IMG/VR virus record: IMGVR_UViG_3300045141_000295
Location: 1 to 45,777 of that record
DNA from: a virus
Reading direction: 5' to 3' (one strand)
DNA length: 45,777 bases
Made by a program: the position numbers and the translations under genes. Shown piece after piece: positions 1-45,777 of the stretch; position 1 is the first letter of the stretch, and each line of letters begins with the position of its first letter. The notes beneath the pieces were generated by a model. That model made no database searches and had not been told where the DNA came from. It was given only the letters and a program-made list of their open reading frames with translations.

Positions 1-127
1 AATTGACCATGTCGAGCGTCGTCGCCCGCATGATGGCCGCCGTGATCGCCTGCGCCGTATTGTCGGCGAAGTTCGTATTGATCTCGGTCGTGAGCGCCGC
101 CTTCGTCTTCGCTGTCTGCGCATGCGC
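1..127. repeat. Terminal direct repeat, left copy (contig closure)
   Basis: Bases 1-127 are identical to 45651-45777. A reading frame on the minus strand (175 down to 1) continues without a break into 45650 and below when the ends are joined. A length of exactly 127 matches a common assembler k-mer, so this is most simply an assembly overlap showing a circular or circularly permuted genome, not a biological terminal repeat. Confidence 0.93.
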
Positions 128-175
128 GGAGACGAGCGACGCAAGCAAAACGAGGGTTGTAAGGAACTTTTTCAT
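1..175 (-). CDS. Tail-fibre-like protein with signal peptide, N-terminal part (continues at window end)
   Basis: This is the 5' part of a gene that crosses the circular junction. It starts with ATG at 175-173 and continues into 45650-44614, giving about 403 aa in total. The first 20 residues are a textbook Sec signal peptide: MKK, a leucine-rich core and an AHA-Q cleavage site. The next part (QTAKTKAALTTEINTNFADN) is a short helical stretch common near the start of tail-fibre-like proteins. The ATG overlaps the stop of the upstream 125-aa gene (ATGA), so coupling is likely. A Sec signal on a virion-type protein is unusual and is discussed in the findings. Confidence 0.85.
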   Translation of the reverse strand, partial: MKKFLTTLVLLASLVSAHAQTAKTKAALTTEINTNFADNTAQAITAAIMRATTLDMVN

Positions 176-549
176 GGATTAGCCGGCCAGCCTGCATTGA
201 TGTTGATGGCGTTGAGAACCGTGGCATTGGCCGCGCTGGCGATAGCGGCCTTCAGGGAGCGATAATTGTTCGTCAGACCAGCGACCAAAGTTCCGGCCTG
301 CGCTCCGGTAACGGTTGTGACCGTCCCAGCCCTGATGATCCCGGCGAGCCCCGCCGATGCATCGAGCAGATCATCAAGCGCTTGCTGCTTTTCCGCCTTC
401 AGCCACGGCAGTGGCCATGTCAGTTTGAATGCCGCATAGGCGGCTGACACTTCCGCCGATGTATGTCCGGCCGGCAATGTTGACGTTGTTGTTCCGTCTG
501 CATCCGACGTGAAAGTGTATGACCCGTCGCCGTTGAAGGAAAGACTCAT
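172..549 (-). CDS. Small putative tail or fibre-associated protein
   Basis: The protein has 125 aa and begins MSLSFNGDGSYTFTSDADGT, a beta-rich opening, followed by an alanine-rich helical part ending in NININAGWPANP. I do not recognise the family. It lies between two tail-fibre-like genes and shares ATGA-type overlaps with both: its start at 549-547 overlaps the stop of the upstream gene at 546, and its stop overlaps the ATG at 175. The position suggests a fibre accessory protein or chaperone, but this is inference from context only. Confidence 0.7.
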   Translation of the reverse strand: MSLSFNGDGSYTFTSDADGTTTSTLPAGHTSAEVSAAYAAFKLTWPLPWLKAEKQQALDDLLDASAGLAGIIRAGTVTTVTGAQAGTLVAGLTNNYRSLKAAIASAANATVLNAININAGWPANP

Positions 550-1589
550 GGCACGCTCCCGATTTTAGAGTGTATGTGCGCGAAGGACTGGGTAACGCTT
601 TCGACAAATGACGCGGCCGTGAGATCAGGCCATGTGTTAAATGTCTGCGCTACCGCAAGAGTCAGGTCCGGCCCACTTGGAGGCGATACGTTTACCTGTG
701 TGGCAGAGCCTATAATGGCAGCCATTAATGGCGACCCATTATTGCTCACTTGGAATACCGCTGTGGCATTATCGCAATTCATCCCGAGCCAGTAAATTCC
801 GGGAACAACCGGAACACTTGCTCCTAAAGGAGCATTTACGGCTGTTGCCGTTGCCGTCGTAATTGATGCTGTTGACGAGAGAGCATTTCCTGTCGGTCGT
901 CCGGTGGCGTAATTATTGGCATAAATCGCAAGCTGAATATTGCCGCCAGCAGCAAGCGTGGTGATGCGGACACCGAGACTCGCTATCGTAAATGCCTGAT
1001 TGACGAGTAGCGGGTGCAGTCTGATAGAATTTGCCGCGACAGCAACCCCGGCGCTGACAACGACACCCGGTATTTGATACCAGTTCCCCGCGATGGCATT
1101 GATCGTCTGCCCCTCCCCGAGCAGCACCCAAACAGCCACGCCGACGCCGACACTCCTTGCAACAAATGCGCGGCCGGTCGAAGTGTTGACGCCGAGACTA
1201 CCCGCCGCGTAGCCCTGCGATGAATCGTTGCCAGCGCCAGGATCAACGCCGGCCGAATAGGTCTTGAGCACGCCGGCCTTGAGCGTCGCGACGCCGCCGG
1301 GCGATAGCGTAATATCGCCGCTGATCATCTCGGGCAGCGGATCGGCGGCGGTCTGGCCGACCAGCAATTGCCCGTCCGTCATGGCGGCGGTTGCGGCGGT
1401 TGCCGCCGCCCCGCGCCCGAGCACGATGCCGTGGTTGGTCAGGGTGGCGGCCCCGCCGGTCGGGGCCTGCGCGGCGAAAATGGCCGCGATCGTCGCCTTC
1501 CAGTTCGCCCCCACCGTCGCGAGACGCACCGACTCCGTCCCATCGATCGGGTTCCTGGTCGTCTCGTTGAGGGTCGTCGTGTCGGCCAC
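546..1589 (-). CDS. Tail-fibre-like structural protein
   Basis: The protein has 347 aa and starts with GTG (ADTTTLNETTRN). The first part, up to about residue 120, is a low-complexity Gly/Ala/Thr stretch of the kind seen in phage fibre stalks (GGAATLTNHGIVLGRGAAATAA). The rest is beta-rich with motifs such as NSIRLHPLL and YATGRPTGNALSS, and it ends in a probable trimer or receptor-binding region. No catalytic motif is visible. It sits immediately downstream of the 50-aa repeat peptide gene in the late operon. The fibre assignment rests on composition and context. Confidence 0.65.
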   Translation of the reverse strand: MADTTTLNETTRNPIDGTESVRLATVGANWKATIAAIFAAQAPTGGAATLTNHGIVLGRGAAATAATAAMTDGQLLVGQTAADPLPEMISGDITLSPGGVATLKAGVLKTYSAGVDPGAGNDSSQGYAAGSLGVNTSTGRAFVARSVGVGVAVWVLLGEGQTINAIAGNWYQIPGVVVSAGVAVAANSIRLHPLLVNQAFTIASLGVRITTLAAGGNIQLAIYANNYATGRPTGNALSSTASITTATATAVNAPLGASVPVVPGIYWLGMNCDNATAVFQVSNNGSPLMAAIIGSATQVNVSPPSGPDLTLAVAQTFNTWPDLTAASFVESVTQSFAHIHSKIGSVP

Positions 1590-1592
1590 AGG

Positions 1593-1745
1593 TCACTCGC
1601 GAAGCTCTATGGTGCTGTCCTCGCGAAGCTCGTTGCTGGTGTCCTCGCGAAGCTCGTCGTTGGTCACAACCGGCGGGCCTCCACCAACGCCAAACATAAC
1701 GAGGTGCCCAAGGTGCGAAAACTGATGCCCGTAGCCGAACGGCAT
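1593..1745 (-). CDS. 50-aa peptide with three ELRED repeats
   Basis: This short frame starts with ATG at 1745-1743, directly overlapping the stop of the coiled-coil gene, and ends with TGA at 1595-1593, four bases before the GTG of the fibre-like gene. The N-terminal half is glycine- and histidine-rich (FGYGHQFSHLGHLVMFGVGGGPP). The C-terminal half contains ELREDTSN, ELREDSTI and ELRE. At the DNA level this is GAGCTTCGCGAG repeated every 24 bases. The tight packing between two genes supports translation. The function is unknown. Confidence 0.6.
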   Translation of the reverse strand: MPFGYGHQFSHLGHLVMFGVGGGPPVVTNDELREDTSNELREDSTIELRE

Positions 1746-1746
1746 A

Positions 1747-2238
1747 TCACGCCGCCATTTCTCTGATCTTCACCAGCTTCGCCTCGTACTCGATCTTGAG
1801 CGCCGCAACCTCCACAGCCTCGGCCTTCGTCTGCTCCGCCAAAGCCGCCACAGCTTGCTCGGACACCTTCACCGCATCCGTGCGCTCCTGCAAGCTCGCC
1901 TGCGTCTGCACCACCATCGTATCGAACGCCTCGCGCTCCGTCGCCAACGCGTTCGCCTTCTGCGTCAGCGTCGCAGCCCAGTCATTGAGTTGCGAAACGC
2001 GCCGTGCACTCGTAATCTGTAAGTCTGCGTCGTGTAATCGCGCTGCCTCAAGCTCAGCAGCTTGCTTTTCCGATTTCTGCTGCGCCTCAACCAACGCCGC
2101 CAGCGCCGTCTGCGCGTCCGCTTGCGCTTTCACCAGTTCATCCAAACGCTGCTTTGCCGCCGCCGGATCAGCAATCAAAGCCAGCAACGAATTGATCGCA
2201 TCGACCTGCGCAAGCGCCGCAGGGGCCATCGACAACAT
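1747..2238 (-). CDS. Coiled-coil protein, probable virion or assembly factor
   Basis: The protein has 163 aa and begins MLSMAPAALAQVDAINSLLA. Almost the whole length is Ala/Glu/Gln/Leu-rich with heptad spacing (AKQRLDELVKAQADAQTALA, then QQKSEKQAAELEAARL), predicting a long coiled coil and no membrane segment. AGGAG stands 8 bases before the ATG at 2238. It lies in the late block between a small beta-type protein and the fibre genes. A role as a fibre-network or assembly protein is plausible but unproven. Confidence 0.72.
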   Translation of the reverse strand: MLSMAPAALAQVDAINSLLALIADPAAAKQRLDELVKAQADAQTALAALVEAQQKSEKQAAELEAARLHDADLQITSARRVSQLNDWAATLTQKANALATEREAFDTMVVQTQASLQERTDAVKVSEQAVAALAEQTKAEAVEVAALKIEYEAKLVKIREMAA

Positions 2239-2247
2239 GAAAATCTC

Positions 2248-2559
2248 CTACGTTGCACTAGCGATGAACGCGACGACACCGCCAGCGTCGACCGCAAAAT
2301 ACTCCGTTGCCCCCGCAGTCATGCGCTTGCTCGCCGTCGCAAGCGCGGTCGTCCCCGGCGCTCCGAACTTGGCCCGACAATTCACGTCCACGTTCACACG
2401 CACAAACCGCGTCGCCGCACTAAACGCCGCCGATGACGCCGACGCCCCTGAAATCGGCACATCCGGCTGCTCAACCAGCGCAGGCTCCTTGGCAATCGCC
2501 GCGTCACCACTGGCTGCCACATAAACCGTGGAATATTCCGAAACCGTCGCAAGTGACAT
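2248..2559 (-). CDS. Small structural-type protein of unknown function
   Basis: The protein has 103 aa (MSLATVSEYSTVYVAASGD...). It is rich in Ala, Val, Ser and Thr and looks like a compact beta domain: RFVRVNVDVNCRAKFG followed by TEYFAVDAGGVVAFIAS. The start is supported by TTAGGAGATTGAA just upstream of the ATG. The composition fits a small capsid-decoration or tail-tip protein, but no family is recognised. Confidence 0.65.
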   Translation of the reverse strand: MSLATVSEYSTVYVAASGDAAIAKEPALVEQPDVPISGASASSAAFSAATRFVRVNVDVNCRAKFGAPGTTALATASKRMTAGATEYFAVDAGGVVAFIASAT

Positions 2560-2568
2560 TTCAATCTC

Positions 2569-2640
2569 CTAACCCATAAAAACCAGCATCACCACGATTA
2601 CCCCGGCAATGCCGAGCTCAACCCACCCCACGAAGCTCAT
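2569..2640 (-). CDS. 23-aa transmembrane microprotein
   Basis: The reading frame runs from ATG at 2640-2638 to TAG at 2571-2569 and reads MSFVGWVELGIAGVIVVMLV plus three residues. It is essentially a single membrane helix. Its ATG overlaps the TGA of the TPR-like gene (ATGA), and the next gene's ribosome-binding site begins at its stop codon, so it fills an otherwise unexplained gap in a tightly packed operon. This position is the main support. Expression is not proven. Confidence 0.5.
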   Translation of the reverse strand: MSFVGWVELGIAGVIVVMLVFMG

Positions 2641-3077
2641 CAGTCGCCCACCACGATACGAATATCGCCCTGCACGCCCAGCCGGCGAAGCTCCTGCATC
2701 TGCTCGATGACCCCCACCGTATCACGTTTCTCGACCAAATAGGTGAGCAAACTGCGTCGCAGCGCTGACCCTTTGGGGTCGCCAGCAATCGCCGACCGCA
2801 TGCTCTCGATCGCCGCTTCCTCCGACCCCGGCCAGCGGTACGCCGCATAGAACATAGCCGGACCTGTTCTGAACACAAAGTTCAGTGGAAACAAAATCCT
2901 TGCTGTCTCCAGGAAGTACAACGCCTGCGCAGGATTCTGCGCGCTTCTCCAGCCGATCCGATGGCACCACTCGCCGCCCATGGAACAAATCGCGTACAGA
3001 AACCCGACCGCGACAAAGGCAGCCCGCCACAAGCCCTGCAAGAAACTGGGGTACGGGGAAGTAAAGCGGCATATCAA
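2640..3077 (-). CDS. TPR-like reading frame, +1 relative to the ligase-like gene it overlaps
   Basis: The frame has 145 aa from a TTG at 3077-3075, preceded by GGAGG at 6 bases. It opens with a hydrophobic helix (LWRAAFVAVGFLYAICS), then a soluble helical part resembling tetratricopeptide repeats (AQALYFLETARILFPLN; SEEAAIESMRSAIAGDPKG). It overlaps the last 356 bases of the ligase-like gene, whose own C-terminus in that stretch looks like out-of-frame sequence. Known Wzy_C-domain glycan ligases often carry a C-terminal TPR region, so the two frames may be one protein joined by frameshifting or broken by an indel. Otherwise it is a separate coupled gene. Confidence 0.7.
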   Translation of the reverse strand: MICRFTSPYPSFLQGLWRAAFVAVGFLYAICSMGGEWCHRIGWRSAQNPAQALYFLETARILFPLNFVFRTGPAMFYAAYRWPGSEEAAIESMRSAIAGDPKGSALRRSLLTYLVEKRDTVGVIEQMQELRRLGVQGDIRIVVGD

Positions 3078-4041
3078 CGAACGCCTCCACCAGCAACGCC
3101 AACCACACGAACCGCTCGATCTGCGGTCCCCCGCTTATCGCATAAACCGCAAACACAAGAAAGAGCCCCACCCCAGACACCCCCAACTCGTAAGCAATCT
3201 CCAGCACATCGCTGTGCGCATGCGTCGGCCGACTACCCAGCAAGTCAAGCCCCAGAGCATAGGCCGGAAACGACGTATAAAACGACCCCAACCCGTTACC
3301 CTGCAACGTCAACTGCGCGACCACATCACGCCACAGTGTGAACCGCTCCAGGTCATGCCGCCAGGCTGCATCGCCCAGGTAGACAACCACGAACAACAAT
3401 GCCAAGGCACCGACCAACGCCAGCGCACTCCAACGCACCCGTACCCACAACCACACCGCACCCGTAGCTCCAAGCGCCAACAGCGACGTCCGCGAATTGA
3501 GGATCGCCACGTCCGGCCAGTGAGGCAGGATAATGCAGGGCAGCACCCCGAGCGCAAGCCACCACAGGCGGTGCCCCAGGAGCCCGACCAGGACGAGCGC
3601 CGCCGGCTCCGCGAGATAGTTCGGATTGAGGAACAGCGCACCGCGCGCCAGCACCCCAGGGGCCACCGGCAATGGCTCGTAGCCCATCGCCTGCAGGACG
3701 ACGAACCCAGAGTTGACCACGAACCCCCAGCCCATCCCGATGTAGACTGCGCGCAATGACGGCTGCGCAGTACCGATCAAAAAGGCCCCAGCAATCAAAA
3801 GAAGCTGCCACAACGCGTGCAACCCGTCGGGCAAGCTGGACGTCCACGCGAGCGTCACCGCCGACCAGGCAAGAAATAAACCGCCCAGCACATGCCCCGT
3901 GCCATAGGCGGGCAGATTCAGGAACATCACTGCAACCGGTACGGTCAGCGACAACAACGCCCACCGCGGCGCCATCGCAGCGCCCGTGATCCCCGGCACG
4001 AAGCAAACGACCAGCAAGAACGAAAACAGCCGCCCAGTCAT
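2722..4041 (-). CDS. O-antigen ligase/polymerase-like membrane protein (Wzy_C type)
   Basis: The frame has 439 aa with about ten hydrophobic segments in the first 340 residues. Around residues 265-285 it has the pattern RPTHAHSDVLEIAYELGVSG, the periplasmic signature of the Wzy_C superfamily (O-antigen ligases, Wzy polymerases, PglL glycosyltransferases). Such proteins transfer or polymerise undecaprenyl-linked glycans in the inner membrane. From about residue 345 the sequence becomes hydrophilic and unlike the family, while the overlapping +1 frame continues naturally. The ATG overlaps the stop of the preceding gene. A role in altering host surface glycan to block superinfection or prevent readsorption is inferred. 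Confidence 0.8.
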   Translation of the reverse strand: MTGRLFSFLLVVCFVPGITGAAMAPRWALLSLTVPVAVMFLNLPAYGTGHVLGGLFLAWSAVTLAWTSSLPDGLHALWQLLLIAGAFLIGTAQPSLRAVYIGMGWGFVVNSGFVVLQAMGYEPLPVAPGVLARGALFLNPNYLAEPAALVLVGLLGHRLWWLALGVLPCIILPHWPDVAILNSRTSLLALGATGAVWLWVRVRWSALALVGALALLFVVVYLGDAAWRHDLERFTLWRDVVAQLTLQGNGLGSFYTSFPAYALGLDLLGSRPTHAHSDVLEIAYELGVSGVGLFLVFAVYAISGGPQIERFVWLALLVEAFVDMPLYFPVPQFLAGLVAGCLCRGRVSVRDLFHGRRVVPSDRLEKRAESCAGVVLPGDSKDFVSTELCVQNRSGYVLCGVPLAGVGGSGDREHAVGDCWRPQRVSAATQFAHLFGRET

Positions 4042-4244
4042 GGACCAAACGCACTGATGTCCGGGTCGATGTAAACCGAAAACCCCAATCGCAGCAAAAT
4101 TATTTTCGCCAGCGCACGCCGCCTACTGTTACCGTCCAGTCGAAACCAGCGATAGTGACCATAGATCGGCAACCAAGTATACCAGCCCTGCACAAGCTGC
4201 GGGCGCTGTCTCTCAACTACGAAGTGGCTGGGAACCTTGTTCAT
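4038..4244 (-). CDS. Small basic protein, unknown
   Basis: The protein has 68 aa and begins MNKVPSHFVVERQRPQLVQG. It is rich in Trp, Tyr and Arg (WYTWLPIYGHYRWFRLDGNS). It overlaps the portal stop by ATGA at its start and the ligase-like ATG by ATGA at its end, so it is embedded in a coupled run. No family is recognised and no membrane segment is evident. Confidence 0.65.
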   Translation of the reverse strand: MNKVPSHFVVERQRPQLVQGWYTWLPIYGHYRWFRLDGNSRRRALAKIILLRLGFSVYIDPDISAFGP

Positions 4245-6397
4245 CCCTGTAATCCTCGCAACATCGGCGGCTGGCCCGACTGCGGCCCGATCTGATCGCG
4301 ATGCGCGGCCCCTGGGTGCTGCTGCCCATTGCCCCGCGCGCCCCGCGGCTGCGCGCCGGCGCGCCCGCCCTGCCCGCCCCCCGGCTCCGCGCCCACCATC
4401 TTGGAAATGTTGGCCTGCAGCTGCGCCTGCTGCTTAAGCTGCATCTGCATCATGTGCCGCTGCATGTGCACGCGTACATTGCCGGTCGGGTCGCCGTTCG
4501 CCATCGCCTCCTGGTGCGCCTGCAGGTGCTTGGGATCGTCGTCCATCGGATGAATGGCGAGGTCAATGCCTTCCGCCAGCCACTGGTTCTCCAGCTCGGG
4601 CTCGAGGGTAAGCTGCTCCTTCTCGTCCTGAAAGATCAGCGGAGCGAGCCGTGGACCGAACGCGTTCTGCACAAGCTGCGTGATCACCGGGACGAGGTTA
4701 AGCTTGTGCCCCGGATACTGCTGCGGCGGCACCTTCGTGATGATACCCAGCATAGCGATCTGCTGTTGGATCTGCATCTGGTTGCGCGCCTGCTCAACGC
4801 CGAACCAGCGGTAGGTATAACGCCGCTCCATCTGGATAGGCTCCACCCACTCCATCTTGGCCCGCAACCCGGTCTCGCCGAACTGCCGGATCAAGATCTT
4901 CTCGTCGCGGTGCTGGTGGTCGAGCTCGATCATGAAGTTCACAACCGGCGTGAGTATACCTTCCTCGATCACCGTCACGGCATCGGCCGTCGTGAGGATA
5001 TCCACCTGCTGCTCGCGCGCCACGTCGGCCTGGCTGGGCTTCGCTTTCTGCTGCCCGCTCTGCGTGATCGCCGCCGGCGACACCGACAACGTCTGCATGA
5101 TCTGCGCCTTGCACGAACCCACGATCTCAAACCCTGACTTCCAAATCTCGGGAAACTTGGCAAACTGCGTATCAGCCGGCGACGTCTCCCACACCGCCGC
5201 GAGCGACAACACCATAGAGCCGATCCGCGGGTTTTTCTCCGGGTCCGTCATCACAATGGGCATCATCGAGTACATGCTCGAGTCGGCCGCTTCGTTGATC
5301 ACGTCGTTGGCGTAGTACTGCGTCTGCGCCGTCGGCTTGACGGGCGCCTGCCCCTTGAACGCGCCCTGCACCTTGCGCACGGGCACGGAGAACACCGGAC
5401 ACTTGTCCGACCAGAACGGGTTACGCTTGCACGACAGCACGTTTTTCTCCGACCCGAAGTAGGTCCGGCACAGCCGCCGCTCCTTCTCAACCGTAAGCTC
5501 CGACCAGTTCTCGTAGACCAGCGCATGCTTGACCCCGCCGCGGCTGGTCTTGATCCCAGCCGCGTCCACCATGGTCTTGGACTTGTCCTGCAGCTTGGTC
5601 GACTTCTCGCCCGACATCTCGTCGAGCAGCGCCTTCCCGGCTTCCTTAATGATCACCTCGTCGGCGATCATCTTCTCGATCTTGGCCTTGCTCCAGCGCC
5701 GAAGAACAGTAACCGAACCACCATTAGCAAGAGCGTCGCCAATTGAATCAGCGGTATGAGGAAGAACGAGCACATCAGAATCAGCAAGTACCTCGACGTG
5801 CGGCCGCTGGTCCACAATGGTCTCGAGCTCGATATCGTCGGCTTCATCGACCGTCACCCCTTCTGCCTGTATCGGTTTCTGCGCGCGCCACGCCACGTGC
5901 CGCTTGCGCTTTATCCACGAGACGTAGACATTGTACTGCCCCTCGACGTCGCCGTTGCGCATAAGCGCCGGCATCACCACGGTGCGCAGCTTCGCCCGCC
6001 GCACGTAGTGCTCGATCAAACTCATCTCAGCATGCGGTATGGTGCCGTCCTCAGTCGTCACCTCGACAAACCGACCAGCCTGCGGAAAAATCTGGTTGGT
6101 GAAGCGGGTCGTGCGCGCATTCACCGCGTCATGCACGATGGGAAGAAAAATCTTGCTGTTGCCCTGGTAGTACTGGTTCTGCCCGAGCTGGCAGTTGTAA
6201 ATCTCCCAGTGGTCCATCTGGTCGTTGGTACGGCCCCACTGCGCCTCAAACCCCTTCTCCACATCTTTGTAGAGGTCAACCAACGCCTCGCGCACGTCCT
6301 CGTTCTCGGACAGCTCCTCGTCGCGATCCGGCAAGTCGGGACGCTCGTCGTCCTCCTCGGGCTCGGTACGCGGATTTTTCTTCTTACCCTTAGCCAT
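4241..6397 (-). CDS. Portal protein
   Basis: The protein has 718 aa. I chose ATG 6397 (MAKGKKKNPRTEPEEDDERP) because it overlaps the terminase stop by 8 bases; longer versions would intrude into the terminase. The acidic N-terminus is followed by a portal-like core: QWGRTNDQMDHWEIYNCQLG, a region with YVSWIKRK, and a long helical part QTLSVSPAAITQSGQQKAKP. The C-terminus is Gln/Gly/Ala-rich. The size resembles large podoviral (N4- or P22-like) portals. It would form the dodecameric DNA channel at one capsid vertex. Location directly after the large terminase is the classic arrangement. Confidence 0.88.
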   Translation of the reverse strand: MAKGKKKNPRTEPEEDDERPDLPDRDEELSENEDVREALVDLYKDVEKGFEAQWGRTNDQMDHWEIYNCQLGQNQYYQGNSKIFLPIVHDAVNARTTRFTNQIFPQAGRFVEVTTEDGTIPHAEMSLIEHYVRRAKLRTVVMPALMRNGDVEGQYNVYVSWIKRKRHVAWRAQKPIQAEGVTVDEADDIELETIVDQRPHVEVLADSDVLVLPHTADSIGDALANGGSVTVLRRWSKAKIEKMIADEVIIKEAGKALLDEMSGEKSTKLQDKSKTMVDAAGIKTSRGGVKHALVYENWSELTVEKERRLCRTYFGSEKNVLSCKRNPFWSDKCPVFSVPVRKVQGAFKGQAPVKPTAQTQYYANDVINEAADSSMYSMMPIVMTDPEKNPRIGSMVLSLAAVWETSPADTQFAKFPEIWKSGFEIVGSCKAQIMQTLSVSPAAITQSGQQKAKPSQADVAREQQVDILTTADAVTVIEEGILTPVVNFMIELDHQHRDEKILIRQFGETGLRAKMEWVEPIQMERRYTYRWFGVEQARNQMQIQQQIAMLGIITKVPPQQYPGHKLNLVPVITQLVQNAFGPRLAPLIFQDEKEQLTLEPELENQWLAEGIDLAIHPMDDDPKHLQAHQEAMANGDPTGNVRVHMQRHMMQMQLKQQAQLQANISKMVGAEPGGGQGGRAGAQPRGARGNGQQHPGAAHRDQIGPQSGQPPMLRGLQG

Positions 6398-8399
6398 GCT
6401 GCGCCATGATGGTCTTGTACCGCCGGCCGGCGTTGTCGGTCGCATAGCGCGCCTCGTCATCACCGGTCTCGTTGAACATGCGCATGGCGGCAACGAAGCT
6501 CTCCAGGCCCTGCATCAGCACCCGATATGGTCCGTCCACGGGCTCCGTCGACAGCGCGCCGCCCTTGCCGACACCATGCGCGTAGCCGCCCGCGAACGCA
6601 TTGAGCGTCCAACGCGCGCCGTGCGCAACCATCAGCAGCGGCTCCTCGCGCCGCCGGCGGCCCAGCATCTGGCGTATCCCGTCGCGACCCTTCACCACGT
6701 CGCCTCCGTTGCGCACCTCTAGAGGTATGCCCGCAGCAGCAACCCGAAGCCCCACAGTGTCGACAGAAAAGCTGCCCACAGGAGGAGCGACAAGGCGACA
6801 AGGAGCAGCAGCCTCGAGAGCGGCAGCCTGGACGATATCAGCGAGGGCTTCCCCTGGGGGTCCCTCCCGCAGCCAGTCGGCATGCACGCGTACCCCCTGG
6901 TCGACCATCTGGACGAGCGCACCGGCAGTGTATTGGGCCGTGGCGTTCACGGCAAGCCACCACGCCGCGCGCAGCCGCACCAAGCTCTCGGCGACGTGGT
7001 CGCGCCCGAACCCGTCGTAAACCGGCAGCCCCGCCCGCATGAGCAGCGCATAGGCAAGCGCGTTGGGAAAGTCCTTGCGGCCAGTCGGGAAGCTCGCCAG
7101 CTGCCCGCGCGCCTCCGCGGTCACGTTGACGAACTCCACCTCGCCGGCCTTGAAGAACGGCTGCAGCGACTTGATGAAACTATCCTTACCCTGTGGTGGT
7201 TTCAAGCGCCGCAACGGGAGCAGCTGCCGGCGCTGCAGCGCGCGATGGCGTAGCGGCTGCATAATAAACTCTTCAAGACCGGTTGCCTCAACGCCAAGCT
7301 CCACCGGCGACCAGCGATCGTCGGTCACGAACATGTCGTCGATCATCTCGTCGGGCAGCCACAACTTGGCGTCGCCCTCCCACACGATCAGGCGGTTGCG
7401 CAGCCACGAGAACACCGCCTTGCCGGTCATCGCCGACTTCTGCCCGACCGTGCGCGCCGGATCGTAAGCCGTATAGACTGCCTCCCACGTGCGCACCTGC
7501 GCGGTCGTCTTGAACATGCCCTCGTTGAACACGCGCGCCGCCGGGTCGTCAGCCTCGCACATGTACTCGCAATTGAAGTCGTGCAGCAGCCCCTGCCGCT
7601 CGTACTCCGCACGCTTCACCGCGATCTCCTCGAGAGTGTATTTCTCCGGCCACAGGGGCACCCACTTGCCCGACGGCAAATCGTAGCGCTCCTGGCCAGT
7701 CACCTCCTGGGCCATGATAGGAAACCGCAGGTGCCGCCACGCCGGGTCCTTGGAGAGCTTCACGATTACCGCCTCGCCGTCCAGGCGGTTGCCCAAAAAC
7801 CGCACGCGCGCCCCCTTGGCGAGCGCCGGCAGGAACGTACGGTAAAGCCAGTGCATCATCGCCTCGCGCGCATCGGGCGTACGCACGGTCTCCTCGTCCT
7901 CCAGGTCGTCAATCACCGCGAAGTCGGGCCGCGTATCGAGATGCTTGACGCCGCGCATGGACATACCGCAGCCCAGCGCCTGTATGCACACCCCGTTGTT
8001 GAGGACAATCTTGCCCTCGCCCCAGGTCGATCCCTCCAGCCCACCGAACAACGCGTTTATCCAGTCGTTGGTAACGAACTCGTTCTTGATCGAAGTGAGC
8101 CGCTCCTTGGCGCGGTTGTAGCTCGCACCGATGAACACGCAGTTCTTAAACTCGCGAAACAGGGCTTTGACCGTAGTGCCCTCCTCGGCGATCGTCGACT
8201 TCGACGCGTCGCGGAAAGCCTCGATCACGACCTTGGGGTGCTGGCCGTGAAACAGGTCAATGATGTGATAGTGAAACTCGGGGGTCTTAAGCGGGTGGCG
8301 GTGCTTGAACAGAACGTCGTGGGCAAGCCGGCGATTGGTGCCGAGCTCCAGCAGGAGCGCCTCGCGCTCGGCGTGCTGATAAATCGTCTGGTCACTCAC
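6390..8399 (-). CDS. Terminase large subunit (ATPase-nuclease)
   Basis: The protein has 669 aa with a GTG start. The Walker A-like loop is AFRDASKST at residues 61-69, and Walker B is AVIDDLEDEE at 161-170. The RNase H-like nuclease acidic residues fit D313 (YDPAR), E371 (GVEATG) and D443 (KDFPNALAYAL). The protein pumps DNA into the prohead at the portal and cuts concatemers. About 200 residues beyond the nuclease domain form an extra C-terminal region of unknown role. It lies upstream of the portal and downstream of the KTSC gene. The candidate small subunit is at the opposite end of the late block. Confidence 0.92.
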   Translation of the reverse strand: MSDQTIYQHAEREALLLELGTNRRLAHDVLFKHRHPLKTPEFHYHIIDLFHGQHPKVVIEAFRDASKSTIAEEGTTVKALFREFKNCVFIGASYNRAKERLTSIKNEFVTNDWINALFGGLEGSTWGEGKIVLNNGVCIQALGCGMSMRGVKHLDTRPDFAVIDDLEDEETVRTPDAREAMMHWLYRTFLPALAKGARVRFLGNRLDGEAVIVKLSKDPAWRHLRFPIMAQEVTGQERYDLPSGKWVPLWPEKYTLEEIAVKRAEYERQGLLHDFNCEYMCEADDPAARVFNEGMFKTTAQVRTWEAVYTAYDPARTVGQKSAMTGKAVFSWLRNRLIVWEGDAKLWLPDEMIDDMFVTDDRWSPVELGVEATGLEEFIMQPLRHRALQRRQLLPLRRLKPPQGKDSFIKSLQPFFKAGEVEFVNVTAEARGQLASFPTGRKDFPNALAYALLMRAGLPVYDGFGRDHVAESLVRLRAAWWLAVNATAQYTAGALVQMVDQGVRVHADWLREGPPGEALADIVQAAALEAAAPCRLVAPPVGSFSVDTVGLRVAAAGIPLEVRNGGDVVKGRDGIRQMLGRRRREEPLLMVAHGARWTLNAFAGGYAHGVGKGGALSTEPVDGPYRVLMQGLESFVAAMRMFNETGDDEARYATDNAGRRYKTIMAQHG

Positions 8400-8597
8400 T
8401 CAGTACCGTCCCTTGAGACTGCGGTGCCAGTAGCTGCCCGGCGAAGGCGAGGACACAAACTCCTCAAACACGTTTGCCGGCACGCCCTGGAGCGTGTAAG
8501 TCTGGCCCGACGTGAAAGTCACGTCCATGGTTTGGGTCTCGTCGTCGTATCCCGCCGAGCTGGTCGCCGACGAATTCAAGCTGTGCTCGCGCCGCAT
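8400..8597 (-). CDS. KTSC-domain protein
   Basis: The protein has 65 aa and begins MRREHSLNSSATSSAGYDDE. The pattern of a YD followed by a short strand, SGQTYTLQGVPANVFEEFVS and a C-terminal GSYWHRSLKGRY fits the KTSC domain (PF13619), a short domain of unknown function common in phages and also fused to nucleic-acid enzymes. I chose ATG 8597 because TGAGG lies 5 bases before it; upstream sequence in this frame overlaps the opposite-strand gene. Its stop nearly abuts the GTG of the large terminase. Confidence 0.8.
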   Translation of the reverse strand: MRREHSLNSSATSSAGYDDETQTMDVTFTSGQTYTLQGVPANVFEEFVSSPSPGSYWHRSLKGRY

Positions 8598-8637
8598 CGT
8601 CGCCTCATGGCATTTCGGCCCCGAAAGGACCAACCCG

Positions 8638-9063
8638 ATGAATAGGATCTGGAGCATCGAAGAGCAAGAGTTCAATGACCCGGCCAGTGGGTTTGGCTTC
8701 GCCTTCACGTCCAACCCCACGGCCAGCGAAGACAAAGAGCTCGTCCTGAAGATCACCAACGCGGCCCGCGACCGTACCTTGACGCTGGTGTTCGACCGCG
8801 GCGGCCTGCGTATCGCCAGCACCGTGGACAACCCGGTGGGCGGCGAACCGCTGGGCGCGGCCGCGCCGGAGGCCTACGACGGACCCCCCGTAATGCCCGA
8901 CCCAACTGTCGACGTCACCCAGCAGGCCGTCGAGAGCCACGCGGCGCGCGCGGCGCGCGCGGCGCGCGCGGCCATCGCGACCGAGCTCGCCGCCAAGGAG
9001 GCCGAAGACCAGGCGGTCCGGGAGACGCAAGGATTGCCCCTTGCCAGCGCGGTCCATTTCTAA
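8638..9063 (+). CDS. Lone rightward gene in the late block, unknown
   Basis: The protein has 141 aa and begins MNRIWSIEEQEFNDPASGFG. The first 65 residues look like a compact beta domain (KELVLKITNAARDRTLTLVF). A linker is followed by an alanine/arginine repeat encoded by tandem GCGGCGCGC units (HAARAARAARAA) and an acidic helix. GAAAGGA lies about 8 bases before the ATG. A rho-independent terminator follows within 75 bases. It is transcribed against the surrounding operon, as accessory genes with autonomous expression often are. I found no convincing promoter upstream. No family recognised. Confidence 0.68.
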   Translation: MNRIWSIEEQEFNDPASGFGFAFTSNPTASEDKELVLKITNAARDRTLTLVFDRGGLRIASTVDNPVGGEPLGAAAPEAYDGPPVMPDPTVDVTQQAVESHAARAARAARAAIATELAAKEAEDQAVRETQGLPLASAVHF

Positions 9064-9132
9064 TATGGTGAACATGACTGGCCTAACCCGCTGGTCTGCT
9101 TACGTGGGTGTTACTTCTCCCAGTGACAACTC

Positions 9133-9160
9133 CCCCGGTGAGAAATCGCCGGGGTTTTTT
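9133..9160 (+). terminator. Rho-independent terminator after the lone rightward gene
   Basis: A 9-bp stem, CCCCGGTGA / TCGCCGGGG with one T-G wobble, has a GAAA loop and is followed by six Ts (9155-9160). The T-run is only on the plus strand, so it stops rightward transcription and should let late leftward transcription pass. Confidence 0.88.
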
Positions 9161-9172
9161 CACGCCTGCGCC

Positions 9173-9289
9173 TTACGGCATCACCATCTCGATCACCGCG
9201 GCGATCAGCTCAATCGTGAAGTAGGCGAGCACGCCGGGCACGAACAGGGCGAGCCCGACCAGGGTGACGTGCTTGGCCAGTGCGATCAT
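9173..9289 (-). CDS. 38-aa single-span membrane microprotein
   Basis: The frame runs from ATG 9289-9287 to TAA 9175-9173 and reads MIALAKHVTLVGLALFVPGV followed by LAYFTIELIAAVIEMVMP. It is one membrane-spanning helix with a short basic N-terminus. The ATG overlaps the TGA of the upstream zinc-finger gene (ATGA), strong support for coupled translation. It could be a holin-like or regulatory membrane peptide, but nothing in it fixes a function. Confidence 0.6.
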   Translation of the reverse strand: MIALAKHVTLVGLALFVPGVLAYFTIELIAAVIEMVMP

Positions 9290-9801
9290 TCTTCGTCTCC
9301 ATCATTCAACATGTCGGGCTCGTCCACCGGGTCGAGTATCTCCTCGTCGTCTTCGGGGTCGATCGCCTGCGGGGGGAGGTCGGGTGTTTGTGCGCGCTGC
9401 CGCATCTGTGTTTGTCTTCGCCATCTCACGTAACTAAAAAACCGCTCGTTGACGTCGGACGCGTTGCCGGCCAGCCTGTTGGCGGCGCTGTAGCACACGC
9501 GGCACACGCGCACCATCTGCGGCCCTTCGTTGTCGCGCAGCAACTTCGTGCGCCGCGCGCACACCGGGCACTCGCCGACCAGCATTCTTGATGCTGTTTC
9601 GGGCACGGCACAGCGCACGCAGACCATCGTCAACCAGCCGTTCCGGCCACGCCTGAATTGCTCCTCGGTGTTGGGAAATACCTTTTTGCACACACGGCAC
9701 AGCTTCTCGGGCAGCCGGTGCAGCCGGTGATAGTCGGCGTTGCTCTGGCGGTACTCCAGTAGTTCACGTTGCGTAAACCTGCGTGGTAGCTTCTTGGGCA
9801 T
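9286..9801 (-). CDS. Zinc-finger protein, first gene of the late operon
   Basis: The protein has 171 aa with four CXXC pairs: CRVCKK, CVRC, CPVC and CRVC, at roughly residues 35, 62, 78 and 100. They are enough for two zinc-ribbon or treble-clef sites. The N-terminus is basic (MPKKLPRRFTQRELLEYRQS) and the C-terminus strongly acidic (DPEDDEEILDPVDEPDMLND). An AAGGAG site precedes the ATG. It is the first gene behind the leftward promoter. It lacks the HVDHC motif of the endonuclease VII-like proteins here. DNA binding, late regulation or a packaging role are all possible. Confidence 0.78.
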   Translation of the reverse strand: MPKKLPRRFTQRELLEYRQSNADYHRLHRLPEKLCRVCKKVFPNTEEQFRRGRNGWLTMVCVRCAVPETASRMLVGECPVCARRTKLLRDNEGPQMVRVCRVCYSAANRLAGNASDVNERFFSYVRWRRQTQMRQRAQTPDLPPQAIDPEDDEEILDPVDEPDMLNDGDEE

Positions 9802-9828
9802 AAGGGCTCCTTATGAAGTGTAGAATAT

Positions 9829-9857
9829 TTTGTACAGAAGATTTAGGTTAGTGTCAA
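9829..9857 (-). promoter_or_regulatory. Sigma70-like promoter for the late operon
   Basis: On the minus strand a perfect -35 TTGACA (9857-9852) is separated by 17 bases from a -10 TACAAA (9834-9829). Initiation near 9822 would leave a short leader of about 20 bases before the first gene's AAGGAG and ATG at 9801. This is the best promoter match in the window. Confidence 0.75.
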
Positions 9858-9932
9858 TGGGCATTTAGGGGGTCGGCAAAAAATTTCGGCGGCATATTTT
9901 GAATTCAGTGAATAAAAATCCCACCCAGCGTG

Positions 9933-9993
9933 TTTGATTGTTTGAATACCCAAGTTTGATTGCATAATCAAACAGTTTGATTTATTAATCAAA
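9933..9993. promoter_or_regulatory. TTTGATT half-site and two 18-bp dyads phased at 21 bp
   Basis: TTTGATT occurs at 9933, and two palindromes of form TTTGATT-N4-AATCAAA lie at 9955-9972 and 9976-9993. Their centres are exactly 21 bp, two helical turns, apart. They sit about 75-140 bases upstream of the late promoter. More TTTGATT copies occur at 10097, 10196, 10212, 10474 and 10484. The pattern fits cooperative binding of a dimeric regulator or a replication initiator. Confidence 0.65.
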
Positions 9994-10081
9994 GCGCCAG
10001 CTCGCCGGCCGACCAGGTTGATTGTTTTCAAACAGACACTGTCCTCTCATCTTGTTAGAGCTATAATGTTGCTTAGTTTAA

Positions 10082-10333
10082 GTGTCTAGTACGGACTTTG
10101 ATTTAAGCCGTTGACTGGCCAGGGGAATTCCGGTCTATCTATCTATCTATCATTTATAAGTATATAGATATATAACCCGTGTAGACTAGTATATTTTTGA
10201 TTTCGTGTTGGTTTGATTAATATACGTGTCTCTATAGGGTATATTCTACGGTGTTTACAGATGTGAGATCTACAGTAAATCTCCTATCGTTCTTTAAACT
10301 CAGAGCTCGTTTTGAATATGCCGTACTAGACAC
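10082..10333. repeat. 13-bp inverted repeat enclosing the AT-rich core
   Basis: GTGTCTAGTACGG at 10082-10094 is the exact reverse complement of CCGTACTAGACAC at 10321-10333. The arms are about 226 bases apart and bracket the most AT-rich part of the intergenic region. Confidence 0.65.
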
Positions 10334-10420
10334 CTGATGTTTCGCCTTATTTACACATGCCGTTTTTACAGTTGAGAGGCACGGTTAGTTACGCACAGTC
10401 AAGCACTACCTAAACACCCC

Positions 10421-10514
10421 TGACCGATCGGTCAATAGAAAATTTCTATCGAACCGATCGGTCAATGGGAAACTTTGATTGTTTTTGATTTCCCCAATAG
10501 AAAACCTCTATCGA
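10421..10514. promoter_or_regulatory. Operator-like direct repeats and palindromes
   Basis: A 14-bp palindrome TGACCGATCGGTCA (10421-10434) recurs as ACCGATCGGTCAAT 30 bp downstream (10453). A 15-bp palindrome of ATAGAAA arms around one A lies at 10435-10449. The 20-base block CAATAGAAAATTTCTATCGA (10433-10452) recurs with two changes at 10495-10514. The second copy covers the -10 element of the rightward promoter, so it is placed like an operator. Confidence 0.6.
10475..10503 (+). promoter_or_regulatory. Sigma70-like promoter for the early block
   Basis: TTGATT (10475-10480), 17 bases, then TAGAAA (10498-10503). The -35 overlaps a TTTGATT heptamer and the -10 overlaps the repeated CAATAGAAAA block, so regulation by the same factor is plausible. 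Transcription would start about 145 bases before the first early gene. Confidence 0.55.
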
Positions 10515-10556
10515 GCTCGCCGCCAGCACACCCTGGTCGGCCGCGCGACCACCCAT

Positions 10557-10575
10557 ATGCGACAACTTGTCGCAT
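10557..10575. promoter_or_regulatory. Perfect palindrome in the early leader
   Basis: ATGCGACAA, one C, then TTGTCGCAT: nine-base perfect arms around a single base. The loop is too small for a good RNA hairpin without opening one or two pairs, so a DNA-binding dyad is as likely as an RNA element. Confidence 0.5.
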
Positions 10576-10656
10576 TTACACGTTCAACACATTCGTCACA
10601 TAATGCGCGCGTTGCGGCCAAGCCCGTGCCGCCGAACGGGCGCGAAAGGAAACACC

Positions 10657-10803
10657 ATGGAACGCCAGTGGCCCGCGATCGTCCCGCTCGGCTACGCCAC
10701 TTACAGCTGCGCGCCTTGGGCGCCGGATCACGATGCTGCAATTTGGTTTTGCGGCTACGGCGACATCGACTGGCCATCGATGTGCGAACGTCTGTGGTTC
10801 TAG
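10657..10803 (+). CDS. 48-aa early protein, unknown
   Basis: It reads MERQWPAIVPLGYATYSCAP and ends in DWPSMCERLWF. It is aromatic-rich (five Trp, three Tyr/Phe) with three cysteines. A ribosome-binding site GAAAGGA lies about 6 bases before the ATG. It is the first gene behind the rightward promoter, where phages often place small host-takeover proteins. That role is inferred from position alone. Confidence 0.55.
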   Translation: MERQWPAIVPLGYATYSCAPWAPDHDAAIWFCGYGDIDWPSMCERLWF

Positions 10804-10805
10804 CC

Positions 10806-11033
10806 ATGGCCACCTGGCACCAGCTCCAGGGCGATCGTCGAGCGCACAAGCAGCACTGCCCAATCCGTTTCGATCACCCGACCCAGTGGACAGTCCTGAT
10901 CGACCCCCCTGGCCAGCCGCGCGCTTGTGTGGCCTTTTTATCACAGGACCTGGCCTATGCGTACGCAGCCCGTACACGGCACGCCAGCGTCCTGCCGCCC
11001 TCTGGCCGCTACCCCACTAGCGGCCACCACTGA
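10806..11033 (+). CDS. 75-aa early protein, unknown
   Basis: The ATG lies two bases after the stop of the 48-aa gene, so it is probably coupled. The protein begins MATWHQLQGDRRAHKQHCPI and contains a plausible folded core (WTVLIDPPGQPRACVAFLSQ, then a helix DLAYAYAART). It is basic overall. No family is recognised. Confidence 0.5.
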   Translation: MATWHQLQGDRRAHKQHCPIRFDHPTQWTVLIDPPGQPRACVAFLSQDLAYAYAARTRHASVLPPSGRYPTSGHH

Positions 11034-11046
11034 AACCGCGACCAGT

Positions 11047-11075
11047 AATCAAACCAGACGCCTTAGAAATCAAAC
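11047..11075. promoter_or_regulatory. Two AATCAAAC sites 21 bp apart before a gene start
   Basis: AATCAAAC occurs at 11047-11054 and 11068-11075. This is the reverse complement of the TTTGATT heptamer of the control region, and the 21-bp spacing equals that of the intergenic dyads. The second copy lies just before the AGGAGG of the gene at 11089, so protein or RNA-level control there is possible. Confidence 0.45.
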
Positions 11076-11088
11076 TAGGAGGACTACA

Positions 11089-11469
11089 ATGCCCGGCTAC
11101 ATCACCAGCTTCGAAGGCTATGGCCAGTTCGACCCTAATGGCAAGGTGAACGTTGCCGACCCCGACGCGCACAACAAAGCGCTCGAGGCCGAAGAGCTCG
11201 CGCTGTGGGCAATGTGTCCCGATCGCTTTTTGGTTTACGTCATTTTCGCGCCCGAGCTGACCACGGGCCAGCGCCGCGTGACGACTTTTCTTGGCACCGT
11301 GCTCGGCACGCTCCTCGAGCATCGCCGCGTTGCGCACAACATGCGGACAGTGCGTTCCATGATGCACGTGCGCTTTCGCGGCACCAACGGCGCGATCTAC
11401 TACGGTCGCTATAATGCCGACTGGTCGCAGGTCGTGCGCGTGCGCAAGGCCCTGCAACGCAAGCCGTGA
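11089..11469 (+). CDS. Early protein of 126 aa, unknown
   Basis: ATG 11089 is preceded by AGGAGG at 6 bases, one of the strongest ribosome-binding sites here. The protein begins MPGYITSFEGYGQFDPNGKV and has a mixed fold with a helix (HNKALEAEELALWAMC), strands and a basic C-terminal part (TNGAIYYGRYNADWSQVVRV). The stretch VAHNMRTVRSMMHVRFRGTN resembles a small nucleic-acid-binding surface. I do not recognise the family. Confidence 0.68.
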   Translation: MPGYITSFEGYGQFDPNGKVNVADPDAHNKALEAEELALWAMCPDRFLVYVIFAPELTTGQRRVTTFLGTVLGTLLEHRRVAHNMRTVRSMMHVRFRGTNGAIYYGRYNADWSQVVRVRKALQRKP

Positions 11470-11533
11470 CTTTCGAAGCGCGGTCGGCGCGCGACCGCGT
11501 CACGAAATTCATGCCCACCGGAGGAGAACGACA

Positions 11534-11944
11534 ATGAGCATCACATTCTCAACAAAGACCGACCCAAACATGGAGTCGGCAACGCTTGCTGACTTGGTGC
11601 TAAAGGCGACGAGAGCGGCGACGCATGCCAAGTACAACGGCAATGTATACGCGGAGATCACATGGCACTCGGGGCGCCGCGTACGCTTCACGCTTGCGAC
11701 GCGCGACGCTTGGGCGATCGGCTCGCGTCGCGCGGCCAGTGGCCGGCACATGCGCAAGGCATCGTGGGAAGCGCACCGCGACGTGCTGCGGTACTTGTTT
11801 GCGGTTGACCCGCACGCCAGCGTACGGACGGCGCTGGCGAACTACTACGGGCGTGGCGATTTCGAGCGCAAGTTTCCCGCCACGGCGCACAAGAACGTCG
11901 GATCGATAGCGCAGCCCCGCACTTTTCGTTCGTGCACGGTGTAA
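11534..11944 (+). CDS. Early protein of 136 aa, unknown
   Basis: ATG 11534 follows GGAGGAGAACGACA. The protein begins MSITFSTKTDPNMESATLAD. An N-terminal helix is followed by strands (NVYAEITWHSGRRVRFTLAT) and a basic region (GSRRAASGRHMRKASWEAHR). Net positive charge suggests contact with nucleic acid, which is an inference. It is separated by 64 bases from the gene before it and by 3 bases from the next. Confidence 0.65.
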   Translation: MSITFSTKTDPNMESATLADLVLKATRAATHAKYNGNVYAEITWHSGRRVRFTLATRDAWAIGSRRAASGRHMRKASWEAHRDVLRYLFAVDPHASVRTALANYYGRGDFERKFPATAHKNVGSIAQPRTFRSCTV

Positions 11945-11947
11945 GTC

Positions 11948-12136
11948 ATGCACACCCTCCGTATCCTGCACAACGCCGCGGTCATCAACGAATGGCCGGT
12001 CCCGATCGACGTCGACGTGGACAACCTGGCCCGCGCGATCGAGATCCAAACCCGCCAGCTGCGCAGTCGCGGGCGTTGCGCCGTGCTCGTCGAGTCGCCT
12101 GACGGAGTCATTCACATCATAGCGTGCTGGCCGTAA
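11948..12136 (+). CDS. 62-aa early protein, unknown
   Basis: It begins MHTLRILHNAAVINEWPVPI. The pattern strand, DVDVDNLARAIEIQTRQLRS helix, then strands (CAVLVESPDGVIHIIACW) looks like a small alpha/beta fold. It starts 3 bases after the preceding stop. No family is recognised. Confidence 0.6.
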   Translation: MHTLRILHNAAVINEWPVPIDVDVDNLARAIEIQTRQLRSRGRCAVLVESPDGVIHIIACWP

Positions 12137-12144
12137 GAAACTTG

Positions 12145-12173
12145 TTGACGAACGTGTTTAACGTGTGTAGAAG
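12145..12173 (+). promoter_or_regulatory. Sigma70-like promoter inside the early block
   Basis: TTGACG (12145-12150), a 17-base spacer, then TAGAAG (12168-12173), placed about 20 bases before the Shine-Dalgarno of the next gene. It lies in one of the few gaps of the early block and may boost the replication genes. Confidence 0.55.
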
Positions 12174-12199
12174 TGAAACCTACCGCAACCTAGGAGAAT

Positions 12200-12472
12200 A
12201 TGCAAATGAGCGCTAACCCCTACAGGATCGGAAAGAACTACTTGATTCGCACCGTGACGATGATCGACACGGGGCGCGTGGTCGCCGTGACCGAGCACGA
12301 AATCGTGCTCGAGGACGCGGCCTGGGTGGCCGACACTGGCCGCTTTGCCGACGCCTTGAAAAGCGGGGCATTCAGCGAGGTCGAGCCGTTTCCCGACGGC
12401 GAGGTCATCATCGGCCGGTACAGCGTCATTGACGCGGTGCAGATTGACAAGTTGCCGCGCGAGCAGAAGTAA
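12200..12472 (+). CDS. Conserved small phage/bacterial protein of unknown function
   Basis: The protein has 90 aa (88 from the second ATG at 12206) and begins MQMSANPYRIGKNYLIRTVT. CTAGGAG precedes both possible starts, with spacing favouring 12206. The pattern of a central VVAVTEHEIVLEDAAWVADT followed by DALKSGAFSEVEPFPDGEVI matches a short protein I know from many bacterial and phage genomes as hypothetical. It seems to be a beta-rich domain ending in LPREQK. It has its own promoter. Function unknown. Confidence 0.72.
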   Translation: MQMSANPYRIGKNYLIRTVTMIDTGRVVAVTEHEIVLEDAAWVADTGRFADALKSGAFSEVEPFPDGEVIIGRYSVIDAVQIDKLPREQK

Positions 12473-12487
12473 CGGGCGCTTTTCGTG

Positions 12488-12512
12488 GTGCGCAGCTCTG
12501 TGAGTTGCGCAC
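12488..12512 (+). promoter_or_regulatory. Strong stem-loop before the hexamer array
   Basis: GTGCGCAGCTC and GAGTTGCGCAC pair over 11 positions (one G-T wobble) around a TGT loop. No T-run follows, so it is not a standard terminator. It lies between the 90-aa gene and the repeat array and could be an RNA processing or stabilising element. Confidence 0.5.
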
Positions 12513-12527
12513 TGCCAAGGACGTCCA

Positions 12528-12929
12528 GGGAGCACAGCAATGAAACCGCCGTTCGATTGGTTTGCGTGGTCGCGGTCGCGGTCGGGGTCGCGGTCGGGGT
12601 CGTGGTCGTGGTCGCGGTCGCGGTCGGGGTCGTGGTCGTGGTCGTGGTCGTGGTCGCGGTCGCGGTCGCGGTCGTGGTCGCGGTCGGGGTCGGGAGCACA
12701 GCAATGAAACCGCCGTTCGATTGGTTTGCGTGGTCGTGGTCGCGGTCGTGGTCGCGGTCGTGGTCGTGGTCGCGGTCGTGGTCGCGGTCGTGGTCGTGGT
12801 CGCGGTCGCGGTCGCGGTCGGGGTCGCGGTCGGGGTCGCGGTCGTGGTCGTGGTCGCGGTCGGGGTCGGGGTCGTGGTCGCGGTCGTGGTCGTGGTCGCG
12901 GTCGCGGTCGTGGTCGCGGTCGCGGTCGG
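12528..12929 (+). repeat. Duplicated 45-nt leader, each followed by a GGTCGN hexamer array
   Basis: A 45-base segment starting GGGAGCACAGCAATGAAACC occurs at 12528-12572 and 12692-12736. Behind each lies a perfect hexamer tract: 21 units at 12568-12693 and 33 units at 12732-12929. Every unit is GGTCG followed by C, T or G; A never occurs and no other position varies. In the plus-strand frame CGN-GGT all variants encode Arg-Gly, so the variation is silent. In the opposite strand it is silent in a Pro-Arg frame. Whether the element acts as protein or DNA is open. Confidence 0.9.
12540..12707 (+). CDS. Repeat ORF 1: MKPPFDWFAW then Ser-(Arg/Trp/Gly) repeats
   Basis: The frame has 55 aa, begins ATG 12540 with GGGAG 8 bases upstream, and reads MKPPFDWFAW, then 21 Ser-X pairs (X is Arg, Trp or Gly), ending GAQQ. 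Its TGA overlaps the ATG of the second copy (ATGA). The start signals are better than those of any other frame here. Against it, the variable base of the hexamer changes the amino acid in this frame but not in the Arg-Gly frame. It may be real, or a leader that is frameshifted. Confidence 0.35.
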   Translation: MKPPFDWFAWSRSRSGSRSGSWSWSRSRSGSWSWSWSWSRSRSRSWSRSGSGAQQ

Positions 12930-12940
12930 CAGTACACTAA
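12704..12940 (+). CDS. Repeat ORF 2: MKPPFDWFAW then longer Ser-(Arg/Trp/Gly) repeats
   Basis: The frame has 78 aa, is a tandem paralogue of the first copy with an identical leader and ribosome-binding site, and carries 33 hexamer units before ending SAVH. Its stop at 12938-12940 is three bases from the DNA polymerase ATG, which has no good Shine-Dalgarno of its own. Translation of this frame could therefore load ribosomes onto the polymerase gene. The same reservations about the functional frame apply. Confidence 0.35.
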   Translation: MKPPFDWFAWSWSRSWSRSWSWSRSWSRSWSWSRSRSRSGSRSGSRSWSWSRSGSGSWSRSWSWSRSRSWSRSRSAVH

Positions 12941-12942
12941 AA

Positions 12943-13989
12943 ATGCAAATAATCAGTCTCGACTTTGAAACGTATTTTGACGACGCTTACTCGTTGAAAA
13001 AGATGACCACGGAAGCCTATGTGCGCGATCCGCGGTTCGAGGCGCACGGTTGCGCGATTAGATGGCCCGATGGGCAAATTGAATGGTCAAGACTTCCACC
13101 TGCGGTTGATGATTGGTCGCAGTACGCAATTCTGTGCCATCACGCCCACTTCGACGGTTTAATCTTGGACCACCACTACGCCATCCGGCCAGCGTTTTGG
13201 CTCGACACCCTGAGCATGGGGCGCATGTGCATTGGCCCTGAAGTCTCGTTGAGCCTGGAGAGTTTAGCCAGACACTTCGATCGCGCGCCCAAGTCGGTGC
13301 CCTACGACCTGTTCAAAGGCAAGCACTGGTCGGAGCTCACTCCCGACGTACAGCGCCAGGTCGCCGGCGGTGCGTGCAACGATGTGGCGCTGACGTGGGA
13401 GCTGGCGCAATACATGCTGGCCGGCGGGCATCCTGCGGTGCCCTATCCGTTTCCACAAAGCGAGCTGAAAGTGGTGGACTTGACGGTCCGCATGTTTACG
13501 GAACCCACCCTGGTCGGCGACCTGAACGCGCTGGCGCAGGTATGGCGCGACGAGGAGTACGAGAAGCAGGCGTTGTTCGCGGAGCTGGGTGTTGACCCCA
13601 AGGATCTACGCAGCGACGAGAAGTTTGCGGCGCTTCTCAAAGCGGAAGGCCTGGAGCTGGCCACCAAGACGACTGCTAAGGGCAACGAGAAGTACGCGTT
13701 CGCCAAGTCGGACTATTTCATGCAAGACCTGGTGGCCAGCGAGGACGAGCGCGTGGCCATGCTGGCGGAAGCACGCCAGAAGGCTATGAGCTCAATCTAC
13801 CAGACGAGGGCCGAACGGCTGGGCTTTATGGCGACACGCGGCCCGATGTGCGTGTACCTTGGCTACGCGGCCGCGCACACTCGGCGCTGGGGCGGGGGCG
13901 ATAAGCTCAATTGGCAGAACTTCCCGCGCAGCGATCCCGCGAAACCGAAAAAGGGCGCGTTGCGGCGTGCAATCAAAGCTCCATGTTGA
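12943..13989 (+). CDS. DNA polymerase family A, exonuclease and N-terminal half
   Basis: The frame has 348 aa from ATG 12943 (MQIISLDFETYFDDAYSLKK). DFE at residues 7-9 is the first motif of the 3'-5' exonuclease. The last 60 residues have the family A signature before motif A: an arginine-rich helix, GDKLNWQNFPRS and LRRAIKAP. Reading then meets TGA at 13987. In intact family A polymerases a few more residues lead into the catalytic aspartate, and here that part continues in the -1 frame. The ATG lacks a visible Shine-Dalgarno, and the frame is open far upstream through the hexamer array. Confidence 0.85.
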   Translation: MQIISLDFETYFDDAYSLKKMTTEAYVRDPRFEAHGCAIRWPDGQIEWSRLPPAVDDWSQYAILCHHAHFDGLILDHHYAIRPAFWLDTLSMGRMCIGPEVSLSLESLARHFDRAPKSVPYDLFKGKHWSELTPDVQRQVAGGACNDVALTWELAQYMLAGGHPAVPYPFPQSELKVVDLTVRMFTEPTLVGDLNALAQVWRDEEYEKQALFAELGVDPKDLRSDEKFAALLKAEGLELATKTTAKGNEKYAFAKSDYFMQDLVASEDERVAMLAEARQKAMSSIYQTRAERLGFMATRGPMCVYLGYAAAHTRRWGGGDKLNWQNFPRSDPAKPKKGALRRAIKAPC

Positions 13990-14771
13990 TCGGCAAGCTC
14001 GACCTGTCTCAAATCGAGTGCCGCGTGCTCAACACGCTCGCTGGCCAGTGGGACGTGGTCGAGAAGTTCAAACGAGGGGAAGACCTTTATGTCTGGAACG
14101 CCAGCAAATTTTATGGACGGCCGATCACTAAAGCCGACGTTGCCGAACGAGGAACCGGCAAACAGCTGGAACTCTCGTGCGGCTACGGCGCGGGCGGGCC
14201 GACCATTGTTCGCACGGCTCGTCTTGGGACCTACGGGCCGCCCGTATATCTTACTGATCAGCAAGGAATGGCCGCACGAGATCTATATCGATCGACGCAC
14301 CCCGCTGTAGTGGCCTACTGGGATCTCGCGGGTCGTATGCTGTGGCACCTCCTCGACGGCGGTACAGTGCAGTGGGGGCCGATGGTCGTTAAGGACCATC
14401 GCATATTCGGCCCTGGCGGGACCTGGCTTGACTTCACCAGCCTCGAGCGCCACACCGACGAGTTCGGGCAAACCGAGTGGCGGCACCGCGTCAAGCAGGG
14501 GCACCGCAAAACCTACGGCGCGCGGCTTACTGAGAACGTGGTACAGTGGTTGTCGCGGATCATTCTCAGCGACGCCATGGTGCGTATTTCAAACCTGGGG
14601 TTGCGAATCCCCTTGACGGTGCACGACGATTGTTTTATTCTTGTTGAAGACGATGAACAGGCTGAACGTAGGTTACGCGAGGCGGAAGCCGAAATGTCCA
14701 GGACAGTCGCGTGGCTGCCTGAGTGTCCGATCGGCTGCGAAGCAAAATTGCTGGGAGCGTTAGATGATTGA
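13983..14771 (+). CDS. DNA polymerase family A, catalytic C-terminal half (-1 frame)
   Basis: The frame has 262 aa from ATG 13983, which overlaps the stop of the N-terminal half. It contains motif A LDLSQIECRVL right at the start, the O-helix motif ending YG (KQLELSCGYGAGG) and motif C VHDD (IPLTVHDDCFILVE). The palm and fingers are thus complete. It has no Shine-Dalgarno at a sensible distance. Compared with E. coli Pol I spacing between the AP of the lead-in and the motif A aspartate, about 7 bases are missing, which would explain the frame break. Options are a real split polymerase with reinitiation, a -1 frameshift, a recent mutation or an assembly error. Confidence 0.85.
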   Translation: MLIGKLDLSQIECRVLNTLAGQWDVVEKFKRGEDLYVWNASKFYGRPITKADVAERGTGKQLELSCGYGAGGPTIVRTARLGTYGPPVYLTDQQGMAARDLYRSTHPAVVAYWDLAGRMLWHLLDGGTVQWGPMVVKDHRIFGPGGTWLDFTSLERHTDEFGQTEWRHRVKQGHRKTYGARLTENVVQWLSRIILSDAMVRISNLGLRIPLTVHDDCFILVEDDEQAERRLREAEAEMSRTVAWLPECPIGCEAKLLGALDD

Positions 14772-14937
14772 CCGACAGCATGGGGCAATTATTTTCGAGT
14801 GCGATGGTTGCGGAGAGTCCTTGAATACGGAGTGCCACGACTTCAACGAGGCGCTGTATTCGCTCCGTACGCACGACTGGAAAGCCAAGAAGGAAGCCGG
14901 CGCTATTTGGTGCCATTACTGTCCAGGTTGTAAATGA
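14764..14937 (+). CDS. 57-aa zinc-finger protein
   Basis: The frame begins ATG 14764, overlapping the polymerase stop, and reads MIDRQHGAIIFECDGCGESL; it ends WCHYCPGCK. Two cysteine groups, CDGC and CHYCPGC, with a helix between them form a likely zinc-binding site. Its TGA overlaps the ATG of the nuclease gene at 14934. The position within a replication cluster suggests a nucleic-acid-binding accessory. Confidence 0.7.
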   Translation: MIDRQHGAIIFECDGCGESLNTECHDFNEALYSLRTHDWKAKKEAGAIWCHYCPGCK

Positions 14938-15599
14938 AACTTTCTCCCTGGTCCTACTCGATGCTGAACAACTACGACGTCTGTCCGCGTCGTTGGCACC
15001 ACATGTACTGGCTCAAGGATCTTCCGCGCGAAGAGAAGTCGGAGGCGCAGACCTACGGCGATCGTGTGCACGACGCGATGAAGTCGCGCTTGCGGATCGG
15101 CAAGGAGCTGCCCGACGAATTCAAAGCCTGCGAACCCCTGGCCGCGCAGGTGGTCGGCGCCAAGCACACGATGCACGTCGAGGTGAAGCTGGGCGCCAAA
15201 TGGGACGGCGACCGCGTCGTGTCGTGTGACTTTTTCGATCCCGATGTGTGGGGTCGCGGTACGATCGACGTGGCGCTGCTGAACGGCAGCGACGCGCTGG
15301 TGCTCGACTGGAAGACTGGCAAAGTGCGCGAAGACCCGAAGGAGCTCGAGCTGCAGGCGATGTTGCTGCGGATCAAGCACCCCAGTCTGACCAGGATCAC
15401 GGGGCACTACGTGTGGCTCAAGGAGAACCGCGTTGGTCAGCGGTTTGATTTGTCGGACTTCGCCGGGGCTTATCGGTATGTGCAGAAGACCCTCAAGGAG
15501 ATCGAGGGCCGGTTGGAGCGCAACGACTGGCCACCCGACGAGGGGCCGCTGTGCGGGTACTGCCCTGTCCCCAAGGACAAATGCGAGTGGAGACGATGA
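14934..15599 (+). CDS. Cas4/RecB-like PD-(D/E)XK nuclease with Fe-S cysteines
   Basis: The protein has 221 aa and begins MKLSPWSYSMLNNYDVCPRR. Key residues fit the RecB/Cas4 nuclease family: H46 (RVHDAM), D112 (GTIDVAL), D125-K127 (LVLDWKTGK) and Q141. Cys17 with Cys207, Cys210 and Cys217 would bind a 4Fe-4S cluster, as in Cas4 and AddB. The family degrades or trims DNA ends. With the SNF2 helicase, VRR-NUC and polymerase nearby, a recombination or replication role is likely. No CRISPR array is seen, so it is not part of an adaptation module here. Confidence 0.85.
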   Translation: MKLSPWSYSMLNNYDVCPRRWHHMYWLKDLPREEKSEAQTYGDRVHDAMKSRLRIGKELPDEFKACEPLAAQVVGAKHTMHVEVKLGAKWDGDRVVSCDFFDPDVWGRGTIDVALLNGSDALVLDWKTGKVREDPKELELQAMLLRIKHPSLTRITGHYVWLKENRVGQRFDLSDFAGAYRYVQKTLKEIEGRLERNDWPPDEGPLCGYCPVPKDKCEWRR

Positions 15600-15859
15600 G
15601 AATCGCCCGTATCTTTGTACGCGAGCCTTCTGGTGCCATGTTCGATATCGGCATCGAGAACGTGCCCATGGCGGCGTTGACGCACTCGTGGCGATCGGAC
15701 GGCTTTATTCTGCCCGATCCGCACGTCGGTCCCTATATCCCGTTCAGCAACGTGGCGCTGATCATGGTCTACGAAGCGCCGGCACTGGGCGAAAAGCCCG
15801 GCGGCACGGTGCTGCCGTTCGCCATCGTGAAGCCCGAGCTGCCAAAGGAGCCAGCATGA
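15596..15859 (+). CDS. 87-aa protein of unknown function
   Basis: It starts with ATG 15596 overlapping the nuclease stop (ATGA) and reads MRIARIFVREPSGAMFDIGI. It looks like a small beta-sheet domain (FSNVALIMVYEAP) with a proline-rich tail (VLPFAIVKPELPKEPA). It is flanked by coupled genes of the replication module. No family is recognised. Confidence 0.62.
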   Translation: MRIARIFVREPSGAMFDIGIENVPMAALTHSWRSDGFILPDPHVGPYIPFSNVALIMVYEAPALGEKPGGTVLPFAIVKPELPKEPA

Positions 15860-16053
15860 AGATCGGCGACAAGGTGCACGCCCGCTACACCGACGCGGCC
15901 GGGCGTAGCTGTCACTTCGACGGCACAATCGTGGCCGCGGAGACCGCGGGCTGGCGCGTCGACATCGGCGGGGTCGCGATCCTGTTTCACGAGACAGACC
16001 TGTTGACTGCAGAGGTCAAGATCCTGGGGGAGACCAATGGCAAAGGGACCTGA
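15856..16053 (+). CDS. 65-aa SH3-barrel-like protein, unknown
   Basis: It begins MKIGDKVHARYTDAAGRSCH. The pattern GDKVHARY, FDGTIVAAETAGWRVDIGGV and LFHETDLL resembles small five-stranded barrels (Tudor/SH3-like) that bind nucleic acid or protein. AAAGGAG lies 6 bases before the ATG, which also overlaps the upstream stop. The fold is an inference from the strand pattern. Confidence 0.6.
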   Translation: MKIGDKVHARYTDAAGRSCHFDGTIVAAETAGWRVDIGGVAILFHETDLLTAEVKILGETNGKGT

Positions 16054-16324
16054 ATCAAAAGTCAAAGCTGACGTGAAAGCCTACCTCACGTCGATCGGCG
16101 CCTACTGGTTCATGCCGGTGCAGATGGGGTACGGCGCGAGCACGCTTGATTTCTTGGTGTGCTACAGGGGGCGATTCGTCGCGGTCGAATGCAAAGCCAA
16201 AGGCAAGATGCCAACAGCTCGGCAACGCCTGACAATTAAGCAAGTCGAACGTAACGATGGTTTAGCGTTCCTTGTCGATGCACCGGGGCAGCTTAAGGTA
16301 TTCATGGAGAGTTATTTCTCCTGA
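16037..16324 (+). CDS. VRR-NUC domain nuclease
   Basis: The protein has 95 aa, the usual size of stand-alone phage VRR-NUC proteins. It begins MAKGPESKVKADVKAYLTSI. Active-site positions fit E6, D38 (GASTLDFLVCYRG), E51-X-K53 (FVAVECKAK) and Q69 (IKQVERNDG). The family, related to Holliday-junction resolvases and FAN1, cuts structured DNA. The gene starts 17 bases inside the preceding gene and ends exactly at the ATG of the helicase. It probably works with that helicase in replication-fork or recombination processing. Confidence 0.9.
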   Translation: MAKGPESKVKADVKAYLTSIGAYWFMPVQMGYGASTLDFLVCYRGRFVAVECKAKGKMPTARQRLTIKQVERNDGLAFLVDAPGQLKVFMESYFS

Positions 16325-17916
16325 TGTGGCACGACCCCGCTAGGAACCTGCTGGTCTACGAGGCGCACGATCCGCGCATTCTCCAGCACGTGCCCGGCGC
16401 GACGAAGCTCGCCAACGGCTACGTGGCCCTGCCGGTCGACCTGACGAACTTGCAGATCATGCGCTGGCTGGGCTACCCGGTGCCGCGCCCGCTTGCCGGC
16501 TACGATTGGCCACGCTCGCCGTTTATCAAAACTCCCTTTCAAGCCCAGGTCGAGACAGCCAACTTTCTCGCCGTCAACCCACGTGCCTGCGTGTTCAGCG
16601 ACATGGGAACCGGCAAGACCCTGGCCAGTCTGTGGGCGGCCGACGCGGTTATGAACCACCACGCGGCCTTGGGCGAGGAATGCCGGTGTCTCGTCGTGGC
16701 GCCGTTGTCGACGCTGCAGACTGTGTGGGCGGACGCGATCTTTGGCAATTTCATGAACCGCCGGAAAGCAGTGGTGCTCCATGGTTCTGCCGACAAGCGC
16801 AAAGAGCTGCTTGCGCAGCCTGCTGACTTCTACCTCATTAACCACGATGGGATCAAAGTCGGAGCACGTATATCTAAAGCGCGGAAGGTCGAGCTGGCCG
16901 GCTTCAGTGCAGAGCTCGCCGCGCGCACCGATATCCGGCTTGCCATCATTGACGAAGTGGGGGCGTTTCGCGACCATCGAAGCTTGCGAAGCCGCGTTGC
17001 GCGCCGCGCTCTCGCGCCGAAAGACTACTTCTGGTCCATGACCGGTACACCGACGCCCAACGGGCCAGAGGACGCCTACGGAATTGCCATGCTGTTGAAC
17101 GGCGCAAAGGGTGAAACTTTCGTCAGTTACAGGCAGCGGGTGATGTATCGCGTGAGCCAATTTAAGTGGGTGCCACGCTCGGGCGCCAACGAGGAAGCGC
17201 AGAAATTGATGCAGCCTTCTATTCGGTTCAAGATCGAAGACTGCGTCGATTTGCCCGAGCTGACCAGCCAGACCCGCGAAGTTGCGCCGTCCGAGCAGCA
17301 GGAAAAGCTGCTGCGCGATATCAAGCGCGAGCTTCTCCTCGAGCTGGACAAGGGTACGGTCACGGTCGCCAACGAGGCAGCGCTGCGCATAAAAATAATG
17401 CAGATCGCCTGCGGGGTGATCTACGATGCCGCGCACGTCGGGCACCGGCTCGACTGCAAGCCCCGCCTGGCGGTCCTGCGCGAGATCATCGAGGAGGCGG
17501 GCTCCAAGGTGATCGTGTTCGCGCCGTTCATATCCGTGGTGAATATGTTGAAAGAGGTCTTGCAAGAGTTTTCGCGAGCGGTTATAGTCGGCGACACGTC
17601 ACCCAAGGAACGGACCCAAATCATTCGCTCGTTCCAGCAGACCAAGGACCCGCACGTGCTGATTGCCCACCCCGAGACGATATCCCACGGCCAGACGCTG
17701 ACGGCTGCGGCCACGATCGTGTGGTGGGGGCCGACCGACAAGACCGACGTGTATATCCAGGCCAACAAGCGCATTCACCGCCCTGGACAGACGCGGGCCT
17801 GCACAGTGGTGAATCTTGCGAGCACTCAGGTGGAGCGCGAGACCTACCGCCGGCTGGCCAACAATGAGAGCCTGCAAGGGCTCCTGCTCAAGATGGTGGA
17901 GAATCAGCAGCTATGA
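16324..17916 (+). CDS. SNF2/DEAD-type superfamily 2 helicase
   Basis: The protein has 530 aa. The Walker A loop is DMGTGKT at residues 93-99, motif II is IIDEVG at 208-213, and motif III is SMTGTPTPN at 238-246. The C-terminal RecA domain ends with motif VI QANKRIHRPGQT, near residue 480, whose RxxRxGQ pattern is typical of SNF2 proteins. Known phage members act as translocases in replication and recombination. VRR-NUC plus SNF2 is a recurring phage pair. The ATG coincides with the end of the VRR-NUC gene. Confidence 0.9.
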   Translation: MWHDPARNLLVYEAHDPRILQHVPGATKLANGYVALPVDLTNLQIMRWLGYPVPRPLAGYDWPRSPFIKTPFQAQVETANFLAVNPRACVFSDMGTGKTLASLWAADAVMNHHAALGEECRCLVVAPLSTLQTVWADAIFGNFMNRRKAVVLHGSADKRKELLAQPADFYLINHDGIKVGARISKARKVELAGFSAELAARTDIRLAIIDEVGAFRDHRSLRSRVARRALAPKDYFWSMTGTPTPNGPEDAYGIAMLLNGAKGETFVSYRQRVMYRVSQFKWVPRSGANEEAQKLMQPSIRFKIEDCVDLPELTSQTREVAPSEQQEKLLRDIKRELLLELDKGTVTVANEAALRIKIMQIACGVIYDAAHVGHRLDCKPRLAVLREIIEEAGSKVIVFAPFISVVNMLKEVLQEFSRAVIVGDTSPKERTQIIRSFQQTKDPHVLIAHPETISHGQTLTAAATIVWWGPTDKTDVYIQANKRIHRPGQTRACTVVNLASTQVERETYRRLANNESLQGLLLKMVENQQL

Positions 17917-18326
17917 ACGACCAAACCCCCATGGTACTTCCGGACGCTTCCGTGATTGTGCAGCGATATGTCGAGCTGCGCAATTACATCAAAGCCGAGA
18001 ACGACGCCTTCGCGGAACGGCTCAAGCCCTACCAGGAAGCCATGAAGACGCTGGCCGGCGCCGCCGACCTGTTGATGAAGCAGACCGGACAGACCGCGCT
18101 GAAGACCGAGCATGGTACCGCGTTCTACAAGCACGGCATGTCGGTCACGTGTGAAGACCCGGTCGTCTTCCTCGACTTCGTGTTTCAGTACGGCGCGCGT
18201 CAGTTTCTCACCTCGCACGTCGCCAAGGAAGCCGTCGAGCAGTACATGGACGGCCCTGGCCAGGGGCATCCGCCTCCCGGTGTGAAGACCACCAAGTTCG
18301 TCGAAGTGCAATTCAGAAAGGCTTGA
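17913..18326 (+). CDS. Conserved phage replication-cluster protein, unknown
   Basis: The protein has 137 aa and begins MNDQTPMVLPDASVIVQRYV. A long helix of coiled-coil type (ELRNYIKAENDAFAERLKPY to about residue 60) is followed by TGQTALKTEHGTAFYKHGMS and a C-terminal alpha/beta part. The helical opening with a following short strand pair resembles phage proteins near ssDNA-binding genes, but I cannot name it. It overlaps the helicase stop by ATGA and lies 3 bases before the next gene. Confidence 0.7.
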   Translation: MNDQTPMVLPDASVIVQRYVELRNYIKAENDAFAERLKPYQEAMKTLAGAADLLMKQTGQTALKTEHGTAFYKHGMSVTCEDPVVFLDFVFQYGARQFLTSHVAKEAVEQYMDGPGQGHPPPGVKTTKFVEVQFRKA

Positions 18327-18329
18327 TCA

Positions 18330-19592
18330 ATGAGCATCTTCAATCGTCCTGGCGTTCAGCGGATCTCCGAGTCGGCAATTTCCGAGCTCGGCGCCATCGC
18401 GCACCCGCGCCTGTCCATCAAAGGCGGGCGGTTTACCCTGATCGATGCTGGCGGCACGAAGTATCCGTGGCCGCAGGTGGCGGTTCCGGTGGTGTTCGTC
18501 GGCGCCAACCCGCACAAGTCGAAGCTGTATTTTGGCCGCTCTTTCGACGACGACGACCCGTCGCCGCCGATTTGCTATTCCGACAACGGCATCGCCGCGT
18601 CGATCAACGCGCAGAAGAAGATGGCGCGCACTTGCGCGGAGTGCGAGCTCGGCGCCTGGAACTCGGGCGACATCAACGAAAAGACCGGCCGCCAAGGCAA
18701 AGCCTGCACCGACAAGAAGAAGCTCGCCCTGGTGGTGATCGGCGACGACGCCCAGCACGTCTACGAGATGCAGGTGCCGCCGGCGTCACTCAAGCACTGG
18801 GCGAAGTACGTCAACTACGTCACTTCGTTCACGGTGCCCGACGGCTCGCGCAAGGCCGATATCTGCGACCTTGTGACCCTAATGTCGTTCGACCCCGACG
18901 AGCCGTTCGTACTCGCCTTCAAGGAAGCTGCGTGGATCGACCAAGTCGGACCTGACGGGCGGCTGCTGCCTGGTACGTCGCCGGACGGCGGTGCTGCCTT
19001 CGCAGCGCGGCTCGACGCTATCTGGCAATCAACGGTGGTTGAGGAGTTGGTTGGGCTCAACGACGTACCGTGGACCCCGCCAGCGCCGCAGCTGGGGGCA
19101 CCGCCCACGGCTTACCTCGAGCAGCAACCGCAGGGCGGGGCGCTCCAGCGCGGCTCTACGCCGGCCACAGGCGCCTTTGCTGGCCCACCCGGCGCGGCGG
19201 CGGCGCAGCCCCAGCGCGCGTTCGTACCCCAGCCGACACCGCAGCAACTGCCCGTCAAGGTCGAGAACCGCGGTGGCGCCGGACGCGGGCAGGGACGTAA
19301 GCCGAAACCTCCGCAGGAGGTGGCCAACCCGCCGTTTGCCAACGGTCCCACGCAGACCAGCATGTTCAATACGCTCACGCCTGCCCAGCAGGAGCGCCCT
19401 ACGCCGCAGCCGCCGGCTGCCCACGCGCCACCGGCCAGCAATGACCCGGGCGCGATCCCGCCCTTCCTGCAGCGCACGCCGCAGCCGCCAGCGCCCCAGC
19501 AAGCACACGGTATGGCAGACGCACCTCTGCCGACCGGCACCGTGCAGGCAGCGATCGACGCAGCTTTCAGCCTCAACACCAAGAGAGCCTGA
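18330..19592 (+). CDS. Putative ssDNA-binding protein with zinc site and Pro-rich tail
   Basis: The protein has 420 aa. The first 240 residues look like a folded DNA-binding domain with Cys82, Cys102, Cys105 and Cys126 as a possible zinc site (ARTCAECELGAWNSG). The remaining 180 residues are disordered and rich in Pro, Gln and Ala, with a basic GRGQGRKPKPP stretch. Phage ssDNA-binding proteins of this layout, OB-like core plus flexible tail, occur next to primase-helicases, which is the situation here. No sequence motif proves it. Confidence 0.6.
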   Translation: MSIFNRPGVQRISESAISELGAIAHPRLSIKGGRFTLIDAGGTKYPWPQVAVPVVFVGANPHKSKLYFGRSFDDDDPSPPICYSDNGIAASINAQKKMARTCAECELGAWNSGDINEKTGRQGKACTDKKKLALVVIGDDAQHVYEMQVPPASLKHWAKYVNYVTSFTVPDGSRKADICDLVTLMSFDPDEPFVLAFKEAAWIDQVGPDGRLLPGTSPDGGAAFAARLDAIWQSTVVEELVGLNDVPWTPPAPQLGAPPTAYLEQQPQGGALQRGSTPATGAFAGPPGAAAAQPQRAFVPQPTPQQLPVKVENRGGAGRGQGRKPKPPQEVANPPFANGPTQTSMFNTLTPAQQERPTPQPPAAHAPPASNDPGAIPPFLQRTPQPPAPQQAHGMADAPLPTGTVQAAIDAAFSLNTKRA

Positions 19593-19975
19593 TGGACGAC
19601 GAACTTTTTTCGACGGCGCTGCGCGACTACAAGCACCACGGACGTCTGACGTTTGGCGACTTGCGGTGGTTTTTCGGACGCGATTACCACACGGTTCGCG
19701 AGTGGGTGGTGCACAAACGCTTGCCAACCGGCGCTCGTCGGCGGCAAGCTCATGCCTGCCTGGAGCGCCTCGTCCGTCTCATCGACACCCGCAAGGGGTT
19801 CCCCGTCCCGTTGGAATTGAGCAAGCGGGACCGCGCCGAATACATGCGAGCACTCGGGGAGGGAAAGCTTGCGCACGCTCGACTTCTTGCAACACGTGCT
19901 GCCGACGGAAGGGTGGTACGTGGCGTTCGCCAAAAAAGGCGAACAGAGGCGGCAGTGGGCGTGCGCAACGATTGA
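19592..19975 (+). CDS. Helix-turn-helix DNA-binding protein
   Basis: The protein has 127 aa and begins MDDELFSTALRDYKHHGRLT. The segment LTFGDLRWFFGRDYHTVREW is a winged or helix-turn-helix-like recognition unit, followed by basic residues (VHKRLPTGARRRQ) and a helix. The last 35 residues overlap the start of the primase-helicase by 107 bases and look less natural. It could be an early regulator, for example of the TTTGATT sites, or a replication factor. Both ideas are inference. Confidence 0.65.
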   Translation: MDDELFSTALRDYKHHGRLTFGDLRWFFGRDYHTVREWVVHKRLPTGARRRQAHACLERLVRLIDTRKGFPVPLELSKRDRAEYMRALGEGKLAHARLLATRAADGRVVRGVRQKRRTEAAVGVRND

Positions 19976-22787
19976 CGAGCTGACGGACACGGTGCTGCGC
20001 GCGAGCGCGGCCGGGTTCGACGCTTATCATGCCTGCGCCACCTACCGGGAAGAAACCGGCGTATGGAACGATCGCAAGCAGAAGTACGAGCTTCGCTCGC
20101 ACGCCAACGTACACCTGATCAGGAGCTTATGGTTCGATGTCGACACACGGGAAAGTAAGAGCGACGCGCCCTATGCGGATCGTCAAGACGCTGCTGAAGC
20201 CGTTTTGGGCTTTTGCCGACTGGTACACCTTCCACCGCCGTTATTTGTTAGTTCGGGCGGTGGTCTTCATGTCTACTGGCCACTGGCAGAAGCAATGGCA
20301 TTGGACGGATGGCTCGCCTGCGCGCGAGGGCTCAAACATGCATGTCACGTTCAAGGTCTGGACGCTGATCCCGTTCGTACAACTGACACTAGTTCGATCT
20401 TACGTCCACCGGGCACCGTTCACCACAAAACCGGGCGTGAAGTCGAGGTCGGGGAACTAGTCGGGCCGTATCCGACCGCGCTTTTTGAACATCTGAAGGA
20501 GCTGGGAAATGAACGAGACGTTGTCGCACGACCAAATAGCCTTCCAGCTGCGTCGATCGCACGCGCTGCTGCGAACGTGTACGGGGATGAGCCTGGCGAT
20601 CCAAGAGCTATTGCCCAGGCTTGTCGACAGCTTGGAGAGCTTGCGCAGTCACGTGGATGCACTTCAGAGCCTCACTGGTTCGCTTGCCTCGGCGTCCTCG
20701 CCTTCTGTGGTGAACCAGGAGAGTCCGCAGCCCACGGATGGTCGAATGGTTACGACGGCTACACCGAAAAAGAAACGCAAGAGCGCCTCGAACGGTGCAA
20801 AGCGCTCAGCGGTCCGACCACGTGTGCGAAGCTCGAAAGCGTCAACCCGCAAGGGTGCCAAGGCTGCCCGCACTGGGGCAAAATAACGTCGCCGATCATC
20901 CTCGGACGAGGTTTCCAAACTCGACACGAGCGACCCGCGGATGAAGCTGTCAATCAAGGAGAAGCTGTCAATCAAGGATATGCCGAAGTATTAAACGGCT
21001 ACCATCCCAACCTGCCCGAACCGTGGCGATGGAGCGAAACAGACCAACTGATATGGGTGACGGAAGATGCGCGTGGCAACCCCGATCGTACTGTGGTTAG
21101 TGAATATCCTATCCACCTTGGAGGCGTGCATGCTACTGAAACTGCTGGGCGCGTGTCATACACGTTCAAACAGTTTCTGCCCCACCACGGTTGGCGAGAT
21201 ATCACGATCGCTGCGGGGCACGTGTTCGGTGCCTCTGGAGTTGCCGAGCTTGCCGACTCCGGTGCGGTGGTTCGTGAACCTAAACTTTTCCTCCGTTACG
21301 TGCACGACGCGCTAGACCAGTGGCACCGGGGCAACAAGATGGAGCAGCAATATGAGCAGTGCGGGTGGAAAGATGACGCTTCCGCTTTTCTTGTTGGCAC
21401 TCACTTATACAACGGTACGGAAGCGCGAGCAGTCATCGGCTCAACCGAAGTCACCCGCCGCGGAGAGTGGCTCGCCCCCACCGCGCAAGGATCAGTGAGA
21501 GGGTGGAGCAAGGCAGCCAATGGGCTATTTTCGGACGGTCGACAGGCGCCTCTATTTGCCCTTCTTTGCGGGTTCGCTGCGCCGCTTATGCGGTTCCAAG
21601 CCCCGCAAGAAGGGGGCGCGGTGGTCTCTCTGGTCAACCGTTCGTCGGGTACTGGGAAGACGACTACACTCGAAGCAGTGGCGTCTATTTGGGGAGACGC
21701 TAGAGGCATTTCACTCACGCGCATTGACACGCAGGTGTCGAAGGGGCTCACGCTCGCGGTGCTTGCAAATCTGCCGGTGGTGTTTGATGAACTAGCCCTC
21801 CTGGCCAGCAACGAGCACCCCGACTTCCTGCGCGACTTCGTGATGATGTTCACCAATGGGCGCGACAAGATGCGTGCGCTGCAGTCCGGCCAGGGGATCG
21901 CGCACACGCAAGGAGCCTGGCAGACGCTCCTGGTCACCGCCTCCAACGCGTCGATCGTGGATATCCTCCAGTCGTTCAACGACACCGACGCGCCGGCGTT
22001 CCGCGTGCTCGAATTCAAGTGCGAGTTTGCCCCGCACATGGACTACGCGGCCGGCGACCGGCTCAAGTGGGGCCTGTTCGAGAACGCTGGCCATGCTGGC
22101 GCGGCCTACATGCAGCATCTTCTGCAGCCCGCCGTTCTCGACTTCGCCAAGAAGGCGCTGGTGCAGTGGACTGGCGAAATATGGAAGGCGACGAGCTTCA
22201 CGCCCGAGCATCGGTTTTGGGTTCGCACCCTCGGGGCCGTGGCGGTGGCCGGCGAGCTCGTGCGTGGGCTGGGCCTGCTGCACGTTGAGCCTGCCGAGCT
22301 GGTGGAGTGGGCGTTGCAGGAGCTGGGCGAGCGCCAGCGTGAGGCCACGATTACGCGCCCCGACGACGAGCCCGGCCAGGCGCGGCAAGCTGTGGAGGTG
22401 CTTGGCGAATATCTGTCCGACCACCTGGGCGACACGTTGGTGGTCGGCGCGTCATGGAACCCACGGGACCGCATGGTTGAGCCTGTGACGCGGCCACGGG
22501 GCAAGCTCCTCGTGCGCTACGAGCTCCAGGGAGGCCGCTTGGTCACGCCTGCCAAAGAGTTTCGCGCGTGGATCGTGCGGCGGGGTTATTCGTACCGCGA
22601 CGTCGTCAAGGATCTGGCGAAGGCGAACGTGCTGGCGCAAGAGCGCCGCATGGTGACCCTAGGGGCTGGGACGAACCTTGCGAGCGCGCCGACGGCCTGT
22701 GTCGAATTCGACATGCAACACCCTTCGGTATCGTCGATCGCCAGGGTGATCAAGGAACCAGAGAAGTATATGGAGCAGCGAACATGA
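19869..22787 (+). CDS. Primase-helicase (AEP-type primase plus P-loop helicase)
   Basis: The protein has 972 aa. I use a TTG start, supported by GGAGGG 5 bases upstream and by natural sequence from the first residues (LDFLQHVLPTEGWYVAF). The primase has DVD at residues 90-92 and SGGGLHVYW at 129-137, the metal site and histidine motif of archaeo-eukaryotic primases. A cysteine cluster (SVNPQGCQGCPHWGKI) follows near residue 335. The helicase has Walker A SSGTGKTT near 592-600 and Walker B VVFDELA near 638. It should prime and unwind at the fork. An in-frame 18-base duplication (EAVNQG twice) lies near residue 360. Confidence 0.87.
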   Translation: MRTLDFLQHVLPTEGWYVAFAKKGEQRRQWACATIDELTDTVLRASAAGFDAYHACATYREETGVWNDRKQKYELRSHANVHLIRSLWFDVDTRESKSDAPYADRQDAAEAVLGFCRLVHLPPPLFVSSGGGLHVYWPLAEAMALDGWLACARGLKHACHVQGLDADPVRTTDTSSILRPPGTVHHKTGREVEVGELVGPYPTALFEHLKELGNERDVVARPNSLPAASIARAAANVYGDEPGDPRAIAQACRQLGELAQSRGCTSEPHWFACLGVLAFCGEPGESAAHGWSNGYDGYTEKETQERLERCKALSGPTTCAKLESVNPQGCQGCPHWGKITSPIILGRGFQTRHERPADEAVNQGEAVNQGYAEVLNGYHPNLPEPWRWSETDQLIWVTEDARGNPDRTVVSEYPIHLGGVHATETAGRVSYTFKQFLPHHGWRDITIAAGHVFGASGVAELADSGAVVREPKLFLRYVHDALDQWHRGNKMEQQYEQCGWKDDASAFLVGTHLYNGTEARAVIGSTEVTRRGEWLAPTAQGSVRGWSKAANGLFSDGRQAPLFALLCGFAAPLMRFQAPQEGGAVVSLVNRSSGTGKTTTLEAVASIWGDARGISLTRIDTQVSKGLTLAVLANLPVVFDELALLASNEHPDFLRDFVMMFTNGRDKMRALQSGQGIAHTQGAWQTLLVTASNASIVDILQSFNDTDAPAFRVLEFKCEFAPHMDYAAGDRLKWGLFENAGHAGAAYMQHLLQPAVLDFAKKALVQWTGEIWKATSFTPEHRFWVRTLGAVAVAGELVRGLGLLHVEPAELVEWALQELGERQREATITRPDDEPGQARQAVEVLGEYLSDHLGDTLVVGASWNPRDRMVEPVTRPRGKLLVRYELQGGRLVTPAKEFRAWIVRRGYSYRDVVKDLAKANVLAQERRMVTLGAGTNLASAPTACVEFDMQHPSVSSIARVIKEPEKYMEQRT

Positions 22788-23113
22788 ACACCGACGAGTC
22801 GAGCGCGGAGCACTTCACGAAGCTGTTGCAACGCGCGAGCGAGGGACGCAAGGAGCCCAGGCCGTTGGACATGCGCCCGCATTCGCCTGATATGAACCAG
22901 CTGGAGAAAGCTTTGGCGGAGCACCGCGAGAAGAACGGCAACAACAAGCTGGACTCGCTAGCGCGCGGCATTTTGGGTTGCACCTATGGCGAGCTGATGG
23001 ACCTGTCCGAGCAGCTCAAGATTTCCAAAGGCGACAAGCCGCTGGACGACGCGGAGCACTTCGCGGCGCTGCTACACAGGTGGGCAAAAACGATCGACGC
23101 AGCAAGCGCATAA
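22784..23113 (+). CDS. Small helical protein, unknown
   Basis: The protein has 109 aa and begins MNTDESSAEHFTKLLQRASE. It is highly charged and helical, with repeated acidic-hydrophobic segments (EHFTKLLQRA, then EHFAALLHRW near the C-terminus), suggesting an internal duplication. The ATG overlaps the primase stop (ATGA). It may be a partner of the primase-helicase. No family is recognised. Confidence 0.65.
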   Translation: MNTDESSAEHFTKLLQRASEGRKEPRPLDMRPHSPDMNQLEKALAEHREKNGNNKLDSLARGILGCTYGELMDLSEQLKISKGDKPLDDAEHFAALLHRWAKTIDAASA

Positions 23114-23143
23114 TCATCGGTAGACAGCAGGCAGGAGAGCAAC

Positions 23144-23524
23144 ATGCGAGTGAACGTCTACGCCGAAGAGATGACCGACCGAATCGAGATCATCGAAAAG
23201 GAAATTGATGGGCGCAAATTCACGGCCCTGCGATTCTATCTGGCGTTGCCGGCGACGGACGCGACACAACAATCCCAATGTCCGGACTGTGTTGGTTCTG
23301 GCTATCGAGAGGACGACTATTGTAGCACGTGCGGCGGCCACAAAACGGTGCCGCGTCAGGTTCAAGGACCATTCATCCATCGACCGGGGGACGATGACAG
23401 CGCAGCCGTGACCTTTTGGGGCAAGGACGATCTTCGTATCGTGTTGCGCAAAGCTCTTGCAATGCTCGATGAGCACTACGCCTGGCAGCCGACGGGCTGG
23501 GATCGCTGGACGACAGGCAGATGA
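23144..23524 (+). CDS. Zinc-finger protein with DnaJ-like cysteine motifs
   Basis: The protein has 126 aa and begins MRVNVYAEEMTDRIEIIEKE. CPDCVGSGY and CSTCGGHK are of the DnaJ central-domain kind and should bind one zinc ion. Flanking strands and a C-terminal helix (DLRIVLRKALAMLDEHY) complete a small domain. AGGAG precedes the ATG. The role is unknown; small phage proteins of this sort are often nucleic-acid binding. Confidence 0.7.
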   Translation: MRVNVYAEEMTDRIEIIEKEIDGRKFTALRFYLALPATDATQQSQCPDCVGSGYREDDYCSTCGGHKTVPRQVQGPFIHRPGDDDSAAVTFWGKDDLRIVLRKALAMLDEHYAWQPTGWDRWTTGR

Positions 23525-23544
23525 TCAGCGTGCCATTAGGCGAC

Positions 23545-23570
23545 TTGAGAGCCGCCCGCTCCGCTCTCAA
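23545..23570 (+). promoter_or_regulatory. Perfect 8-bp stem-loop before the MazG-like gene
   Basis: TTGAGAGC (23545-23552) and GCTCTCAA (23563-23570) pair across a 10-base loop. No T-run follows. It ends 2 bases before an ATG at 23573, which would make that start hard to reach, and favours the ATG at 23594 with GAGG upstream. Confidence 0.45.
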
Positions 23571-23593
23571 TCATGAGCATCAGCGAGGAAAAA

Positions 23594-23899
23594 ATGACTG
23601 ATCGATATATTTCACAGCACTCGCTGCCCACGGATCATGAACGTGAGCTACTTACGATCTTGATCGAAGAATGCTCAGAGGTTCAAAAGGCTGCGACGAA
23701 GATGCTGCGATTCGGTCGCGACGATGGCTATCCAGGCAGCGGTCACACAAACGGCTATGATCTCGGGCATGAATTCGGAGAATTGTTCGTGATGATGGGG
23801 CTTGTTATAGAAGCCAAGCTTACCTGCGCGACTGCTGTTGAGGAAGGCCGCTACGAGAAATTCGCAAAACTTAAAAAATACATGCAGACCACGCGCTAA
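23594..23899 (+). CDS. MazG-like nucleotide pyrophosphohydrolase
   Basis: The protein has 101 aa. ILIEECSEVQKAATK gives the EE-x-x-E metal-binding helix at residues 25-29, and GHEFGEL at 59-63 gives the partner acidic helix. The size fits single-domain phage MazG-like enzymes, which hydrolyse (d)NTPs or ppGpp-type alarmones. I prefer ATG 23594 (MTDRYISQHSLPTDHERELL) because GAGG lies 7 bases before it. An alternative ATG at 23573 adds 7 residues. It is followed by small genes with similar GCGAGG ribosome-binding sites. Confidence 0.8.
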   Translation: MTDRYISQHSLPTDHERELLTILIEECSEVQKAATKMLRFGRDDGYPGSGHTNGYDLGHEFGELFVMMGLVIEAKLTCATAVEEGRYEKFAKLKKYMQTTR

Positions 23900-23923
23900 C
23901 GATAACCTGATCGCGAGGAACCC

Positions 23924-24205
23924 ATGGCATCGATCGTGCTTGACGACAGGAAGATCAGCGAAGCGTTTGCCAGCGCTTTAGAGGCTGGCGCACCGGGCCT
24001 CCACCCGGCGATGCGAGAAGCCATCGTCTGCAACGCGATGGTAAGGGTTCGGTTCTTCGCGCAACGCGAACCGTGCACCTGTGATCCCGCTGACAACCCG
24101 CCGCGTCCATGCCCTCGGCTATACGCCTATAGCGAATGCCTCAAGGCCGCAGCGTGGCAAGAAATGAAACGCGCTAATGGGCAACCGCCCGGCGAGGGCA
24201 AGTAA
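23924..24205 (+). CDS. 93-aa protein, unknown, cysteine-containing
   Basis: It begins MASIVLDDRKISEAFASALE, with CGAGGAACCC before the ATG. The N-terminal half is helical. The central part has CTCDPADNPPRPCPR, a cysteine-proline cluster that could bind metal. It belongs to a set of short genes, each with a GCGAGG-type ribosome-binding site. No family is recognised. Confidence 0.6.
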   Translation: MASIVLDDRKISEAFASALEAGAPGLHPAMREAIVCNAMVRVRFFAQREPCTCDPADNPPRPCPRLYAYSECLKAAAWQEMKRANGQPPGEGK

Positions 24206-24225
24206 GCGATGAGCGAGGGGAAGCC

Positions 24226-24450
24226 ATGCTCAAAATCATTGGCGACTATCGTTACAACGGCGCGGTGATAGATGGTCGGAAATACTCGATCGTTCGCAAC
24301 GGTGACGAACTGCAGCGCGTGCGCGAGATTTTTGACGATAAGGCCGCCGTCTTATTGTGGGACAAATCTATGCCGATGACGCTCGCAGTGCTCACCGTTC
24401 TCAAATACGAAGCACGCGCTAATGGGCAAGGATCGCGGGAGGGGAAATGA
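24226..24450 (+). CDS. 74-aa protein, unknown
   Basis: It begins MLKIIGDYRYNGAVIDGRKY, with GCGAGGGGAAGCC before the ATG. The pattern of strands and a helix (ELQRVREIFDDKAAVLLWDK) suggests a compact alpha/beta fold. The C-terminus (ANGQGSREGK) resembles that of the gene before it (ANGQPPGEGK), so the two 3' ends, with the next ribosome-binding site, may share a duplicated origin. Confidence 0.58.
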   Translation: MLKIIGDYRYNGAVIDGRKYSIVRNGDELQRVREIFDDKAAVLLWDKSMPMTLAVLTVLKYEARANGQGSREGK

Positions 24451-24677
24451 ACGACTGGCAACCAATTGAGACGGCGCCGAAGGATGGTAGTTCCATTCTG
24501 ATTTGTCAGAATCGGCAGAAATATCCCAGCTTCAGGGTCGCTTACTTCGATGCTGAGGCCGACCCGAAATATCCCTGGGCCGTAGAGGATTCAGACGCCG
24601 GCTTTCACCATCACAAAGATTGGCCCACGCATTGGATGCGGCTTCCTGATGCGCCGCCTAATCCGCCGCGATCGTAG
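24447..24677 (+). CDS. DUF551-like small protein
   Basis: The protein has 76 aa and begins MNDWQPIETAPKDGSSILIC. The W-x-P-I-x-TAPKDG opening followed by a strand, then a Trp-rich end (HHHKDWPTHWMRLPDAPPNP), is characteristic of small phage and bacterial proteins grouped around DUF551. Function is unknown. It overlaps the upstream stop by ATGA and has a GGAGGGGAA ribosome-binding site. Confidence 0.75.
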   Translation: MNDWQPIETAPKDGSSILICQNRQKYPSFRVAYFDAEADPKYPWAVEDSDAGFHHHKDWPTHWMRLPDAPPNPPRS

Positions 24678-24700
24678 ATGACTAGCGAGGGCCGCACCAA

Positions 24701-25018
24701 ATGTTCGTAATCGGACTTCTTGGCGGATTGGCGCTCGGAATCTGCATCGGCTACGTCGCCGGCCTCGTCGCCTGCGGCCTGATCAAAGCTCAAGTTTGGG
24801 ATTACCCTCCTTCGCCTCAGCAATCAGTCGCACCAATTCAGGCAGCGTATCCAGCCGTTGCTTCTTCAGTGAATTTTCATCCACACGTAGTCGTGCCGCC
24901 AGGATATCACGACCTGCACGCAATTTTGCGCGAAGCCAAAGCCCCAACTCTTCGGGTGGTCGAGCGTGAAGAGGTATGGCTAAAATCCGATGGTAGTCCT
25001 GCAGCGCCAAAGAAGTGA
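24701..25018 (+). CDS. Membrane-anchored small protein, last early gene
   Basis: The protein has 105 aa and begins MFVIGLLGGLALGICIGYVA, a Gly-rich membrane helix reaching about residue 30. The rest is hydrophilic and Pro-rich. GCGAGGG lies about 8 bases upstream, like its neighbours. From 24783 onward it is completely antisense to the terminase-small-subunit-like gene on the other strand, which is unusual, and one of the two may be wrong in this part. The N-terminal membrane segment lies outside the overlap and is the better supported portion. Confidence 0.5.
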   Translation: MFVIGLLGGLALGICIGYVAGLVACGLIKAQVWDYPPSPQQSVAPIQAAYPAVASSVNFHPHVVVPPGYHDLHAILREAKAPTLRVVEREEVWLKSDGSPAAPKK

Positions 25019-25091
25019 GCGCTTCTAGCTGCTCTGCTGGTTCGAGAAAATCAAACCCTTCGCGTAACCGTGCGACTGCAGCTTGGGCAAT
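24783..25091 (-). CDS. Terminase small subunit-like protein (start unresolved)
   Basis: The credible part, about 100 aa, is helical and reads EALTSLALQDYHRILAIPL, then LGLWLRAKLRAGRDILAARL and RVDENSLKKQRLDTLPELVR. The layout, with a central RVDENxLKK and a C-terminal Leu-rich helix, resembles small terminases of podoviruses, which bind the packaging site. No ATG, GTG or TTG lies at a convincing place: the ATT at 25091 is the first in-frame option near the ATP-grasp stop (25025), so the boundary is a guess. The whole gene is antisense to 24701-25018. It is the last late gene. Confidence 0.5.
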   Translation of the reverse strand: MAQAAVARLREGFDFLEPAEQLEALTSLALQDYHRILAIPLHARPPEELGLWLRAKLRAGRDILAARLRVDENSLKKQRLDTLPELVRLIAEAKEGNPKLEL

Positions 25092-26365
25092 TGCCGGGAG
25101 AGCTTCGACCCTATGTCCGTGCGGTACATCGGTGAGCCCGGCATGCGCTTCCTGATCCGCTCCAGGCGGCGATACACTTTCCCACGGGCGTCCTGAATGG
25201 TGAGCCCCGTTGCCGTCATCACCAGCACGTAATCGCCGGCCGTCATTGGGCACGGAGACTTCACCAGCGCGTCGCCGGCTTCTACCCACGTCTCCCCGAG
25301 CATCATCTCGCACGGGTGCAGGTGCTCCATCAAGCTGGGGTTCACGTCGAAGATCGGAATGCCCACTACTTCCTTCCGGGTCGCATGCGAATACGGATAG
25401 TCCGGCACGGACAGCACCACCCCGATCGCCACGCGGTCGAGAAAAAATGGACGTGCGTCCGTCCCAGTCGCCAGGTCGTAGAGCCACTCTATCGGGTCTC
25501 CCTTCACGAGCGCGCATTGAAGCTGAAAAGCTGGCCAGCCGAGACGCGTCGTGAATTCGAGCGGCCACGGGTTGCCGCTCGCGTCGATGATGCAGTTGAC
25601 GTCAATATCGCCGACGTAGTTCATTTTTTCAAGCTGCTTGGCAAGTGGGATCAGCACCTTCTCGGCGAGCTTGGAGCGCCGAACGTAGCGCAGGACTGTA
25701 CCTTGCTCGCCCGTGGCACAGCCGATATCGTCATTCATCAGCTTCTTGAACTCGAAATTTTCCTCGAAGGAGTCATTGAATCCGTGTGGACCATGCCAAC
25801 CGGCCACGCCCATCTCGATGCCGGGCACGAAGTCCTGAAGGATGAAGGAACCCTTCAACTTGTTCGACTTCTTCCACCGCTCGAGCATGTATACCATGTC
25901 GTCGGGGCCGGACGAGCAGTACGACAGCGCCTTGTCGGCGTTGGCGTCGTCGCACGGCTTGGAGACGTAACGCTGCATCGTCTTCTTCACGTGCGCGATT
26001 GCGTCGTCGTAGGAGTGAAACGCACGCGAAGTTATTACCGGAATGTTCGCAGCCTTGAGAATTTTTTGGCCAAGCTGCCGGTCGAGCTCCCACTGCGCCA
26101 TCTCCTGGGATGGAGCGATGATGACACCCCCCTCCTTACGGTGGGCGTCAAGGTCGCGCAGGTAAAGGGAGTTGTCCGTACACACTATAAGGTTCGCCCA
26201 GCGAAGCCACGGTCGGAAGTCGGCTTGCACATCGACGTAGCCGCGTCCGATCGCTTTCGACTTTTCATCCTGACGGATAGCAAGCTTGACCTCGTGACCG
26301 GCGGCCTGGGCACGTATCGCGAGATCAAGCCCGTGGCCGGGAGGATCGACAATGAGCAACTTCAC
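25025..26365 (-). CDS. ATP-grasp enzyme, PurD (phosphoribosylamine-glycine ligase)-like
   Basis: The protein has 446 aa and begins MKLLIVDPPGHGLDLAIRAQ, a nucleotide-fold N-domain like GAR synthetase. The ATP-grasp core includes FILQDFVPGIEMGVAGWHGP, VGDIDVNCIID and PLEFTTRLGWPAF (metal-binding E and N/R). The C-terminus YRTDIG followed by GYAKG mirrors the end of PurD. PurD makes glycinamide ribonucleotide in purine synthesis. No other purine gene is present, and the gene lies among ejection genes in the late operon, so the true substrate may differ. Confidence 0.75.
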   Translation of the reverse strand: MKLLIVDPPGHGLDLAIRAQAAGHEVKLAIRQDEKSKAIGRGYVDVQADFRPWLRWANLIVCTDNSLYLRDLDAHRKEGGVIIAPSQEMAQWELDRQLGQKILKAANIPVITSRAFHSYDDAIAHVKKTMQRYVSKPCDDANADKALSYCSSGPDDMVYMLERWKKSNKLKGSFILQDFVPGIEMGVAGWHGPHGFNDSFEENFEFKKLMNDDIGCATGEQGTVLRYVRRSKLAEKVLIPLAKQLEKMNYVGDIDVNCIIDASGNPWPLEFTTRLGWPAFQLQCALVKGDPIEWLYDLATGTDARPFFLDRVAIGVVLSVPDYPYSHATRKEVVGIPIFDVNPSLMEHLHPCEMMLGETWVEAGDALVKSPCPMTAGDYVLVMTATGLTIQDARGKVYRRLERIRKRMPGSPMYRTDIGSKLSRQLPKLQSHGYAKGLIFSNQQSS

Positions 26366-29109
26366 TCGTCGGTTCCTCCGTACTGAGCACGTTGCTTCTT
26401 TTCAAACCGGTCCTTCTTCCGCCCCTTCGACAGGTGAATGTTCTTCTGCTGGCGCGCGTAGCCTTCCGGGTCTTGCACGTAGGACGGCGCCGGCCGCAAC
26501 CCCATGAGCTGCTCGGGCCGCGTGATATTTGAGCCGAGCTTTGACCCTTTCGAGGCTTGCCGGAGACTGATCGGTCCGAGCGTCTCCATTGCGTAGTTGA
26601 AGTATGACTTGAGCCACTGGGGTGCGGCCTCTTCAGGGTTGACGATCGGGTCGCCGCGCCAGTTCGAGTTGGTCAGCACTTCGCCCAGCATGCGCGGCAG
26701 TGTCGCAATTTTGTTCTTCGCCTCACGCTCGTAGTCCTCGTACCACCCCATGACGTCCTTCTGGTAGCCGGGAATGCTCACGCGTTCAGGGACGGTCGCC
26801 TGCGTCGAGCGACCAAATCCGCGCGCCGGCGGTACGGACGCGCCAAGAGCTTCGCCACCAGTCTGGCCACCCACCAGGTCCTGTACGCTCTCGGGGTTTT
26901 TGCCGGTCTTCAGCTTCTGGTAGACCGCGTTCATAGTGCCAACCCATATGGGCAGCGCGATCACGTACGAAGCCCGCGGCGTCCACCGGCCGGAAGCGAT
27001 ATCCTTGGCGCCACCGCCGATCTCGCGCATGGTCCCCAGGTTCCAGCTGTACGACCGCATGGCAAGCTGGGCCGACTGCTTGAGCATCTGGTTCCAGAAC
27101 ACGTTGTCGCTGACGAGCTCACCGAACCGGTTGTCGACCGAGTCCCAAATCTCGCGCGCCGCGCTCACCTGCCTGTCGTAAGTGGCCGTCGGGTTCGCTT
27201 CCAGCCAGGCGTGCATCATGTCGTAGAACGCGCCGTTCTTCAGGCGCGGGATTGCGACCTCAAACAGCGGCTGCGCCACCGTGGACATAATGCGCCCCAT
27301 CTGCGCAAAACCCTGGCGCAGCGTGCCGAGCACCGGGTTCGCCTTGACGTCGGCCGCGGCAAGCTGGAGCTGCGCCTTCAGCGCGCCCTGCTTGAACGCC
27401 GTCCAGTACGACCCCATCGCGCTGAACGAGTAATCCCGCGCGTGCTGCGCGCCCTTGGCGCGGCCGCCTGCCTTGGTGAGTAGATCAGTGATCCTGGCCA
27501 TGTCGGGCGAGCCCGCCGACTGCCCCAGGTAGACCTTCTCCAGCCCGCGGCCCTTCAAGTAGCTCGTGACGGGAGCCGCAGGTGCGGATGCAACCGCGCC
27601 GGCGCCACGGAGCATGCGCCTTGCGTCCAGCGCACCGATGCCGCCCACAATGTCGTGGATGCCCCTGGCCAGTTTGGAGATCCCAGCTTCGTTGGCCATG
27701 GTGACTGCGTGGAAGCCTGACAGACCAAGCTCGAGAGCAGTGACTGCGTTCGAGGCTCGCTGGGCTACGTCGTAGGCTGCGCCATACTCGCCTCCTCCCA
27801 GCTCGTGGAAGCCGCGGCTAATAAAGTTGTTGTAGACCCGGGCGAAGCCCTCTGGTGCGTAAGCGCGGCTACCGTTGGCGCGCGTCGCCCCGCGGCCCTC
27901 GATGGGCTTCCAACCGGCCGGCACCTTGAAGCTGTCGGGATGCCCCGACGCACCCATGACCTTTGGCTTGACCCACTTGACCTGGCCGATCGCCTTGGCG
28001 GTGTCGAGTACCTCGATCGAGGCGATGAACCGGTCCATGCTGGCGACGTAGCGCAGCGTGGCCTCGATGGGGTCCGTGGTCAGCGGCTGCAGCCCCGCCC
28101 TGATGCCGTCCGCGATAGTCGGCACGGTGCGGCCGTGCAGGCTCGCTCCCGAGCCTTGCTTTGAGGCTCCACCTGAGAAGTTCTGCGCAAACTGTTGCGC
28201 TTGTTGAGGGTCTTGCCAGAAATGTGGGAAATAGTCCTCGACGAACTGGGCCTGCTGGGTGCTCGGCAGCGCCTGCAGTTTTGATTTCCGCAATTCAAAC
28301 GCATCTTTCATCTTGCCGGCCAGGGTCTGTAGCGCCTGTGGAAGCGCGGCCGTGCGCGCGGCGCCGCCCTCGACGTGGTCGATAAAGTCGAGCCGGGCGG
28401 TGTCGGGCAGCGCGTTGACGGTCTTGTGGAACGGCTCCATGTCGGCGCGCGTGGCCGCGGTGTCGCGTGCTGCCATGCCGCCGGTGCCGCGAACAAGCGT
28501 TTCGGCGATCGTCGCGTCGGCGTCCACCGTGGTGGGCGAGAAGATCTTCTCGACGGTCTTGAGCGCCGCGGAGCCGGCCAGCCGTGCACCCTTGCCGTAG
28601 CTGACCACGCCGAGCCCCGGCAGCGCGAGGTCGGTCACGCGCTCGACCTGTTCAGGCGTGGTGCCGACGGCCTCCGCAATCGGGCGCGTCACCATGGAGC
28701 GCGCAGGGCCTTTAACCGGCGAGGCCACGATGTCAAAGAAGCCGGACAGGAGATCACCGACCGGCTTGAGCGCAGCGCCCTTCAGCCCCAGTAGCTTGGT
28801 GGCCACGCTCGGCTCGCGCGGCCCGCCGACCATCTCACCGGGGACCTTCTTTAGTTCCTCGACGCCCTGGTGGAACACGCCTTTGATGTCGGACCAGATG
28901 TCGCCGGCGCGGCCTAGGTAGGTGTCATGCTGCGGTTGCTCGGACTGGCCGGTGACCAGCGCCGTGATCCCGCCGGGCGCTACCTTGTCGGCCTGCGGCG
29001 GCGCGGGCGTGAACAGCTTGTCCACGTCCAACGCGTTAGTAGTGTTACTAATGCGGCTAGATGCCGCAGGCTTGTTGAAAAGTGCGTTGACGTCAAGATC
29101 GTCGGCCAC
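26362..29109 (-). CDS. Large internal virion / DNA ejection protein
   Basis: The protein has 915 aa and begins MADDLDVNALFNKPAASSRI. It is mostly helical, with a conserved-looking middle (AQFVEDYFPHFWQDPQQAQQ) and amphipathic segments (GALKAQLQLAAADVKANPVL) and a basic C-terminus (HLSKGRKKDRFEKKQRAQYG). No lysozyme or transglycosylase motif is visible. Size and place at the end of the tail gene cluster fit the largest of the ejection proteins of short-tailed phages, which leave the capsid to form a channel across the envelope. It overlaps the ATP-grasp ATG by ATGA. Confidence 0.72.
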   Translation of the reverse strand: MADDLDVNALFNKPAASSRISNTTNALDVDKLFTPAPPQADKVAPGGITALVTGQSEQPQHDTYLGRAGDIWSDIKGVFHQGVEELKKVPGEMVGGPREPSVATKLLGLKGAALKPVGDLLSGFFDIVASPVKGPARSMVTRPIAEAVGTTPEQVERVTDLALPGLGVVSYGKGARLAGSAALKTVEKIFSPTTVDADATIAETLVRGTGGMAARDTAATRADMEPFHKTVNALPDTARLDFIDHVEGGAARTAALPQALQTLAGKMKDAFELRKSKLQALPSTQQAQFVEDYFPHFWQDPQQAQQFAQNFSGGASKQGSGASLHGRTVPTIADGIRAGLQPLTTDPIEATLRYVASMDRFIASIEVLDTAKAIGQVKWVKPKVMGASGHPDSFKVPAGWKPIEGRGATRANGSRAYAPEGFARVYNNFISRGFHELGGGEYGAAYDVAQRASNAVTALELGLSGFHAVTMANEAGISKLARGIHDIVGGIGALDARRMLRGAGAVASAPAAPVTSYLKGRGLEKVYLGQSAGSPDMARITDLLTKAGGRAKGAQHARDYSFSAMGSYWTAFKQGALKAQLQLAAADVKANPVLGTLRQGFAQMGRIMSTVAQPLFEVAIPRLKNGAFYDMMHAWLEANPTATYDRQVSAAREIWDSVDNRFGELVSDNVFWNQMLKQSAQLAMRSYSWNLGTMREIGGGAKDIASGRWTPRASYVIALPIWVGTMNAVYQKLKTGKNPESVQDLVGGQTGGEALGASVPPARGFGRSTQATVPERVSIPGYQKDVMGWYEDYEREAKNKIATLPRMLGEVLTNSNWRGDPIVNPEEAAPQWLKSYFNYAMETLGPISLRQASKGSKLGSNITRPEQLMGLRPAPSYVQDPEGYARQQKNIHLSKGRKKDRFEKKQRAQYGGTDE

Positions 29110-29110
29110 G

Positions 29111-30328
29111 TCACAGGCCCTCAGACGAGTATCCCGCGTCCTGCAACCGCTTGATCACGTCAGCGCGCGCCGATGGGTTCTGCTGCAGGCGCGCTTTGAT
29201 GTCGGCGAGCTTGTCGGCCGGGATCGGTTTGAGCTCCGCTTGCTGTCCACCTTCGCCGACGAAGCGGTCTTTCACCTGCGTGTTCGCAGACTTCGCCGGC
29301 ACGCCGGGCTGCTCGCCAGCATCAACCTGTTTCTTGAAGCCTTCCAATTCTTGCTGTGCACGGCCCCACTCAGCGTCCAGGTCATTGAGCATTTTCTTTT
29401 TCTCTTCGCCCGACAGGTTCGTAGCCGCGTTGATCTTGGCGCGCATGATACGGTCGTAATTCCGCTGCTGCGTATCCCACTCCTTGAACGCGTCCTCGCG
29501 CGCCTTGCGGTCCTGCGTCTGTGTAAACTGCAGTGCCTTCTGTCTCGCCTGGTCGGTTGCTTGTTGCGCCTTGCGTGCACGATCATCCTTGAGCGACTCG
29601 AGCCCTTCACGTAGGCGCTGCTCACGCGTATCGAACTCGCGCTGTCGCTCGCCAAAACTCTGCTGTTGCTGCCCCAACCGCGTTTCACCTTGCTCAAGAC
29701 GTTGCTGCCCCTGGTCGATCCGCTGCTGCTGCAGCTGCTGCTGAATAAGCCGCCACTGCTGCTGGCTGTCGGCCGTCATCAGTGGCAGCGCCTTGGTGAC
29801 CGCGGCAGCGATCACCGCCGGCGGTGCGCCGGGGTTCGCCCGCACCACGATCTGCGCAATGTCCTGCCACGACATGGGCGCGCGCACGCCGCCCATGGGA
29901 CCACCCATCTGAGGTGGTCCCCCCGCCGGAACCGGGCTGGGGGGCTGGACCCCGGCGGGGGGTTGCTGCGGTGGTTGGGGTTGTACCGCAGGCATCGGCG
30001 GCGCCCCTGGCATGGCCATGGTCTGCGGCTGCCCAGGGGGCATCATGGGGCGTGGACCACCAGGCGGCGCTGGGCCAGTCATGGCCCCACCAGGAGCCTG
30101 GGGAGCCCCAGGGGGTGGCATACCCGGAGGGCCTCCCATCGGCGGCGACTGGCCAGGGGGCATCATGGCGCCCGGCATCGCGCCCTGTGGGGCAAGCATC
30201 TGGAACGCACGGCCAAGCGCCTGGGTGCCGGCGTTCTCCAGCTCCATGGCCCGCAGCTTCTGCTGGTCCATGCCGCCCTGGGTGTACCCGGACTCTACCG
30301 CACCGAAACCTCCGAACCCGCCGGGCAT
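29111..30328 (-). CDS. Putative ejection protein with Pro/Gly/Met-rich N-terminus and coiled coil
   Basis: The protein has 405 aa. The first 145 residues are low-complexity (GGPPGMPPPGAPQAPGGAMT). A small domain (MSWQDIAQIVVRANPGAPPA) follows. Residues about 185-330 form a strong Gln/Glu/Arg coiled coil. The C-terminus is helical (ADKLADIKARLQQNPSARAD). No enzyme motif is seen. It lies between two other ejection-type proteins, and three consecutive such genes match the three-protein ejection sets of P22- and T7-like phages. Confidence 0.65.
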   Translation of the reverse strand: MPGGFGGFGAVESGYTQGGMDQQKLRAMELENAGTQALGRAFQMLAPQGAMPGAMMPPGQSPPMGGPPGMPPPGAPQAPGGAMTGPAPPGGPRPMMPPGQPQTMAMPGAPPMPAVQPQPPQQPPAGVQPPSPVPAGGPPQMGGPMGGVRAPMSWQDIAQIVVRANPGAPPAVIAAAVTKALPLMTADSQQQWRLIQQQLQQQRIDQGQQRLEQGETRLGQQQQSFGERQREFDTREQRLREGLESLKDDRARKAQQATDQARQKALQFTQTQDRKAREDAFKEWDTQQRNYDRIMRAKINAATNLSGEEKKKMLNDLDAEWGRAQQELEGFKKQVDAGEQPGVPAKSANTQVKDRFVGEGGQQAELKPIPADKLADIKARLQQNPSARADVIKRLQDAGYSSEGL

Positions 30329-30331
30329 GGC

Positions 30332-31324
30332 TCACCCAAAAGCTGTGAAGCTGTAGGCGTTCGGGTTGCCCCCGCCCCCGCCCCCGAAGAGGTTGGCGAA
30401 CGGGTTGCCGCTGCCGCCAAGCCCGTAGAGCGCCGAGCCCAGCTGCTTGCCGTAAATTTGCTGCTGGTTGAACCCCTGCTGTTGCTGCTGCAGCGCGAGG
30501 CCTGCTTGTTGGTTCGCCACCCCGCCCGCCTGGTTGCCGGTCTGCAGGTACGACAGCCAGTCGCCGATCGGCTGCTGGGCCAGCCCCTGCGCGCCGCTGC
30601 CCTGCCCGAGCAACGAGGTAATCGCCTGGTTCTGCCCCTGGCCGATGCCTGTCGCGGTCGCGTACGGCATGGCGGCGGCTGTTGCGTACTGGCCGGGGGC
30701 CTGGTTCTGAATGCCGGTGCCAAGGTTCGCCACCCCGGCGCCCTGGTTGAGCAAAGTGCCGGCGGCGCCCGCGGCCGCGGTCTCTCGCCCCAGCAACGCG
30801 TTTTGCCAGTCGATATTGAAGTTCGACATTTGCTGGCCCTCGATGCCAGCGCCATAAGGCGTGCTGTCGACACCGCGCGCCTCGAGCCCGGCGCGGGTCT
30901 GGTCCTGCACCTGCTGCTGCGTGCGCGCGTAGAGCGCGTTCTGCGGGTCAAACCCGGTCTGCATGATGGACGAAGCGTAGGGGATAGTGCCGAGCCCGGC
31001 GCTCTGAAGCATCCCGCCGGTGCCGTAGGCGCCGAGCGCCGCGTTCTCGCCCAGCCCCGCGCCCACGTTGGCACCCTGCTGTGCCTGGCCAGCGTAGGGG
31101 TTGTTGTAGAGACCCTGGAACGTGTTCTGCGCATAGGGCATCGTCGAGGTGGCCAGGTCGGTGTACTGACCAAGCCCTTGAATACCCCCAAAGGCGTTGT
31201 TGGCCGCCGGCCCCATGTTGGGCATGTTGAACTGCGGGGGCAGCTGAACGTCGCTTGCCCCGCCGCTGCCGAACATGCCGGCGAGCGCGCCAGCGCCGCT
31301 GACCAGTCCTGCTACGATGCCCAT
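30332..31324 (-). CDS. Putative ejection protein, Gly/Ala/Gln-rich
   Basis: The protein has 330 aa and begins MGIVAGLVSGAGALAGMFGS. The N-terminal Gly/Ala membrane-like stretch, repeated GQGQ/NQAP motifs and the Gly-rich tail (LFGGGGGGNPNAYS) fit the smallest DNA-transfer proteins (P22 gp7 type). Such proteins are held inside the capsid and injected with the DNA. The assignment comes from composition and gene order. Confidence 0.62.
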   Translation of the reverse strand: MGIVAGLVSGAGALAGMFGSGGASDVQLPPQFNMPNMGPAANNAFGGIQGLGQYTDLATSTMPYAQNTFQGLYNNPYAGQAQQGANVGAGLGENAALGAYGTGGMLQSAGLGTIPYASSIMQTGFDPQNALYARTQQQVQDQTRAGLEARGVDSTPYGAGIEGQQMSNFNIDWQNALLGRETAAAGAAGTLLNQGAGVANLGTGIQNQAPGQYATAAAMPYATATGIGQGQNQAITSLLGQGSGAQGLAQQPIGDWLSYLQTGNQAGGVANQQAGLALQQQQQGFNQQQIYGKQLGSALYGLGGSGNPFANLFGGGGGGNPNAYSFTAFG

Positions 31325-31834
31325 CTACAGCACCTTCCTCATGACAATGTCGGTCGCCTCGTAACCTAGCCTGAACAGCAGTTTGCCGACACGGGCGTTC
31401 TTGAAGCCGAGCTTAAAGCTGATGGTCGAGATCTCCACCTCGCGTGCGCGCAAACCCTCGATGTTCTCCTGCAGCATCCTAACAGGCGCCCAGCCTTTAC
31501 GATAGGCTGGGTCGAGCCAAAACATCTCGGTATGGGCAAAGCGTGTGCCGACGTAGTGGAGGTGGCCGCCGACCAGATTGAACACGTAGCCGGCCAGGGT
31601 ATCGCCGGCGCGCACCGTCAAAACGTGCAGCACGCCGCGCAGGTCGTTTGCGTAGTAGGAGTCCCAGTCCGGGTCGAGCGGCACAAACTCGCGATCGAGC
31701 GCGATTTCTTCCCAGTGCCGTTTGAACAGCGGAGGAAGCTCGTGCGCGATCTTGTGGAACCGCTCCCAACGAAACTCAAGCTTCGCGGGGTCCGAGACTC
31801 TTGGGCGTGCGGGCGACGGACGTACGTGTTGCAT
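31325..31834 (-). CDS. GNAT-family acetyltransferase-like protein
   Basis: The protein has 169 aa. The core VLHVLTVRAGDTLAGYVFNL followed by LHYVGTRFAHTEMFWLDPAY and RKGWAPVRMLQENIEGLRAR reproduces the GNAT arrangement, with the acetyl-CoA loop at RKGWAP instead of the usual R/Q-x-x-G-x-G/A, and ends with KLLFRLGYEATDIVMRKVL. Phages often carry such a gene among tail genes; the substrate is unknown. It overlaps the preceding 65-aa gene by 59 bases, so a later start is possible. Confidence 0.75.
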   Translation of the reverse strand: MQHVRPSPARPRVSDPAKLEFRWERFHKIAHELPPLFKRHWEEIALDREFVPLDPDWDSYYANDLRGVLHVLTVRAGDTLAGYVFNLVGGHLHYVGTRFAHTEMFWLDPAYRKGWAPVRMLQENIEGLRAREVEISTISFKLGFKNARVGKLLFRLGYEATDIVMRKVL

Positions 31835-31973
31835 CGTCGTTCACGCTCCCGCCCTTGTACTTGTACGACTTGTCGATCGCCTTCGGCGCCGTGACCTTGA
31901 GCCCCTTGTGCAAATCGGTCGTAACTTTGATGTTCGACTTTCCGGAACCGAAGTTATTGGGCATGGGGGTCAT
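31776..31973 (-). CDS. 65-aa basic protein, unknown
   Basis: It begins MTPMPNNFGSGKSNIKVTTD and is lysine-rich (HKGLKVTAPKAIDKSYKYKG). It overlaps the gene before it by 20 bases and the acetyltransferase by 59. No domain is recognised. Small basic proteins at this location in related gene orders are of unknown role. Confidence 0.5.
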   Translation of the reverse strand: MTPMPNNFGSGKSNIKVTTDLHKGLKVTAPKAIDKSYKYKGGSVNDDATRTSVARTPKSLGPREA

Positions 31974-32286
31974 GCTCCGTGGGGGTCGGGGCTGGGTTCA
32001 CGAACGGCGGCGGCCTCTGCGGCACTGCCGCGGCAGGCGGCGGCGCAGGCGGCTTTGCCTTCTCCAGCGGCGGCAGGAGCGGCATCACGTGTTGGGCGAG
32101 CTCCAGCACCGCCTGCTGAATGGCGTGCAGCCGGTCATCGCCCAGGTGCTGCTTCTGCATGCTGGCGATCACCTTGGCGACGCGCACGCGCGGCTGGCCG
32201 TCGAGACGTGCCTGCTCCACCGCGGCAAGCCGCTGCTTTTCGGCGACGACTTCGGCCGCCTTCTCCTGTTCTGGCGTCAAGGTCAT
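31954..32286 (-). CDS. 110-aa helical protein with Pro-rich tail
   Basis: It begins MTLTPEQEKAAEVVAEKQRL. Residues 1-70 are helical; residues 75-110 are Pro/Ala-rich and disordered. It is a late gene between the secreted-type 207-aa protein and the 65-aa protein. A virion accessory role is likely, and no family is recognised. Confidence 0.6.
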   Translation of the reverse strand: MTLTPEQEKAAEVVAEKQRLAAVEQARLDGQPRVRVAKVIASMQKQHLGDDRLHAIQQAVLELAQHVMPLLPPLEKAKPPAPPPAAAVPQRPPPFVNPAPTPTEHDPHAQ

Positions 32287-32295
32287 AGTCGCTCC

Positions 32296-32919
32296 TTACT
32301 TAATGATTTCGGCGAGATAGCCCGACATGGAAAGGTCGCCGACCGAATTGGTGCCGTCGGTCAGGGTGCACTTGAGAATCACGGTGCCGGCCAGGGGGGT
32401 GTCGGCACTGGTCACGTTGGTGATAGCGATCGGCGCCGACGTGTTGTTCTGCAACGCGCGGAACTCGGTCGTCTGCGCGGTCGGGCTGGTGGCGACCGTC
32501 AACGCTTCGAACTCCCAGTTGGTCGCCGCCGATGCGGTGACGCTCAACGTGCCGATGCTGGAGCCGAAATAGAGCTTGACGGTCTTGACGTTGCCGTTGT
32601 TGGCGGCGCCGCCCCAGCAACGCTGGCGTATCGAGTTGCCGGCCTGCACCATGATGTTGCCCGGCAGGGTAGTGGTCACGGCCGTCTGTTCGGCGGTGCC
32701 GGCCGCGGTGAGGAACGCGGTGCCGGTCGCAGCCAGCATGCCGAGCCCAGCGTTCACCACCTGCGTGAGCGAGTTCGAGCAGGACAGGATCTGGCTCGGC
32801 TCACTGCAGGAGCCCTGCTGAACCTGCGACGGCAGGTTCGCCGCCCACAAACCGCTACCGGCGCCGGCCACGAGAGCGCCTAAAAGCATCGCTTGCAGAG
32901 CCTTGGGGAAACGCTTCAT
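32296..32919 (-). CDS. Secreted-type structural protein with signal peptide
   Basis: The protein has 207 aa. The N-terminus (MKRFPKALQAMLLGALVAGA, then GSGLWA-AN) is a good Sec signal with cleavage near residue 28. The mature part is Thr/Ala/Ser/Asn-rich, beta-type, with five cysteines, four in its first 90 residues (GSCSEPSQILSCSNS; RQRCWGG), suited to disulfides in the periplasm. It resembles fibre or decoration domains more than an enzyme. It follows the tail-collar protein, which also has a signal peptide. GGAAAGGG precedes the ATG. Confidence 0.68.
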   Translation of the reverse strand: MKRFPKALQAMLLGALVAGAGSGLWAANLPSQVQQGSCSEPSQILSCSNSLTQVVNAGLGMLAATGTAFLTAAGTAEQTAVTTTLPGNIMVQAGNSIRQRCWGGAANNGNVKTVKLYFGSSIGTLSVTASAATNWEFEALTVATSPTAQTTEFRALQNNTSAPIAITNVTSADTPLAGTVILKCTLTDGTNSVGDLSMSGYLAEIIK

Positions 32920-32950
32920 CGATCAGCCCTTTCCTGTCGCTGGGTTCAGT

Positions 32951-33991
32951 CTAGTACCGAATGACTTTGTTGGCAATCAGCAAAGGGGGGATGGTCTGCA
33001 ACAGCGTGCCACTGCCACCGCTGTTCACGCTGACCAGCGAACTCGTGTTGTTGAGCGTGTTGGCGCCGGTCCCCGTGACCACGCCAATACCGGAGCCACT
33101 GACGGACGACGATGCCGAGTTGGAATAGGGCAGCCCGTGAAAATGCCCGCTGGCCTGCTCAATGAAATTAACGTTCGGTAAGTTCGCTTGGAGAATCGCG
33201 ATCGACTGCGCGCCGCAAGTGGACCCGATCGTATTGGGGGTCGCGCACAGCGATAGACGCCCAGTGGTTCCGTTCATGGCTGCCAAACGCTCACGATAAT
33301 CCGGAATGTTGAACGTTGTCACGCCGTCGCCGACTCCGTAGGTCGTACCGATGACGCTGAACAAATCCGCGTATTGCGTGCGGTCAATCGCCTGTCCTTG
33401 CGCCAACAACGTACCGGCTGGTAACGAGCTCCCAGCAAAATCAATTATTTGCCCAACCATGATGGTCTCGCCGTCGAGCACGAAGTTCGTACCGTTGTAG
33501 ACCACCGTGTAGGGACTACCGGATACGATCTCACCGCCTGCTGTTTTGGTCACACCCAGCTGCGTTTTGCGAAAAACGTTGGTCACCCCCGTGCTGCGCA
33601 CGTTGAGCGTCGTCGCGTTCGTAGTCGTCGCGCCGGCAATGAACGACACCTTGTAGCCCGTCGTCAGCGCAAAGCTGTTCGGCGTGGTCGAGGTGAGCAC
33701 CTGCGCGTTGCCACCTGTGGTGACGCCTCCGATGAACAACCCCGTGCCGCCGCTTGCCGGTGCAAGCGGCGTGACTAACCCGTTCAAAGCCGTGATGTCC
33801 GTGTTGGTCCCTGACCCGGCGCAGTTCGCCGCCACGGCCGCAAGGATGGTGTTGAAGTTGGCATTGACCTGGGTGGCATCCGCAATCGTGTTGTTCTGGA
33901 ACACGAACGGCAGCGTACCCGCGGTGCACGCCGCTTCGACACGCACCAGCCCCGCCAGGAGAAACAAGCCCACCAACCCAAGTTGCCTCAT
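32951..33991 (-). CDS. Tail-collar domain protein with signal peptide
   Basis: The protein has 346 aa from ATG 33991, overlapping the nozzle-like stop (ATGA). Residues 1-20 (MRQLGLVGLFLLAGLVRVEA) are a Sec signal. Residues 30-50 carry DATQVNANFNTIL, a motif of secreted collar-type proteins. SGGTG at 80-84 begins a fibre-type part. Residues 180-245 match the phage tail collar domain: PAGTLLAQGQAIDRTQYADL, GTTYGVGDGVTTFNIPDYR. The C-terminal IPPLLIANKVIRY is typical. It should be a host-contact fibre tip, although the Sec signal is unexpected for a protein assembled in the cytoplasm. Confidence 0.82.
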   Translation of the reverse strand: MRQLGLVGLFLLAGLVRVEAACTAGTLPFVFQNNTIADATQVNANFNTILAAVAANCAGSGTNTDITALNGLVTPLAPASGGTGLFIGGVTTGGNAQVLTSTTPNSFALTTGYKVSFIAGATTTNATTLNVRSTGVTNVFRKTQLGVTKTAGGEIVSGSPYTVVYNGTNFVLDGETIMVGQIIDFAGSSLPAGTLLAQGQAIDRTQYADLFSVIGTTYGVGDGVTTFNIPDYRERLAAMNGTTGRLSLCATPNTIGSTCGAQSIAILQANLPNVNFIEQASGHFHGLPYSNSASSSVSGSGIGVVTGTGANTLNNTSSLVSVNSGGSGTLLQTIPPLLIANKVIRY

Positions 33992-35709
33992 GGTACAACA
34001 CCTTCCTGGAGATAGCCGAGTTTTTGATACCGCATATGCAGCGTGCCGATCCTGGCCCCCAGCGCGCTTGGCCCCACGACCTGAAGCTGCATGCGTCGGA
34101 ACTCCAGCGGCGCCGGCCACTGAAGCACGTGCGGCGCAAGCGGCGCCTGCACGCCGCCCCACAACGACTGCCCCCAAATCATGCTGCCCCACAGGCTCGC
34201 CGTGCCCGTAAACTGAAGCTGCACATTGCCTAGCACTATGCCGTTCTGGTCGAGCGCACTCACGCTGTAACCCGACTGCCCCGCGGAGAACGCCATATAA
34301 ATCGTACTCTCCACCATGGCGATCTGGCACATCTGGTCCGTGTCGGGGAAGAACGACGACAGCCAGTTGAACGTAAGCTGCACCCCGTTCTCGACGAACG
34401 TGCTGGTCAGCGACTGCACCCAATCGCTGCGCCATAGTGTCGCAAGCACGCCGATCGGACTCATGATGAACGTGTTCAGATACCGCGCGATCAAGGACGG
34501 CGGGAAGGTGTGCGGCCCTGACCAGACTTTGCGCACGAAGTCATACCAAAACTCGACAAACGGACTGCCGGTCGTGCTGCCATCCTGCACCTGGATACGC
34601 AGGATGTTGCCATTGGCGGCCGCGGCCATGCGCGACGGCGACAGCGCGAAGAGGAACGGCAGTGTCTTGCCCTGCCCGTCGTGCCCAATCGGATCACTCA
34701 CGCGCGCCGTGAAGTCAATGATGCGCAACCCATCAGACGCGACGAACGCCAACCCAAGCGGCGTGGGCACGATCGTGTTGGGGGCAAGCGTGCCGGTCGC
34801 GATATTGAGGCTGTTCACCGCCAGGTTGGCAGCCGGCAGCGTCGCAGCGTCGCCCGTCACCTGGTAGACGTTGGTCACGCCCTTGAACACCATCAACGAC
34901 TGAATGACGCCGCCGAGCTGATTGTTCAGCGGCAGCCCGCCCAAGGCCGTCAACGGCAAGCTGTCGCCGAACGTCAGCACCTGATTGGCGTTAGTGACCA
35001 CCGTCGGCGCAAGGATATCGCTGAACACCACAGCCGGCTGACCAGTCGGCGGATTGATAATGTACCAGGCCCGACCGTTGAACTGCTCGACCGCCGAAGG
35101 CGGGATCGTGAACGTGATCGCCCCGGTCAAGTTGTTACCCGACCACGCAGGCGCAGCCGTGTTCGCAATGTCGAGCACCCCGAAGTAGACACCGCCCGCG
35201 CCCGTGAAACCCGAGTGCGTCACGATCAGCTTGGTGCCGATCAGTGCCATGTCCGGGGGAACCCAATCCCCGCTGGTCGCTGGACTCGCCGGCGTATTTG
35301 CGTTGGTCACGCCGCTGATCACCGTGAACAAGTTAGTCAACAAATTGTAGGCGAACGGCTCGTCGTGCCCTGGGTTACGTCCTGTGGCAATCATCCCGTA
35401 GACGTAGTTGCCGAGCACGACCAGGCACGAGATGAAGCCCGCCGTAACACCGGGGCTGAACGCGCCACCGGTCGCAAAGCCAATCTGAAACGCCGTCGAG
35501 AATTGCGCCGCGTTGAAAGCGCCCCCCTGCGTGTTGAAGTCGACCACCTTCTGTGCCGCTGGCCGGCACTGCCACAAGTTTTTGGTCGACGGGTCGGGGA
35601 TTAGGTTCTGCAACAACGACATGGCGCCAGGAAACGACGTCGAGCCGTCCAGGGTGTCGGAGATCCCGGCGGGTCGAAACGCGACCGGGACCGCGTTCCG
35701 GATGCCCAT
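33988..35709 (-). CDS. Tail nozzle / DNA-stabilisation protein (P22 gp10-like)
   Basis: The protein has 573 aa and begins MGIRNAVPVAFRPAGISDTL. The predominance of beta strands with repeated blades (SDGLRIIDFTARVSDPIG; RIQVQDGSTTGSPFVEFWYD) suggests a beta-propeller-like tube. The opening SLLQNLIPDPSTKNLWQCRP resembles stabilisation/nozzle proteins of short-tailed phages. It lies next to the adaptor, and both would extend the portal channel. Assignment from fold-like features and order. Confidence 0.7.
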   Translation of the reverse strand: MGIRNAVPVAFRPAGISDTLDGSTSFPGAMSLLQNLIPDPSTKNLWQCRPAAQKVVDFNTQGGAFNAAQFSTAFQIGFATGGAFSPGVTAGFISCLVVLGNYVYGMIATGRNPGHDEPFAYNLLTNLFTVISGVTNANTPASPATSGDWVPPDMALIGTKLIVTHSGFTGAGGVYFGVLDIANTAAPAWSGNNLTGAITFTIPPSAVEQFNGRAWYIINPPTGQPAVVFSDILAPTVVTNANQVLTFGDSLPLTALGGLPLNNQLGGVIQSLMVFKGVTNVYQVTGDAATLPAANLAVNSLNIATGTLAPNTIVPTPLGLAFVASDGLRIIDFTARVSDPIGHDGQGKTLPFLFALSPSRMAAAANGNILRIQVQDGSTTGSPFVEFWYDFVRKVWSGPHTFPPSLIARYLNTFIMSPIGVLATLWRSDWVQSLTSTFVENGVQLTFNWLSSFFPDTDQMCQIAMVESTIYMAFSAGQSGYSVSALDQNGIVLGNVQLQFTGTASLWGSMIWGQSLWGGVQAPLAPHVLQWPAPLEFRRMQLQVVGPSALGARIGTLHMRYQKLGYLQEGVVP

Positions 35710-36432
35710 CTACCACCCGATGCTCTTAGTGTTCGGTAACCGGTTGAATTGTCCGCCAATGCCGAACCGCCGGCGGTCGAGCTCCACAGTCTTGGTGCGC
35801 CCTTCCGGGTCGTCCTTCAAGTTGAGATACCGGCGCAACAGCACGCCTGCGCCCTGCGCGTTGATCTTCTCGTCGTTGGTGAGGAAGTAGTTCGCGCGGT
35901 CGTCGTCGGCAATCTGCATCATCTCGCCGGCCAGCCGCGTGATCAGGTACTGTTGAAACGGGAACCACGGCACCGTGGCGCTGGTTTCGGGCGTCGTAAT
36001 GTCGGGCATCTGGCGCTGGTAGCGCACCGTGACCGGCACCGCGATCGACGGCGGCGGCCACACATACTCGGCAGGAGGCGACTGCGCCATGTCCACAGTG
36101 AAGTCGCGGGGGAAGTCTTGAAACCCCGGCTGCTGCACCAGCGCGTCGTACTCGTCGAGCTCGATGCGCACCATGAAGTACGGTTGCCCGTTGTAAGTGT
36201 AAAACTGCTTGCCCTTGAGTGTACGCAAATAGTCAGCCGGAAGGTTGTACGGCCCGCTGGTGCCCGTGAAATTGAATGTGGTGATCGTGCGCGCCGCCGA
36301 AAAATCGTAGGTCTGGCAAAGCTCGCTAAGGACCGCGTTGAGCTGCTGCCCCGCCTGAGAGATCATGCCGCTCGTTTTAGCGATCTGACAACTCAGCGTG
36401 ACGATCTGCGCCGCCGTCAACGACATGGCCAT
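35710..36432 (-). CDS. Head-tail adaptor (P22 gp4-like)
   Basis: The protein has 240 aa and begins MAMSLTAAQIVTLSCQIAKT. A helical N-terminus is followed by a beta-rich part with PYNLPADYLRTLKGKQFYTY and the recurrent RYQRQMPDITTPETSATVPW, then a helix ending NAQGAGVLLRRYLNLKDDPE. This matches the adaptor family that attaches to the portal in short-tailed phages. It starts 56 bases inside the preceding gene and is followed by the nozzle-like gene. Confidence 0.75.
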   Translation of the reverse strand: MAMSLTAAQIVTLSCQIAKTSGMISQAGQQLNAVLSELCQTYDFSAARTITTFNFTGTSGPYNLPADYLRTLKGKQFYTYNGQPYFMVRIELDEYDALVQQPGFQDFPRDFTVDMAQSPPAEYVWPPPSIAVPVTVRYQRQMPDITTPETSATVPWFPFQQYLITRLAGEMMQIADDDRANYFLTNDEKINAQGAGVLLRRYLNLKDDPEGRTKTVELDRRRFGIGGQFNRLPNTKSIGW

Positions 36433-36871
36433 TCACCAATTGCGCACAGCGGGCCTCGTCCTGCGTCCATCGCTCGATGCCCTCTTTGTACTTCGTGATG
36501 GCCTGCTCCAACGCCAGCCGCTGCTGCTTGTGCTGCGGCGGCAGCTTATCCGGCGACCATGGCCCTTTGCGGTTGCTCTCCATGTACTCGGCTTCCGCGC
36601 GCGCATCGAGCAATTCGCGCTGCTCCAGAATACCCTTCAGCGACCGCTGGTGCCCCTTGAGGTTTTCGCGCGCCTCGAGCAATTCGTACCATGCGATCTG
36701 CCGATCAGCCGCCTTACCGATCTTGTCAAGGTTCTCGTTGATCACGTCGAGCGACGTATCGAGCGGCACGTGCAGCTGGAACACCAGCGTACGCCGCGCC
36801 TCCTTGTCGAGCACGATCTGATACGAGCAACCAAGAGCGGGATCAGCCACTACGGTGCGGGCCTCCGTCAT
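36377..36871 (-). CDS. 164-aa coiled-coil protein, virion-associated
   Basis: It begins MTEARTVVADPALGCSYQIV. After a short strand region (RRTLVFQLHVPLDTSLDVIN) the protein is helical and highly charged (NLKGHQRSLKGILEQRELLD). The ATG overlaps the stop of the 177-aa gene. Context between capsid-associated genes and the adaptor suggests a head-completion or assembly role, not proven. Confidence 0.62.
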   Translation of the reverse strand: MTEARTVVADPALGCSYQIVLDKEARRTLVFQLHVPLDTSLDVINENLDKIGKAADRQIAWYELLEARENLKGHQRSLKGILEQRELLDARAEAEYMESNRKGPWSPDKLPPQHKQQRLALEQAITKYKEGIERWTQDEARCAQLVNGHVVDGGADRHAELSDR

Positions 36872-37401
36872 GTGCCGATCCCCAACAACGCCCCCGCCGA
36901 CGCACCTTGCAACTGCCCCGAACTCACGCGGAGATCCCGCGGCTGGCGATGGTCCGTAAAATTGTTGACGCCGACGTGCCCCGGCGCACGGTGCCGGCGC
37001 CGCGTCTGCGTGTCGCGCACCTCGGTCTCTTCCTCGTGCGCCCAGCCTCGCGCCATCATCTCGGCAAGCGTGGCGAAGACCGTCGGTGTCACGTGATAAA
37101 GGTGTTGATGGTGATACATGAAACCATCGACCAGCAGGTGCGACTCATGTCCCGCCAGCTCCAGGTAGATCGGCAGCAGCACCTGGGTGGGGTCGACGCG
37201 GCTGCGCTCCTCGTCGAGAAACTCAGCCAGCAAGGCCGCTTCCGCCTTGTCCTTCAGCTCGTTGCGGATTTGTAGCTTGGCCTTCTCGCGGATCGCGGCG
37301 CGTTCGGCGGCCGTCAGCTCAATACCGAACACGTTGGGGTCATCCCGTTGCGGCTGCAGGCCAAGCTTGCGATCGGGCTTGCCGTTGTCGAGAATGGTCA
37401 T
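36868..37401 (-). CDS. 177-aa late protein, unknown
   Basis: It begins MTILDNGKPDRKLGLQPQRD. A helical charged part (LTAAERAAIREKAKLQIRNE) leads to QVLLPIYLELAGHESHLLVDG and a His-rich patch (FMYHHQHLYHV). The C-terminus is flexible with Gly/Ala/Ser. It lies directly after the first endonuclease VII-like insertion and before the coupled 164-aa gene. No family is recognised. Confidence 0.62.
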   Translation of the reverse strand: MTILDNGKPDRKLGLQPQRDDPNVFGIELTAAERAAIREKAKLQIRNELKDKAEAALLAEFLDEERSRVDPTQVLLPIYLELAGHESHLLVDGFMYHHQHLYHVTPTVFATLAEMMARGWAHEEETEVRDTQTRRRHRAPGHVGVNNFTDHRQPRDLRVSSGQLQGASAGALLGIGT

Positions 37402-37402
37402 C

Positions 37403-37445
37403 TTGCCCTCTTATTACCAATGGGTTATTTTAAATAAACCATTGG
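37403..37445 (+). promoter_or_regulatory. Promoter-like sites and 29-bp inverted repeat before the first HNH gene
   Basis: TTGCCC (37403-37408), 17 bases and TATTTT (37426-37431) form a plausible rightward promoter. Superposed is an inverted repeat of 14-base arms around one T at 37417-37445 (CCAATGGGTTATTT / AAATAAACCATTGG, one mismatch). The dyad covers the -10 and could be an operator or a symmetrical target remnant. Confidence 0.5.
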
Positions 37446-37457
37446 AGATTAAACCCT

Positions 37458-37946
37458 ATGAACGAAACTACACTCACTATACAAGGTCCAACACGACGTT
37501 GCAACGTATGCAAACAACGTAAACCACTGGACACTTTTGCCAACCATAAGCATGCACCCCTCGGTAAAGCGTACACATGCCGACCGTGTTGTACACAACG
37601 CGCTCGTGAGTATCGAAAAAAACACCCAGAAAAAATAAAAGAAACAGAACAACGTCGACGTCAAAAACATAAAAATGTACTGAAAGATCGTGGCTTACGC
37701 TGGCGACTGGGCATGCCACTTGGAGCCTATGATCAAATGCACGCCGCACAAAGTGGCCGCTGCGCGATATGCCAAACAACACAAGCAGGCGGTCGCTGGA
37801 ATACGCGCTTGCACGTCGATCATTGCAAACTAACTAAACAAATACGTGGACTCCTGTGCACCAATTGTAACCGTGGGCTTGGCTATTTCGCGCACGATCC
37901 AAAACGGCTCCAACAAGCTAAGGCGTATGTGTCCAAAGTCCGTTGA
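37458..37946 (+). CDS. Endonuclease VII-like HNH endonuclease 1 (probable homing-type element)
   Basis: The protein has 162 aa. Two zinc-binding pairs (CNVCKQRK; CRPC) come before a basic helix, then CAICQTTQ, LHVDHCKLTKQIRGLLC and TNCNRGLGYF, the endonuclease VII/HNH signature with the catalytic histidine in HVDHC. GGAG is 9 bases before the ATG. It runs opposite to the late genes, is much richer in A than they are, and ends 29 bases inside the 3' end of the neighbouring gene. These points suggest a mobile intronless homing gene. A true Holliday-junction resolvase role is less likely given two copies. Confidence 0.85.
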   Translation: MNETTLTIQGPTRRCNVCKQRKPLDTFANHKHAPLGKAYTCRPCCTQRAREYRKKHPEKIKETEQRRRQKHKNVLKDRGLRWRLGMPLGAYDQMHAAQSGRCAICQTTQAGGRWNTRLHVDHCKLTKQIRGLLCTNCNRGLGYFAHDPKRLQQAKAYVSKVR

Positions 37947-38280
37947 GAATGGAGTCGGACGAAAGCAGGATCGGCCAGCCGCGGCTGTCCACTCCCACCC
38001 AGTCGCCCGGCAGGGTGCGCAGCCAACCGCGGTTCGGCACGTAGAGCATGCCCTGCGTCGACCAGCCCCCCATGGGACCCGCCAAGCCGGGCACGCGATT
38101 CTGATCATCGCGGATCGCGTTGTTGAGCGCCGCGACGTCGGCCGGCGCCGCGCTGCTCGCTGATGCCACGCCCGCCGGCGTGATGAACGAGCCGGGCACC
38201 TGCAGCGCAAACGGGATCGAGTTGTTAGCGTTGGTGCCGAGTGTCGAGGTTGCCACGGTTACGGATTCCCGGTTGACCAC
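37918..38280 (-). CDS. Small structural-type protein, unknown
   Basis: The protein has up to 120 aa (GTG 38280; a GTG at 38256 would give 112). It contains a helical stretch (ADVAALNNAIRDDQNRVPGL) and a Trp/Gly-rich part (GGWSTQGMLYVPNRGWLRTL). The C-terminus (NGLWTHTP) overlaps the 3' end of HNH 1 on the other strand. It is directly behind the 89-aa protein and close to the capsid gene, fitting a decoration or capsid-stabilising protein. Confidence 0.6.
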   Translation of the reverse strand: MVNRESVTVATSTLGTNANNSIPFALQVPGSFITPAGVASASSAAPADVAALNNAIRDDQNRVPGLAGPMGGWSTQGMLYVPNRGWLRTLPGDWVGVDSRGWPILLSSDSILNGLWTHTP

Positions 38281-38528
38281 GCCTGAATTTTGGCGAGCGT
38301 GGCTGCCACGTTGAGCTGCGCAGCAACGTCAGCCGCCATGGCATTCGTCAAGTTGGTGACGTCCGCCGCTACGAACGTAGAGCTGACCGGCGTCACGGCG
38401 TTGACCACATCAAAAGTCTGCCCGTTGCAGCCGCCGCCCGGCAGGTAGGAAGCCGAGAGCCCCTCCATTGGACCAGCACCTGCGCCGATCCAATCGATGT
38501 TGACTTGGTACCGAATTCGATAGGCCAT
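38259..38528 (-). CDS. Small structural-type protein, unknown
   Basis: The protein has 89 aa and begins MAYRIRYQVNIDWIGAGAGP; a sheet-rich first half is followed by alanine-rich helices (ADVTNLTNAMAADVAAQLNV). TAGGAGTC lies 8 bases before the ATG. Compact proteins directly behind an N4-gp56 capsid gene are often head proteins. The exact role is unknown. Confidence 0.6.
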   Translation of the reverse strand: MAYRIRYQVNIDWIGAGAGPMEGLSASYLPGGGCNGQTFDVVNAVTPVSSTFVAADVTNLTNAMAADVAAQLNVAATLAKIQAWSTGNP

Positions 38529-38531
38529 CGC

Positions 38532-38559
38532 TTGACTCCTATAAAGCTGCTGGTATAGT
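38532..38559 (+). promoter_or_regulatory. Promoter for the second HNH gene
   Basis: TTGACT (38532-38537), 16 bases, then TATAGT (38554-38559), 24 bases before the HNH 2 start codon. This is a good sigma70-like match on the strand opposite the late operon. Confidence 0.65.
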
Positions 38560-38582
38560 GTGTACTACACAGGAGACCAGCA

Positions 38583-39080
38583 ATGCCACGAGCACCCCTT
38601 GATCTGTCCAGCGGCGTAAAGCGCTGTCCGCGCTGCAAACAAACAAAGCCCCTCGACGAGTTCTTCAAGTCGAGCCATACAAAGCACGGTTACAACGTAT
38701 ACTGCAAGCCGTGCTCGGGCAAACGCCACGATAAATGGCGTCGCAGAAATTTGCTCCACTTGGCCGCGTGTTCTAAAAAATGGCGCGAAGCCAACCCAAG
38801 ACTGGCTAAAGACCACAAGCTGCGCTGCCGTTTGGGTATTCCGTTGGGAACTTACGACGTGCTGCTTACACGCCAACAGGGCCGTTGCGCACTCTGCCGG
38901 TCGCTTACTCCAGGAGGCCGCGGAGACTTTCATGTTGATCACTGCCACCAAACCAACCGCATCCGTGGCCTGCTTTGCCACGGATGCAATGTTAGTTTGG
39001 GACATTTTCAGCATAGTATTCACATCCTCAAGTATGCTATAGAATACCTTGCTTCAGCCGAAAGTAACACTGAAAGCTGA
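38583..39080 (+). CDS. Endonuclease VII-like HNH endonuclease 2 (probable homing-type element)
   Basis: The protein has 165 aa. It has CPRCKQTK and CKPC, a basic helix, then CALCRSL, FHVDHCHQTNRIRGLLC and HGCNVSLGHF with the HVDHC catalytic core. It is a diverged relative of HNH 1 (both carry the LGIPLGTYD / LGMPLGAYD segment and the same cysteine order). AGGAGACC precedes the ATG and it has its own promoter. Its 3' end overlaps the capsid gene's 3' end by 27 bases, in the same convergent arrangement as HNH 1. Confidence 0.86.
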   Translation: MPRAPLDLSSGVKRCPRCKQTKPLDEFFKSSHTKHGYNVYCKPCSGKRHDKWRRRNLLHLAACSKKWREANPRLAKDHKLRCRLGIPLGTYDVLLTRQQGRCALCRSLTPGGRGDFHVDHCHQTNRIRGLLCHGCNVSLGHFQHSIHILKYAIEYLASAESNTES

Positions 39081-40403
39081 AGTTGATTCTATGCGCATAA
39101 AGAACTGTTGGTTTTCAATTAATGTTCCATAATATGCCTTCCAGCCGACCACGCGAAGCTGGTTCAGCGGATCGCTCTTGTCGGCGTCCTTGAGGTACGA
39201 GAACTTCACGTTGTCGAGCATCACCTGCCCGTAGGCGCCGCGGCCGAAGATGAAGCACGGATACACGGTGATGCCGTTCGCGGGCGCCGCCGGCGGCACC
39301 TGCGCGATACCCACGCCCGTGATCACCACGGTTTGTCCGCCGGCGAGCTGCGTCGCCTGCCCCGCGTACGGACCCGTCGTCGGCCCCGCCGCCGAAAGCC
39401 CCAAGTTGAACGGCGTGTTGGCGCCCGCGTTAACGTAAACGTTGAAGGTGAAGCCGGCGACCGTCGGCAGCACCACGGAGATCGACCCGTTCGGCCCCGC
39501 GACCGAGATGGCGTTCGACACACCGTAGATGCGCGACTCGTACTGGTTCTGCGTGTCCTGCGCGGTGACCTGAATGAAGTAGTTGGCGTTGGTGGCGAGC
39601 GCCCCAGCCGAACCGGGAGTGCCTTGGATCGCCGTCACGCCCGTGAACGTCGGCACGAGGTTCGACCGACAGAACCGGATGCCGCCCCACTCACCCAGCT
39701 CGTAGTTGTACAGCCGGTTGATATCGCTGTACGTCCACGCTTGGTTGATCGTCGGGTTCTCGCGCATGTCGGCCACGGCGAGCGTGTGCAGAACAGCCGA
39801 GTAGTGCGGCATCTTGCGCGGATTGTTCGATGCCTTGGCGCCGCCGGCGTCGGCCTCCAGGCGCGTATCGGTCATCTCGTCGCCGTCGTAGCGCGGCGCC
39901 CCGAGCGTCTCGAGGATCGCGGTGGCGCGCGTAATCTCGTGCGGGTTGAGCACGTCGCCGGCCACCAGGGCACCGCGACTGCCACGCGTGTTGACGAAAT
40001 TGACCTGCGCGCCGGCGAGGAGGTTGTTGAAGGTGTTGCGCTCGAGGGTCTCGGCAATCTGGAGCCCGAGCAGCTCCTTGGCCTTGACGAACAGCGGGTG
40101 CTTGATCGTGAGCTCGCCGACGTCCGTGATGGTGATCTTGTCGCCCCACTGCTGCGCGGTCGCGGAGACCTGCGAAATGGTCATGTTCTGCCCGATGGGC
40201 GGAACACCTTCAGAGAGGGGGGCAGAGGGGAGGGGAACACGGTTGTAACGGGTCGCCGTGTACCCGGTACCGCGACCCTTCGGTAGTGTCAGTGGATCGC
40301 CGAATTGGTAGACAACGAGCTGGCGTCGGGCGAGGGGCAGGGTTTCGTCGGCGAGGTAGCCTTCAATGTCCGCAGCAAAGGAACCGGCAACGTTGGTAGC
40401 CAT
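39054..40403 (-). CDS. Major capsid protein, N4-gp56 family
   Basis: The protein has 449 aa. The family signature is clear: LPLARRQLVVYQFGDPLTLP, GRGTGYTATRYNRVPLPSAP, LSEGVPPIGQNMTISQVSAT, QQWGDKITITDV. An extra beta-rich domain of about 120 residues (roughly 255-375, starting TPGSAGALATNANYFIQVTA) interrupts the C-terminal half and looks Ig-like, probably exposed on the capsid surface. The C-terminus resumes with IFGRGAYGQVMLDNVKFSYL. Known members form HK97-fold shells. The gene follows the scaffold-like gene. Confidence 0.92.
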   Translation of the reverse strand: MATNVAGSFAADIEGYLADETLPLARRQLVVYQFGDPLTLPKGRGTGYTATRYNRVPLPSAPLSEGVPPIGQNMTISQVSATAQQWGDKITITDVGELTIKHPLFVKAKELLGLQIAETLERNTFNNLLAGAQVNFVNTRGSRGALVAGDVLNPHEITRATAILETLGAPRYDGDEMTDTRLEADAGGAKASNNPRKMPHYSAVLHTLAVADMRENPTINQAWTYSDINRLYNYELGEWGGIRFCRSNLVPTFTGVTAIQGTPGSAGALATNANYFIQVTAQDTQNQYESRIYGVSNAISVAGPNGSISVVLPTVAGFTFNVYVNAGANTPFNLGLSAAGPTTGPYAGQATQLAGGQTVVITGVGIAQVPPAAPANGITVYPCFIFGRGAYGQVMLDNVKFSYLKDADKSDPLNQLRVVGWKAYYGTLIENQQFFMRIESTSAFSVTFG

Positions 40404-40440
40404 CGATCACGCCTCCGTAAAGGACGCGACCACCGCGCCC

Positions 40441-41187
40441 TCAGATTTCCGCGCTCTCCAGACGGCGCCTGCGCGCCTCTGCCTCGCTGACCGCGCGCCG
40501 ATCGCCGCCCACGTCGCTGCGTCCCCCGGAGGGCCGCGCCTGCTGACTTGCGATCCGCTTCTGTCCACTCGCCTTCTTCCTCAAAACTTCCTTGGAGCCC
40601 TGGTTGGCCAGCACGCGCTCGCCAATTACGAACTTCAGAACCGCTTCCCTGGGCACCCACTGACCCAGCGCCTGCAGTTCCTTCCGCTTCGCCTCGACCG
40701 CGGGCGCGTACCGCTTGTAACGCTCGTCCACGGCAGCCTTGGCGTCGAACGTCGCCTTGTCGAGCGTCTCCTGCTGCTGCATCGCCGTCGCCGCGACGAA
40801 CCGCTGGTTACGCTGTTCCGACCGCAGAAACCGTGCCTCCATCCGCTCGTCGGGGGGCAACAAGGCAATGCGTGCCTGGAACTGTTGTTCAGTCTCCTCT
40901 TGCGGCCCGGTCTGCACCGGACCCGGTTGCGTCACCTGGCGCTCTACATTGGAGAGCCGGTCACGAAGCTCGCGATTCTCGTTCGCCAGTCGCTGGAGCC
41001 GATTGCTGCCCCGTGAGGCAGGCGGCTCCGCGTCCTCTACATCGACGTCTTCTCCAGCCTCTTGTTCCTCTGGAGCTTGTTCGGGGGCATCGGCACCTTC
41101 GACTTGCTCGACGTCTTCCCCTTCGCCTGGAGTTTGTTCGGTGGAAACTTCTTCGTCGTCTTCGGCATCGCCAACGTCCTTCGCCAT
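40441..41187 (-). CDS. Capsid scaffold-like protein
   Basis: The protein has 248 aa. A strongly acidic N-terminus (DVGDAEDDEEVSTEQTPGEG) is followed by a coiled coil (RLQRLANENRELRDRLSNVE), a Gln/Glu-rich helical centre and a basic C-terminus (RRAVSEAEARRRRLES). This order, acidic, coiled coil, basic capsid-binding end, is typical of phage scaffolds. It lies just upstream of the capsid gene, as scaffolds do. Sequence-family recognition was not possible. Confidence 0.78.
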   Translation of the reverse strand: MAKDVGDAEDDEEVSTEQTPGEGEDVEQVEGADAPEQAPEEQEAGEDVDVEDAEPPASRGSNRLQRLANENRELRDRLSNVERQVTQPGPVQTGPQEETEQQFQARIALLPPDERMEARFLRSEQRNQRFVAATAMQQQETLDKATFDAKAAVDERYKRYAPAVEAKRKELQALGQWVPREAVLKFVIGERVLANQGSKEVLRKKASGQKRIASQQARPSGGRSDVGGDRRAVSEAEARRRRLESAEI

Positions 41188-41296
41188 GTTCGTCTCCTAA
41201 GTGACTAACGGCCACCAGTCGCGCTGCCCCTTACGGGGGCAAGTCGATTTACCTAAGCTGCCACATTAGCCAAGTAGGTGCAAGTGCCCGAAAAAC
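41188..41296 (-). promoter_or_regulatory. Gap before scaffold with stem-loop and weak promoter
   Basis: This 109-base gap is the longest untranslated stretch inside the structural part of the late block. A stem-loop TGCCCC-TTACG-GGGGCA lies at 41227-41243 without a T-run. On the minus strand TTGGCT (41269-41264), 16 bases and TAAATC (41247-41242) form a weak promoter candidate. An extra promoter or processing site raising capsid and scaffold expression would make sense. Confidence 0.4.
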
Positions 41297-41467
41297 CTAG
41301 ATGTGCCCGAGCAGCACCAGCACGAGCACGATGACCAGCACCAACCCGAGCCCGCCACCACCGTAATAGCCGGTGCCGTAGAATGGGCCGCTGACATTCC
41401 AGGGGCCGGTGAGCCCGCCGAAAAGGGCGAGGATCAAAATCACAAGCAGAATTGTTCCGAGCGTCAT
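41297..41467 (-). CDS. DUF3309-type membrane microprotein
   Basis: The frame runs from ATG 41467 to TAG 41297 and has 56 aa: MTLGTILLVILILALFGGLT, a glycine-tyrosine loop (YGTGYYGGGGLG) and a second hydrophobic helix LVLVIVLVLVLLGHI. This matches DUF3309 proteins, short two-helix membrane proteins common in Alphaproteobacteria, including Bradyrhizobium. AGGAG stands 6 bases before the ATG. Function is unknown. Its presence in a phage late block is a host clue and possibly a membrane or lysis-related gene. Confidence 0.8.
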   Translation of the reverse strand: MTLGTILLVILILALFGGLTGPWNVSGPFYGTGYYGGGGLGLVLVIVLVLVLLGHI

Positions 41468-41476
41468 GGCAGGCTC

Positions 41477-42061
41477 CTATTTGTGAAAACCTAAAGCGTA
41501 CGCAACGAAAGCGAGGATAATCGTTACGCCGATCGCAATCAACGCTGTCTGCTGAGTTCGGTTGCTATGCGATTCGTCCCGGCTGTCTCGGCGGTTCGTG
41601 TCGGCCGCCGTCGTGCTGGCCGTGCTCAAATCAAACCGCGATGTCAGCCGGTCGATCTTGTCGTTGATCACCGTAACAGCGGTTGCAAAGTTTATCTGCT
41701 GCTGTTTCAGAAGCTCCGTGAGCGCTCCCTCGCTTTTGGCCGCCGACTTCTCTTGCGTCTGAAGGGCAGCCGTCAAAGCTGTGGAGTTTGCCAAGCCAAG
41801 TTGACCGACCAGTTCCTTGTTTGCTTGCGCCGCAGCCGATGCCGCGTTCTGAATCTCGATTTTCAGCGTCGAAATTTCCCGGTGGTATTCATCGCGCGCC
41901 AACGTTGTAGCTTGGTCAATCGCTTGAAACCGAAAATCTATTTTTTCGTCAAGGCCGTTGATCCGCCCATCGATGTTTGCCACGGCAAGCTTTAGAGCCT
42001 CTGTGACCGCTGCAGTGGGATCAGGATCAGTAACAACAACGTTGCGCGAATCTTTAGCCAT
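41477..42061 (-). CDS. Coiled-coil protein with C-terminal membrane anchor
   Basis: The protein has 194 aa and begins MAKDSRNVVVTDPDPTAAVT. Residues 15-150 are a long coiled coil (GLDEKIDFRFQAIDQATTLA; LTELLKQQQINFATAVTVIN). It ends in a membrane helix (TALIAIGVTIILAFVAYALG) and FHK. Proteins of this tail-anchored plan are common near phage lysis genes and may be spanin-like or regulators, but no motif proves this. The DUF3309 gene follows at 10 bases. Confidence 0.65.
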   Translation of the reverse strand: MAKDSRNVVVTDPDPTAAVTEALKLAVANIDGRINGLDEKIDFRFQAIDQATTLARDEYHREISTLKIEIQNAASAAAQANKELVGQLGLANSTALTAALQTQEKSAAKSEGALTELLKQQQINFATAVTVINDKIDRLTSRFDLSTASTTAADTNRRDSRDESHSNRTQQTALIAIGVTIILAFVAYALGFHK

Positions 42062-42072
42062 CGTCTAGCTCA

Positions 42073-42579
42073 TTACGGTTCCAGCACGCGCCCGACCAAG
42101 GTGCCCTCTGCTTGCTCTGACTGAAATTTCCGACCCCACATAGTCACGCGGTCGATCACCAACCTGCGCGTAACTATAAAACCTCCTGGTACAACCCCTC
42201 CTGGGCCGCACGACGGTATTGTCCACTCACGCGGCGGCACACCCCCTGAACCCTTGTGCACCGGACCAGGTGCCTTTGGCGGATTGCCTGGATACGTCTG
42301 AATTGCCACCGCCGTAGCAGGATCTGCACACTTCGTCGTCTCGACGACACTGAAGCTCAACGGCACCTCGAACCATTCCCCGCTGAGGTGCAACCCTACT
42401 TTATCACCGGCATGCCCTTCCGCCGGAACGAGCGACGCACTGTCAAAACGAAATGCTGGAGTCGTGCGCGGGAAGGTAGACCAGAACACACCTGCCCCGA
42501 TCGCCACCAATACGCACACACCCGCCAATGCACGTAGACGAAAATTTATGGGTGTCGCCCTAGCCAAGTGCTCAACCAT
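42073..42579 (-). CDS. Membrane-anchored periplasmic-type protein, unknown
   Basis: The protein has 168 aa from ATG 42579 (MVEHLARATPINFRLRALAG). Residues 14-35 are a membrane helix (RLRALAGVCVLVAIGAGVFW) with a positive N-terminus. The rest is beta-type with three Cys, two of them (VETTKCADP; PSCGPGG) likely disulfide-bonded in the periplasm. An upstream ATG at 42630 would add 17 unnatural residues. It overlaps the 72-aa gene by 34 bases. Located among lysis genes, so an envelope role is likely. Confidence 0.6.
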   Translation of the reverse strand: MVEHLARATPINFRLRALAGVCVLVAIGAGVFWSTFPRTTPAFRFDSASLVPAEGHAGDKVGLHLSGEWFEVPLSFSVVETTKCADPATAVAIQTYPGNPPKAPGPVHKGSGGVPPREWTIPSCGPGGVVPGGFIVTRRLVIDRVTMWGRKFQSEQAEGTLVGRVLEP

Positions 42580-42764
42580 TGCAGTCCGCCGATCACACTT
42601 CCGGCCACGCCCGCTATTGCGGCGATCCACGCAATCAGGATGGGCCTGTTTTCCCTACGCTCGCGCTCCTTCTGCTCGCCGCGCTCAACCCACTCGAACT
42701 GTTCTTTGTTGCCGTCGAGAAAAGGTGGTCGCGGAGGGCGATGGTCCCTATTACCACGAGCCAT
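42546..42764 (-). CDS. 72-aa single-span membrane protein
   Basis: It begins MARGNRDHRPPRPPFLDGNK. A charged amphipathic segment (QFEWVERGEQKERERRENRP) is followed by a membrane helix (LIAWIAAIAGVAGSVIGGLQ). The N-in orientation is suggested by the arginines. The ribosome-binding site is weak. Near the endolysin, holin and outer-membrane genes, it may be a spanin or antiholin, but the motifs are not decisive. Confidence 0.55.
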   Translation of the reverse strand: MARGNRDHRPPRPPFLDGNKEQFEWVERGEQKERERRENRPILIAWIAAIAGVAGSVIGGLQWLSTWLGRHP

Positions 42765-42825
42765 GAAGCATTACCACAGTTTGTGCTGGACGCGGTGTGA
42801 CACAGCGCACACCCCGCCGGTTACC

Positions 42826-42939
42826 TTAGAACCACCGCGACAGCAACCATAGCTCTGCGATCAGCAGCGGCACGCCGATAAGTAGCATTCCCAGCGCAAA
42901 CTGTCGAATGGGCACGGCGGCCGTGTACTCGCGTGCCAT
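42826..42939 (-). CDS. 37-aa membrane microprotein
   Basis: The frame begins ATG 42939, overlapping the stop of the outer-membrane gene (ATGA), and reads MAREYTAAVPIRQFALGMLL then IGVPLLIAELWLLSRWF. One membrane helix ends in two tryptophans. The ATGA overlap supports translation. It may act with the neighbouring envelope proteins. Confidence 0.55.
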   Translation of the reverse strand: MAREYTAAVPIRQFALGMLLIGVPLLIAELWLLSRWF

Positions 42940-43685
42940 CAGTAATAGATCCCGAGCCCGACCTGGTACTTGGTCCCCTGCTTCACGCACTGATCCGCAA
43001 GCGCACCGACGCAGACTGACTTGTCGGCGAACACGACTTCCGACCACACGTCAATCGCCACGCCGTTGGTGAGCTGGCCCATAGCGCCAACGCCGATCGA
43101 CGGGCTGATCTGCCAAACTTTGTTGCTCGACGTCATGAAGTTGAGACCAATCGCGTCCTCGTGCACGCCGCCCATCAAATAAGGGTGGATGTTGCTGGCC
43201 ACTTGGCCGTTCGGCAGCGCCGGGAATGGCGGGATTGTCGGCAAGCCCAGCGTCGGGAACAAGCTAAGGAAGTTGTTGAGCGGCGTCCCAATCTTCACGC
43301 GCTGCTCGAACGCAGCCGGCCCGTTGAGCGTCAAGCCCGGTGCCGCGCCGTTGAGGTTCGTAAAATCCCACATCGTCTCGACCGCATAGAACACATTCGG
43401 CGAAGCCCACACGTAACCGAACGTCGCGCCGATCGCGCCCTGGTTGGTGATGATGCTGTTCGGGTTGAGCCCCGGCGCACTTGCTTCCGCACTGCCGGCC
43501 GCTGCGAACGAGTTCAAACCGAAATAAAAGCCGTGCGACGCGTACGGATAACCGGAGAACAACGGGTTGACCGGCGCCACCTTGACGGGGAGGTCAGCCG
43601 CAAAGCCCACCACAGTGAGTTGTAGGAACGCTGCCGCGGCCACGACAGCGACCCACAGCACCAGCCAGAAAAAGCGCTTGATCAT
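42939..43685 (-). CDS. Outer-membrane beta-barrel-like protein with signal peptide
   Basis: The protein has 248 aa. The signal peptide (MIKRFFWLVLWVAVVAAAAF to FA) is cleaved near A29, giving ADLPVKVAPVNPLFSGYPYA. This mature start, ADLPVK plus a Gly/Tyr segment (GFYFGLNS), is characteristic of small outer-membrane porin/OmpA-like proteins of Bradyrhizobium and relatives. The remaining strands (YAVETMWDF; GVAIDVWSEVVFADK) alternate hydrophobic residues, and the protein ends in aromatic YQVGLGIYY, as barrel proteins do. It could exclude superinfection or alter the surface, like Lom-type phage proteins, which is inference. Confidence 0.82.
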   Translation of the reverse strand: MIKRFFWLVLWVAVVAAAAFLQLTVVGFAADLPVKVAPVNPLFSGYPYASHGFYFGLNSFAAAGSAEASAPGLNPNSIITNQGAIGATFGYVWASPNVFYAVETMWDFTNLNGAAPGLTLNGPAAFEQRVKIGTPLNNFLSLFPTLGLPTIPPFPALPNGQVASNIHPYLMGGVHEDAIGLNFMTSSNKVWQISPSIGVGAMGQLTNGVAIDVWSEVVFADKSVCVGALADQCVKQGTKYQVGLGIYY

Positions 43686-44077
43686 TTCGACTCTCCTATG
43701 GTGCCAAACACCGATGCCGGCGGCTTGCCAGACACGGTGGTGGCGGGGACTACTCGTGGAAGCGGAATGGTGTCAGCCGCCACAGGCGGCGCCTGCGTCG
43801 TGGTCTGCGTCGTGGTCGTGCTCGAGGACGCATCGCCCGGCACACCAGCGCCCGCAAGCTTTGCGATTGTCTCATTCTTCTGCACACTCTCGCGCGATGA
43901 CCCAAAGCTGTTGGAGATAACCTGCTGCGCCATAACACCAAGCGCGCCAGTCAGCGTGTTGAGCACCGCAAGCGCATTGGCATCTCCAGTCGGCGGGTAC
44001 TTCATCCACATGAAGATAACACCAACGAACGAGCAAAGCGTGATGGTTCCGTAGATCGGCTGGCTGTCAAGCTTCAC
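43682..44077 (-). CDS. Holin-like membrane protein
   Basis: The protein has 131 aa from GTG 44077, which overlaps the endolysin stop (GTGA) and follows GGGGGTACCGC. A membrane helix (YGTITLCSFVGVIFMWMKYP) is followed by a second hydrophobic stretch (LAVLNTLTGALGVMAQQVIS) and SNSFGSSRES, a junction seen in known holins, then a Thr/Pro-rich soluble tail. Its position next to the endolysin supports the function. A longer GTG start at 44116 is possible but less likely. Confidence 0.72.
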   Translation of the reverse strand: MKLDSQPIYGTITLCSFVGVIFMWMKYPPTGDANALAVLNTLTGALGVMAQQVISNSFGSSRESVQKNETIAKLAGAGVPGDASSSTTTTQTTTQAPPVAADTIPLPRVVPATTVSGKPPASVFGTIGESK

Positions 44078-44607
44078 GCGGTACCCCCCGCCATGGTCAA
44101 GGCCAGATGTAAACACCTGTCGACCCTGCCTGTCCAGCCCTTGCCGAATGTGCGGAACGTGCGCAACCCTTTGTAGAAGTCCTCGCGCTTTGTCGACACG
44201 AGCTTCAGGAGCTCCACAAGGTCGTGCGTCTGCCGGATCGCCGCCATGGTGACGATGCCGAAGTGACCGTCGGCCGTCACGCCGAGACCACGCTGAAGGA
44301 GCAGCGTCGACTCGTGCATGCCCATGTTCACGTTCATATCAAAGTACAGCAGATCGAGCCCCGCGGGCAGCGCATCGCAATACGGTAGCCAATATGACTG
44401 CTGATAGATCGCCTTCACCGTGGCGTCATCCGCTTTCCACACGTCGCCGGTCGCGGCGTGGTGCAAGAACTGCCACGCGTTGTACTCGCGCTGCGTAATA
44501 CCGCGCGATGTACGCCCGCCCGGATCACGCGGGTCGTCGTCGTCACCGCCCTCTTCCTTGAGGACGAACTTCAAACAAGCCTCAAAATTGGTCTGCACCG
44601 GTTCCAC
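44074..44607 (-). CDS. Endolysin, GH108 N-acetylmuramidase
   Basis: The protein has 177 aa. The GH108 catalytic motif is visible near the start: FVLKEEGGDDDDPRDPGGRT followed by SRGITQREY, with the catalytic glutamate in EEGG at residue 18 or 19. The C-terminal half has the PG_binding_3-like pattern (LLYFDMNVNMGMHESTLLLQ, then GHFGIVTMAAIRQ). It should cleave peptidoglycan between MurNAc and GlcNAc. No signal peptide is seen, so release depends on the adjacent holin. It follows the tail-fibre-like gene by 6 bases. Confidence 0.9.
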   Translation of the reverse strand: MEPVQTNFEACLKFVLKEEGGDDDDPRDPGGRTSRGITQREYNAWQFLHHAATGDVWKADDATVKAIYQQSYWLPYCDALPAGLDLLYFDMNVNMGMHESTLLLQRGLGVTADGHFGIVTMAAIRQTHDLVELLKLVSTKREDFYKGLRTFRTFGKGWTGRVDRCLHLALTMAGGTA

Positions 44608-44613
44608 TCCCCC

Positions 44614-45777
44614 TTAACGCATTCGCCACGCGTTGATAGTACCAAAAGCCTTCATCGTAGAAACTGTAAAAGCCGCCTGTGCAGATAAAAATACATTCGT
44701 CGTACCGGACAAGCTAAACCGCTGTGGAGCAACCACTATATTTGGCACATTAGCGCCTGCGGTCGCCGTATTGTAACCCATAACAGAATAGTTGGATGCC
44801 GGAAGCGTAGCTGACGTTGAACTTACCCAACCAATCAATTGCGTTGTTGAAGTCGTGCCAGTAGCAATGAAATTAACGATACCCGATACTTGCCAATCAC
44901 CTGCTGTTAAACTAACTGAAGTGACGTCTGCTGGCGTATTGTTAGTCAATGGTACGGCAGACCCGCTGACAACCGTTGCTGTAACAAACTCGCCAAGCTT
45001 ACCACTAGCCGCGTTGTCGTTTGTCGCCGTAGCAGGAAGCTGCCCGTTGGCAATGGTCCCAACGCACGCACCAGCCCCGCCACCACTCAGTACAAGCCCG
45101 GAGCCCAACGCCGCCGACGTCACCATGGTGTTGGTAGATGTAAAACACGGGATGGCACCGCTCGTGCCGCTGCTAGGGTATACAACTGCCGCCCACGTCG
45201 GCGCCGCGTTCGAGCCCGACAACAATGGAAGCCCTGCTGTTGCGTTGGGCGCCAGCAGCGCAAAAGCTGAACCTGTCAAATATGGAATTGCGCCGTTAGC
45301 CGCCGTCAACGCTGCATTCGTACCCCCATTCGCAAGCGGTACAGGCGTGCCAATCGACATAGCCGTAGTCTGGTAGTTGACACTATCAGAAACCGCCTGC
45401 GCACTCTGCCCCGTCACAAGCACCAGCGTCGCCGCGCCATTGATCGTCGAAGTCGTCGGCGTAATCGTAACCGTACCGGCGCCAAGGTTCTTGAACGACA
45501 CGTTGTAGATCGCGAACGAACCTGTCGCCTGCGGCAGCGTCACCGCAACCGGCGCCGCGTTGGTGAACGTAATCAGCTTCCCATAGTCATCGGCCACAAC
45601 CGTGTAGGTCGTACCCACCTGCGCGTTGACCACAGCATACTGCTGCCACGAATTGACCATGTCGAGCGTCGTCGCCCGCATGATGGCCGCCGTGATCGCC
45701 TGCGCCGTATTGTCGGCGAAGTTCGTATTGATCTCGGTCGTGAGCGCCGCCTTCGTCTTCGCTGTCTGCGCATGCGC
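44614..45777 (-). CDS. Tail-fibre-like protein, C-terminal part (gene continues at window start)
   Basis: This is the main part of the 403-aa protein whose signal peptide and start are at 175-1. The portion here has stalk-like repeats (PLANGGTNAALTAANGAIPY; GLPLLSGSNAAPTWAAVVYP) and a C-terminal beta domain (AGDWQVSGIVNFIATGTTST ... AAFTVSTMKAFGTINAWRMR). GGTN repeats occur in many phage tail fibres. It probably binds the host surface. No enzyme motif is seen. The stop is 6 bases from the endolysin ATG, so the two genes are cotranscribed. Confidence 0.82.
   Translation of the reverse strand, partial: AHAQTAKTKAALTTEINTNFADNTAQAITAAIMRATTLDMVNSWQQYAVVNAQVGTTYTVVADDYGKLITFTNAAPVAVTLPQATGSFAIYNVSFKNLGAGTVTITPTTSTINGAATLVLVTGQSAQAVSDSVNYQTTAMSIGTPVPLANGGTNAALTAANGAIPYLTGSAFALLAPNATAGLPLLSGSNAAPTWAAVVYPSSGTSGAIPCFTSTNTMVTSAALGSGLVLSGGGAGACVGTIANGQLPATATNDNAASGKLGEFVTATVVSGSAVPLTNNTPADVTSVSLTAGDWQVSGIVNFIATGTTSTTQLIGWVSSTSATLPASNYSVMGYNTATAGANVPNIVVAPQRFSLSGTTNVFLSAQAAFTVSTMKAFGTINAWRMR
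45651..45777. repeat. Terminal direct repeat, right copy (contig closure)
   Basis: Identical to bases 1-127. See the left copy. Duplicate sequence should be counted once. Confidence 0.93.

Follow-up and report, generated by a model that had tools for sequence, protein, structure and literature searches.

The window, meaning the whole stretch of DNA analysed (45,777 nucleotides; virus record IMGVR_UViG_3300045141_000295), possesses a 127-bp direct terminal repeat and therefore represents a complete circularised genome of 45,650 bp. Neither a tyrosine integrase match nor a tRNA was found in this genome. On its minus strand lies an open reading frame, P0001, which an earlier note on this DNA had described as an outer-membrane protein (OMP) gene within the lysis region. 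The setting was borne out, with a glycosyl hydrolase 108 (GH108) endolysin, a one-TM holin-like gene and small membrane genes surrounding the OMP gene. Related loci are given below as L numbers.

Table 1 Features of the OMP gene and its surroundings in the window.
Feature	Position	Strand	Details
Major capsid protein gene	39054..40403	(-)	PHROG 1357 major head protein, E 5.9e-32
Scaffold-like protein gene	40441..41187	(-)	next conserved gene downstream of cassette
Two-TM ORF (...YGTGYYGGGGLGLVLVIVLVLVLLGHI)	41297..41467	(-)	56 aa; also near cassettes of L003, L096, L101
Coiled-coil-like protein, C-terminal TM	41477..42061	(-)	194 aa; candidate inner-membrane partner
ORF, N-terminal membrane anchor and predicted periplasmic domain	42073..42630	(-)	<=185 aa; start unsure
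Possible gene	42546..42764	(-)	72 aa; charged N-terminus, C-terminal TM
One-TM ORF MAREYTAAVPIRQFALGMLLIGVPLLIAELWLLSRWF	42826..42939	(-)	37 aa; ATG overlaps OMP stop (TGATG)
Outer-membrane beta-barrel gene P0001 (predicted)	42939..43685	(-)	248 aa; ATG start
P0001 layout			signal peptide aa 1-29; N-terminal tail 30-51; eight predicted strands 52-247
Proline-rich segment, strands 4-5	43188..43280	(-)	aa 136-166; periplasmic by strand parity
Holin-like gene	43682..44116	(-)	<=144 aa; GTG start, shorter start possible; one clear TM
Endolysin, GH108 and PG_binding_3	44074..44607	(-)	177 aa

P0001 is a real gene. Its coding score is strongly positive (77.6), a ribosome site (AGGAG) lies approximately 8 nt 5' of the ATG, and this ATG overlaps the stop of the upstream holin-like gene by 4 bp (ATGA). 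The reading frame is also more than chance, since nine further phage homologues have 32 invariant columns in common. Read directly from the sequence by eye, the protein possesses both a Sec signal peptide (MIKRFFWLVLWVAVVAAAAFLQLTVVGFA, followed by the mature start ADLPVK) and an aromatic C-terminal residue (...GLGIYY).

The endolysin was identified through PF05838 (E 1.3e-22), PF09374 (E 2.4e-5) and PHROG 315 endolysin (E 1.3e-39). No holin family in Pfam or PHROG matched the holin-like gene and, given the lack of a Pfam match, its label rests on position, size and topology; a homologue is present at L003:1139-1516 (58.5%), and the gene in the homologous position in L101 matches PF23987 above cut-off. 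Downstream of the OMP gene, the 72-aa ORF has no family match in Pfam or PHROGs, the ORF at 42073-42630 has a weak coding score, and layouts similar to that of the coiled-coil-like protein occur at L018:5048-5521 and L107:8741-9163. The scaffold-like gene adjoins the capsid gene in most relatives. The tiny two-TM protein has a near-identical YGTGYYGGGGLGL core in the window (41297-41467) and at L003:2881-3042, L096:10195-10359 and L101:9258-9422, in otherwise unlike phages and always near the lysis/scaffold region.

Further features were observed elsewhere in the window. A polytopic membrane protein (2722-4041, minus strand) with an O-antigen ligase domain, Wzy_C, just below cut-off (E 4e-7) adjoins the portal/terminase genes and has a relative at L026:421-1365; it is a candidate phage-coded LPS-modifying or seroconversion protein. 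An ATP-grasp protein with weak GARS_A/GARS_C (PurD-like) matches is encoded among structural genes (25025-26365, minus strand). A long low-complexity GC-rich repeat (12562-13000, plus strand; GRGRGR..., then VVVAVAV... in frame) just precedes family A DNA polymerase-like genes (12730-13989 and 13983-14771). An Endonuclease VII/HNH-like zinc protein (38583-39080, plus strand; read by eye) is encoded right downstream of the capsid gene, on the strand opposite to its structural neighbours.

Single-sequence searches with P0001 were empty in Pfam, PHROGs, NCBIfam, PDB sequences, cultured phages, viral contigs and genomes. With no Pfam family at E <= 1, the protein is by score not a member of OMP_b-brl (PF13505), and it has no Pfam or PHROG match to the Lom/Ail/OmpX family. 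Relatives were fetched via the major capsid gene, yielding 114 viral contigs of which 80 were kept. The barrel of one, L058, proved homologous to P0001 and gave access to L094, L096, L097, L098, L099, L101, L103, L104 and L107. L099 is the same locus as L109, which lies in Bradyrhizobium sp. Tv2a-2. A profile search of approximately 1,000 sampled Hyphomicrobiales genomes recovered full-length members in Tv2a-2 only; matches were obtained in 1/266 genus, 1/397 order and 3/392 family genomes, in samples that overlap and with the best few candidates per genome scored, and two of the three family-level matches are half-length and to host-like OMPs. The Tv2a-2 locus looks prophage-like, with tail-like, lysin and lipase genes as neighbours; PF13505 matches number 18 in this genome.

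In a tree with 14 host paralogues, the window family and two other phage groups share one side of a branch (support 96/91). Six phage barrels of host-like type are placed among the host proteins in this tree; host-like phage barrels occupy the slot behind the holin in L005, L008, L009, L013, L014 and L017. The tree suggests repeated phage capture of host-like barrels, though the AU test is compatible with one phage clade (p 0.13; for the host-like set, p 0.12). Distant homology of the P0001 family to the host OMP_b-brl set is supported by a profile-profile match to host and host-like members over the N-terminal half (probability 97.8%, E 7e-13). By profile and tree, then, P0001 is a member of a phage-only OMP family that is rare outside phages. 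The earlier note had taken the protein for a host-type OMP, a view that the phage-only clade, the rarity of the family outside phages and the absence of any Pfam or NCBIfam match speak against; a host-type OMP from the Bradyrhizobium core was rejected, the profile having found full-length members in Tv2a-2 only. The link to the Bradyrhizobium lineage drawn in that note does hold, both through this single full-length relative and through the AADLPVK start, which P0001 shares with host OMPs (L157).

AlphaFold2, run on an alignment of ten family members, predicted eight long strands in P0001 (residues 52-65, 79-95, 98-110, 124-135, 167-178, 190-205, 210-218 and 239-247; mean pLDDT 68, pTM 0.60). 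The PDB matches to this model are OMP barrels, namely NspA (Z 14.1; rmsd 3.1 over 146 residues), OmpW (Z 13.6) and OmpA (Z 13.0); likeness to Ail and OmpX is at fold level only (Z 9-9.5). By prediction, and with moderate confidence at this pLDDT, P0001 is an eight-stranded outer-membrane barrel resembling NspA, OmpW and OmpA. Together with the signal peptide and the C-terminal YY, the strands and PDB matches uphold the outer-membrane barrel proposed earlier. The accompanying designation of porin is doubtful, since eight-stranded barrels are normally too narrow for solutes. A classical 16-stranded porin (Porin_2 of Alphaproteobacteria) was rejected, as eight strands are predicted and neither Porin_2 nor any other Pfam family is matched.

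Sidedness was assigned from strand parity, on the premise that both termini of such barrels are periplasmic. Connections 1-2 (66-78), 3-4 (111-123), 5-6 (179-189) and 7-8 (219-238) would accordingly lie outside, and connections 2-3 and 6-7 would be inner turns, of two to four residues. Where a further short inner turn is expected, the 4-5 connection is 31 residues long; proline makes up 19% of it but 6% of the remaining mature protein. The segment is kept in 10/10 family members (29-34 aa, 12-22% proline vs 3-6% elsewhere) and would face the periplasm. OMP_b-brl proteins of Bradyrhizobium and relatives have a signal peptide, an AADLPVK-type start and an eight-stranded barrel like P0001, but possess a short turn at this position; P0001 further differs from them in its separate phage-only clade, its lack of a Pfam match and its coupling to a holin. 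The family also contains paired cysteines that are likely to form loop disulphides: of those in the outer 7-8 loop (Cys224/225, Cys233) two are lost together in L103, and a second pair (TRCG..., GYTC) is jointly absent from the window protein in the family alignment.

Barrels of all subfamilies were present at 17/80 capsid-group loci, many of these loci being fragments. An OMP was detectable in only 2/18 longer capsid-group contigs and is thus an accessory gene. The company kept by the barrels was counted over the 24 barrel loci with readable upstream DNA. In 13 of these, the barrel gene lies directly behind a small TM gene, the two overlapping by 4 bp in the window, L010, L011, L013, L017 and L074. 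In three (L073, L099, L107) a holin-like domain and the barrel form a single in-frame fusion, and three have one small ORF between the holin-like gene and the barrel (L018, L059, L097). One gene intervenes in L096, the arrangement in L005 is ambiguous, and no close holin-like gene accompanies the family barrel in L098, L103 and L104.

An artefact of a single contig does not account for the holin-OMP fusions. L099 and L107 share 52% identity across the fusion, with steady codon bias in frame, and their sole Shine-Dalgarno sequence lies at the holin start, with none before the signal peptide; the barrel therefore cannot be made without the holin-like part. The N-terminus of the L107 protein matches a stand-alone holin-like family (E 1e-5; 4e-3 for L099) that precedes the barrels in L010, L011, L012, L014, L017 and L018, and this fusion is predicted to fold with two TM helices, another helix where the signal peptide lies and the eight strands predicted in P0001. 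The N-terminal domain of L073 contains two TM stretches and has no family match. In both L099 and L107, a class 3 lipase gene (PF01764, E ~1e-12; L099:7073-7747, L107:7041-7697) comes after a GH19-like lysin and directly 5' of the fusion; it possibly encodes another membrane-attacking lysis factor.

Holin and barrel stay associated whether the lysin is GH108 or GH19-like and whichever type of holin is present (PF23987 in L101; unnamed types elsewhere), and barrels also lie directly behind holins in unrelated phages. In L058, L072 and L073 the holin-OMP pair is found several kilobases from the lysin, indicating that the pair rather than the whole cassette is the unit. Since its production is bound to that of the holin, the barrel would be made for the lysis stage, and the tight coupling or fusion to holins favours a role at lysis time. 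It is unlikely, on these data, that host OMP genes were recruited behind the holin by chance and kept as general envelope cargo; the patchy presence of the gene and the several barrel subfamilies at the same site would suit such a passenger, but the 32 invariant columns of the window family, the overlaps and fusions with different holins and the shared slot in unrelated phages argue against it.

All reading frames were scanned for lipoproteins by a procedure that detects Rz1 and Bor in lambda; it identified no lipoprotein gene in any frame of the window, L014 or L073, all OMP-bearing genomes that are complete or near-complete. The window genome thus lacks a classical o-spanin. P0001 itself has a signal peptide without a lipobox cysteine and so is not an o-spanin by definition. 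A lipoprotein gene was found in six OMP-less relatives (L024, L027, L028, L037, L052, L056), and in L027, L028 and L037 it lies directly behind the holin, in the slot of the barrel; such replacement is suggestive, mutual exclusion of the two genes not being significant (Fisher p 0.16). At least six OMP-less relatives have neither, so an outer-membrane partner is not universal. Genes encoding a TM plus a coiled coil are common in these cassettes with or without a barrel, and at many loci such a gene comes after the holin-OMP pair or lies near it, which speaks for a lysis role. An i-spanin-like gene (N-terminal TM and coiled coil) follows the OMP gene in L096, L097 and L101; unlike classical i-spanins, the coiled-coil protein of the window has its TM at the C-terminus.

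A spanin survey found 91/677 phages without spanins, approximately 13% of the surveyed phages of Gram-negative hosts, and raises the possibility that an OMP serves as o-spanin, with a C-terminal-TM protein in the i-spanin role (PMC6139136). In lambda Rz1, the proline-rich region is indispensable (PMC5295617). P0001 resembles Rz1-type o-spanins in its place in the lysis cassette, its predicted outer-membrane location, its proline-rich, putatively periplasmic part and the membrane-anchored coiled-coil protein nearby; it differs in being far larger and anchored by a barrel rather than by lipid. A protein acting at the outer membrane and extending a proline-rich arm into the periplasm would suit the role of the missing o-spanin in phages that lack any lipoprotein.

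We tentatively propose that P0001 may be an outer-membrane lysis factor working like an o-spanin. The narrower version, that of a beta-barrel o-spanin with a proline-rich arm, coupled or fused to the holin in phages that infect Bradyrhizobium-type hosts and have no lipoprotein spanin, is more doubtful. As infection ends, P0001 would be co-translated with the holin, leave the cytoplasm through Sec and insert into the outer membrane, its proline-rich segment pointing into the periplasm. It might then help to breach the outer membrane after holin and endolysin have acted, its probable partner being the membrane-anchored coiled-coil protein of the same cassette (41477-42061) or a neighbour. Several findings count against a lysis role: by inspection, the host-like barrels in the slot lack the proline-rich segment; the family occurs without an adjacent holin in L098, L103 and L104; and the non-significant exclusion of lipoprotein and OMP, the OMP-less relatives with neither, the accessory nature of the gene and the C-terminal TM of the coiled-coil protein in the window weigh in the same direction.

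Almost as likely as a lysis role is late superinfection exclusion or protection of progeny, whereby the barrel would mask, replace or jam the phage receptor, thereby excluding other phages and keeping released virions off debris. The outer membrane is where known exclusion factors act, and T5 Llp in addition stops progeny binding to lysed fragments (PMC9586334); in T1-like phages, cor and the use of FhuA are accompanied by a gene for an outer-membrane protein of unknown role (PMC13164509). Both precedents lend weight to exclusion, as does the presence, in several relatives, of barrels close to host OMPs in the slot. Llp of T5 and Cor of T1 are phage proteins at the outer membrane, where P0001 is also predicted to reside, and among the OMP-less relatives with a lipoprotein in the slot of the barrel, that of L028 weakly matches the Cor PHROG (E 0.001, signal region only). 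However, Llp and Cor are early lipoproteins that bind FhuA, and exclusion proteins are usually early (PMC9586334), whereas P0001 is a barrel whose production is tied to the holin, in relatives even by fusion. Moreover, the most conserved extra feature of the family would be periplasmic rather than in the surface loops, and P0001 has no sequence relation to known exclusion proteins in Pfam or PHROGs. The outer-membrane location and the presence of host-like barrels would be explained just as well by exclusion or debris protection; the fusion and the conserved segment that faces inward would not.

It is improbable that P0001 is a lysogenic-conversion moron like Lom, PA-2 Lc/NmpC or Bor, altering the surface of the lysogen. 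Lc/NmpC are porins of PA-2 and DLP12, and Lom of lambda is of the Ail/OmpX type. These are phage-encoded outer-membrane proteins like P0001, though of families to which it has no sequence match, and there is precedent for OMP genes close to the lysis genes of phages, nmpC likewise adjoining a holin gene (essD in DLP12). Agrobacterium phage Rivra (PV764937.1), a cultured phage of a related host, also has an OMP gene, RIVRA_27, beside its lysis genes, next to the lysozyme gene; it was found by a search with the L017 barrel rather than the window protein, and no cultured-phage relatives were found for the barrels of L096, L013, L074, L059 and L107. Conversion would also accommodate the family member in a Bradyrhizobium chromosome contig and the stand-alone appearance of L103 and L104. 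Yet nmpC, bor and the Rivra gene are opposite in strand to the lysis genes, whereas P0001 is co-directional and translationally coupled; DLP12 moreover keeps its Rz/Rz1 genes (DLP12 map). RIVRA_27 encodes a host-like barrel in a phage with a tyrosine integrase, which the complete window genome lacks, and a healthy lysogen could not produce a holin fusion.

OMPs encoded by phages have precedents; the libraries searched yielded no case of an OMP family that is confined to phages and linked to holins through overlap and fusion. Whether P0001 acts in lysis or otherwise, it represents a phage-only OMP family named by none of four annotation libraries, and an exclusion factor of the barrel type, made at lysis, would also be unusual. 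This OMP family is a concrete candidate for the means by which spanin-less phages open the outer membrane, having a conserved motif accessible to mutation and a holin fusion linking the family to lysis.
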